Source: Candidatus Atribacteria bacterium
Lineage (GTDB): Bacteria; Atribacterota; Phoenicimicrobiia; Phoenicimicrobiales; Phoenicimicrobiaceae
DNA: 42,940 nucleotides
Direction of reading: 5' to 3'
Assembly (NCBI GenBank): GCA_011056645.1
Contig: DSEL01000182.1
Coordinates: forward strand, 1-42,940
Positions 1-42,940 of the stretch are shown here, piece after piece. Position 1 is the first letter of the stretch. Each line of letters starts with the position of its first letter. A program made the translations under genes and the position numbers. Below the pieces are notes generated by a model that ran no database searches, was not told the origin of the DNA, and was given only the letters and a program-made list of their open reading frames with translations.

Positions 1-110
1 GTTAATAACTTTTTAATAATATGTGTAAAACTCTGATTTAATGGACAATTCTTTTTATTTAAAAATAAAAATGGGGAATTTGTTAATATATAAAAATTTT
101 ATCCCTATTT

Positions 111-119
111 TTATCCACA
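111..119 (+). promoter_or_regulatory. DnaA box
   Basis: The sequence TTATCCACA is an exact match to the consensus DnaA-binding nonamer. It lies 115 bases before the dnaN start inside AT-rich DNA, which suits binding of the initiator DnaA or DnaA autoregulation of this region. Confidence 0.6.
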
Positions 120-137
120 GGATACAAATAATAAAGT

Positions 138-164
138 ACTGGGGTTTATTTTTATTTCCCCAGT
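138..164. other. Inverted repeat in the dnaN upstream region
   Basis: ACTGGGG and CCCCAGT form a perfect 7-bp stem around a 13-nt AT-rich loop, followed by a short T run (164-167). It could be a weak terminator of an upstream gene such as dnaA, or an origin structure. The evidence does not separate these. Confidence 0.35.
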
Positions 165-233
165 TTTAACAACACTATTATTAATAATACTATTTTTTTA
201 TCTAATTATTCAGAGTAAAGGAGAGAAGAAAAT

Positions 234-1400
234 ATGAAAATTATATGTTCTCAAGAGAGTTTATTACATGGGATTCAAACCGTACAAAAAGGAATATCTA
301 GCAGAATTGGATTACCTATCTATAATGGAATACTTTTTGAAGCAAACGAAGATAATAAAGTTCATCTGTTTGCTACCGATTTAGAAATTGGAATAGATTG
401 TTATATTCCTGCCCAGGTTATTAATACCGGATCTACAGTTATTCCCAGTAGAATAATAGGCGAACTGATTAAAAAATTTCCTGAAGGTAATATAGAGATA
501 GAGTGTTTAGATAATAATATCACTACCGTTAAAGAAAGTAGTTCAAATTATAGAATTTTAGGATTTTCCGCAGAAGAGTTCTCTAATTTTCCCGAAATAA
601 AGATGAGAGCTAAAATTAAACTAAGCCAAAAATTACTAAAAGAGACCATTCAACAAATTATATTTTCCACTGCCCGAGATGATAGTAAAACTTTTTTAAA
701 CGGAGCCCTATTTAAAATAAATGATAATAAAATTGAGGTAGTTACTACTGATAGTCATAGATTATCTCTTAAAAATATTAAAACTACAAACTTAGAAAAA
801 ACAGCAGCCGATAAACCAATAGAGGTTATTATTCCTTATCGAGCTTTATCAGAATTATCCAGAATCCTTTTAGAAGATGAAGAGGTCTTTGTAGAAATAA
901 AATTTGGGGAAAAACAAATAATGTTTATTTTATTCCCTGATGGACAGAAGAATAGTATAAGAATTTACTCTCGATTAATAGAAGGTCAATTTCCCAATTA
1001 CCAACAGATTTTTCCAAATTCTTTTAAAACCGAGATAAAAGTGAATACAGAGGAATTTAGGGATAAAATGGAAAGGATTGCCCTCTTTGTAAGGGAAGAT
1101 TTAAAAACAGTAAAAGTGGAAGCAATTAATCAAGAAAATAATCAGAAAGAGGAAACATGTGAAATAATTTTAAAGGCAGAAAGCCCAAGTATTGGAGAAG
1201 CGTCGGAAAGGATTTCCTGTTTTAAAAAAGGAGAGGACATTACCATTACTTTTAACAGTGATTATGTTTTAGACGTACTAAAAATAATTAAAAAAGAAAA
1301 TACCATTATAAAATTAAATAACCCTCTTAATCCAGCAATTATTGCTCCGGATGAAGATAAAAACTATGTCTATGTTTTGATGCCGGTGAGGGCAGAGTAA
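234..1400 (+). CDS. dnaN: DNA polymerase III sliding clamp (beta subunit)
   Basis: The product is the ring-shaped processivity clamp that tethers DNA polymerase III to DNA in the replisome. The 388-residue length is slightly above the usual 365-380 because of small insertions in the last third, near residues 300-325. Recognisable clamp features include the FATDLEIGI segment in domain 1, an FSTARDDSKTFLNGALF-like stretch in the middle domain, and the family-typical C-terminus ending LMPVRAE, which forms part of the partner-binding pocket. The ATG is preceded by a good AAAGGAGAG site. recF follows 68 bases downstream in the same direction, the classic origin-proximal order. The call is secure. 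Confidence 0.97.
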   Translation: MKIICSQESLLHGIQTVQKGISSRIGLPIYNGILFEANEDNKVHLFATDLEIGIDCYIPAQVINTGSTVIPSRIIGELIKKFPEGNIEIECLDNNITTVKESSSNYRILGFSAEEFSNFPEIKMRAKIKLSQKLLKETIQQIIFSTARDDSKTFLNGALFKINDNKIEVVTTDSHRLSLKNIKTTNLEKTAADKPIEVIIPYRALSELSRILLEDEEVFVEIKFGEKQIMFILFPDGQKNSIRIYSRLIEGQFPNYQQIFPNSFKTEIKVNTEEFRDKMERIALFVREDLKTVKVEAINQENNQKEETCEIILKAESPSIGEASERISCFKKGEDITITFNSDYVLDVLKIIKKENTIIKLNNPLNPAIIAPDEDKNYVYVLMPVRAE

Positions 1401-1468
1401 CTATACAATATTTCTTCTTTAGGATATACTATACGTAATGTTTACTTAAAAAAGAGGAAAAGAAGAAG

Positions 1469-2608
1469 TTGTATTTTAAAAAAGTAAAATTAAAAAACTA
1501 CCGAAATTTTTCTAACTTAACAATAAATCTTGATTCTAATCTTAATATTTTTATCGGAAATAACGCCCAGGGGAAGACCAATTTATTAGAAGGGTTGAAT
1601 TTAATAATTAAAGGCAGCTCATACAGGACAAAAGAAGACTGGGAAGCAATCAAGTGGAAAAATAAAAGCGCCTATCTATTTGGAGAAATAAACAAAGATG
1701 ATGAAGATATTCAAATAGCCATTGCCTTAGAAAATAAAACAGAGGATTTTTACAAAAACAAGCTGAGCAAGACCATAAAAATAAATCAAAATATTCGAAA
1801 AAAAGCTGCTTTAAACAAAGAATTTAAAGGAGTGGTGTTTTCTCCCGAGCATTTGCAGATCATAAAAGGAGCACCTTCTTTAAGAAGAAAGTTTTTAGAT
1901 GAGCAAATATCCCAAATTTATCCTTTATACCACAAGTATCTTTCCGAATATTATAGAATTTTAGGCCATCGAAACAACATATTAAAAAAAGAAATTGACC
2001 AAAAAAAGAAAAAAGAAAAACTAATAATATGGGATCCCCGGCTAATAGAAAGGGGATCTTTTTTAATATTAACCAGGATTAAATTTATAAAAAAGATAAG
2101 TCAACTCGCTTATAATTTTCATCAAGAGATTACTAAAGGTAAAGAAGAGGTAGAGTTAACTTACCAAAGCAGTATATTAAAAGACAAAGAAGAAAGCATT
2201 TCTTTAATAACCCAACTATTTAAAGACAAAATAGAAGAATACAGGAAAAAAGAGGAGGAACAAGGAGCCACCTTAGTAGGTCCCCACCGGGACGATTTTT
2301 CAGTATTTATCAACGGAGTTAATCTCGCCTCTTATGGTTCACAAGGTCAACAACGAACAGCTGTCTTATCTTTAAAACTATCCGAATTAGAATTAATTAA
2401 AGAAAAAGAAGGAGTCTATCCTATATTTTTCTTAGATGATGTTATGTCAGAGCTAGATGAAGACAGAAGGCATTTCTTATTAGAACTGATTATTAAGAAA
2501 AAGGTTCAGACCTTTATTACCAGCATAAATCTGGATTATTTTAATAGTGATATTAAAGAAAAAAGCCAGATATTTAAAATAAAAGAAGGAAAGATAATTG
2601 CTTTATGA
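1469..2608 (+). CDS. recF: DNA replication and repair protein RecF
   Basis: RecF is an SMC/ABC-like ATPase that helps load RecA at gapped DNA. The N-terminus carries the expected KLKNYRNF motif, then a Walker A (GNNAQGKTN, about residues 30-38). An ABC signature (SQGQQR) and a Walker B (FFLDDVMSELD) lie near the C-terminus. At 379 residues it is normal length. I take the TTG start because it is preceded by a purine-rich AGAGGAAAAGAAG site and gives the canonical N-terminus. Its stop codon overlaps the start of the next gene (ATGA), indicating translational coupling with dciA. Confidence 0.96.
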   Translation: MYFKKVKLKNYRNFSNLTINLDSNLNIFIGNNAQGKTNLLEGLNLIIKGSSYRTKEDWEAIKWKNKSAYLFGEINKDDEDIQIAIALENKTEDFYKNKLSKTIKINQNIRKKAALNKEFKGVVFSPEHLQIIKGAPSLRRKFLDEQISQIYPLYHKYLSEYYRILGHRNNILKKEIDQKKKKEKLIIWDPRLIERGSFLILTRIKFIKKISQLAYNFHQEITKGKEEVELTYQSSILKDKEESISLITQLFKDKIEEYRKKEEEQGATLVGPHRDDFSVFINGVNLASYGSQGQQRTAVLSLKLSELELIKEKEGVYPIFFLDDVMSELDEDRRHFLLELIIKKKVQTFITSINLDYFNSDIKEKSQIFKIKEGKIIAL

Positions 2609-2934
2609 AAAAAAAAGAAATGGTTTCCTTTAAAGCGGCTTTAAGCAATTTTTTACAAGATAAAAAATGGAGCACAAAGATAAAGGCGTATCAAATAATT
2701 AGTCATTGGAACGATTTAGTGGGCAAGGAGATTGCCCAATCTTCCCAACCTATTAAGATACAGGATAAATGCCTTTTTTTGGCTGTGAAAAGCAATGTTT
2801 GGGCTAATGAACTGAATTTAAGAAAGGGAGAGTTTATTGAAAAAATTAATCAGGAAGCGGGAGAGGAGATAATCTCCAACATCCTGTTTAAGATCCGAAC
2901 TCCCTATTTTCAAGACAAGAGAAAAGGGCTTTAA
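2605..2934 (+). CDS. dciA: DUF721 protein, DciA-type helicase loader
   Basis: This 109-residue protein belongs to the DUF721/DciA family: the N-terminal half has the ISHWNDLVGKEIAQSSQPIK stretch and the family LxVxSnVWANEL-type segment follows near residues 60-72. DciA is the ancestral operator/loader of the replicative helicase DnaB in bacteria lacking DnaC/DnaI-type loaders. Its ATG overlaps the recF stop by four bases, so the two are probably translated together. The position between recF and gyrB matches that seen in Actinobacteria and other lineages. The family call is confident; the loader role is by homology. Confidence 0.85.
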   Translation: MKKKEMVSFKAALSNFLQDKKWSTKIKAYQIISHWNDLVGKEIAQSSQPIKIQDKCLFLAVKSNVWANELNLRKGEFIEKINQEAGEEIISNILFKIRTPYFQDKRKGL

Positions 2935-2960
2935 AGAGGTACAAAAAACGAAGATGAATT

Positions 2961-2989
2961 TTGACATAAGTGCTAAAATATAGTAAAAT
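2961..2989 (+). promoter_or_regulatory. Sigma-70-type promoter for gyrB
   Basis: A perfect TTGACA (2961-2966) is separated by 17 bases from TAAAAT (2984-2989). It starts 26 bases after dciA and about 100 bases before gyrB, so gyrB can be transcribed independently of recF-dciA with a leader of roughly 90 nt. Confidence 0.75.
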
Positions 2990-3042
2990 TAACCAGGTTT
3001 TTAGAATAAGAAATTAAACTTCACCATAAATTATAAAAATAA

Positions 3043-3067
3043 AAACCGTGGCGATAAGCCGCGGTTT
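3043..3067 (+). promoter_or_regulatory. Hairpin in the gyrB leader
   Basis: AAACCGTGGC and GCCGCGGTTT form a 10-bp GC-rich stem (one G-U pair) with a 5-nt loop. It is followed by only a weak T run (CATTTTG), then the gyrB Shine-Dalgarno TAGGAG (3076-3081). It lies downstream of the promoter at 2961-2989, so it is in the gyrB leader and could act as an attenuator or stabilising hairpin, or terminate read-through from dciA. Confidence 0.6.
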
Positions 3068-3088
3068 CATTTTGATAGGAGTTACGCT

Positions 3089-5038
3089 TTGCCAAAAAGA
3101 AAAAAGAAAACTGATAATACAGATAATCAATATACCGCCAAACAGATACAAGTCTTAGAGGGGTTAAAGGCGGTTAGAAAAAGGCCTAGCATGTACATTG
3201 GTAGTACTTCCAGTAAAGGACTGCATCATCTTTTAGACGAAGTAGTAGATAACAGTATTGATGAAGCAATGGCTGGCTATTGCAAAAAAATAGAAGTGTT
3301 TATTCGCCCCGACGGCAGTGCTACCGTAACTGATGACGGCCGGGGGATCCCGGTTGACATTCACAAAGAAACCAAGTTACCCGCTGTGACTATAGTGTTA
3401 ACCAAGCTCCATGCTGGCGGTAAGTTTGGAGGAGGTGGATATCGGGTCACCGGCGGACTACACGGAGTAGGTCTTTCAGTGGTAAATGCCCTTTCGGAAT
3501 GGCTGGAAGTAGAAATCTCTCGAGACTCGGGAATATTTTTTCAAAGATTTGAAAGGGGAGATGCCGTATCCGAATTAAAAAAGATAGGAAAATCTTCCCG
3601 TACTGGAACCAAAATTACTTTTAAACCCGATCCAACCATTTTTGAGGAAACCAACTTTAATTTTGATAATATTACTCACCGGCTTAGGGAAATTGCTTTT
3701 TTAAATGCCGGCGTTAAGATTATTTTAAAAGACGAAAGAGAGGAGAACAAAGAAGTTTCTTATAAGTACAACGGAGGAATAAGTGAATTTGTCAGCCATT
3801 TAAACAAAAATAAAGATCTTCTGTTCCCCAAGCCCATCTGCTTTACCGGGAAAAAGGACGATATAGAGGTAGAGGTAGCATTGCAATATAATAACAGTTA
3901 TACCGAAAACATCCTTTCTTTTGCCAATAATATAAACACAGAAGAAGGAGGAACCCATTTAGCAGGGTTTAAAGCTTCTATAACCAGGGTAATAAATGAT
4001 TATGCCCGCAATAATTTATTGTCTAATGGCAAAAAATCGTCTTTAAAAGATGGCGATAATAATCTTTCTGGCGATGATGTAAGAGAGGGTCTGACTGCTG
4101 TAATTAGTGTAAAATTATTAAATCCCCAATTCGAGGGACAAACTAAAACCAAACTGGGGAATAGCGAGGTAAGAGGGGTAGTCTCTTATGTTGTAGGTGA
4201 AGGTTTAAATAATTTTCTTAACGAAAATCCAAGCATAAGCAAGAAGATACTGGATAAATCTGTTTCTGCCTTAAACGCCAGGGAAGCAGCCAGAAAAGCA
4301 CGAAATTTAGTCCGGCAAAAAAATGAAATATCAGGGCTTGGCACTCTTCCCGGAAAACTATCTGATTGTTCAGAAAAAGATCCCCTGTTTAGAGAGATAT
4401 TTTTAGTGGAGGGTGATTCGGCAGGAGGTTCTGCCAAACAAGGGAGAGATAGAAGATTTCAGGCTATCCTGCCCCTAAGAGGTAAAATATTAAATGTAGA
4501 AAAAGCCCGGTTGCACAAAATATTGGATAATAACGAAATAAGAGCCATGGTTACTGCCCTGGGCATTAACATTGGGGAAGATTTGGATATCGAAAAACTA
4601 AGATATTATAAAGTGATCATAATGACTGATGCGGATGTTGATGGAGCCCACATAAAAACTCTGCTTTTAACCTTTTTCTTCCGTTATATGAAACCGTTAA
4701 TCGAAAGAGGGAATATTTATATTGCTCAACCTCCCCTCTATAAACTCGAATATAACAAAGAAAGTTATTATTTGTTTAACGATCAGGAGCTAAACGATAA
4801 GTTAAAAGAGATAGACGGCAATCCTCGGATTCAGAGGTATAAAGGTTTAGGAGAAATGAATCCTGAACAATTATGGGAAACCACTATGAACCCGGGAAAC
4901 AGGATCTTAAAGAGAATAGAACTGGAAGACAATATAGAAGCAGAAACCATGTTTACGGTTTTAATGGGAGGAAAAGTTGAACCCAGAAAAGATTTTATTT
5001 ATCGGCATAGTCTGGAAGTAAAGGAGTTGGATATTTAA
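3089..5038 (+). CDS. gyrB: DNA gyrase subunit B
   Basis: GyrB supplies the ATPase and TOPRIM activities of gyrase, which introduces negative supercoils. The GHKL ATPase domain has the Bergerat motifs DDGRGIP and GGLHGVG. The TOPRIM domain shows EGDSAGG near residue 440 and the metal-binding TDADVDGAH near 513. The C-terminus has the [14 protein letters not shown] motif and ends in LDI. At 649 residues it is the short form without the large enterobacterial insert. The TTG start is chosen because TAGGAG lies seven bases upstream and the N-terminus fits. gyrA follows in the same orientation. The call is secure. Confidence 0.97.
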
Positions 5039-5097
5039 ATAGTCCTTAAACTGCGGATTGATAACCTGCATTTAACACTAAAAACTAAATTAATCGG

Positions 5098-5135
5098 TCA
5101 ATTGGTGAATTGATCAGTTGGCAAATTGGAGAATC
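5098..5135 (+). repeat. AATTGGTGAATTG-type intergenic repeat, copy 1
   Basis: The gyrB-gyrA spacer ends in a stretch built from AATTGG-like words and finishing TTGGAGAATC. It closely matches 10667-10695 before lysC, with the 10667 copy shorter by a few bases; the core also occurs at 9549-9560. Here the GGAG of the repeat appears to serve as the Shine-Dalgarno of gyrA. Confidence 0.65.
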
Positions 5136-7691
5136 ATGAAAGAAGAAGAAAAAGACAATTTAGACAATAATAACGAAAAAGAAAATGAAGAACGAGAAGA
5201 AGGATTTGTAGAAACAGGCAGAACCCTGCTTACTGATGTCGGTGGAGAAATAAAAGAAGCCTATCTTAGCTATGCTATGAGCGTAATAGTGGGAAGAGCT
5301 TTGCCTGATGTTCGCGATGGATTAAAACCGGTTCACCGCCGGGCATTATATTCTATGGAAAGAATGGGTAACACGCCCGATAAAGCCTATAAGAAATCCG
5401 CACGAATAGTAGGAGACATTATAGGCAAATACCACCCTCATGGCGATATGGCTGTGTATGATACCATTGTAAGAATGGCTCAGGATTTTTCCTATCGTTA
5501 TCCTTTAGTCGATGGTCAGGGAAATTTTGGTTCTATCGATGGCGACTCTGCAGCCGCCCAAAGATATACCGAAATCCGAATGTCAAAAACTGCCCAGGAG
5601 TTGCTGGCCGACATAGATAAGGAAACGGTTAATTTTGTTCCTAATTATGATAATTCTCTTAAAGAACCGGAAGTTTTACCGTCGAAAATTCCCCAACTTT
5701 TACTTAATGGTTCTTCGGGAATTGCAGTAGGAATGGCGACTAACATTCCTCCACATAATTTGGGAGAGGTAGTTGATGGTGCCATAATGATCATCGAAAA
5801 TCCGCAAGCTTCCTTACAAGAAATAATGACCGCAATCAAGGGTCCTGATTTCCCCACCGGTGGTATTATCTGCGGCAGAACAGGAATAAGGAGTGCCTAT
5901 GAAACCGGTAAAGGAATTATAAAAATACAGGCTGCAGTATTTACCGAAGGAGTAAACGGCGAAAAAAGTACGGGCAAGAAAAGCCCCCGTATAATTGTTA
6001 AAGAACTCCCCTATCAAGTAAACAAAGCAAACCTGGTAGAAGACATTGCCCAGCTGGTTCAGGACAAAAAGATACCCGATATTTCCAGCTTAAGGGACGA
6101 ATCAGATAGAAAAGGGATGCGGATAGTTATCGAACTAAAGAGAGGGGCTAATATAGATATAGTACTGAACAATCTTTATAAGCATACCAAGATGAAAATT
6201 ACTTTTGGGATTAATATTTTAGCCATTTCCGAAGGCCGTCCCAAAACCTTTAATTTAAAAGAGCTACTAAAATGTTTTTTGGCTCACCGCAAAGAAGTGG
6301 TGGAAAGAAGAACCAGATACGAATTAAGGAAAGCCCGAGAAAGAGCCCACATCTTGGAAGGATTGAAAATTGCCCTGTCTAATATTGATGAAGTGGTACA
6401 GATTATTAAAAAAGCAGATAACGTAAAAACTGCGCACGATAAATTGAAAAGCAGATTTGGTTTAAGCGATATCCAGGCGCAGGCTATCTTAGATATGAAA
6501 CTGCAGCGTCTTACTTCTCTGGAGACCGAAAAGATTTTAGAAGAATATTTAGAATTAATAAAACGTATTGCCTATTTAGAAGATATATTACAAAACGAAA
6601 AGAAACTCATGTTGATCATTAGAGATGAGCTGTTGGAGATGAAGCAGAAATACGGTGACGAAAGAAGGACTGAGATAATAGAAGAAGAAGGAGAATACGA
6701 AATTGAAGATTTCATTACTTCGGAGGACATAGTTATAACTTATACCCGGGATGGATACCTTAAGCGCCTTCCTTTAAGCACCTATAGAAAGCAACGGAGG
6801 GGAGGAAAAGGTAAAATTGGGATGACCACTAAACTGGAAGATCTTGTAGATCAGGTGTTTGTCACTACCAACCTCCACGATATCTTATTTTTCACCAGTA
6901 AAGGAATGGTTTATAGAAGGAGAGCCTATCAGATTCCCGAAGGAGGGAGAACTTCCCGGGGAGTAGCAGCTATCAATTTATTAGGTATTGAAAAAGATGA
7001 GCATATTACCACTCTTATTCCTATAGAGAGTAACGAATTGGAAGAATCAAAGGAAGAAAATAATCAAAAGTGTTTGTTTATGGCTACTAAAAAAGGAAAA
7101 ATAAAAAAAGTTTCTCTTTCCCGTTTTTCTAATTTAAGAAACATCGGGATTATTGCCATTCGTCTCTTGCCCGAAGATGAATTAATCGGGGTAAAGCTCG
7201 CCGAGGGCAACGAAGACGTTATTTTAACAACTAAACACGGAAAGTCTATCCGCTTTTCGGGAGAGACAATAAGGTCCATGGGTAGAATCACCTTCGGAGT
7301 AAAAGGTATCACCTTACGGGAAAAAGACTTTCTGGTAAAAATTAGCTTAGTTCACCCAGAAACAGATAAATATTTATTGTTAGTAACCGAGAAAGGATTT
7401 GCCAAAAGAACATCCCTGAAGGAATTTAGAGAATTTAAAAGGCGAGGCAGCCAAGGGCTGAAATCTATTAAACTTACCAAAGAAAGAGGTTTGGTAGTAG
7501 ACGTCAAAGAGGTGAGCGAAGAAGATGAGCTGGTATTGATCAGCCAACAAGGGATTGTTATCCGGGTTCAAGTTAAAGAGATTCGTCATACCGGAAGATG
7601 CACGCAAGGAGTTAGGGTAATGAACCTTGCACCGGAAGATAAGGTAGCCAGTGTTGCTCTGGTGTCGAGTGAAGATGTTGACCTGAGCTAA
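5136..7691 (+). CDS. gyrA: DNA gyrase subunit A
   Basis: GyrA cuts and rejoins DNA and wraps it for supercoiling. Family motifs include [17 protein letters not shown], the catalytic Tyr144 in RYTEIRM, and a GyrA box QRRGGKG near residues 553-559, which marks gyrase rather than topoisomerase IV. The C-terminal half is the six-bladed beta-pinwheel. I start at the ATG at 5136 because GGAG lies just upstream; an in-frame TTG at 5118 lacks a good site. In the quinolone-binding helix the sequence reads HGDMAVYD, so Met105 stands at the position of E. coli Ser83, while the Asp87 equivalent is kept. The length of 851 residues is normal. Confidence 0.97.
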
Positions 7692-7743
7692 AAAAGGTTC
7701 TGAAAAATAAAAATAAAGATACTCGGAAAAGCTAACAAAAATT

Positions 7744-7772
7744 TTGACAAAATTAAATGCGAGTGCTAACAT
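7744..7772 (+). promoter_or_regulatory. Promoter of the hom operon
   Basis: TTGACA (7744-7749), a 17-base spacer and an extended -10 TGCTAACAT (hexamer 7767-7772) lie just before the T-box leader. The spacer and -10 include GAGTGCTAA, half of a CIRCE element, but the other half is absent. Confidence 0.65.
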
Positions 7773-7779
7773 TATAAAA

Positions 7780-8012
7780 ATTGAATAACCGGCCGATGAC
7801 GGGAAGAGTAGGTTGAAAATTTTTGCTGTAGAGATTTTTCATCTGAAAACCAACCCGGAGGCTTAAGATGAATCTTAAAAAAGACTAAATCTTTCGGGAT
7901 AAGACCCTTAGAGCTTACAGAGAGCTCTGAAAATATTTATTTCAGAGAAATAAAGTGGAACCGCGAAAATCTTTCGTCTTTACATTTAAAGTATAAGGCG
8001 AAAGATTTTTTT
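7780..8012 (+). ncRNA. T-box leader RNA of the hom operon
   Basis: T-box leaders sense uncharged tRNA and let transcription continue when the amino acid is scarce. The diagnostic T-box core GTGGAACCGCG lies at 7955-7965. The 5' part has the Stem I hallmark GGAAGAGTA, an AGAGA bulge and a CTGAAAACC stretch, closed by GGTTG/CAACC. Stem III is CTCTGAAA/TTTCAGAG (7925-7947). An antiterminator can form between TAAAG (7951-7955) and CTTTA (7978-7982), competing with the terminator. I could not assign the specifier codon. The target is the following hom-thrB-lysC-asd cluster, so threonine or methionine would be expected. Confidence 0.88.
7967..8012 (+). terminator. Regulated terminator of the T-box
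   Basis: AAATCTTTCGTCTT and AAGGCGAAAGATTT pair into a long stem followed by a run of Ts. The 5' arm overlaps the antiterminator, as in standard T-box switches. Confidence 0.85.
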
Positions 8013-8050
8013 ATATACTAACGTCTCATTTGAAGGGATGGTCGATAATC

Positions 8051-9337
8051 ATGAAGAAAAATACGATCAATATCGGGATATTAGGATTGGGGACAGTAGG
8101 CCAGGGGACTCTTAAAGTTTTGCAGGAGAATAAAGCATTTATTGAGCAGAAGATATATCCCAAAAAAATTATCTTAAAGAAATTGGCAGATAAAGATAAA
8201 AATAAAATTCTGCCTGATAAAAGATTCTATAAAATTTTTACGGATTCTGCCGAAGAAGTAATAAACGATCCCGAAATAGAAATAGTGGTTGAAACCATAG
8301 GTGGTGTTGAACCAGCTAAAAGTTTGATTATAAAAGCACTCAAGTCGGGGAAACATGTGGTTACTGCCAACAAAGAAGTAATAGCCAAAGCAGGTTATGA
8401 AATTTTAGATATAGCCCAGGAAAATAAAGTGCATTTTCTTTTCGAGGCCAGCGTGGCTAGCGGGATCCCTATCATCGGGGCACTTTCCCACTCCCTTACT
8501 TCTTATAAAATAAAGGAGATAATAGGAATTTTAAACGGGACCACTAATTATATCCTCACTAAGATGAGTGAAGAGGACAAAGATTATGAAGAAGTATTGA
8601 AGGAGGCTAAAGAGAAGGGGTATGCCGAATCCGATCCCGGTAAAGATATTGACGGGTTTGATGCCTTTAATAAGATATTTATTCTTTCTGCCATTGCCTT
8701 CAGGGCAAAGATCGAACCGGACGATATCTATTATGAGGGGATAAGAAATATTAGCAAGCTTGATATTGAATATGCCCGAGAGTTGGGTTATAAAATCAAG
8801 CTTTTAGCTTTAGCCCGAAATACAGGTTCGGATCTTGATATAAGGGTTCACCCCTCATTAATCCCCCAAAGGCATACTTTGGCTAATATTGGTGGTGTCT
8901 ACAATGGAATTCTAGTCCGGGGAGGGGATTTTGGAGACTTAACTTTTTCCGGTTTGGGTGCCGGGGCTTTACCCGCTGGAAGTATGATTGTCAGCAACAT
9001 AGTAGAGATAATTAAAAATTACGAAAATTACCACAACCAGTATAATTGTTTTGAAACAAAGAAGATCAGGGATTTCAACCAAACTTATTCTCCTTATTAT
9101 TTAAGGATCAGGGTAAAAGACAGACCGGGGGTTTTAGCAGAGATTGCCGGTGTTTTTGCTCGGGAAAAAGTCAGCTTTCTTTCGGTTATACAAAAGGGAG
9201 AAGCCGGAGAAGTAGCGGATATTGTTTTTTTAACTCATCAGGCTAAAGAAGGGAATGTCCAAGAGGCTTTGAAGGAAGTCGCTAGTTTAAAATGTGTAGA
9301 AAAAATATGCAGTGCCCTGAGAGTAGTGGAAATTTAA
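8051..9337 (+). CDS. hom: Homoserine dehydrogenase
   Basis: The enzyme reduces aspartate-4-semialdehyde to homoserine with NAD(P)H, the branch to threonine and methionine. The N-terminus has a Rossmann motif GLGTVGQG. The catalytic domain carries the family signature around EASVASGIPIIGAL and LNGTTNYIL, and a C-terminal ACT domain spans roughly residues 350-428, consistent with feedback control. I start at ATG 8051, which gives the usual MKKNTINIGILG start and 428 residues; an upstream in-frame TTG at 8030 has no ribosome-binding site. A T-box leader precedes it, and thrB, lysC and asd follow. Confidence 0.95.
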   Translation: MKKNTINIGILGLGTVGQGTLKVLQENKAFIEQKIYPKKIILKKLADKDKNKILPDKRFYKIFTDSAEEVINDPEIEIVVETIGGVEPAKSLIIKALKSGKHVVTANKEVIAKAGYEILDIAQENKVHFLFEASVASGIPIIGALSHSLTSYKIKEIIGILNGTTNYILTKMSEEDKDYEEVLKEAKEKGYAESDPGKDIDGFDAFNKIFILSAIAFRAKIEPDDIYYEGIRNISKLDIEYARELGYKIKLLALARNTGSDLDIRVHPSLIPQRHTLANIGGVYNGILVRGGDFGDLTFSGLGAGALPAGSMIVSNIVEIIKNYENYHNQYNCFETKKIRDFNQTYSPYYLRIRVKDRPGVLAEIAGVFAREKVSFLSVIQKGEAGEVADIVFLTHQAKEGNVQEALKEVASLKCVEKICSALRVVEI

Positions 9338-9340
9338 AAA

Positions 9341-9375
9341 CAGTATATAGCATTTAGTATATAGTATATAGTAAA
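9341..9375 (+). repeat. TATAGTATATAGTA word repeat
   Basis: Three to four degenerate copies of (A)GTATATAG/CATTTAGTATATAG occur in tandem directly after hom. They are low-complexity and of unknown function. Confidence 0.5.
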
Positions 9376-9432
9376 GAAAATAAAAAGAGAAAAAAATAGG
9401 AGTATATTGCATACGTTTCAACAAGCTAATCC

Positions 9433-9470
9433 GGGATTGCCGCGCTCACTTTGTTCACTCGCAATAACAG
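9433..9470. repeat. REP-like element, copy 1
   Basis: The element opens GGGATTGCCGCGCTCA and closes TCGCAATAAC, with terminal ATTGC/GCAAT inverted bases and an inner GCTCACTTTGTTCACTC. It resembles the palindromic GATTGC...TCGCAATGACA elements common in intergenic DNA of many environmental bacteria. A related element lies at 40838-40900. Confidence 0.55.
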
Positions 9471-9527
9471 ATTAGTAGAGAATAATTTAGTTTTTGCTAG
9501 TCAATTAAATAAAAAATAGGAGCAAGA

Positions 9528-9542
9528 CAGGCGAGAGGCCTG
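9528..9542. repeat. Short palindrome CAGGC-GAGAG-GCCTG
   Basis: A perfect 5-bp stem with loop GAGAG is followed by CCCTAC. The form is like a dispersed GGCAGGCGAGACGCCTGCC-type repeat I know from other genomes. The origin is unknown. Confidence 0.4.
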
Positions 9543-9679
9543 CCCTACGAATTGGTGAATTATCACTAACTGGAAAACAGGAAAACCGGACAATTAGGTA
9601 AAATAATATAAACTTGTATCTTGTAATTTGTATTTAGTACTAACGACTATTCACCATCGACTAATAAAGGAGAAAATTT

Positions 9680-10597
9680 ATGATAAAGATTAGAGTTCCG
9701 GCAACTACCGCCAACTTAGGTCCTGGCTTTGACTGTCTGGGCTTGGCTTTAAAATGTTATTTAAACCTGGAGATAGAAGAAATAGAAGGGGGACTGGTTA
9801 TTGAATATCAGGGAGAAGGATCGGGAAAGTTTTCGGCCAAAAAGAAAGAAGATGCCCTAATCTGGAAATCTATCAACCTGGTTTTACAAAAAATCCATAA
9901 AGATATCCCCAAAAAGGGGTTAAAGATAAAAGCGCTTAACACCATACCTATTACCAGAGGATTGGGTAGCAGCGCATCAGCTATAATAGGGGGGATAGTG
10001 GGAGCAGCCAAGTTCTATGATTTTGATTTAACTAATCAGGAGATTCTTGAATTAGCTCTTTCTTTAGAAGGACATATGGATAATATTGTCCCTGCTCTAA
10101 TAGGGGGGCTTACCCTGGCTTATAAAACCGATCAAGGAGAGATAAAGTGGACCAGGATAGAAACCCCGCTTGATTTACAAATTGTACTGGCGATCCCGGA
10201 ATTTACTTTAAACACGAAAGAAATGAGAAAGGTTTTGCCTTCAAAAGTAGCATTATCTGAAGCTATATTTAATTTAAGCAGATCTGCTCTATTAGTTAAT
10301 GCTTTGCAAAATTCCCATTGGGAAAGGTTGGTTGAGGCCATGGAGGATAGGCTGCATCAACCTTACAGGATGCCCTTTGTCCCGGGAATTGAAGAGATGT
10401 TCTCCCAAATCAAACAGACAGGTTTAGCAGGGGTAGCCTTAAGCGGTTCCGGACCTTCAGTAGTTTCTCTAACCAAAAAAGGCAGAGAGGAAGCAATCAG
10501 CAGGATAATGAAAGACGCTTTTTTAAAAGAAGGAATAACTTGTCGGATCTTGGTGTTAGAAGCTGATTTGGAGGGAACAGTAGTAAGTGATAAGTGA
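9680..10597 (+). CDS. thrB: Homoserine kinase
   Basis: ThrB phosphorylates homoserine to O-phosphohomoserine with ATP, the step before threonine synthase. It is a GHMP-superfamily kinase: the N-terminus reads PATTANLGPGFD, the ATP loop is PITRGLGSSASAIIGG (about residues 92-107), and a C-terminal GVALSGSGPSV motif is present. The length of 305 residues is typical. ATG is preceded by AAAGGAG. The last residues (VVSDK) and the stop codon are encoded by the start of a repetitive AGTGATAAGTGAC stretch, so the C-terminus may have been reshaped by repeat insertion. No thrC lies in this window. Confidence 0.95.
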   Translation: MIKIRVPATTANLGPGFDCLGLALKCYLNLEIEEIEGGLVIEYQGEGSGKFSAKKKEDALIWKSINLVLQKIHKDIPKKGLKIKALNTIPITRGLGSSASAIIGGIVGAAKFYDFDLTNQEILELALSLEGHMDNIVPALIGGLTLAYKTDQGEIKWTRIETPLDLQIVLAIPEFTLNTKEMRKVLPSKVALSEAIFNLSRSALLVNALQNSHWERLVEAMEDRLHQPYRMPFVPGIEEMFSQIKQTGLAGVALSGSGPSVVSLTKKGREEAISRIMKDAFLKEGITCRILVLEADLEGTVVSDK

Positions 10598-10612
10598 CAA
10601 GTGATGAGTGAA
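10583..10612 (+). repeat. AAGTGA-type word repeat overlapping the thrB end
   Basis: The words AAGTGATAAGTGACAAGTGA and TGAGTGAAG run in tandem across the thrB stop codon (10595-10597). The repeat is degenerate and of unknown function. Confidence 0.5.
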
Positions 10613-10666
10613 GAGAAAGAAGTAGCTCGTTAGTTGCTTGCCTGGTTAGCCAGTCTGGAAATGAGT

Positions 10667-10695
10667 AAATTGGTGAATTGGGCAATTGGAGAATC
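10667..10695 (+). repeat. AATTGGTGAATTG-type intergenic repeat, copy 2
   Basis: This is nearly the same as the repeat before gyrA (5098-5135): it starts AAATTGGTGAATTG and ends CAATTGGAGAATC. Here the lysC start is further downstream with its own AAGGAG, so the repeat does not supply the ribosome site. Confidence 0.65.
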
Positions 10696-10727
10696 GGTGA
10701 ATTTTTTAAGGAGTGAATATTTTATCG

Positions 10728-11960
10728 ATGAATAAAATTATAGTGCAAAAATACGGAGGAAGCTCGGTAGCCAATATCGAACGGATAAAAAAAGTAGCCG
10801 GGAAAATAGTGGAAAAGGCAAAAGAAGGAAATAAAGTGGTGGTAGTAGTTTCCGCGATGGGCAAGACCACTGATGAATTAATTAAAATGGCTGGCCAAAT
10901 TACTTCATCTCCCAATGAACGGGAATTAGACATGCTCATTTCTACTGGTGAACAGGTTTCTATCGCCCTGCTAACTATGGCTATTCACTCCCTGGGTTGG
11001 GATGCTATCTCTTTTACCGGAATGCAGGCTGGAATTGTAACCAATGCCGCTCACACCAAAGCTAGGGTTACCGCCGTGGATCATACAAAACTAAGGTCCG
11101 CCTTAGAAAAAGGCAAAATAATTATCGTGGCTGGCTTTCAGGGCATTAACACTAATGGTGATATCACTACTTTGGGCAGAGGCGGGTCAGATACTACCGC
11201 TATTGCCCTGGCCGCTCAGTTAAATGCAGAGGGATGTGAAATTTATACTGATGTTGATGGCGTTTACACTGCTGATCCGCGAATAGTAGACAGCGCCCGT
11301 CGAATTCCGGTAATTTCTTATGATGAAATGGCTGAAATGGCCAGTTTGGGAGCAAAAGTAATGCACTATCGGGCTATAGATTTGGCCAGAAATTATCAGG
11401 TAAAAATTTTAGTTAAATCATCTTTTATTCCAGGAGAAGGAACCCTTATACAGGAGGTAGATCCGATGTTAGAAAAAGTAATCGTAAGGGGAGTAACCCA
11501 GGAGGTCAATGTAGGGAAGCTCGTTGTCCGGGGAGTTCCGGATGTCCCCGGCGTGGCTTATAAATTATTCAAAGCCTTAGCCGAAGAAGAGATCATTGTC
11601 GATATGATTATCCAGAGCGCCCATCATAATAAGGTGAATGATATCGCCTTTACTGTTGCTTCAAGCGATTTTGATAATACTATTCGAATCACTAAACAAA
11701 TAGCCGATAAAATTAAAGCGAAGGGTGTAATCTCAGAACCGGGAGTAGCCAAAGTTTCCATTGTGGGTGCAGGTATTACCAGTGACCCGGCGATAGCTGC
11801 CAGGATGTTCGGAGCTTTAGCCCAAGAAGGGATAAATATCGATATGATTAGCACCTCCGGGATTAGGATATCCTGCTTGATCCTTGATTCCCGCATCCAA
11901 GATGCGGTAAAAGCAATACACAAAGAATTTCATTTAGATAAAGAAGGTGAAGAAAAATGA
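10728..11960 (+). CDS. lysC: Aspartokinase
   Basis: Aspartokinase phosphorylates L-aspartate, the first step to lysine, threonine and methionine. The kinase domain begins with the signature KYGGSSVA (residues 8-15) and contains STGEQVS and a GRGGSDTTA motif. Two C-terminal ACT domains (about 265-405) form the usual allosteric site. I use ATG 10728; the AAGGAG at 10708-10713 is 14 bases away, somewhat long. An in-frame GTG at 10713 overlaps that site, so it is less likely. The stop overlaps the asd start (ATGA). The length of 410 residues is typical of the monofunctional enzyme. Confidence 0.95.
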   Translation: MNKIIVQKYGGSSVANIERIKKVAGKIVEKAKEGNKVVVVVSAMGKTTDELIKMAGQITSSPNERELDMLISTGEQVSIALLTMAIHSLGWDAISFTGMQAGIVTNAAHTKARVTAVDHTKLRSALEKGKIIIVAGFQGINTNGDITTLGRGGSDTTAIALAAQLNAEGCEIYTDVDGVYTADPRIVDSARRIPVISYDEMAEMASLGAKVMHYRAIDLARNYQVKILVKSSFIPGEGTLIQEVDPMLEKVIVRGVTQEVNVGKLVVRGVPDVPGVAYKLFKALAEEEIIVDMIIQSAHHNKVNDIAFTVASSDFDNTIRITKQIADKIKAKGVISEPGVAKVSIVGAGITSDPAIAARMFGALAQEGINIDMISTSGIRISCLILDSRIQDAVKAIHKEFHLDKEGEEK

Positions 11961-12973
11961 GAAAATATAATGTCGCTGTTGTAGGGGCTACCGGAGCAGT
12001 TGGTGAAGAGATGAGGTTGGTGTTAGAGCAAAGAAAATTTCCTGTGGAGAAATTAAGTCTCTTTGCTTCCGACCGTTCAGCGGGCAGAACCTATAAATTT
12101 AATGAAGAGGAAATTATAGTTTGGGAGTTAAAAGAAGATTCCTTTTTCGGGATTGATATCGCTCTTTTTTCAGCCGGTGATGAAGTAAGCGCCCACTTTG
12201 CTCCCCTGGCAGTGCGGCAGGGTGCGATAGTAATAGATAATTGCAAGTACTTCCGCATGGATCCCAAGGTTCCTTTGGTGGTTCCGGAAGTGAATCCCGA
12301 TGATTTAAAATGGCACAAGGGTTTAATCGCCAATCCCAACTGTTCTACTATTCAGATGGTGATGGCCTTAAAGCCTATCTATGATGAGGTAGGGATAGAA
12401 AGAGTGATTGCAGCTACTTATCAGAGCGTTTCCGGAACCGGTAAAGATGCTATAGCAGAACTAAAGAATCAAGCGATTTCTATTGCTAAGGGCGAGAAGT
12501 TTGATGTCAAAGTCTATCCTTATCAGATAGCTTATAATGCACTCCCCCATATCGGTGCTTTTCAAGAGAACGGCTATACTTCCGAAGAGATGAAGATGTT
12601 AGACGAGACCAGAAAGATATTGGGAGATGATCAAATTCGTGTAGTGGCTACTACGGTGAGGGTCCCGGTCTATCGAGCTCATTCGGAAGTAGTCCATATA
12701 GAGACCAAAAGGAAAATCTCTCTTCAAAGGACCCGGGGAATATTGAGCTCTTTTCCCGGAGTTAAAGTGATTGACCATCCGGAAAAATTAGAATACCCCT
12801 TAGCTTTATTTGCCGAAGGAAAGGACGAAGTCTTTGTAGGTAGGATCAGAGAAGATATCTCCACCGAAAATGGTCTGGTGATGTGGATAGTCTCCGATAA
12901 TCTGCGAAAAGGTGCTGCTCTAAATGCTGTCCAAATAGCCGAACAGCTAATAAAAAAGGAACTCTTTTTATAA
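11957..12973 (+). CDS. asd: Aspartate-semialdehyde dehydrogenase
   Basis: Asd reduces beta-aspartyl phosphate with NADPH to aspartate semialdehyde, supplying both the lysine branch and the homoserine dehydrogenase encoded upstream. The N-terminal Rossmann motif is VVGATGAVGEEM. The catalytic cysteine is Cys129 in ANPNCSTIQM, and the RVPVYRAHSE segment carries the active-site Arg and His. The length of 338 residues is standard. Its ATG overlaps the lysC stop by four bases, so the two are translationally coupled. The call is secure. Confidence 0.96.
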   Translation: MRKYNVAVVGATGAVGEEMRLVLEQRKFPVEKLSLFASDRSAGRTYKFNEEEIIVWELKEDSFFGIDIALFSAGDEVSAHFAPLAVRQGAIVIDNCKYFRMDPKVPLVVPEVNPDDLKWHKGLIANPNCSTIQMVMALKPIYDEVGIERVIAATYQSVSGTGKDAIAELKNQAISIAKGEKFDVKVYPYQIAYNALPHIGAFQENGYTSEEMKMLDETRKILGDDQIRVVATTVRVPVYRAHSEVVHIETKRKISLQRTRGILSSFPGVKVIDHPEKLEYPLALFAEGKDEVFVGRIREDISTENGLVMWIVSDNLRKGAALNAVQIAEQLIKKELFL

Positions 12974-12986
12974 ATAAAGCCAAATA

Positions 12987-13150
12987 ACGGCGAAAACTTA
13001 CCAGGGGAAAGCCCTATAGCAGGCTTATTTCTGTGACTCTTTAATTCACAATAAATATTTTAGTAGCAGTACGGCGTAAGGTCCTGTGCTTATATGATGA
13101 GAGAAGCCCATTAATACCCTTAAAACTCTAATGGTAAGAGTCCTTTTGTT
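12987..13150 (+). ncRNA. Candidate structured RNA (possibly HEARO/omega RNA-like)
   Basis: The asd-DUF6922 spacer looks structured rather than degenerate. Visible pairings are GGG-GAAAG-CCC (13004-13014), TGTGA/TCACA (13032-13050), an imperfect stem around loop GGCGTAAG (13066-13087), and ACTCT-AATGGTA-AGAGT (13125-13141). The loop of the last can pair back with CCATTA (13108-13113), forming a pseudoknot. It ends in CCTTTTGTTTT. The arrangement, especially the AATGGTAAGAGTCC end, reminds me of HEARO (IscB-associated omega RNA), but this is from memory and no IscB gene is present. A riboswitch or another small RNA remains possible. Confidence 0.4.
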
Positions 13151-13178
13151 TTGGCTGATAATCTGGTAAAATTAATAT

Positions 13179-13481
13179 ATGAAAGCACTTCCTCAATTTC
13201 TGAAAAAATATTTTTGGGATGTAGATTTTTCTAAATTAGACCAAGAAATATTTCCTTCATTTATTATTGAAAGAGTATTAGAAGAAGGGGATGAAAAAGC
13301 AGTAAGGTGGATGAGAGAAAACTTTAATAATGCTCAGATAAAAAATGTACTTTACAATTCTAAGAATCTTTCCCCCAGAAGTGCTAATTATTGGCAATTA
13401 ATTTTTAATCTGAAGAGAGAAAAAATATTATGCTTCAGAAAATCATTTCAAAAAGAACAAAAGCCAATCTGGAAATACTAA
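13179..13481 (+). CDS. DUF6922-like small protein, possible antitoxin
   Basis: This 100-residue protein starts MKALPQFLKKYFWDVDFSKL and has the aromatic-rich opening, the IIERVLEEGDEKAVRWM stretch and an LSPRSANYWQ motif that I associate with DUF6922 proteins. These commonly sit directly upstream of AbiEii-type nucleotidyltransferases and may act as the antitoxin or specificity partner. Its last 52 bases overlap the next gene in another frame, indicating tight coupling. The Shine-Dalgarno is weak (GGTAAAATTAATAT before ATG), so it may be poorly translated or leaderless. The function is inferred from context. Confidence 0.6.
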   Translation: MKALPQFLKKYFWDVDFSKLDQEIFPSFIIERVLEEGDEKAVRWMRENFNNAQIKNVLYNSKNLSPRSANYWQLIFNLKREKILCFRKSFQKEQKPIWKY

Positions 13482-14053
13482 CCAAAGAAGCGGTGCTTAA
13501 AAATTTTTATTTAGCTGGTGGAACGGGCGCAGCCTTACAATTAAAGCATCGCGTTTCCCTTGATTTAGATTTTTTTACCAAAGAAGACATTAACACCAAA
13601 ATCTTAATTCAAAAAATTAAAACCCTGGAAAAATTTTCTATAGAAAGAGAAACAGAGAATACTTTAATTGGAATATTTAATAGAACCCGGGTCAGTTTTT
13701 TAAAATATGATTATCCCCTACTTTTTGACCCTAAACCAATAAAAGAAATTAATGTCGCAGACCTCAGAGATATAGGTTGCATGAAAATTGATGCTATTTC
13801 CTCTCGCGGAACAAAGAGAGATTTTATTGATTTATTTTTTATCTGTAAAGAATTAATATCTTTAAATAATCTTCTAGGTTTGTTTAAAAGAAAATACAAG
13901 AGCGTAAATTATAATATGATGCATATTTTAAAAAGCTTGATATATTTCGAAGACGCTGAAAATAATCCAATGCCAAAGATGATTGTTCATGTATCTTGGC
14001 AAAAAGTAAAAAGTTTTTTTAAAGAAGAAATTAGAAAAATTGATAATAAATAA
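13430..14053 (+). CDS. AbiEii/AbiGii-family nucleotidyltransferase, putative toxin
   Basis: A 207-residue protein of the AbiEii nucleotidyltransferase superfamily. The fold signature FYLAGGTGAALQLKHR is followed by SLDLDFF, giving the conserved Gly-Gly (30-31), Ser43 and the Asp45/Asp47 metal pair. A later CMKIDAISSRGTKRDFIDL segment is also typical. Characterised members are type IV-like toxins (AbiEii, MenT) that transfer nucleotides to RNA or other targets and can abort phage infection. It overlaps the preceding DUF6922 gene by 52 bases and ends at a strong terminator, so the pair looks like a self-contained two-gene module. Toxicity is inferred. Confidence 0.75.
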   Translation: MLQKIISKRTKANLEILTKEAVLKNFYLAGGTGAALQLKHRVSLDLDFFTKEDINTKILIQKIKTLEKFSIERETENTLIGIFNRTRVSFLKYDYPLLFDPKPIKEINVADLRDIGCMKIDAISSRGTKRDFIDLFFICKELISLNNLLGLFKRKYKSVNYNMMHILKSLIYFEDAENNPMPKMIVHVSWQKVKSFFKEEIRKIDNK

Positions 14054-14091
14054 AAACCTACCAAGGGACCAGGGTTTTCTAGTAGGTTTTT
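14052..14091. terminator. Terminator after the AbiEii gene
   Basis: AAAAACCTAC and GTAGGTTTTT form a perfect 10-bp stem with a 20-nt loop containing GGGACCAGGG. The T-rich 3' side (and A-rich 5' side) would allow termination on either strand. Confidence 0.8.
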
Positions 14092-14144
14092 CTGTACCTT
14101 TTTCCTCAAAAACCCCCCCAACATTATTCTTCATAATTTCTTTA

Positions 14145-14153
14145 TGGTATAAT
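14145..14153 (+). promoter_or_regulatory. Extended -10 promoter of traB
   Basis: TGG followed by a perfect TATAAT (14148-14153) lies about 60 bases before the TraB start. No good -35 box is visible, consistent with an extended -10 promoter. Confidence 0.55.
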
Positions 14154-14214
14154 ATTATTTCAATTTCATAGATATAAACACGTTCACACTATTTTTACTG
14201 GAGGAAATAAACAA

Positions 14215-15390
14215 TTGTTACAAAATAATAGAAATATTCATATATTAAAAAAAGACGAAAAAGAAATTTTATTAGTAGGTACTGCTCACGTCTCTAAAGA
14301 CAGTGCCCGAGAAGTGAAAGAATTAATTGAGCAAGAGAAACCGGACAGCGTCTGTGTAGAACTGTGTCATGCCCGTTATAGCAGTATCAATACTCCGAAC
14401 AAATGGAAAAATATGGATATTATCACCATCATAAAACAAAAAAAGGCTCCGCTCCTTCTGGTTAATTTAATTTTATCTTCTTTTCAAAAACGATTAGCTC
14501 AACAATTAGGGATTAATCCAGGTCAGGAAATGATCCAGGCTATCTCATCAGCAAAAGAGATGGGAGCCCAACTGGTCCTTGCCGATAGGGACATTCAAGT
14601 GACCTTTACCCGTGTCTGGAAAAAGCTTAATCTCTGGGGAAAAATACGGATAATTTTTATGCTAATTTTAAGTATACTCAGCAAGGAAAAAATTTCCGAA
14701 AAAGAAATTGAAAGGCTAAAATCAGAAGACATTCTTACCGCAGCCTTAAGCGAATTAGCCCATTCATTTCCCCAATTAAAACATACTCTAATCGATGAAA
14801 GAGATCAATACCTGGCTGAAAAAATAAGACTGGCTCCTGGCAATAAAGTCATTGCCGTTGTAGGTGCCGGGCATATACCAGGTATTAAAAAGGAAATAGA
14901 TAAAGAGCATGATTTAATAGCTCTCAGCAAAATACCTTCTACTCCCAATTACATAAAAGCGTTGGCCTGGGGCATTCCTCTGGTAATCATTGCGATTATC
15001 GCCTCTACTTTTAGTTATTATCCTCCTGCTGGTTTTGACCAGATTATCCAATGGTTTTTATGGAATGGCTCTCTATCTGCCCTGGGGGCATTGATTGCTA
15101 TAGCACACCCCCTTTCTATCCTTACTGCCTTTGCGGCTGCCCCCTTTAGCTCTTTAAATCCTCTTTTAGCAGCCGGATGGTTTGCCGGTATTGTAGAAGC
15201 CCTGATTAGGCGTCCCCGGGTAGAAGATTTTGAAGAACTGGGGAATATCACTGCCCTCAAAGACTTTTTTCATAATCGGGTTACTAAAATATTGCTGGTA
15301 GTCGCTCTGGCTAATCTGGGAAGTATGGCAGGGACGTTTATCGGTGGAGCAAAAGTAATCCAACTCTTTATCAACACCATCAATCCTTAA
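14215..15390 (+). CDS. TraB/PrgY family membrane protein
   Basis: The N-terminus carries the family motif GTAHVS (about residues 23-28), followed by VCVELCHARY and a VVGAGHIPGI segment near 220, which together define the TraB/PrgY/gumN-like domain. The C-terminal 150 residues contain several hydrophobic helices (for example around IPLVIIAIIASTF and PLLAAGWFAGIVEAL). PrgY inhibits peptide pheromone in Enterococcus, and the conserved GxxH and E residues suggest a metalloprotease-like fold; the role here is unknown. TTG is chosen because GGAGGAAAT lies upstream. It stands alone between its own promoter and terminator. Confidence 0.85.
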   Translation: MLQNNRNIHILKKDEKEILLVGTAHVSKDSAREVKELIEQEKPDSVCVELCHARYSSINTPNKWKNMDIITIIKQKKAPLLLVNLILSSFQKRLAQQLGINPGQEMIQAISSAKEMGAQLVLADRDIQVTFTRVWKKLNLWGKIRIIFMLILSILSKEKISEKEIERLKSEDILTAALSELAHSFPQLKHTLIDERDQYLAEKIRLAPGNKVIAVVGAGHIPGIKKEIDKEHDLIALSKIPSTPNYIKALAWGIPLVIIAIIASTFSYYPPAGFDQIIQWFLWNGSLSALGALIAIAHPLSILTAFAAAPFSSLNPLLAAGWFAGIVEALIRRPRVEDFEELGNITALKDFFHNRVTKILLVVALANLGSMAGTFIGGAKVIQLFINTINP

Positions 15391-15393
15391 ATT

Positions 15394-15420
15394 AAAAAAT
15401 AGGATGTATCCCTATTTTTT
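15394..15420. terminator. Terminator after traB (AAAAAATAGG repeat family)
   Basis: AAAAAATAGG and CCTATTTTTT pair perfectly (10 bp) around a 7-nt loop. The same arms occur in the terminator at 21841-21897, so it also belongs to a dispersed repeat family. Confidence 0.8.
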
Positions 15421-15484
15421 AAGATAGTGTAAAATTTTAGTAGGGGTTTTCTAGGAAATCACTTGCCAGTAGGTCAACAAAAAA

Positions 15485-15559
15485 GGTAGACTTACCTCAT
15501 AGATCAAACTAAAGAAAAAGAAGAAACCTTCTTTTTCTAAATAAGGAGGTAAATCTACC
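15485..15559 (+). promoter_or_regulatory. Nested hairpin masking the transposase ribosome site
   Basis: The outer arms are 15485-15498 and 15546-15559 (13 of 14 pair). The inner perfect 11-bp stem is AGAAAAAGAAG/CTTCTTTTTCT (15513-15538). The outer 3' arm includes GAGGT of the AAGGAGGT Shine-Dalgarno (15543-15550). In a transcript entering from outside, this structure would hide the site, limiting transposase synthesis as known for several IS elements. Confidence 0.7.
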
Positions 15560-15561
15560 TA

Positions 15562-16992
15562 ATGAAAGAATTGTGCTTAACAGTTACCTTACCATCTCTA
15601 CAAGTGACTATACCAGAAGGCAAACTAAATTTCCAGTACCTGGAGAAATTTGTTTTTAACCTAACCAAAATCATAGGCCAGCATGTCCTAACCGAAATAC
15701 TCCAGTTCCTTGACAACAAATTAAGGAAAGAAAGACAAAGGGGAGAGCTTTCCAACTGTGTAAAGCGTAGCAAATATCTCTTGACCCTCCTGGGCAATAT
15801 CACCTACCAGAAGCATCTCTACCGGGGCAAAGAAGGTCGTTACCGTGGTCTTTTGGATGAAACCCTGGGCTTAAACCCCAATCAGCGTATGAGCACTCAT
15901 TACCAGAAGATCACCGGGCTATTCTCTTTTCTAGCCGGCAGCTACCATAATGCCCAAAGATTCCTAGAGTATTGTTATGGAGATTCAGTAAGCTTTGAGG
16001 CTATCCGCAGGCAGGTACAACTGCAGGGTAGCCAGATTCAAAGACAGGAAGAATACGCCTTTGACCAAAACTTAGAAGAGGCTCTAAAACCAACAACCCT
16101 CACCCCAAAATCAAATAGAGAGCCCCTCTATCTGGAGATAGACGGCACCATGATTCACCTGCAGAAACAGCAGAAGAAAAAGGCGGAATTGAAACTGGCT
16201 ATCATCCACCAAGGAAAAGAAAAGAGGTATCCTTCGGGAAACTCGGATGCCAAAAAGCTCAAAGATAAATTAGCCTATACCGGTCTTGGCCCAGCAGATG
16301 AATTTATGGCTCAGGTCAGTCTCCTGGCTGAAGAGAAGTTTCATCTGTATGACCATAACCTTATCTTAGTAGGAGGGGATGGTGCTCCCTGGATCAAAGA
16401 AGGAGCGAAAGATTATTTTCCTCATTCCATCTACCAATTATGCCCCTTTCACTTAAAACGTAAACTAATCCAGCATCTTTCCTATAACCGTAAAAGAAAA
16501 TCTGAGATTAGTTCGCTCTTAGGAGAGGGTAACCTCCCGGAAGCACTTATTTTATTGGAAGAAGAAAAAGGTAAGAATCCCCCCAAAAAAGATGAATTAA
16601 ATGAACTGATTACCTATCTTGTCAATAACTCTGAGGGAATCAATGCCGTAGATCGCTTAAAAGAAGCAGGATTACCTGTAGATACCATGGGAGCCATTGA
16701 GGGCAATATCGACAAGATCCTGGCCAATCGCTTCAAGAAAAGGGGGATGAGCTGGAGTCTTACTGGAGCACTGAACCTAGCCAAGGTCGGACAATTGATC
16801 ATCAATGATGACTGGGATGACTTCTGGCCGAAAGAACCAGAGGTGATCCTCAAACAGATAGAGCCTAAAGAAGAAGACCATTTCCCCAAAGAGGATAAAT
16901 ATGACCGTAGATATTCTCTTCCGGTATTAGTAGGTCCCCACCAGGACAAAAGCTGGGTAAAACAATTAAAGGAGTTTATCAGTATTCATTAA
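15562..16992 (+). CDS. ISLre2-family (UPF0236) transposase
   Basis: A 476-residue DDE-type transposase. Candidate catalytic residues are Asp194 in LEIDGTMIH, Asp273 in LVGGDGAPW and Glu380 in MGAIEGNIDKI, with the family segment CPFHLKRKL between them and RFKKRGMSWS after. The N-terminal part resembles the UPF0236 helical domain. Length and domain order are complete, with no frameshift. The start is set by AAGGAGGT eleven bases upstream of ATG, but that site lies within a long hairpin. Codon use looks less extreme in AT than the neighbours, which suits a mobile gene. Confidence 0.92.
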   Translation: MKELCLTVTLPSLQVTIPEGKLNFQYLEKFVFNLTKIIGQHVLTEILQFLDNKLRKERQRGELSNCVKRSKYLLTLLGNITYQKHLYRGKEGRYRGLLDETLGLNPNQRMSTHYQKITGLFSFLAGSYHNAQRFLEYCYGDSVSFEAIRRQVQLQGSQIQRQEEYAFDQNLEEALKPTTLTPKSNREPLYLEIDGTMIHLQKQQKKKAELKLAIIHQGKEKRYPSGNSDAKKLKDKLAYTGLGPADEFMAQVSLLAEEKFHLYDHNLILVGGDGAPWIKEGAKDYFPHSIYQLCPFHLKRKLIQHLSYNRKRKSEISSLLGEGNLPEALILLEEEKGKNPPKKDELNELITYLVNNSEGINAVDRLKEAGLPVDTMGAIEGNIDKILANRFKKRGMSWSLTGALNLAKVGQLIINDDWDDFWPKEPEVILKQIEPKEEDHFPKEDKYDRRYSLPVLVGPHQDKSWVKQLKEFISIH

Positions 16993-17401
16993 TTAAAGAT
17001 TAATAAAAGAATATAGGAGTGTATCATTAGAATGTATTGCTATTATTATTCTCGTTTTACGGTTAGAATTTGTTTATTATCATTACTCTGTAACTTGATT
17101 TAATTTGCATAAATTTTGAGGTAAGGAAAACCCCCCACAAGTAGTTGACACGAACATTTTTTAAAATCAATTTGTATTATCCAAAATCTTATTGTACTAT
17201 AAATAAAAAGATCAGGATTGCTAAGATTTTTCAAAATTTTGACCCGCCTAATTAAATTTTATTTTTATATTTATTTTTTTATAAAAAGATAATGCCTAAC
17301 GAAGTTTAAGCAATGCACAAAAAAAGGAGGTGATCTTTTCAGAACTCTTTGTATGGATAAACCAGAAAAAAAATTAAAATTGAAAGGAGAATTTTATCAT
17401 T
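16993..17401. other. IS right end and leader of the AfuABC-type operon
   Basis: The first part to 17151 is the right end of the insertion sequence, including a TTGACA that faces outward at 17145-17150 but has no -10 at normal spacing. After it comes AT-rich DNA with possible -10 hexamers (TATAAA at 17198). A perfect anti-16S sequence AAGGAGGTGATC at 17324-17335 stands 67 bases before the next gene. The true Shine-Dalgarno of that gene is AAAGGAGAA near 17383. Confidence 0.55.
17330..17377 (+). CDS. Possible 15-residue leader peptide
   Basis: A GTG inside AAGGAGGTGATC opens a short frame (MIFSELFVWINQKKN) that stops 24 bases before the binding-protein gene. The purine tract ahead of it could act as its ribosome site, though the spacing is very short. 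A second 20-codon frame (17353-17415) overlaps the binding-protein start. Both may be chance; the strong orphan Shine-Dalgarno is the reason to list this. Confidence 0.2.
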   Translation: MIFSELFVWINQKKN

Positions 17402-18442
17402 ATGTCAAGCATTAAGAAAAATTTTGTTATTCTTTTCCTCACCTTGATTTTTAGTTTGATATTAGTATGGTTCGTGGGTGAAATGAATATTCCCATACAA
17501 GCTGCCGAAGAATTAAATGCTTATTCAATTTGGCCGGAGAATTGGGCACGACCGATGTTCGAAGAGTTTGAAAAAGCAACCGGGATACATGTAAATTTTA
17601 TTCGTTTTTCTTCCGGTGAGGCCCTGGCACGGGTGATAGCGGAAAAAAACAATCCACAAGTAGATGTTCTTTTCGGCGGACCCGTAGAAACTCACAGTGC
17701 AGGAATTAAAGAGGGGGTATTTGAAGCCTATAAACCACCTTCATATGATGTATTGGAAAGCAGATTTAAAGATGCTGATGGATTTTGGGTCGGCATTGCC
17801 GATGATCCGCTGGTATTTATGTCCAATGCGGAATTTCTGAAAGAAAAAAATCTTAATCCGCCTGCATCCTGGTATGATTTACTCGACCCTGCCTATAAAG
17901 AAATGATCCAAATGGCTGATGCCCGTACTTCAGGCACAGCTGTTACCAGGATATTTACTATTCTCCAAGTTTTTAATAGAGATGAAGAAAAAGCCTTTGA
18001 ATACATGAAAAAATTACGTGCTAATGTACAAGTGTATACAAAAAGTGGTGGAGGAGGAACAATTCCCGTAGGTTTAGGCCAGGCTGGAGCAGGGATATTC
18101 TTTATAGTCGATGCTTTGAAAACACAACAGGAAGGTTATGATGTTGTAGTATCTTTCCCCAAAGAAGGAATTGGTACATCTACCGAAGCAATTGCCTTGC
18201 TTAAAGGAGCTAAAAACCCCGAACTAGGCAAAAAGTTAATAGACTGGGCTTCCAGTCCGGCAATGCAAAATCTTTTTGCAAAATACCAGATTAACTTTAT
18301 TCCTGCCCATCCGGACGTAGAGATTGAACCAAGTCTGGCTGCGGTGATAAAAGACGCAAATATTTTCCCAATAGACAGTGTTTGGGCGGGGGAAAATCGT
18401 GAACGTATTGTAAATGAATGGGTAGAAAAAGTTTTGCCTTAA
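17402..18442 (+). CDS. Extracellular solute-binding protein, FbpA/AfuA type
   Basis: A 346-residue binding protein with an N-terminal signal segment (basic start, hydrophobic core about 9-27, cleavage near IQAAEE). The mature part is a family-1/FbpA-like fold: VDVLFGGPVETHSAG, SWYDLLDPAYKEMIQMADARTSGTA and a C-terminal WASSPAMQNLF are typical of proteins annotated for Fe(III), thiamine, aminoethylphosphonate or hexose phosphate. I do not see the Tyr-Tyr pair that binds iron in FbpA, so iron is not assured; AfuA-like sugar phosphates are an alternative. It heads an operon with permease, ATPase and an unknown secreted protein. Confidence 0.85.
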   Translation: MSSIKKNFVILFLTLIFSLILVWFVGEMNIPIQAAEELNAYSIWPENWARPMFEEFEKATGIHVNFIRFSSGEALARVIAEKNNPQVDVLFGGPVETHSAGIKEGVFEAYKPPSYDVLESRFKDADGFWVGIADDPLVFMSNAEFLKEKNLNPPASWYDLLDPAYKEMIQMADARTSGTAVTRIFTILQVFNRDEEKAFEYMKKLRANVQVYTKSGGGGTIPVGLGQAGAGIFFIVDALKTQQEGYDVVVSFPKEGIGTSTEAIALLKGAKNPELGKKLIDWASSPAMQNLFAKYQINFIPAHPDVEIEPSLAAVIKDANIFPIDSVWAGENRERIVNEWVEKVLP

Positions 18443-18489
18443 CCGATAGCTACTATTAAGTAAGAAATTTATTGAAAGAAAGAGAAAAA

Positions 18490-20199
18490 ATGCCCGCTTT
18501 TTTAAATTTATTTAAGAAAAAAATATCTACTAATTTGCCAAAAGATCCGGCAATTTTACTAAGCATCATGGTAATTTGGTTCTTTTTATTATTATTCATT
18601 ATTTTCCCTTTATCAAAAATAATTATATTAACTTTTGAAAAAGGCGGGCATTTTACTTTATCTAACCTCCTGGAAATCCTGAATAAACGGAATCATATAC
18701 AAGCATTTTGGAATAGCCTTCTTCTGGCTACCCTGGTTGGTTTGTCAGGGACGATTCTTGGTTTTTTCTTTGCTTTTACTTCGGTTAGAGCTAATCTTTC
18801 CAAGGGCTGGTCAAAATTTTTAGACGGCACCATCATACTGCCTCTTATATCTCCTCCCTTCACTACAGCAATTGCCATGATATTTTCCTTTGGGCGGAGA
18901 GGACTTATCACCTATAATCTATTAGGAATAAAAACATTTAATGTTTATGGTTTACATAGTGTACTGTTTGCCGAAACCATTACCTTTTTTCCCATTGCTT
19001 ATCTTACTTTAAAAGCTGTTCTGTCTGGTATTGACCCTACGGTAGAAGATATGGCATTTAGTCTGGGAAGTTCCCGGGGAAGGGTGTTTAGAACTATTAC
19101 CCTACCGCTTGCTATCCCGGGATTAGCAAATTCCTTTCTTTTGCTATTTGCTGCCTCTTTGGCCGATTTTGCCACACCTTTAATTCTGGCAGGAAATAAA
19201 TTTCCGGTACTCCCTACCGAAGCCTTTCTTCAGATTACCGGGTTATTTGATATAAGAGGAGGAGCAGTTTTATCTTTTATTCTTCTGGTCCCCGCTTTTT
19301 TAGTATTTATTCTTCAGAGGTATTGGGTAAGCCGAAAATATTATGTGACTATTACCGGAAAAGCCGGAGCACAGACTCAAATTAAAAGTGTTACTTCCAT
19401 AACCGGAAGAATTTTTCTTGCCGTATGCATCCTTGTTTCCCTTTTAATTCTATATTTCTATATTCTTTTATTCTATGCTTCTATTATAAAGGCATTTGGT
19501 GCCAATTATCAGGTTACTTTACAACATTATACGGTGGTTTTCACCGAGGGATTAAAGGCCATAAAAGATACACTTATTATTGCCACTACGGGAATGTTGC
19601 TGGGGGGGTTTTATGGTGTTATTGTGGGATATTTGATCTCTAAAAAGACCTTTATTTCCCGATCTGCTATGGAGATTATTTCAATGGTCAATTACTCTCT
19701 GCCCGGAACGATAGTAGGAATTGCGTATTTAATTGCTTTTAATAATCCTCCGATTATGATAACCGGAACGGCAATTATTATCATAGCCTGTTATGTCTTT
19801 CGATATGGTGCTACGGGAATTCGGACTACAGTAGCTATTCTTCAGCAAATCGATCCAAGCATCGAAGAAGCATCCTCAAGCTTAGGAGCTAATGCTGCCA
19901 CCACTTTTAAACGTATCACCATACCACTTATCCTTCCCGGTTTATTTAGCGGTTTAGGGATAGTATTTATTCGTTCAATGACAGCAATCAGCGCTACCAT
20001 CTTTTTAATTTCTATAAACTGGACTCTTATTACCGTTCGTATTCTCGAGAAGATGACCGAACTGGAATTAGGCGTAGCTGCTGCGTTTTCCACTCTGGTA
20101 GTCGTAATTGTTTTTATAGTGATTATATTTATTAATTTGTTTCTCAGGCTATTTCGCGGCCCAGGAGCAATCGATATGTCTAACATTTTAGGAGGATAA
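18490..20199 (+). CDS. ABC transporter permease, fused FbpB/AfuB type
   Basis: This inner-membrane permease has two copies of the binding-protein-dependent transport domain in one chain, as in FbpB. Each half has an EAA-type loop that docks the ATPase: [20 protein letters not shown] in the first and [19 protein letters not shown] in the second. About twelve hydrophobic helices are visible across 569 residues. I start at ATG 18490 because an upstream in-frame TTG (18472) lacks a ribosome site. The ATPase gene starts two bases after its stop, and GGAGG sits in its last codons. Confidence 0.88.
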
Positions 20200-20200
20200 T

Positions 20201-21295
20201 ATGGAAGCAATCGGAATCCATTTAAGCAATATTCATAAAACCTTTATACATCGAATAAAAGGCAAAGTAAAAGCCGTTGATAATGTTAATTTAGACATCG
20301 AACATGCTAAGCTGGTAACCTTATTAGGCCCCTCTGGCTGCGGTAAGACCACTACCTTAAGAATGGTTGCCGGCTTTGAACAACCAGATCAGGGAACTAT
20401 TTTTCTTGGAGAAGAAAATGTGACCAATTTATTGGCAAATAAACGAAATATTGGGTTCGTTTTTCAGAATTACGCTCTTTTTCCCCATCTTTCGATTTAT
20501 GAAAATGTTGCTTATGGTCTAAAAGTAAAAGGGGTTTCTCCACAAGAAGAAAAACAGAGAGTTGATGAAATTTTAGCTATGGTGGGCTTAACCGGGTATG
20601 AAGCGCAGTTTCCTCACCAGATTTCTGGCGGAGAACAGCAGCGGGTAGCCCTTGCCCGTGCCATTGTGATCAGACCAAAAGTTCTTCTCCTGGATGAGCC
20701 TTTATCAAACTTAGATGCAAAATTAAGAGTTCATACTCGGAGCGAAATAAGACGTCTACAGCAATCTCTCCACATGACTTCTATTTATGTTACTCATGAT
20801 CAGGAGGAAGCAATGGCTATATCTGACCACATAGCCATTATGAATAAAGGGAAGATAATTCAGGTAGGAACAGCAGAAGATTTATACTTTCAACCTAATT
20901 CAGAATTTGTTGCGAAGTTTATTGGTAGAATTAATACACTTCCTGCAGAAGTACAAGAAGTGGAAAATGGCTTTATAATGGTAAAAATATTTAATCATGC
21001 TTACAAAATTGCTGCCGTTTCAGAGGGAATTAAACCCCAACAAAAAATAAATGTTTTTATCAGACCAGAATTTGTACAACTTTCTAAAAAGGTAGAAGGG
21101 AAAGAATTAAAAGGAATTGTTACCGAAAAAGTCTTTTTGGGAGAGAAAGTCGAATTTGCCATAGATGTTTATGGACATAGCTTAAATATTACCTCTTACA
21201 ATGCTGTCGAATATGCAAAATATGTATTAAATCAAGAGGTAGAGGTACACCTGGCTGAAAAGGAGCTGAAAATTTTTAAAGAGAAGGGAGATTAA
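20201..21295 (+). CDS. ABC transporter ATP-binding protein, FbpC/PotA type
   Basis: This cytoplasmic ATPase powers the importer encoded upstream. Walker A is GPSGCGKTT (about residues 45-53), the Q-loop is [11 protein letters not shown], the ABC signature is [13 protein letters not shown], Walker B is [14 protein letters not shown], and the switch His lies in [12 protein letters not shown]-terminal TOBE-like regulatory domain follows from about residue 245. The length of 364 residues suits the FbpC/PotA/UgpC group. It starts two bases after the permease stop and ends two bases before the next gene, so all four genes form one transcript. Confidence 0.9.
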
Positions 21296-21297
21296 AA

Positions 21298-21840
21298 ATG
21301 AAAAGAAGGATCTTTATTTTTTTTACCTATCTGTTTTTAGCTTTAAGTATAGCTTGTATTATTTCGGTAGTTGCCGAGCAGCAACCCGGTCCCAACAAAT
21401 ATCACGGAGCGGATTCATTTTTTAAAGCAAAGGGAATTTCCCTTTTTTGGGCTATTCTTAAGGGAACAGAAGAGAGTAATTCTTGGGTATATATTAAAAT
21501 AATTAATCAAGAAAACAGCTTAAAACCGTTTTATGCCTTTAGTCTGATTGCCACCGACCCATTTTCAAATTCGGAAGAATGGATCATTACCGGGCAAAAA
21601 TTAACAAAGGAAAATATAATCAAATTAAATCGAGAATCCTTTAAAAAGATGATGGGGAAAACCTTCTTCTTTTATCAAAGTGAAAAGATAGAAAATTATC
21701 CCAGTGAATTGCCGGATATGACAGTTTATTATTTAAGCGTTCCTGATACCGCTCCGGAATTTCTTGATTTGGAAAAACTCGAAGCCTACTTTAAGGATTT
21801 AGAAAAAAGACTTGAAAAAGTAGAATCTACTGTTAAATAA
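21298..21840 (+). CDS. Secreted protein of unknown function in the importer operon
   Basis: I do not recognise this 180-residue protein. It has a basic N-terminus and a hydrophobic signal segment (about 6-24), with a likely signal-peptidase I site after VVA. A Cys at 20 lacks a proper lipobox. The mature part is soluble and ends in a charged helix (EKLEAYFKDLEKRLEKVES) that could be a short coiled coil. It begins two bases after the ATPase stop, so it probably works with the transporter, for example as a periplasmic accessory or envelope protein. The function is open. Confidence 0.65.
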   Translation: MKRRIFIFFTYLFLALSIACIISVVAEQQPGPNKYHGADSFFKAKGISLFWAILKGTEESNSWVYIKIINQENSLKPFYAFSLIATDPFSNSEEWIITGQKLTKENIIKLNRESFKKMMGKTFFFYQSEKIENYPSELPDMTVYYLSVPDTAPEFLDLEKLEAYFKDLEKRLEKVESTVK

Positions 21841-21897
21841 AAAAAATAGGGACACATCACATTTATATCAAAAGAAATAGGATGTGCCCTATTTTTT
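21841..21897. terminator. Bidirectional terminator between convergent genes
   Basis: Arms 21841-21858 and 21881-21897 pair over 17 bp with one bulged base. The A-rich left side and T-rich right side serve both strands, between the plus-strand importer operon and the minus-strand fusion gene. The AAAAAATAGGG/CCCTATTTTTT core is shared with 15394-15420. Confidence 0.85.
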
Positions 21898-21899
21898 AT

Positions 21900-23828
21900 T
21901 TATTTTATACCAAGACGTTGCTCGGTGGCTTGTAAAATCATTTTTAGGGTTTCACCGTAGGATTTCCCGGCAATCTCGGCCATCTTAACCAGGTGACCAT
22001 CCCAGCACCAACCGGGGTTAGGATTGACTTCAAGGAGCTTCGGGGCGCCATTAGCATCAATTCTCCAATCGAATCGGCAGTAATCTTTACATTCTAACCT
22101 CTCGGATAGTTTCAAGCAGCACTCGATAATGAATTTTTCTACATCTTCCAGAAGCTCAGCAGCAGCAGATTTTATATTCCAATAGGGTGATTCCGGGAGC
22201 CATTTAGACTCATAACCGCAGATCTGCGGCAAATTTTCCGGCAATAATGAATAATCTGCCATAATGATAGGCAGGACAGTATAGGGTTCGGGAGGATTTC
22301 CTATGATTCCCACGCTAAGGTCTTTTCCGGTAAGAAGTTCCTCAACAAGAATGGGCTTATCATAACCAAATTTTTCCCTGATCTCCGAAATAGCATTTAC
22401 TAATTCTTCAAAACTGTTGGCCACGCTGTTTTGGGTAATCCCAAAACTAGAATCCCCGAAGTTTGGCTTTACGATTACCGGAAAACTAAAGGGCAATTCA
22501 AAAGCAGTATCTTCGGGCTTAATAAAGAAAGCTTCCGGTACCGGAATTTCCATTTCCCGTGCAATACCACGCACTAATGACTTATCATAACAGTAAGCAA
22601 GGCATTGTGGTCCCGAGCCGGTGTATGCTATACCGAGCATTTCCAGCAAAGAGGGTATATGCAGTTCTTTTTGTGCATCATTGTAGTAGCCTTCATCACA
22701 CAGGTTAAAGGCAAAATTAATTTTCTCTTTCACTTTTATCAGATCTTGTATTAAAGTATCGTGATTACTCAGATAAGTAAAATTATAATTTTTCAGCTCC
22801 TTTAGCCCTGATTTTAATTGATCTATAGTATAAAAATCATCATCATCAAAGATGGTAGAGGGTTTTAATGGATCTGCTTTTTGTGGATCTCCTAAAATAA
22901 CTACCACATTTTTTAACTCTTTTCTCAGTTTCTTTTTGATGGGTGTCCATTCTTTTTTAGTTACGGCGCTAACAATGATACATCTTTCCATCATGCCCAA
23001 ATCTTGATTTCGTTTGGAATCAGGAGAGAATTGACCATGAAAGGCGATATCACTGAAACCAGCTGTCTCCAAAAGACGATTTAAACTTTCTTTAGAATAT
23101 AGCCTTTCAGCATAGAATTGGTCTGTTATCATCCCTTTTTCTACGTGATTAATAATCTCTCTGGATATGAGACGCTGCTTATCAAGAGAAAGGGAGCGTT
23201 CTCTGCAAACAAAATGCTTTTTATCCATCCACTCCCAAGATCTGGCTTGAAAGTGTTTCTTTAGGTATTCGCCGTCGGTAATCTCAATAAGAAGTTTGCC
23301 CCAGGGCTTTAAAACTCTAAATATTTCCTTTAATACTCTCAAGTCATCCTGAATAGTCTCAAAATAGCCGAAGCTGTTACCCAATATAGTTACAGCATCA
23401 AAAGTATCGGGTGGGGAGGGAATTTTCCGGGCATCACCCTCTCTAAACCTGACATTTAAATCTTCTTTTCTTGCGCGAGCCTTAGCCTTTTGGATCAGAT
23501 AATGAGAGCGATCCAATCCTTCGATATTTTTAAAGTTTCTCCTGGCTAATTCAAGGGAATGTCTGCCTTGTCCGCAACACAAGTCAAGAATTTTATCTTC
23601 CAGCGAGAGTTTTAGAATATCTAAAAATTGAGTAATTTCACCTGCGGTAATGCTCAGGTCGTCTACCACATCGCCATCGGTTTTTAAATAAAGATAATTA
23701 AAGATTCGACTCCACCAATCCGGGCGAACGTGTTCTTCAAGATCAGGAACAGGACCTAAAAATACTTTTCGATCTTTACCGTTTTTCCTTCGCTGGGGAG
23801 GTTTGTCCGAAGTAGTTTTTTGATTCAT
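21900..23828 (-). CDS. Fusion of SAM methyltransferase and D-Ala-D-Ala-ligase-like ATP-grasp
   Basis: The 642-residue protein joins two enzymes. Residues 60-290 are a class I methyltransferase: motif I is LDLCCGQGRH (81-90), with GLDRSHYLIQ (motif II) and GDARKIP (131-137). Residues 305-640 resemble D-Ala-D-Ala ligase: AFNLCDEGYY, AYTGSGPQC, KPNFGDSSFGI (454-464) and the metal-binding FDWRID...LLEVNPNPGW (587-607, with Asp587, Glu600, Asn602). The first 35 residues are basic and look disordered. The substrate is unknown; peptide ligation plus methylation of a small amino acid or peptide is plausible. It is monocistronic, with its own promoter. Confidence 0.85.
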   Translation of the reverse strand: MNQKTTSDKPPQRRKNGKDRKVFLGPVPDLEEHVRPDWWSRIFNYLYLKTDGDVVDDLSITAGEITQFLDILKLSLEDKILDLCCGQGRHSLELARRNFKNIEGLDRSHYLIQKAKARARKEDLNVRFREGDARKIPSPPDTFDAVTILGNSFGYFETIQDDLRVLKEIFRVLKPWGKLLIEITDGEYLKKHFQARSWEWMDKKHFVCRERSLSLDKQRLISREIINHVEKGMITDQFYAERLYSKESLNRLLETAGFSDIAFHGQFSPDSKRNQDLGMMERCIIVSAVTKKEWTPIKKKLRKELKNVVVILGDPQKADPLKPSTIFDDDDFYTIDQLKSGLKELKNYNFTYLSNHDTLIQDLIKVKEKINFAFNLCDEGYYNDAQKELHIPSLLEMLGIAYTGSGPQCLAYCYDKSLVRGIAREMEIPVPEAFFIKPEDTAFELPFSFPVIVKPNFGDSSFGITQNSVANSFEELVNAISEIREKFGYDKPILVEELLTGKDLSVGIIGNPPEPYTVLPIIMADYSLLPENLPQICGYESKWLPESPYWNIKSAAAELLEDVEKFIIECCLKLSERLECKDYCRFDWRIDANGAPKLLEVNPNPGWCWDGHLVKMAEIAGKSYGETLKMILQATEQRLGIK

Positions 23829-23904
23829 AATTCTCCTCTATATTTTTCAAAAATCTTCACAGATTTCACTTTAATAAAAAAATCTTATTTTTTTATTCAT
23901 CCTT

Positions 23905-23933
23905 CTTATACCTAAAATATTCAGGAATGTCAA
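23905..23933 (-). promoter_or_regulatory. Promoter of the methyltransferase/ATP-grasp gene
   Basis: On the minus strand TTGACA (complement of 23928-23933) is followed after 17 bases by TATAAG (complement of 23905-23910). This predicts a leader of about 70 nt before the start at 23828. Confidence 0.75.
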
Positions 23934-24146
23934 TAGGATAAACTCTGTTTTAAAATAAAAAGAAGAATAATTTTGTGCTATGGCGATTACTTTCGCTTGG
24001 TGTAAGCGATACAAAAATTCTGCTAAAAATTTTTTAATTAGTAAAAAAAATGTTATTATAATAATAATTGAGGAAAAATTGATCACCCAAAATTATTTTA
24101 GATTATCAACTTTCTAAAAATTTTAAAAAGGCCTTCCAAGAGGACC
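23934..24146. other. Divergent spacer upstream of the PIG-L gene
   Basis: The region 23829-24146 separates divergent genes. Apart from the minus-strand promoter it holds a TATAAT at 24057-24062, a likely -10 for the plus-strand deacetylase with only a weak -35 (TTAATT). Nothing else is evident. Confidence 0.45.
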
Positions 24147-24974
24147 ATGATAAAACCATTCAAGAAAATTAAAAATAATCGTAAAACCCAAATTCTTATT
24201 GTAATAATAATTTTGTTTGTTTGCGTTTGCGCTGGAATTTTTTGGTATATTAGAACCAATCCAGTTATGCCGCAGTTGACCATTTATTTTTTAAATGATG
24301 TAAAGCTGCCGGAAAAAGACCAAAAAGTTCTGATTTTTTCACCTCATCCTGACGATGAAACACTTGCCTGTGGCGGTTATATTATCGAGTCAATAAAGAG
24401 AGGAGCCGAAGTCAAAATTGTATTGGTTACTGATGGCAATAGGCGCAGTTTAAAAGATCTACGATATTTAGAATTTGAAGCCGCTACCAATATTTTAGGG
24501 GTGTTGGTTAACAATTTAATTTTCTTAAATTATCCGGACGGTAATCTTATCCAAGAAGATCAGGTAGAATTAGAAAAAAATTTCCGAAGCCGGATAGATA
24601 GTTTTAACCCTGATATTGTACTCTATCCTCATCCTAACGACACCCATAAAGACCATGCCATCACCAGCAAAATTGTAGAGAAAATATTAGAACAATCTCC
24701 GAATAAGAAAATTGCTTATAAATACTTAGTTCATCACCCTCTGTATCCTTATCCCAAAAAATACACTCCTGATTTATACACCATGCCGCCAATTAGTTTA
24801 ATTACTTTTGATGGAGGATGGGAAAGATTGATGCTATCGGAAGAAACAAAGAACTTAAAGCAAAAAGTACTTAAATCTTATCAAAGTCAATTAAAGAATC
24901 CCTTACTAAAAAATTTACTCGAATCATTTATTCGGGAAAATGAACTCTTTGCTGTAGAAAGTTACCCCGATTAA
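24147..24974 (+). CDS. Membrane-anchored PIG-L/LmbE-family deacetylase
   Basis: This 275-residue protein has an N-terminal transmembrane helix (about 15-34) after a basic stretch, placing the catalytic domain outside the cytoplasm. The zinc site is shown by HPDDE (67-71) and the second motif HPNDTHKDH (162-170), hallmarks of de-N-acetylases such as LmbE, MshB, BshB and PIG-L. The substrate is probably an N-acetylated glycan or glycoside. AAGAGGA lies just before the ATG. A GNAT-family gene follows 92 bases later, but a shared pathway is not established. Confidence 0.85.
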   Translation: MIKPFKKIKNNRKTQILIVIIILFVCVCAGIFWYIRTNPVMPQLTIYFLNDVKLPEKDQKVLIFSPHPDDETLACGGYIIESIKRGAEVKIVLVTDGNRRSLKDLRYLEFEAATNILGVLVNNLIFLNYPDGNLIQEDQVELEKNFRSRIDSFNPDIVLYPHPNDTHKDHAITSKIVEKILEQSPNKKIAYKYLVHHPLYPYPKKYTPDLYTMPPISLITFDGGWERLMLSEETKNLKQKVLKSYQSQLKNPLLKNLLESFIRENELFAVESYPD

Positions 24975-25066
24975 CCATAACAAACACCCAGATAAACAGA
25001 GAAGAGCACGATACAGTCTTCCAGTGTTTATACGGGTTTCAATGTACGACAATAGGATGAATCAAT

Positions 25067-25714
25067 ATGGATGTAACGAGTATAAAAATTCGTAACTATC
25101 AGATAAAAGATAGAGAGGCTATTCAAAAGATCAGCCTTGAGAACATCGTGTTAGGAGAGCACAGGGATTCTATCTTTGATGATGAGATACTGGCTGACCT
25201 ATTGACCAAATATTTTACTGATTATGAACCTTTATCCTGCTTTGTTGCAGTTAAAGTAAATCAGGTAATTGGTTATATTATAGGAGCTCAGGATATTCGA
25301 AAGATGCGTAGATTAATGAAACATAAGATTGTTCCAGGATTAATATGTAAAGCTTTAGGTCGTCGTCAACTTTTACGCAGAAATAGCCTAATATTACTTA
25401 AAAATATTATATCCAGTTATTTGAAAGGAGAATTTATTTCACCTGATTTTTCCCAAGAATATCCTGCAACTTTGCATATCAACATTAGAGCGGAATACAG
25501 AAGGCAAAATATTGGTTCTTTGCTGATCGATCATTTTCTTGATTTTCTACAGAAGGAAAATGTCCGGGGAGTCCATTTTGGGGTTGTATCAGAAAGCGCA
25601 AAAGATTTTTTTATAAAATTGAATTTTAATATATTGTTTAGCGGGAAATATTCTTTCCTCCGATTTTTATTGGGGAAAACTATTCCTCATTATATCATGG
25701 GTAAGCATATCTAA
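25067..25714 (+). CDS. GNAT-family N-acetyltransferase
   Basis: The 215-residue protein shows the GNAT fold: an N-terminal IRNYQIKDREAI strand-helix, a central CFVAVKVNQVIGYIIG pair of strands, and the acetyl-CoA pyrophosphate loop RAEYRRQNIGSLL. The C-terminal part VHFGVVSESAKDFFIKLNF matches the last core strands. The insertion between about residues 85 and 125 is longer than in minimal GNATs. The substrate is unknown; similar proteins sit near sugar-modifying genes. The start follows AGGA ten bases upstream. Confidence 0.8.
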   Translation: MDVTSIKIRNYQIKDREAIQKISLENIVLGEHRDSIFDDEILADLLTKYFTDYEPLSCFVAVKVNQVIGYIIGAQDIRKMRRLMKHKIVPGLICKALGRRQLLRRNSLILLKNIISSYLKGEFISPDFSQEYPATLHINIRAEYRRQNIGSLLIDHFLDFLQKENVRGVHFGVVSESAKDFFIKLNFNILFSGKYSFLRFLLGKTIPHYIMGKHI

Positions 25715-25840
25715 AAGAAGGTTAGGGAAAAAGCGAGTAGAAGTTTTAATTTTTTCATCGAGATATCCATGTTCTTATCCTCAAATTCCATAATCTCTCT
25801 AAAAAAGTATGCAATAAATTTTTGAAAGGTCAAAAAAATT

Positions 25841-25868
25841 TTGATATTTCTTAATATTGTGGTATACT
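25841..25868 (+). promoter_or_regulatory. Promoter of typA
   Basis: TTGATA (25841-25846), a 16-base spacer ending TGG, and TATACT (25863-25868) make a sigma-70 promoter with an extended -10. It lies about 45 bases before the typA start. Confidence 0.7.
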
Positions 25869-25912
25869 TACAATTTACCCGCCTGTCACTATTTAGGATA
25901 AAGGAAATAAAT

Positions 25913-27745
25913 ATGAGGAAAAATATAAATTTAAGAAATATTGCTATTATTGCCCATGTAGACCACGGAAAGACTACACTTGTTGATGCCATGCTTAAAC
26001 AAAGCGGTACTTTTCGGGAGAACCAGGAAGTAAAAGAGAGGATCATGGATTCTAATGATCTGGAGAGAGAAAGGGGAATTACTATTTTTTCCAAAAATGC
26101 CTCCGTTTATTGGCAGAACACCAAGATTAATATTGTAGATACTCCGGGACATGCAGATTTCGGTGGGGAAGTTGAAAGAATACTTCGGATGGTTAATGGC
26201 GTTCTCTTGATTGTGGATGCCTTTGAAGGACCCATGCCCCAAACCAAATTTGTTTTGCGTAAAGCAATGGAATTAAATCTTATTCCTATCGTAGTGATTA
26301 ATAAAATAGATCGGCCAAATGCCCGACCTGCCGAAGTATTGAATGAAATCTATGATCTATTTATTGATCTGGGAGCCAATGATGACCAGATCGATTTTCC
26401 GGTTATTTACACTTCTGCACGCGCAGGTGTTTCCGGATTTTCTACGGAGGACTTGAAAGAGAATCTTGAACCTCTTTTTTCAACCATTTTGGAACATATA
26501 CCTGCTCCTTTAGTGGAATATAATGCTCCCCTGCAATTACTGGTGACTAATCTTAGTCAAGACGATTATGTAGGGAAAATAGTTGTGGGACTGATTACTC
26601 GTGGAAAAATTAAAGAAGGAGAAACCGTAACTTTAATCAAATGGGATAAGAGAAAAACATTATGTAAGGTCATAAAGCTCTACGTTTTTGAAGGATTAAA
26701 GAGAGTAGAGGTAAAAAAAGCACAATCAGGGGAGATTGTAGCTATAGCTGGAATCAGCGATGCTAATATAGGCGAGACTATTGCTTGTAAAGAAAATCCG
26801 GAAGCTTTAGCAAAAATCAAGATTGATGAACCCACTCTAACTATGGATTTTATAGTAAATAATAGTCCATTTGCCGGAAAAGAGGGTAAATTCATTACTT
26901 CTCGACATTTAAGAGATAGATTGTTTAAAGAAATTGAGACCAATGTCAGCTTGAAGGTGGAAGAAACCGAATCTACGGACACTTTTCACGTATCAGGAAG
27001 GGGAGAGCTTCATCTTTCTATATTAATTGAAAATATGCGCCGTGAAGGTTATGAATTTCAGGTGTCCAAACCCAAGGTTATTTTTAAGCATATTAATGGA
27101 GAAAAGTGCGAACCGATAGAACTGATGACCTGTGATATTCCTAAAGATACTATGGGGGCAGTTATGGAAATTTGCGGGAAAAGAAAAGCAAAATCAATTA
27201 ATATGACTGATATTGCCGATGGTCAACTTCGACTTGAATTTGAAATTCCGGCCAGAGGCCTAATTGGTTTCAGAGATGAATTTCTTACCAAGACCAAAGG
27301 TAAAGGTATCATGCACCACGTCTTTCTTAATTACCAACCCTACAAAGGGCTTATCCCTCATCGTTCCCGAGGTGTCTTAATTGTATTTGAAAGCGGCGTA
27401 ACCAGTATCTACGGTCTCTATAACGCTCAAGCAAGGGGTACCTTATTCGTTAATTCGGCTACAGAGATCTATCAAGGGATGATTATCGGAGAGAATAAAA
27501 GAACCGGAGATATGGAAGTGAATGTAGCCAAGAAAAAACATGTTACCAACATGCGTGCCAGCGGCTCAGATGAAGCGCTGCGTTTGGAAAATCCCCGCCA
27601 GTTTTCCTTGGAACAAGCATTAGATTATATTCAAGAGGACGAATTGTTAGAGATCACTCCTTCTAATATACGCCTTAGGAAAAAACTATTAAATTCGCAC
27701 TCTCGATATCAAGAGAAAAAAAATTTAAAGAAAATAGTAAGTTGA
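25913..27745 (+). CDS. typA: Ribosome-associated GTPase TypA/BipA
   Basis: TypA is a translational GTPase that binds the 70S ribosome and aids 50S assembly at low temperature and under stress. The G1 motif is AHVDHGKTT, the G2 region RERGITI, G3 DTPGHADF and G4 NKIDRP. EF-G-like domains II, III and V and the BipA-specific C-terminal domain (including [11 protein letters not shown] and [18 protein letters not shown]) are complete. I start at ATG 25913 with AAAGGA upstream, which gives 610 residues, the family norm. A DEAD-box helicase gene follows 59 bases later, separated by a hairpin. Confidence 0.96.
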
Positions 27746-27750
27746 AAAAG

Positions 27751-27791
27751 AAATAAACTTCAATATATCTCACTTTGATCGAAGTTTATTT
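27751..27791 (+). promoter_or_regulatory. Intercistronic hairpin abutting the helicase ribosome site
   Basis: AAATAAACTTC (27751-27761) and GAAGTTTATTT (27781-27791) form a perfect 11-bp stem with a 19-nt loop. The TAGGAGAA Shine-Dalgarno starts at the next base. It may be an attenuator, an RNA-stabilising element or a temperature-sensitive structure limiting helicase translation. Confidence 0.6.
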
Positions 27792-27804
27792 TAGGAGAAA
27801 AGCA

Positions 27805-29412
27805 ATGAAAGAAATGAAAGATAAAATCAAATTTGAGCACCTTGGCCTTTCACAAGGAGTATTGGATGCTATTCACCAGAAAGGTTTTGAAGAACCATCT
27901 CAGATTCAAGCCTTGGCAATTCCTCTCATATTGGGGAATAATATCAATATCATGGCGCAGGCACAGACCGGTACCGGCAAAACAGCTGCCTTCGGACTTC
28001 CTCTAATAGAAATGATAGATCCTGACAAAAAAATTGTACAAGCCCTTATCATTACTCCTACAAGGGAGCTTGCCATACAGGTTTGCGAAGAGATTAGCTC
28101 ATTAAGGGGAGATTCCGGCATCCAGGCCATTCCTATCTATGGAGGGCAATCAATCGACCAGCAATTGAGGCGCCTTAAAAAAGGAGTGCATATTGTGGTG
28201 GGTACACCCGGCAGAGTAATTGACCACCTAAACAGGAAGACGCTTAATCTTAAGGATATCGAATATCTGATCCTTGACGAAGCTGATGAAATGCTTAATA
28301 TGGGATTCATTGAGGATATGGAAGAGATCATGAAACACACTAATCCAAAGAAAAGGACTTTTTTGTTTTCAGCTACCATGCCCGCAAAGATTAAAGCGCT
28401 CGCTAGTAAATACATGGCAGATTACAAATTTATCACTGTCGAGAAACAGCAGCTGACCGCCGATCTTACCGAACAGATCTATTATGAAGTCAAAGCTGCC
28501 GACAAATTCGAGGCGTTGTGCCGGATCATTGATATTGAAGAAGATTTTTACGGATTAGTTTTTTGCCGAACAAAGAATGATGTCGCTGATGTTGCCGGCC
28601 ATCTTGTTGAAAGAGGGTATGATGCTGATGCGATTCACGGTGACATTTCACAGGCACAAAGAGAAAAAACCCTGGATAAGTTAAAGAAAAAGAAGATCAA
28701 CGTACTGGTGGCAACCGATGTGGCTGCGCGTGGTATAGATGTTAGCAATATGACCCATGTGATTAATTATTCTCTTCCTCAAGACCCCGAATCCTATGTG
28801 AATAGGATTGGCCGCACAGGAAGGGCGGGTAAACAGGGAACGGCCATCACCTTTATTACTCCGAGCGAGTATAACCGGTTGATGTTTATTCAGCGCATCG
28901 CTAAGACCGATATAAAAAAGTCAAAAGTACCAAGGATCAAGGATATAATTAACGCAAAAACAAAGAAGATAAACGAAGATATAACTGCTATTGACAGCGA
29001 AAAGGTAGATAATACTTATTATAATTGGGCTAAAAAACTTCTTGAGGACAATAACCCAACCCAGATACTGGCCAAGTTACTAAATTACAGTTTTGATGAT
29101 AAACTTAATCCCGGCTTATATAATGAAATACAAGATCTATCAAGCAGAAACCGGAAGATAGAAATGGAAGGCACCACCAGGTTATTTATAGCCTTGGGTA
29201 AGAAAGATAAGATAAGTCCCAGTAAACTGGTAAAGTTTATTATCCAAAATACAGGGGTTAGGAATTCTGCCATTGATCAGGTGGAAGTATATAATGATTT
29301 TTCCTTTATCACCGTGCCTTTTAAAGAAGCAGAAATTATCTTGGGAATCTTTCAAAAAAAATCCGGGAAGAAGAAATCATTGGTAGTAAAAGCCAGAAAA
29401 AAAGCAAAATAG
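27805..29412 (+). CDS. DEAD-box RNA helicase, DeaD/CsdA type
   Basis: This ATP-dependent RNA helicase probably acts in ribosome assembly and RNA decay. Motifs: Q-motif region PSQIQALAIP, AQTGTGKT (53-60), PTRELA, DEAD (158-161), SAT (189-191), HGDISQAQRE, and NRIGRTGRAG, where Asn replaces the usual His of motif VI. The C-terminal extension (about residues 400-535) ends in a DbpA-type RNA-binding domain and a Lys-rich tail, as in DeaD/CsdA. I start at ATG 27805 after TAGGAGAA. It lies downstream of typA in the same direction. Confidence 0.93.
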   Translation: MKEMKDKIKFEHLGLSQGVLDAIHQKGFEEPSQIQALAIPLILGNNINIMAQAQTGTGKTAAFGLPLIEMIDPDKKIVQALIITPTRELAIQVCEEISSLRGDSGIQAIPIYGGQSIDQQLRRLKKGVHIVVGTPGRVIDHLNRKTLNLKDIEYLILDEADEMLNMGFIEDMEEIMKHTNPKKRTFLFSATMPAKIKALASKYMADYKFITVEKQQLTADLTEQIYYEVKAADKFEALCRIIDIEEDFYGLVFCRTKNDVADVAGHLVERGYDADAIHGDISQAQREKTLDKLKKKKINVLVATDVAARGIDVSNMTHVINYSLPQDPESYVNRIGRTGRAGKQGTAITFITPSEYNRLMFIQRIAKTDIKKSKVPRIKDIINAKTKKINEDITAIDSEKVDNTYYNWAKKLLEDNNPTQILAKLLNYSFDDKLNPGLYNEIQDLSSRNRKIEMEGTTRLFIALGKKDKISPSKLVKFIIQNTGVRNSAIDQVEVYNDFSFITVPFKEAEIILGIFQKKSGKKKSLVVKARKKAK

Positions 29413-29433
29413 AGCCGGGATGGATTGGGTAAT

Positions 29434-29468
29434 TTTTCTTTATGTAAATATATTATAAATAAAGAAAA
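29434..29468 (+). promoter_or_regulatory. Hairpin abutting the TspO-like gene ribosome site
   Basis: TTTTCTTTAT (29434-29443) and ATAAAGAAAA (29459-29468) pair perfectly over 10 bp with a 15-nt AT-rich loop. The GGAGG Shine-Dalgarno begins at 29469. The preceding Ts do not follow the stem, so it is a poor terminator on the plus strand; a regulatory leader structure seems likelier. Confidence 0.5.
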
Positions 29469-29480
29469 GGAGGAGATGTC

Positions 29481-30272
29481 ATGAATAATACTCGGTTAAG
29501 AAAAACTTTATCAATTTTGAATTTATTAAGCTTTGTAGCTATGGTTATCATAAACTATCTTGCTGTCGCCCTTCCCTTAAATAACCAGACAACCGGTGAG
29601 TTATCTGACCAATACCCCAACTTGTTCGTTCCGTCAGGATTTACTTTTTTAGTTTGGGGAGTAATCTATCTATTACTGGCTATTTTCATTATTTACCAGT
29701 TGGTCTATGCTTTTAGAAAGAATATGCAAAATATTTCTTTCCTGGAAAAAATAGGTATTCTGTTTTTCGTTTCTTCTCTTGCCAATTTTGGCTGGATTTT
29801 TGCCTGGCACTTTGAAATGGTCTCTTTATCCCTTTTTCTTATGTTAATCCTGTTGGGTTCTTTAATCGCTATCTATATAAAACTACAGGTTGGTAGATCG
29901 GATTCCTCAAGATCTGAAAAATACTTGGTTCATCTTCCTTTTAGTGTGTATCTTGGTTGGATTACCATAGCCACGATTGCCAACGCCACCGCACTTTTGG
30001 TAGATCTTAACTGGAACCGATTTGGACTCAGTGAACCATTTTGGACTATAGCTGTCATCATTATCGGTATCGCTATCTCACTTACGATACTTTTTAATCG
30101 AAAAGATATTTTCTACTGCCTGGTAGTGGATTGGGCTTTATTTGGGATACTAATAAAACGACTTACTGCCGATGCTGTGCCAGTTCAAAGTATAATCACA
30201 GTTGCTATCATTGGATTAACTGTTATTTCGCTTGGAATAATAGTACAGATAATAAGAAGGAAAGTTTACTAA
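29481..30272 (+). CDS. TspO/MBR-related tryptophan-rich membrane protein
   Basis: The 263-residue protein has about seven hydrophobic helices. The stretch NLFVPSGFTFLVWGVIYLLL and the LANFGWIFAWHFEMVSLSLF segment match the TspO/MBR (tryptophan-rich sensory protein) pattern of Trp/Pro-rich helices, here in a longer form than the usual 150-180 residues. TspO proteins bind porphyrins and other ligands in membranes, but the long relatives have no defined role. A strong GGAGG lies upstream, just after a hairpin. Context gives no clear partner. Confidence 0.75.
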   Translation: MNNTRLRKTLSILNLLSFVAMVIINYLAVALPLNNQTTGELSDQYPNLFVPSGFTFLVWGVIYLLLAIFIIYQLVYAFRKNMQNISFLEKIGILFFVSSLANFGWIFAWHFEMVSLSLFLMLILLGSLIAIYIKLQVGRSDSSRSEKYLVHLPFSVYLGWITIATIANATALLVDLNWNRFGLSEPFWTIAVIIIGIAISLTILFNRKDIFYCLVVDWALFGILIKRLTADAVPVQSIITVAIIGLTVISLGIIVQIIRRKVY

Positions 30273-30710
30273 AAAAAATAAGCAGCGCCATTCAGGAAGA
30301 AAGAGTAAAATTAAGAAGAATAAATTTATGCAAATCATAACTCTAATTAACCAAAAGAGTAGAATAGAAAAGCTTTCTTCAAAAGCTTAACAAACATTAA
30401 AAATTAAGAGAGCGATTTAAGCAATTTTCATAGATTTCCGAAGATACGGCCTTCATCAATGTAGATATAACAATAGTTTCTTCAGTTTTAGAAGAGATCA
30501 TTAGTGAGACGCTGGATTTTTTTAGCCTCCAAATTTTCCTGTTTTTGCCTTTCCTTTGAAATTTCCCATTAATCATTCGAATTAATTATTACTTCTTCAG
30601 AAGGCATATATGCTTAGATGACCGGCCAGGTGATGTCGGTTTTTAGTTTTGATAAAAATTATATACTGCTTCCGCGAAAACAATAGTAGGAATCCATTCT
30701 ATAAAAAAAT

Positions 30711-30739
30711 TTGACATCAGATAGGAAAAATTTTATTAT
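30711..30739 (+). promoter_or_regulatory. Promoter of the ROK regulator gene
   Basis: A perfect TTGACA (30711-30716) is followed after 17 bases by TATTAT (30734-30739). The start of the regulator lies 130 bases downstream. Confidence 0.7.
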
Positions 30740-30742
30740 ATA

Positions 30743-30765
30743 CTTAGTTAGTAAAATTAATTAAG
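30743..30765. promoter_or_regulatory. Candidate ROK operator
   Basis: CTTAGTTAGT and ATTAATTAAG form an imperfect palindrome (8 of 10 pairs, 3-base centre) immediately after the -10 box. The TTAGTTWR...AACTAA style is reminiscent of XylR/ROK operators. The position at the transcription start would suit autorepression. Confidence 0.45.
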
Positions 30766-30869
30766 AAAGCATATTTAAGTACAAGCTAATATAAAAGTAT
30801 AATAAAAAACATGATAAGGATAAAGAGAACCTATTTTCTGTTAAAAAAAACAGAAGGGGGAATAGTTTA

Positions 30870-32015
30870 GTGGAAATAAGGAATATAAATAAAGGTTTGA
30901 TATTAAGAACGATTGAGAAAAATGGTCCTATTTCAAGAGCAGATGTTGGTAAAATAATAGGTTTAACCCCTCCCACCATCTCTGCCATTGTTAAGGATTT
31001 AATGGAGAGAGATATCGTTCAGGAAATTGGGAAAGGAGATTCTTCAGGAGGAAAGAAACCAATATTATTAAAAATAAATTCAAAAACAGCTTATATGATT
31101 GCAGTTGACTTGGGAGGAGAAAATGGTATCAGAGTAGCCTTGATGGATTTATCTTACCATATTATTAAAGAGAAGTTTGGTCCCAAGATGGAATCTTTAA
31201 ATGGCCAAAAATTAAAAAAATCTCTGAGTTTTTTATTAAAAGATTTTATAAAAGAAATAAATATTTCTCAAGAAAAAATATTAGGGATAGGTATTGGCCT
31301 ACCGGGAATTATTGATAGTAAATTAAAAAAAGTGACTGGTACTCCTTATTTAAACTGGGAAATGTCTTTGGATGATTTAACCTTAGAAGAAATTGGAATA
31401 CCCGTTGCTCTTGAGAACGATGTGAATCTGATGGCCTTAGGCGAGAAGACCAAGGGGGTAGCCCAAAAGATTAACAACTTTGTCTTTGTGGGAGAAAGAA
31501 CCGGAATAGGTGCCGGCATTATCATTAATAGGAAACTTTATAAAGGGGCTAATAACGCTGCTGGTGAGGCAGGATATCTATTTATTGATCCCAAATACGC
31601 CTCGAAGAGCATTAGAGATTATGGCTGTTTGGAAAAATTAGCCAGTTATAAAGTTATTGTAGAAAAAGCAAGAAAAAAATTGGGCAAGAATATCAAGGTT
31701 ATAGAAATATTTAAAATGGCTGCCCAGGGTGACGGCATTGCTCTTAATATTGTACAAGAAACTCTAAAATATCTTGCTTACGGTATTGCAAACATATCCT
31801 GTGTACTTGATCCGGAATTAGTAATCATCGGAGGAGGAATTTCAATTTTACCAGCAAGATTTTTAGAAGAAATGAAGATGAATATCAGAAAAATAATCCC
31901 TTTTGTTCCCAAGTTGGAATTTTCTAAATTAGGTGAAGACGGCGTTTTAATTGGAGCAGCAGTCATGGTGCTTGAGCCTTTAAAAAAGAAAGGATTGATA
32001 GTAATTAATAAATAA
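30870..32015 (+). CDS. ROK-family transcriptional regulator
   Basis: The N-terminal 75 residues are a winged-helix DNA-binding domain (LRTIEKNGPISRADVGKIIG, LTPPTISAIVKDLM). The rest is a ROK sugar-kinase-like domain with AVDLGGENGIRVALM, GIGIGLPGIID and ALENDVNLMALGE. The usual zinc cluster CxCGxxGC is reduced to DYGCLEK, so it may not bind zinc and is probably a sensor rather than a kinase. GTG is used after AGAAGGGGG. Such proteins (XylR, NagC, Mlc) repress sugar genes until the sugar binds. It heads the sugar locus to 39307. Confidence 0.9.
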   Translation: MEIRNINKGLILRTIEKNGPISRADVGKIIGLTPPTISAIVKDLMERDIVQEIGKGDSSGGKKPILLKINSKTAYMIAVDLGGENGIRVALMDLSYHIIKEKFGPKMESLNGQKLKKSLSFLLKDFIKEINISQEKILGIGIGLPGIIDSKLKKVTGTPYLNWEMSLDDLTLEEIGIPVALENDVNLMALGEKTKGVAQKINNFVFVGERTGIGAGIIINRKLYKGANNAAGEAGYLFIDPKYASKSIRDYGCLEKLASYKVIVEKARKKLGKNIKVIEIFKMAAQGDGIALNIVQETLKYLAYGIANISCVLDPELVIIGGGISILPARFLEEMKMNIRKIIPFVPKLEFSKLGEDGVLIGAAVMVLEPLKKKGLIVINK

Positions 32016-32087
32016 AAAATGAAATAATTTATAATTTTAATATAGCAATGATAACATAATAAATTCAACCGGACTAAAAAATAATCC

Positions 32088-32126
32088 AAAAAAGGCGGTG
32101 AGGCGTATATAAAATAAATATTATTT
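32088..32126 (+). promoter_or_regulatory. Purine-rich GGCGGTGA motif and AT palindrome
   Basis: AAAAAAGGCGGTGAGG (32088-32103) lies 80 bases before the binding-protein start. The motif resembles those at 17321-17335 and 39608-39622. AAATAA-ATA-TTATTT (32112-32126) is a perfect small palindrome just after it. The binding-protein gene has its own TAAGGAGG further down, so this motif is not its ribosome site. Confidence 0.35.
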
Positions 32127-32182
32127 ACTTTAAAAAGACTACTGATCTAATATCTAATAAAGTTTTAAGGAGGATTTCTGAA

Positions 32183-33133
32183 ATGAAAAGTTATCTTAAA
32201 TTATCTATTTTGATTGTGTTAATGATGGGTTTAATTTTGGGAAGTTTTTCTGTTTCCTTTGCTCAAAAGAAAGAAGTAGCCGTATTACTGCCGGGGACGG
32301 TAGAGTTTTTTAGCGTTATGCGCAGAGGAATAGATCAAGCAGCTCTCGATCTTGGTTTAAATATTACCTATGCAGATGCCGAGTGGGATGCCGGGAAGCA
32401 GCTCTCTCAGGTAGAAAACTTTATTGTAAAAAAAGTGGATGCAATTATGCTTTGTGCTGCAGACAATATGGCATTACTTCCCGCAGTAAAACTTTGTAAT
32501 GATGCTAATATTCCCTTAATATCTTTTACCAATTCCCTGGGCACAGATCCTGAAGGGAAATACGCGGGAGTTGTATCTTATATCGGAAGGTCTGAAATTG
32601 GTGCCGGAATTATTCAGGGAGAAATGGCGGAGCTGCTCCTGGGAGATAAAGCGGCCAGTATTGTACTCATTGAAGGTAATCCGGGAACTGCCCCCCAAAG
32701 AATGCGCGAAGAGGGATTTTTGAAAATTGCAGCCAAACATCCGAATTGGACTGTTGTGGAGAAGAGACCCATAGAGGGTTGGACCAAAGAAGGCGCACTG
32801 GCTTTCATGGAAGCATTTCTGCAAAGCGGTAGAAAAGTTGATTTAGTGAGCTGTCAGTGGTGGAGTGGAGCTATTGCAGCAGCCATGGCCTTGGAAGAAG
32901 CAGGTGTAACCGGAGTGTATGTTACCGGTCTGGAGTATGCCAAAGAATTAGTTCCTTATATAAAAGAAGGAAGAGTTACTGGCAGTACCTATTTTTCAGT
33001 GGTCGAAGAGGGCTATAAAGCAGTAGAGACGACCGCTAAATATTTGAATGGCGAAACGGTACCATCATTTGTAGAAATTAAGCATATCATTGTAACAAAA
33101 AATAATGTAGATAAGTTTGTTCCTGAGATGTAA
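32183..33133 (+). CDS. Sugar ABC transporter substrate-binding protein (RbsB-like)
   Basis: A 316-residue type I periplasmic binding protein with a clear signal peptide (hydrophobic core about 7-24, cleavage near SFA-QKK). The mature part follows the ribose/erythritol-binding pattern: VLLPGTVEFFSVMRRGIDQAA, then VDAIMLCAADNMAL and ANIPLISFTNSLG, with later IVLIEGNPGT. AAGGAGG is well placed. It is the capture component of the transporter whose ATPase (34501) and permease (36027) are in the same run. The ligand is unknown; the locus enzymes point to a phosphorylatable sugar or amino sugar. Confidence 0.88.
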   Translation: MKSYLKLSILIVLMMGLILGSFSVSFAQKKEVAVLLPGTVEFFSVMRRGIDQAALDLGLNITYADAEWDAGKQLSQVENFIVKKVDAIMLCAADNMALLPAVKLCNDANIPLISFTNSLGTDPEGKYAGVVSYIGRSEIGAGIIQGEMAELLLGDKAASIVLIEGNPGTAPQRMREEGFLKIAAKHPNWTVVEKRPIEGWTKEGALAFMEAFLQSGRKVDLVSCQWWSGAIAAAMALEEAGVTGVYVTGLEYAKELVPYIKEGRVTGSTYFSVVEEGYKAVETTAKYLNGETVPSFVEIKHIIVTKNNVDKFVPEM

Positions 33134-33217
33134 AAATATAGTTTTTAGCCAAATTACAGGTAATATCTTTAATTAAAATTAAGAGGGGGCAATACTTAAA
33201 ACATTTAAGTTAAATAA

Positions 33218-34471
33218 ATGAAGCAAAAATGGATTGGTACTCAGATCGTTTTAAATCATATCACAAATAACTCATTAGGCAAAAATGATTATTTAAAAAA
33301 GAAGCTGGCAACAGCTAAAGAGTTTCTTGACCTGGAGGCTTTAATCATATGGCCGGATCTCAACAAAAAAAATCTTGATTTAGTTAGAGAAATCTGTACG
33401 GATTTTAAAATAAAGACTTATCTCTGGTATCCTGTTTTAGCTGATATTCTCGGTTTTAAAATAGAACGGGAGCAAGCAATAGAAACATTCGACGGATTAT
33501 ATGGTTATGGTAAAAATGGCTGTTGGGATAAATTGGGAGAGGGGGAGGAAGATTTTTTATTCCTTTGCCCTAACGATGGAGAGCATATAAGACGAATATT
33601 TGACCAATATCAGAATAAAATAACAGAAAGTAGCCTTGATGGGGTCTTTTTAGATCGAATTCGCTTTCCTTCTCCTTCCAATGGCTTTGAACTCCTTTTT
33701 TCTTGCTTTTGTCAGTTTTGTCGGAAAAAATTTTATACTCAATATGATGAGGATTTAGAAAACTATCGGAACCAGGCAAAAGCCGTTTTTGAAAAACTTA
33801 AAACTATGGATATCACTTATTTGCGAACTTGCCAATCCTTTTCCGATATGATTATTCCAGGTAATCTAAAAAAATTTTATGATTTCCGTAAACAAAATAT
33901 TTATCAGGCGGTAAAAATCTTTGCTGATAAGGCAAAACAAATGGGTAAAATTGTAGGAGTTGATTTATTTGCCCCCTCTTTGGCTCCTTTAGTGTCTCAA
34001 GATTACCGGTTATTAGCCAAGACCTGTGACTGGATAAAGCCGATGATCTATGGTCATGCCTCAGGTCCGGCAGGTCTTCCCCTGGAATTATCTTGTTTTA
34101 TGAAAGCGATCTTAAATATGAATCCCACCCTGGACGAAAGCCAGTTCATCCGGGAGATAAGTCGAATCATCGGGGTGGACTTGCCGACCCAAATAAATGA
34201 TCTGTTAAAGAATGGTATTTCCGAAAATATCATTTACCTTGAGATGCAAAGAATAAAGGAACTTGATTTAGGAGAAAATGTCAACATCTATGTAGGAATC
34301 GAGGCAGTGCAAATACCCGGATTATGCCATATTACCGCAAAAATTTTGAAAAAATATTTAGAATCCCTGGCAGAGACGGAGGTTAAAGGCATGGTTTTAT
34401 CCTGGGATTTATTGAAAATACCCGACGAAAATTTAAAAACCGTAGGTGATTTCTTATCGACACAGTCATAA
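33218..34471 (+). CDS. Unrecognised TIM-barrel-like, possible glycoside hydrolase
   Basis: This 417-residue protein has no signal peptide, so it is probably cytoplasmic. The motif LDGVFLDRIRFP resembles the DGIHFDRIRYP-type strand of putative glycoside hydrolases (DUF4015/GHL families), and LEALIIWPDL, KTYLWYPVL, GVDLFAPSL and KPMIYGH look like repeated barrel strands. I cannot assign a family firmly. It contains a CFCQFCRKKF segment, a potential metal site. Its ribosome site is weak; a GGGGGC motif lies about 30 bases upstream. Position between the binding protein and ATPase genes suggests it processes the imported ligand. Confidence 0.6.
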   Translation: MKQKWIGTQIVLNHITNNSLGKNDYLKKKLATAKEFLDLEALIIWPDLNKKNLDLVREICTDFKIKTYLWYPVLADILGFKIEREQAIETFDGLYGYGKNGCWDKLGEGEEDFLFLCPNDGEHIRRIFDQYQNKITESSLDGVFLDRIRFPSPSNGFELLFSCFCQFCRKKFYTQYDEDLENYRNQAKAVFEKLKTMDITYLRTCQSFSDMIIPGNLKKFYDFRKQNIYQAVKIFADKAKQMGKIVGVDLFAPSLAPLVSQDYRLLAKTCDWIKPMIYGHASGPAGLPLELSCFMKAILNMNPTLDESQFIREISRIIGVDLPTQINDLLKNGISENIIYLEMQRIKELDLGENVNIYVGIEAVQIPGLCHITAKILKKYLESLAETEVKGMVLSWDLLKIPDENLKTVGDFLSTQS

Positions 34472-34500
34472 ATCAAAAAAAAGAAAAAGTAATATTAGAA

Positions 34501-35979
34501 GTGAGAAAATTAAATAAATCTTTTCCCGGAGTAAAGGCACTGGACAATATAGATTTGGAAATCTACCAGGATGAGGTTCATGCTTTGGTGGGAGAAAATG
34601 GCGCCGGTAAATCGACCCTGATTAAAGTGCTGGTAGGTGCCTATAAAAGAAATTCAGGAGAAATCTATTTTAATAACCAGAAAGCAGAATTTGATTCTCC
34701 CGCGCAGGCCTTTCAAAACGGCATCAATGTCATTTATCAAGAAAATAGTTTAATTCCTCAGCTCACGGTGATTCAGAATATATTTTTGGGAGTAGAGCGT
34801 TTTACCCCATGGGGCTTAATTGATGAAAAAAAAATCTACCAGGAATATCTTGATATTTCGGAGAAACTTGGCTTTGAACTTCCTCCCCATAAAGAAGCAA
34901 GAAACCTGGGTGTGGCAGAGCAAAAATTAGTAGAGATCTTGAAAGCCCTCATCCATAAAACTAAATTTATCATTATGGATGAACCGACCGCTTCTTTATC
35001 AGAAAATGAAATAGAGCATCTTTTCCGCATCATTGCTGAGCTCAAATTAAATCATATCAGCGTCCTCTATATTACCCATATTTTAGGAGAAGTTTTTAGG
35101 ATTGCCGACCGGATTACCGTGTTAAGGGATGGGAAAAAGATTAAAACCGTTCTTACTAAAGAGGTGAACCGGGATGAAGTTATTACCATGATGGTCGGTG
35201 AGAGTTTAAAAAATGCTTATACCTCTCCACCCACCGGAGGGAAAAAGAGTCAAAAGACAATTTTAGAAGTAGAAAATCTGTGGAGAAAACCAAGAATAAA
35301 TGGCGTGTCATTTAAGGCTTCTCCCGGTGAAGTTTTGGGTATTACCGGTCTTATGGGAGCAGGGAAGACCGAGCTGTCACGGCTTATTTTTGGTGCGGAC
35401 AAGCTGGAAGGCGGCCAAATTTTCATCAATGATAAACCGGTCAGGTTTCGTTCACCAATAGATGCAGTGAATCAAGGTATCTCCCTAGTTCCCGAAGATA
35501 GAAAAAAAGATGCACTCGTTCTGATGCTGGAATTATACAAAAACATTACACTTCCCACCCTGGACCAATTTGTAAATAAAGGGGTCATTTCACCCAGAAA
35601 AGAATTTGATGTAACCAAACAAGCCATAAAGAAATTAGGTATAAAGACTTCGGGCGTCAATCAGGTGGTAAAGTATTTAAGTGGAGGAAACCAGCAAAAG
35701 GTGGTTATCTCAAAATGGCTGCAAACCGAACCGAAAGTTTTAATCCTGGATGAACCGACTCGGGGAATTGATGTGAATGCCAAAGTGGAAATATATAACA
35801 TTGTAGGTAAACTGGCCGAATCGGGCGTTTGCGTTATTTTTGTTTCTACGGAAGTTTCGGAAGTGGTGAAAGTCTCGGATAGAATTTTAGTTTTAAGTCA
35901 TGGGAAAATATCCAGTGAATTTAAACAGGGCGTTAGCCAGGAAGAAATTATGAGAATTATATTACAAGCAGATAAATAA
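34501..35979 (+). CDS. Sugar ABC transporter ATP-binding protein, two-domain (RbsA-like)
   Basis: The 492-residue protein has two ABC cassettes as in RbsA/MglA. The first has GENGAGKST and a degenerate signature LGVAEQKLV; the second has GLMGAGKTE and a normal LSGGNQQKVV. Walker B motifs are IIMDEPTAS and LILDEPTRG. It powers the transporter with the neighbouring binding protein and permease. The start is uncertain: the first normal start codon in frame is GTG 34501, which begins inside the expected first strand (VRKLNKSFPG), while conserved-looking codons (VILEV) precede it without ATG, GTG or TTG. It lies 29 bases after the upstream stop. Confidence 0.88.
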   Translation: MRKLNKSFPGVKALDNIDLEIYQDEVHALVGENGAGKSTLIKVLVGAYKRNSGEIYFNNQKAEFDSPAQAFQNGINVIYQENSLIPQLTVIQNIFLGVERFTPWGLIDEKKIYQEYLDISEKLGFELPPHKEARNLGVAEQKLVEILKALIHKTKFIIMDEPTASLSENEIEHLFRIIAELKLNHISVLYITHILGEVFRIADRITVLRDGKKIKTVLTKEVNRDEVITMMVGESLKNAYTSPPTGGKKSQKTILEVENLWRKPRINGVSFKASPGEVLGITGLMGAGKTELSRLIFGADKLEGGQIFINDKPVRFRSPIDAVNQGISLVPEDRKKDALVLMLELYKNITLPTLDQFVNKGVISPRKEFDVTKQAIKKLGIKTSGVNQVVKYLSGGNQQKVVISKWLQTEPKVLILDEPTRGIDVNAKVEIYNIVGKLAESGVCVIFVSTEVSEVVKVSDRILVLSHGKISSEFKQGVSQEEIMRIILQADK

Positions 35980-36026
35980 GCGCTAAAATTTGGAAATAAA
36001 ATATTTTATTAAATAAGGAAGGGAAT

Positions 36027-36977
36027 ATGAATAAAAAGATGAATTTAAATTTAACCTGGTATTCGATAAAGAAAAATGGCATTTTATTTATATTTATTTT
36101 ATTATGTATTTTTTTATCGATTATTACACCCGGTTTCTTGTCCTCGGCTAATATTCTCAATATCCTCAGGCAAAGTTCTATTATCGGGGTTATGGCCATA
36201 GGAACAACCTTTGTTATTATTGGAGCAGGTTTTGATATCTCTGTTGGCTCATTACTTGCCCTGTCTGCAGCTATGTGTGTTGGTCTGCAAAACTATATGC
36301 ACTGGAGTCTTGCCATATTGTTAGTTCTGGTAGTAGGTTCATTGGTCGGTCTGTTAAACGGATTTTTGGCAGCAAAGATCCATATTCCCGCCATTATTGC
36401 AACTTTGGGAACCATGACCATTGTAAGAGGTTTGGTATATTTATATACCGGTGGGTATCCCTTGTATGTGGAGGCACCGGACTTCGCTTTTATAGGAAAT
36501 GGATATCTGGGGCCAATACCTTTTCCGGTGGTCATCCTGGTCATCATGGTCGCTTTTTGGCAGTTTATTTTGGTGAGAACCAGGTTCGGGAGATATGCCT
36601 GTGCCCTTGGCGGGAACAAAGAAGCAGTAAGGCTCTCCGGGGTAAAAGTAGATTACTATCATATCCTTACCTTTGTTGTCGGAGGTTTAATGGCCGCAAT
36701 GGCCGGCGTTATTTATGCTGCCCGGTTATTATCAGTGACACCTCTGGCAGGACAGGGTTATGAGCTGGATGCGATTGCCGCAACGGTTATCGGCGGTACC
36801 AGTGTATCCGGCGGAGAAGGGTCGGTAGTGAGGACTCTAGTCGGTGTTTTGCTCTTAAATATTATTGCTAATGTATTTAATCTTCTTGGCATACATATTT
36901 ATGTTCAGTATGTCATCAAAGGAGCCATTATTCTCTCAGCGGTGGGCTTTGATACCTTTTCTAAATTCCGGGAATAG
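36027..36977 (+). CDS. Sugar ABC transporter permease (RbsC-like)
   Basis: A 316-residue inner-membrane permease with eight to ten hydrophobic helices. Motifs typical of the RbsC/XylH family are GAGFDISVGSLLALSA, IHIPAIIATLGTMTIVRGL, ALGGNKEAVRLSGV and ELDAIAATVIGGTSVSGGEGSV. It partners with the two-domain ATPase encoded 47 bases upstream. The AAGGAAGGG ribosome site precedes the ATG. The call is secure at family level; the sugar is not known. Confidence 0.92.
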   Translation: MNKKMNLNLTWYSIKKNGILFIFILLCIFLSIITPGFLSSANILNILRQSSIIGVMAIGTTFVIIGAGFDISVGSLLALSAAMCVGLQNYMHWSLAILLVLVVGSLVGLLNGFLAAKIHIPAIIATLGTMTIVRGLVYLYTGGYPLYVEAPDFAFIGNGYLGPIPFPVVILVIMVAFWQFILVRTRFGRYACALGGNKEAVRLSGVKVDYYHILTFVVGGLMAAMAGVIYAARLLSVTPLAGQGYELDAIAATVIGGTSVSGGEGSVVRTLVGVLLLNIIANVFNLLGIHIYVQYVIKGAIILSAVGFDTFSKFRE

Positions 36978-37075
36978 TTTTATAAAGAATATCGGTAGTA
37001 TAAAAAAACGATGTGAAGTTTAAACAAAATTGGAAATGAGTATAGCTAATTTTAAATCTATTAGGGAAGTGGATT

Positions 37076-38275
37076 ATGGAAGAAAATGCGATTATAGGAC
37101 AATTTGGCGGACCAACTTCGGTGATAAATTCAAGTCTTTGTGGTCTTATTCAAGAAGGTCTTAAATCGAAAAAAATCAAAAACATTCTTGGTATGAGAAA
37201 TGGGATTATAGGATTTATGAAAGACGAGATTGTTGATTTGGGGAAAGAGGAACCTCGAGTCATTAATGCCTTGCGGCAAACGCCTTCATCCGCCCTGGGT
37301 TCATGCAGATATATCTTAAAAGAGGAAGAATTTCCCCTTATTTTGAGACAACTTAAAAAATTCAATATCCGTTATTTTTTTCTTATTGGTGGGAATGGTT
37401 CAATGGGAACCCTTCGACAGGTAGAGCAATATTGTAAAAAAAATAATTATCGACTAAGCGGAATTGGCATTCCCAAGACCGTGGACAATGACCTTTGCGG
37501 GACTGACCATACTCCGGGCTTTCCTTCTGCAGCGAGATATGTGTGCCTTTCAGTTCAACAGGCAGGCAGACTTGCTCGGGATATGCAGAGCGTGGATAAA
37601 TATGTTATTTTACAAACGGTGGGCAGAGATACGGGATGGCTGGCAGCATCAGCGGTACTGGCTAAAAAAAATGAATCCGATGCCCCCCATCTTATTTATA
37701 TACCGGAAAGGCCTTTGTCCAGAGAAAGATTTATATCAGACGTAAAAGAATGTATCGAAAAATATGGCTGGGTTTCCATTGTCTGTGGTGAAGGTATCCT
37801 CTGGGAAGATAAAAGTTTGGTAGCCAGCCTTCGGATACAGGATGATTTTCCCGATATGGAATATGGTGCAATGGGTGGCGGGAGCGCAGCCCTTAATTTA
37901 TATCAGCTGATTCATCAGGAAACAAATTACCGGGGGGAATTCCAGATAACCGAGTCTCTCTCGATGTGTGCTATAGACAGAGCTAGTAAAGTTGATTTGG
38001 AAGAAGCTTATGCCTGTGGAATCAAAGCCATAAAATTAGCTGAAGAAGGTGCTTCAGGAATTATGGTTTCCATCCATCGGGTGAGTTCTTTTCCTTACCA
38101 AATTGAATTAGATACTGTTCCTCTTGATCAGGTGGCAGTAAAGATAAAAACGATGGATGATAAATACATCAATGCTGAAGGAAATTTTGTGACTGATGAT
38201 TATATCAAATACATCAAACCGCTTGTGGGTAAACTCCCCAATTACAGTGAGTTAAATTTTATAAAATATTTATAA
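37076..38275 (+). CDS. Phosphofructokinase-family kinase
   Basis: A 399-residue member of the PFK family, which phosphorylates fructose-6-phosphate or related sugar phosphates. Signature segments are GQFGGPTSVIN (phosphoryl donor loop), FFLIGGNGSMGT (104-112) and GIPKTVDNDL (131-140, catalytic TxDND), with GRDTGWLAA (183-191) for sugar binding. The donor signature is mixed: Gly108 as in ATP enzymes but Lys134 as in PPi enzymes, and Asn107 replaces the usual Mg-binding Asp. So the donor is unclear. In this locus it may act on a sugar phosphate released by the SIS enzyme encoded next, such as fructose-6-P or tagatose-6-P. Confidence 0.88.
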   Translation: MEENAIIGQFGGPTSVINSSLCGLIQEGLKSKKIKNILGMRNGIIGFMKDEIVDLGKEEPRVINALRQTPSSALGSCRYILKEEEFPLILRQLKKFNIRYFFLIGGNGSMGTLRQVEQYCKKNNYRLSGIGIPKTVDNDLCGTDHTPGFPSAARYVCLSVQQAGRLARDMQSVDKYVILQTVGRDTGWLAASAVLAKKNESDAPHLIYIPERPLSRERFISDVKECIEKYGWVSIVCGEGILWEDKSLVASLRIQDDFPDMEYGAMGGGSAALNLYQLIHQETNYRGEFQITESLSMCAIDRASKVDLEEAYACGIKAIKLAEEGASGIMVSIHRVSSFPYQIELDTVPLDQVAVKIKTMDDKYINAEGNFVTDDYIKYIKPLVGKLPNYSELNFIKYL

Positions 38276-38302
38276 TGGTTACTTAGTAACAGGAGAGAAG
38301 AG

Positions 38303-39307
38303 ATGAATTTACAGGATACTAAATATAATCAGTTTTTTTTAATCAGAGAAATGCTGGAGACGGGTGAAGTAATCAAGCACCTTGATATTGAAAAAATAAT
38401 ATCTTATGAGCAAGAAATAAAAAAAGAAAGAATATTTTTTACCGGTGAAGGTTCATCCCGTATTTTTCCGGCAAAAAAGACAATTTATGAAGCCCGGAAA
38501 AAAGGCTATAAAGAAGATTTTTATACCGACTGCGCCACACAAGCACTCGAATATAATCTTCTGGATAGTACAGTATTTGTAGCGTCTAATTCAGGAAAAA
38601 CAAAAGAAGATTTAGAATTAATTCAAAAATTAAAAAGACAAAATCATGATAATATTATTAGTATTGTGGCGAATACCGGAACTCCTATCATGAATGAAGC
38701 TCACCTATCCTATCTGTTAACCTGCGGTAAAGAGAAGGCAGTTCCTGCCACAAAATCAGTGGTAGAACAGGCGCTTTTTTACGATTTATTATTTAGGAAA
38801 TTGAATAATATGGACCTGCCCGATTTTAATCAATTAGGTAATTTGATCATCCAAGTTTTACAGATGCATATTCCGGAGGAGATTACCGAAACTCTAATGA
38901 ATTCGAGAATGATTTATTTTTCGGGCAGAAACAATGGCGTGGCCGAGGAATTAACCCTTAAGGCAAACGAAATCGCCCGAAAAAAATCGGATTTTTTGGA
39001 AGGCACCTATGCCTTTCACGGCATAGAAGAAGTGATGAATACAGAAGAAGTAGTGGTCATTGTCGATCCCTTCAAAGAGGAAGAGGAAAAATATAAGAAT
39101 GTACTCATTAAAGGAATAGGATTAAAAGTGATAGCAATTTCTACAAGAAAGACTATCTTTCCCACTATTATCATTCCGGAATACGGTGATTTTACCAATT
39201 ACCTGGAAATTGCCGTAGGTTGGAATCTCCTGGTAGAGATCGGAATAAATATGGGTATTGACATGGATAAAACAGTACGAGCACGAAAAGTCGGTCATGA
39301 AATTTAA
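38303..39307 (+). CDS. SIS-domain sugar-phosphate isomerase or deglycase
   Basis: The 334-residue protein has two SIS domains, as in the C-terminal half of GlmS and in AgaS and FrlB. The first has FFTGEGSSRIFPAKK and the phosphate loop VASNSGKTKED; the second has YFSGRNNGVAEELTLKANE and a GTYAFHGIEEV segment. The C-terminus DMDKTVRARKVGHEI corresponds to the GlmS DxDxPR-KVTxE end. No glutaminase domain is present, so it probably deaminates or isomerises an amino-sugar phosphate, or splits an Amadori-type conjugate. The 27-base gap after the PFK gene suggests one pathway. A good GGAGAG ribosome site is present. Confidence 0.8.
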   Translation: MNLQDTKYNQFFLIREMLETGEVIKHLDIEKIISYEQEIKKERIFFTGEGSSRIFPAKKTIYEARKKGYKEDFYTDCATQALEYNLLDSTVFVASNSGKTKEDLELIQKLKRQNHDNIISIVANTGTPIMNEAHLSYLLTCGKEKAVPATKSVVEQALFYDLLFRKLNNMDLPDFNQLGNLIIQVLQMHIPEEITETLMNSRMIYFSGRNNGVAEELTLKANEIARKKSDFLEGTYAFHGIEEVMNTEEVVVIVDPFKEEEEKYKNVLIKGIGLKVIAISTRKTIFPTIIIPEYGDFTNYLEIAVGWNLLVEIGINMGIDMDKTVRARKVGHEI

Positions 39308-39692
39308 CTTCTTCCTTTTACCACCAATTTCTTCAAGGCTACCCTCTATTTTCCACCGAAAAACTTTTCAAAAAAAGAAGGATTTTTAAAATTGATATCG
39401 TATATTATTAATAGAAATAGGTTTTAATTTAAATTTCTCAGGTGTGTATTATTCTGCCACTTGCTGTTGATAAAAGAATCAAAGGGGAGGGGAAAATGTG
39501 ATATTGTAAGCCCGATCCTAAGCACAAGAAGCGAAAAATTGACAGCAGGAAAGAGGTGATATATTATAAAAATAGGTTTTTGAAGATATTAGGCTATTAT
39601 ATAGATGAAAAAAGGGGGCGATATAATAAATAAATCTCGAAGTAAATTTTCTTAAATAATGTTTAATAAGTAAAAAAAGGGGGAAAATTAAA
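39308..39692. other. Leader and spacer before the second sugar importer
   Basis: No full-size gene is seen. The stretch has several strong Shine-Dalgarno-like sites not attached to the next gene: AAAGGGGAGGGG (39481-39492) before a start-stop ATGTGA (39496-39501), AGGAAAGAGGTGAT (39547-39560) opening a 25-codon frame, and AAAAAAGGGGGCGAT (39608-39622). The real ribosome site for the binding protein is AAAAAAAGGGGG just before 39693. No clear terminator for the preceding gene is visible. Confidence 0.5.
39556..39633 (+). CDS. Possible 25-residue leader peptide
   Basis: GTG at 39556 follows AGGA with 5-base spacing and opens a frame beginning MIYYKNRFLKILGYY and ending in a basic tail before TAA (39631-39633). 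It lies about 60 bases upstream of the binding-protein gene. It could be a regulatory leader peptide or chance. No homologue is known to me. Confidence 0.25.
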   Translation: MIYYKNRFLKILGYYIDEKRGRYNK

Positions 39693-40784
39693 ATGAAAAA
39701 ATTATTATTATTGGTATTTGTGTTTCTATTTGTTTCCATGATAGCAGGTTTTTCGCTTGCACAGTCTGCGCTAGACGTTGGTATCGTTCTTCCAACCAAG
39801 GACGAGCCAAGATGGATACAAGATGAAACCCGCTTTAATGATGCACTGAAGACTGCGGGCTACAATGCTGAGATTCTTTTCAGTCAGGGTTCTTCCGCTA
39901 AAGAAAAAGAGAATGTTGAAGCTTTGATTACTAAGGGCGTTAAAGTTCTTATCATCTGCCCGCATGACGCTACCGCTGCTGCTGCCGCTGCAGATGAAGC
40001 CAGAGCTGCCGGAATAAAGGTTGTTTCTTACGATCGTCTGATCCGCGAAACTGAAGCTGTTGACTATTACGTGACCTTTGACAGCATTGCTGTTGGAGAG
40101 GCTCAAGCCCAGTACCTGGTTGACAAGGCTTCTGGCACCGGTAATCCGCTTTACTTGTATGCCGGTGCTGCCACCGATAACAACGCCTTCCTCTTCTTTG
40201 AGGGCGCCTGGAATGTCCTTCAGCCAAAGATTGTCGATGGCACTTTTGTAATCAAAAACTCAAGCGAAGCTATTGCACTAAAGGGCAAGTCCACATTAAC
40301 CCGTAATGAGATGGGTAAGATCATTGGCCAAGTTACCACCCAATGGGACTTTGTTACTGCCAAGAACCTGGCTGAAGCTAACTTGACTGTCGCTGGAGTT
40401 GCTGATAAGGGTAATGTATTCATCCTTGCGCCGAACGACGGTACAGCTCGTGCAATTGCAGACGCATTTGCTGCAGATAATGATGTAAAGAGCTATGTGG
40501 TTTCTGGCCAGGATGCCGAGATACCATCCGTACAGTACATTATTGATGGTAAGCAGTCAATGACCGTCTTAAAAGACGTCAGAACATTAGTTAGTGATGC
40601 AATCGCTGCGGCTGTCGCTTATCTTACCGGCAAAACTCCTGAAGCTACCCATACCTATAACAACGGAAAAATTGATGTTCCTGCCAAACCGTCTGTAGTA
40701 GTTACTGTCGACCAGAGCAATGTGAAGGCTGCTTTGATAGATTCCGGTTACTATAAAGCCACCGAATTTACCGGATTGAAATAA
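39693..40784 (+). CDS. Multiple-sugar-binding protein, ChvE/XylF type
   Basis: A 363-residue binding protein with a signal peptide (cleavage near SLA-QSA). The mature protein follows ChvE closely in pattern: VGIVLPTKDEPRWIQDE, VKVLIICPHDATAA, KVVSYDRLIRETEAVDYYVTFD, ATDNNAFLFFEGAWNVL and VVSGQDAEIPSVQYI. ChvE binds galactose, arabinose, glucose and related aldoses; XylF binds xylose. The gene appears richer in G+C (about 45 percent in one 60-base sample I counted) than the region before it. The ATPase and permease genes follow, after a spacer with a hairpin element. Confidence 0.9.
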   Translation: MKKLLLLVFVFLFVSMIAGFSLAQSALDVGIVLPTKDEPRWIQDETRFNDALKTAGYNAEILFSQGSSAKEKENVEALITKGVKVLIICPHDATAAAAAADEARAAGIKVVSYDRLIRETEAVDYYVTFDSIAVGEAQAQYLVDKASGTGNPLYLYAGAATDNNAFLFFEGAWNVLQPKIVDGTFVIKNSSEAIALKGKSTLTRNEMGKIIGQVTTQWDFVTAKNLAEANLTVAGVADKGNVFILAPNDGTARAIADAFAADNDVKSYVVSGQDAEIPSVQYIIDGKQSMTVLKDVRTLVSDAIAAAVAYLTGKTPEATHTYNNGKIDVPAKPSVVVTVDQSNVKAALIDSGYYKATEFTGLK

Positions 40785-40837
40785 GAAATAACCGAAAAGC
40801 TATTAATTTTAAAGAGCCTACTGTAAATAAGGAGCAA

Positions 40838-40900
40838 CGTGAGCGAAGCGAACGGTCTCTTGGTTATCGTAGGGATTGTTCGCTTTGCTCGTTATTACAA
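40838..40900. repeat. REP-like hairpin element, copy 2
   Basis: GAGCGAAGCGAAC (40841-40853) and GTTCGCTTTGCTC (40878-40890) pair at 12 of 13 positions around a 24-nt loop. The 3' half reads GGGATTGTTCGCTTTGCTCG then TTATTAC, like the element at 9433-9470. Placed between binding-protein and ATPase genes, it could protect the upstream mRNA, as REP does between malE and malF. Confidence 0.6.
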
Positions 40901-40962
40901 TCTATTGGTTTTATTTAGTACAATCATACATCTATCATTTTTTAAATTAAGAGAGGAAACCT

Positions 40963-41751
40963 ATGGTAAAAGCAATCCCCGTTGTGGAAATGAGGAACAT
41001 CAAAAAGAGCTTTGGTGGTGTACATGCATTGCGAGGGGTAGATCTGGTTCTACACCATAATGAAGTGTTGGGATTAGTGGGTGACAATGCTGCCGGAAAA
41101 TCTACCCTGATGAAAATTCTTAGTGGGGCGTACATTCCAGATGAAGGAGAGATTTTTATCGAAGGCAAGAAAGTGCACATGGTCAATTCCTGGGATGCAC
41201 ACCAGCAGGGCATCGAGATGGTGTACCAGGACTTAGCCCTTGCTAACAATCTCGACGTAGCCGCAAACGTTTTTATGGGACGTGAAGCGGTGAGCGTAAA
41301 ATTAGGTCCGATCGGTGTGATGGATGAGCATTACATGGAACAAGAAACAAAACGTCTGTTAGATCGTCTTAAGATTGACATCTCCTCCGTGCGCTTGAAA
41401 GTAGAAAGCCTATCCGGTGGTCAGCGCCAAGCAGTAGCTATTGCCCGTGCTACAGCTTTCAACACCAAGGTCACTATAATGGACGAACCCACAGCCGCCC
41501 TGAGCGTGGCTGCCATAAAAAAAGTTCTCGATTTAGTACGGGAGCTCAAGGAACAGGGCTGTTCCATCATTATCATCAGTCATCGATTGGAAGATATCTA
41601 TCAGGTTAGCGACCGAATGATGGTGCTGCGCCACGGGCGTAAGGTCTGTGACACTCCCGTAACCGGCGATATTGACACTTTTCGAGAGCATGTAGTGGCC
41701 TACATAGTAGGTGCACGCGATGATTTTGCGGAAGGAGGGAATAAGCAGTAA
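40963..41751 (+). CDS. Sugar ABC transporter ATP-binding protein, single-domain (FrcA-like)
   Basis: This 262-residue protein contains a single ABC cassette: GDNAAGKST (Walker A, with Ala-Ala in place of the common Gly-Ala), [14 protein letters not shown] (Q-loop), [14 protein letters not shown] (signature), [10 protein letters not shown] (Walker B) and [10 protein letters not shown] (switch His). XylG and MmsA/GguA have two cassettes in about 500 residues, whereas FrcA-type ATPases have one; so two copies would be needed per transporter. GAGGAAACC precedes the ATG. The permease starts two bases after its stop. Confidence 0.9.
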
Positions 41752-41752
41752 A

Positions 41753-42940
41753 ATGGCTCGAACAAGTAGACATGAGGTGATTTTCATTAACGATATAAAC
41801 AAAATACTTCGGCAGAATATCCGTGAATGGGGCATGTATATTGCCTTGTTAGTTATTATGGCGTTTTTTACCATCACAACGAAAGGTGTTTTTCTTTCAT
41901 CGAGAAACATAGGTAATCTGATAAATCAAACCGGCTATATAGCAGTATTAGCGGTTGGCATGACGCTGGTTATTATCATTTCGCATATTGATCTTTCGGT
42001 TGGCTATCTTTCTGGATTTCTCGGTGCGGTAGCGGCAACTGCTATGGAATTCTGGCATTTGCCTGTATATGTCAGCATCGCACTTACCCTGGTTATCGGG
42101 ATTATGGCAGGGTTTTTCTCTGGTTTTCTGGTAGGGCAGATGAAGATTCCCGCCTTTGTAGCAACGCTTGCCGGATGGTTAGGTTACAGGGGGGCACTGC
42201 AACTTGTAACCATGAGCAGGGGCACGATAGTTATTACGAATGACGTTTTTAATGCTATAGGCAATGGATATATTCCCGACATTCCCGATATTGGGATTTT
42301 ACCCGGGGTGCATAAAGTAACACTCTTCCTCGGCATACTGATCATTCTATTTTTCATTGTAAACGCGATAAACAACCGCAGGAAGATGCAGTCCTACAAT
42401 TTTAAAGTATTAGGGATGCATTTATTCATCATTAAATTGATATTTGGTTCGGCTTTAATCGGGGGTATGACTTGGGTGCTCTCAGGATACAAAGGCCTTT
42501 CATGGACTGCGGTGATCGTATTAATTTTAGTTTTTGTCTATAATTTTATTATGTCGCGGACGGTACTCGGCAGACATATTTATGCTGTCGGCGGAAATCC
42601 GGAGGCGGCTGAACTGAACGGCATCAGTGTAAAGAAAATAACCTATATGATTTTTTGTTCCATGGGTATGCTTTCCGCTTTGTCGGGCATATTGTTCGCA
42701 TCCCGTTTTAAGTCAGCCACAACTACGGCTGGGACTCTGTTTGAATTAGATGCAATCGCCGCAGCTTTTGTTGGTGGTGTATCACCGTCCGGTGGAATCG
42801 GCAAGGTAACAGGGTCCATTATCGGTGCCTTTGTTATGATGTCACTAACCAGCGGCATGAACCTGATGGGCATAGATATATCATTCCAGTACGTCGTCAG
42901 AGCACTTGTGCTTGTAGCTGCTGTTGTATTTGATGTCACA
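41753..42940 (+). CDS. Sugar ABC transporter permease, XylH/GguB type (3' end cut by window)
   Basis: The frame is open from ATG 41753 to the window end (396 codons) and lacks a stop here, so the last residues are missing. It translates to a long RbsC-superfamily permease: after an N-terminal cytoplasmic segment come IISHIDLSVGYLSGF, MKIPAFVATLAGWLGYRGAL, a longer central insertion with YIPDIPDIGILPG, then HIYAVGGNPEAAELNGI and ELDAIAAAFVGGVSPSGG. The insertion and length match XylH/GguB (about 390-410 residues). GGAGGG lies 17-22 bases before the start and TAAA overlaps the ATPase stop region, so it is translationally coupled to it. Confidence 0.9.
   Translation, partial: MARTSRHEVIFINDINKILRQNIREWGMYIALLVIMAFFTITTKGVFLSSRNIGNLINQTGYIAVLAVGMTLVIIISHIDLSVGYLSGFLGAVAATAMEFWHLPVYVSIALTLVIGIMAGFFSGFLVGQMKIPAFVATLAGWLGYRGALQLVTMSRGTIVITNDVFNAIGNGYIPDIPDIGILPGVHKVTLFLGILIILFFIVNAINNRRKMQSYNFKVLGMHLFIIKLIFGSALIGGMTWVLSGYKGLSWTAVIVLILVFVYNFIMSRTVLGRHIYAVGGNPEAAELNGISVKKITYMIFCSMGMLSALSGILFASRFKSATTTAGTLFELDAIAAAFVGGVSPSGGIGKVTGSIIGAFVMMSLTSGMNLMGIDISFQYVVRALVLVAAVVFDVT

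Follow-up and report, generated by a model that had tools for sequence, protein, structure and literature searches.

What might a single protein do that joins a SAM-dependent methyltransferase to a relative of D-Ala-D-Ala ligase (Ddl), and is such a protein real? We asked this of a minus-strand gene in a 42,940-nucleotide stretch of Candidatus Atribacteria contig DSEL01000182.1 (the whole stretch analysed, hereafter the window), which a preliminary description had read as one chain coupling a class I SAM methyltransferase to an ATP-grasp ligase with its metal ligands intact. Translation gives a reading frame of 642 codons that is free of internal stops (Table 1), and two Pfam domains lie on it over their curated cut-offs: Methyltransf_25 on residues 80-177 (E 2.7e-21) and Dala_Dala_lig_C on residues 446-632 (E 7e-22). 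AlphaFold2 modelled the full chain at a mean pLDDT of 85 and a pTM of 0.57, so the mutual placement of the two domains is not confident, and the predicted ligase half superposes on Ddl enzymes (VIA Z 28-29, rmsd 2.6-3.1, about 290-307 residues). Since Ddl matches filled the fold search of the full model throughout, we modelled the methyltransferase apart from the ligase (pLDDT 92, pTM 0.89); Pfam, fold and alignment together reveal the class I features, namely a Rossmann-like fold, the motif I DLCCGQG and an acidic D106 after beta-2. The two-domain reading is thereby confirmed by the single frame, the Pfam domains, the Ddl fold and the conserved cofactor sites, and the metal ligands D587, E600 and N602 are present as described.

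Table 1. Coordinates of the fusion gene and of its domains and motifs in the window.
Feature	Position	Strand	Evidence or remark
Methyltransferase/ATP-grasp fusion gene, 642 aa	21900..23828	-	ATG start; stop at 21902-21900
Class I SAM methyltransferase domain, residues ~24-292, with N-terminal cap segment W38 W39 Y47 T50 D51	22953..23759	-	Pfam, model, fold search, alignment
SAM motif I ILDLCCGQGRH, residues 80-90	23559..23591	-	D82, C85, G86, G88, R89 invariant in 107/107 fusion groups
GNSFGYF motif, residues 150-156	23361..23381	-	N151 kept in all fusions and in 7/7 stand-alone relatives; NmbA has Ser
Linker, residues 293-303	22920..22952	-	Length nearly constant across the fusion family; low confidence in model
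Ddl-fold ATP-grasp ligase domain, residues ~304-640	21909..22919	-	Pfam, fold search, hhalign
Acidic motif D(D/E)DD, residues 328-331, preceded by F327	22836..22847	-	Start of first helix; D330, D331 invariant in 107/107
NLCDEG motif, residues 375-380, at the Ddl LHG site	22689..22706	-	Alignment, hhalign
ATP-binding loop KPNFGDSSFG, residues 454-463	22440..22469	-	Alignment, hhalign
YE(S/A)KW, residues 539-543	22200..22214	-	Alignment, hhalign
RFDWR, residues 585-589; R585 and D587 (metal ligand) match Ddl, R589 extra	22062..22076	-	Alignment, hhalign
EVNPNPGWCWDGHLVK, residues 600-615; metal ligands E600 and N602, then altered acceptor loop	21984..22031	-	Alignment, hhalign

The fusion is a real gene: a chance or assembly join is excluded by matches that span both halves across the phylum, found in 31 of 50 Atribacterota genomes and in 17 of the 22 high-quality ones. 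A tblastn search of GTDB species genomes returned at least 528 relatives, of which we kept the best 80; all 80 are fusions with 63-94% identity that read through without a stop, and their halves keep register with nearly no indels. These 80 loci include Atribacterota, Aerophobetes, Planctomycetota, Desulfobacterota, Omnitrophota, Zixibacteria, Calditrichota, Chloroflexota, Spirochaetota, Thermotogota, Lokiarchaeota, Jordarchaeia, Methanophagales and Nitrososphaerota, among others. Many carriers are metagenome bins, and single odd placements (Nitrosotalea, Patescibacteria) may be contamination; a sequenced isolate, Desulfonema magnum 4be13, also carries the fusion. Its phylum holds a fusion spanning both halves in 7 of 247 genomes, and a sample of 195 Asgard genomes gave a match at E <= 1e-60 in 33, with both halves in one frame in 32. 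Altogether we count at least 135 fusion loci, which form 107 groups below 90% identity and come from over 20 bacterial and archaeal phyla, Asgard archaea among them. No full-length fusion turned up in collections of plasmids, phages and viruses, and single-domain relatives on rhizobial plasmids (30-32% identity), mostly in insertion-sequence-rich contexts, proved uninformative as leads.

The preliminary description had considered that the fusion might turn out to be a widespread, already characterised enzyme. Widespread it is, but no description of it emerged: none of the NCBIfam whole-protein cut-offs among the matches listed is passed, and we did not find the fusion in targeted searching of open full-text literature, an archaeal gene-fusion study included. 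It is a conserved family, apparently an undescribed one, whose two domains both come from known superfamilies. Its conservation is high: in the five genomes of other phyla that hold both proteins, the fusion is 66-74% identical and TypA 48-56%, and in four genomes of other phyla Ddl reaches 29-44% against 67-69% for the fusion. A protein of more than 20 phyla is thus better conserved between phyla than TypA or Ddl of the same genomes, yet carries no name or function that we could find. Its product, once identified, could prove to be a metabolite common to a wide range of sediment microbes, mostly uncultured and probably anaerobic, and to some Asgard archaea; the isolate D. magnum makes the question directly testable. 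The more distant Atribacterota families, at 63-66%, are no nearer than other phyla, and in the tree, which mixes phyla over a weak backbone, Atribacterota fall into two parts. Lateral spread, strong constraint, or both account for the identity between phyla. Among Asgard archaea inheritance looks vertical, because their loci share synteny.

The gene was also said to stand alone, away from cell-wall genes and behind a strong promoter of its own. The first part holds in the window, where no cell-wall gene adjoins it; the promoter is not supported, as the region gave a count of 9 against 8.0 +/- 2.7 in shuffled sequence and the promoter scan placed none of its minus-strand sites within 23829-24146. 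Upstream in the window lie an oriC-type block (dnaN, RecF-like ATPase, gyrB, gyrA) and amino-acid genes of the homoserine/aspartate family; next come an ABC transporter similar to those for 2-aminoethylphosphonate and an ORF of 180 aa that matches no Pfam family. This transporter (17402-21295) comprises a solute-binding protein, a fused double permease and an ATPase, which come closest to PhnS2/U2/T2, a putative 2-aminoethylphosphonate transporter, with every score below the curated cut-offs. Divergent from the fusion runs a PIG-L deacetylase, followed by a GNAT acetyltransferase and TypA. The adjoining deacetylase (BshB-like, 24147-24974) has an apparent N-terminal membrane segment; we rejected it as a functional partner, its adjacency to the fusion not being conserved elsewhere. 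For the genes nearest to the fusion at the first 77 loci, the two strands are about equally frequent (41/32 and 34/35), the 25 close same-strand neighbours that we scanned have unrelated functions, and no conserved neighbourhood was found beyond synteny inside single phyla, e.g., the Asgard archaea. The fusion gene is normally transcribed alone. An AstE/AspA-type amidase adjoins it in three distinct loci (L086, L095 and L054).

We then scored conservation over the 107 fusion groups, 16 stand-alone ligase relatives and seven stand-alone methyltransferase relatives. In the ligase half, the ATP and Mg residues K416, K454, S461, E496, K542, R585, D587, E600 and N602 are kept in 105-107 of the 107 fusion groups, which would imply that the Mg/ATP chemistry is retained. 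The likeness to Ddl (E. coli DdlB, PDB 1iow; P. aeruginosa DdlB, 8evy) extends over the fold, the ATP-grasp core, the three Mg ligands, R585 and the three lysines K416, K454 and K542, at about 24% identity and an hhalign probability of 99.9. The substrate-binding elements differ, and in the fusion a methyltransferase is added N-terminally. The omega-loop tyrosine of Ddl is replaced by Trp543 in 106 of 107 fusion groups, LHG by NLCDEG, and the S281/L282 acceptor-site turn by a WCWDGH loop, and R589 is extra. K454 and K542 correspond to K144 and K215 of E. coli DdlB, and W543 sits at Tyr216, in the established DdlB numbering. The Ddl motif GG-x-S-x-E-x-x-V-S, with the donor-binding Glu15, is not matched; hhalign leaves residues 303-346 of the fusion unaligned, and it is there that FD(D/E)DD lies, so that D330/D331, mapped by eye, are a possible stand-in for Glu15. 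W543 is present in all 16 stand-alone ligase relatives, and together with R589 and N375 it is common to these 16 and to at least 106 of the 107 fusion groups; the fused ligase therefore belongs to a subfamily apart from Ddl. Judged from these residues, it is a Ddl-like ATP-grasp branch, a predicted non-murein subfamily with a KW plus RxDxR signature. The WCWDGH loop is mostly restricted to the fusions and largely missing from the stand-alone relatives. The best score against curated NCBIfam Ddl models, 109.8 bits, falls short of the cut-off of 243.

In the methyltransferase half, the SAM residues D82, G86, G88 and D106 are essentially invariant over the 107 groups. Fold searches tie it with many small-molecule methyltransferases at Z 22-25, many of them N-methyltransferases (TylM1, DesVI, GSMT, GNMT), and C- and O-methyltransferases appear at similar Z; the acceptor atom is therefore not fixed. 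Glycine sarcosine N-methyltransferase (GSMT, PDB 5hij) and the sugar N,N-dimethyltransferase TylM1 (PDB 4oqd) share the class I fold (VIA Z 22-24), and GSMT is also a sequence match, but in the structure search its sequence likeness covers mainly the SAM-binding core, and the whole-protein NCBIfam score is 49 bits against a cut-off of 350. By analogy with the nearest solved relatives, N-methylation is the most likely reaction. A role in anti-phage defence was discarded, the PADLOC match being to the generic methyltransferase core of mads_2 alone. The seven stand-alone methyltransferases resemble the fusion at 36-41% identity, and several adjoin DUF885 proteins. Such a cassette, whole or partial, consists of a DUF885 protein, a protein of about 460 aa with a HSEWNLGSPGGW motif and no Pfam family, and a methyltransferase near that of the fusion (36-41%); it was seen at L158:6010-10394 and also at L156, L157, L170 and L171.

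What do the two halves make together? The reading that we favour, tentatively and somewhat short of an even call, is that the fusion is a self-contained bifunctional enzyme that would N-methylate a small amino compound and couple it through an amide to an amine. The N-terminal domain would move a methyl group from SAM, most likely onto the nitrogen of an amino acid or amine, and the C-terminal domain would use ATP and Mg to activate a carboxylate as its acyl phosphate before coupling it to an amine. The constancy of the fusion suggests a shared substrate or pathway, the same compound probably passing between the domains, and an amine-type acceptor for the ligase half is what we infer. That an amino acid or dipeptide is methylated and ligated in succession, as first proposed, is plausible. 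Given a monocistronic gene that occurs in bacteria and archaea alike, the product would probably be built from common metabolites by methylation and ligation alone. The invariance of both cofactor sites across 107 independent groups argues for this reading. Against obligate linkage stands one genome (G160) that keeps a stand-alone methyltransferase half, 50% identical, and gave no match to the ligase half at E <= 1e-60; the two steps therefore need not be obligately linked. With the low pTM given above, channelling of a substrate between the domains is a conjecture. The wider proposal, that this is a laterally spreading, self-sufficient enzyme of bacteria and archaea (Asgard included) that are mostly uncultured and probably anaerobic, making a methylated amide metabolite or cofactor-like compound new to any organism, is possible and we hold it with less confidence still.

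A more specific version names the amine: the ATP-grasp half would join agmatine, putrescine or some larger polyamine to an amino acid that the methyltransferase half methylates. We regard this as rather unlikely, though several genomic contexts point to it. Several of the closest stand-alone ligase relatives (32-36% identity) sit in operons of Thermodesulfobacteriota that also encode agmatinase, pyruvoyl-dependent arginine decarboxylase (PvlArgDC) and further ATP-grasp ligases; some of these operons include a deoxyhypusine-synthase-like gene. These ligases share W543, R589 and N375 with the fusion, but lack a fused methyltransferase, often occur as a tandem pair and mostly miss WCWDGH. Among the fusions themselves, the gene follows agmatinase and PvlArgDC on a Zixibacteria contig (L037), lies 4 bp before a RimK-like ligase, the same as in the polyamine-gene operons, at L059, and on some Asgard contigs has arginine decarboxylase and deoxyhypusine synthase within about 4-7 genes. 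However, these are only a handful of the 107 groups, the Asgard cases share ancestry, and stand-alone relatives of similar identity occur in unrelated contexts (L161, L163, L166, L167). PvlArgDC is not a required partner, since 49 of 50 Atribacterota genomes lack it, all 31 fusion carriers among them, and a polyamine partner as a rule in this phylum was accordingly rejected. We also dropped the E-64 pathway as a precedent for an ATP-grasp enzyme joining a polyamine, the polyamine step there being carried out by an adenylating synthetase (PMC12568646). The operons themselves, in which agmatinase and PvlArgDC accompany two tandem Ddl-like ligases (L154:5054-9612, also L160, L164 and L165), with a RimK-like ligase added in L154 and a deoxyhypusine-synthase-like protein in L160, look like an uncharacterised amino-acid/polyamine conjugation pathway.

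The substrate might instead be a macromolecule, a protein terminus or side chain or an RNA, to which the ligase would add an amino acid that the methyltransferase methylates. The identity between phyla, above that of TypA and Ddl, and the orphan position of the gene are consistent with this, as are small proteins read as SET-domain proteins that accompany the family: two form a tight run with the stand-alone methyltransferase of G160 (L153:6939-8642), and one has a neighbour of the fusion as its homologue (L210). We nevertheless consider a macromolecular substrate improbable, as lateral transfer accounts equally for the identity, the Atribacterota families being as distant from one another as from other phyla and split in the tree; moreover, enzymes acting on small molecules typically have these two folds, and Pfam and fold searches found no extra RNA- or protein-binding domain. 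The contig of L210 is an Asgard one, and there the homologous ORF comes next after the fusion.

A third alternative starts from NmbA of Chlorobaculum tepidum, which methylates the cysteine amine of bacillithiol (PMC12719100, PMC6282198). By sequence profile NmbA (PDB 9ri2) is the closest solved methyltransferase (E 1.3e-35, runner-up 4e-22) and the nearest characterised one, sharing the class I fold and the SFGYF motif, and the fusion might therefore make an N-methyl-cysteine low-molecular-weight thiol, like N-methyl-bacillithiol, in organisms without bacillithiol. In the source genome no BshA passes the cut-off (best 134.8 against 273.7 bits), which rejects the bacillithiol pathway itself and would call for a different thiol. 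We judge this quite improbable. NmbA is a single-domain protein of the BshABC pathway and is structurally tied with many other methyltransferases. Five conserved and possibly pocket-lining residues of the fusion (N151, R223, E224, D236, Y239) differ in the NmbA fragment compared, where N151 is Ser, E224 Lys, D236 Ser and Y239 Glu. All five are shared by closer stand-alone methyltransferases, these last four in all seven of them, and nothing points to cysteine as the substrate.

That the fusion is a D-Ala-D-Ala (or cell-wall depsipeptide) ligase carrying a methyltransferase is barely credible, for the Ddl fold, the catalytic core and weak matches to NCBIfam Ddl models are set against replaced Ddl substrate motifs, scores far under the cut-offs (110 vs 243 bits), a separate canonical Ddl in the genome and archaea that carry the fusion with no other family member. 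This Ddl lies on another contig (G000:C225, E 1e-78) and has a GG-S-E-EVS type motif, and in two archaeal genomes (Nitrososphaerales and Aigarchaeota bins) the fusion is the sole Dala_Dala_lig_C protein; a murein role is therefore very unlikely. The cell-wall variant offered in the preliminary description is not supported, in view of these archaeal genomes, and its caution that the gene may simply be the housekeeping ligase of a genome with no second Ddl does not apply, a full Ddl being present.

Further ligases and copies were seen in genomes that carry fusions. In D. magnum, about 20 kb from the fusion, a 721-aa protein (L115:1107-5759) combines a Ddl-like ATP-grasp with a weak M20-peptidase-like match and adjoins a gamma-glutamyltranspeptidase and an N-formylglutamate amidohydrolase. 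In one Asgard genome a ligase copy without a methyltransferase (48%) lies some 4 kb away from the fusion, and a Freyarchaeota genome (G051) carries two full-length fusions, at C32:339311-341221 and C12:143331-145235.
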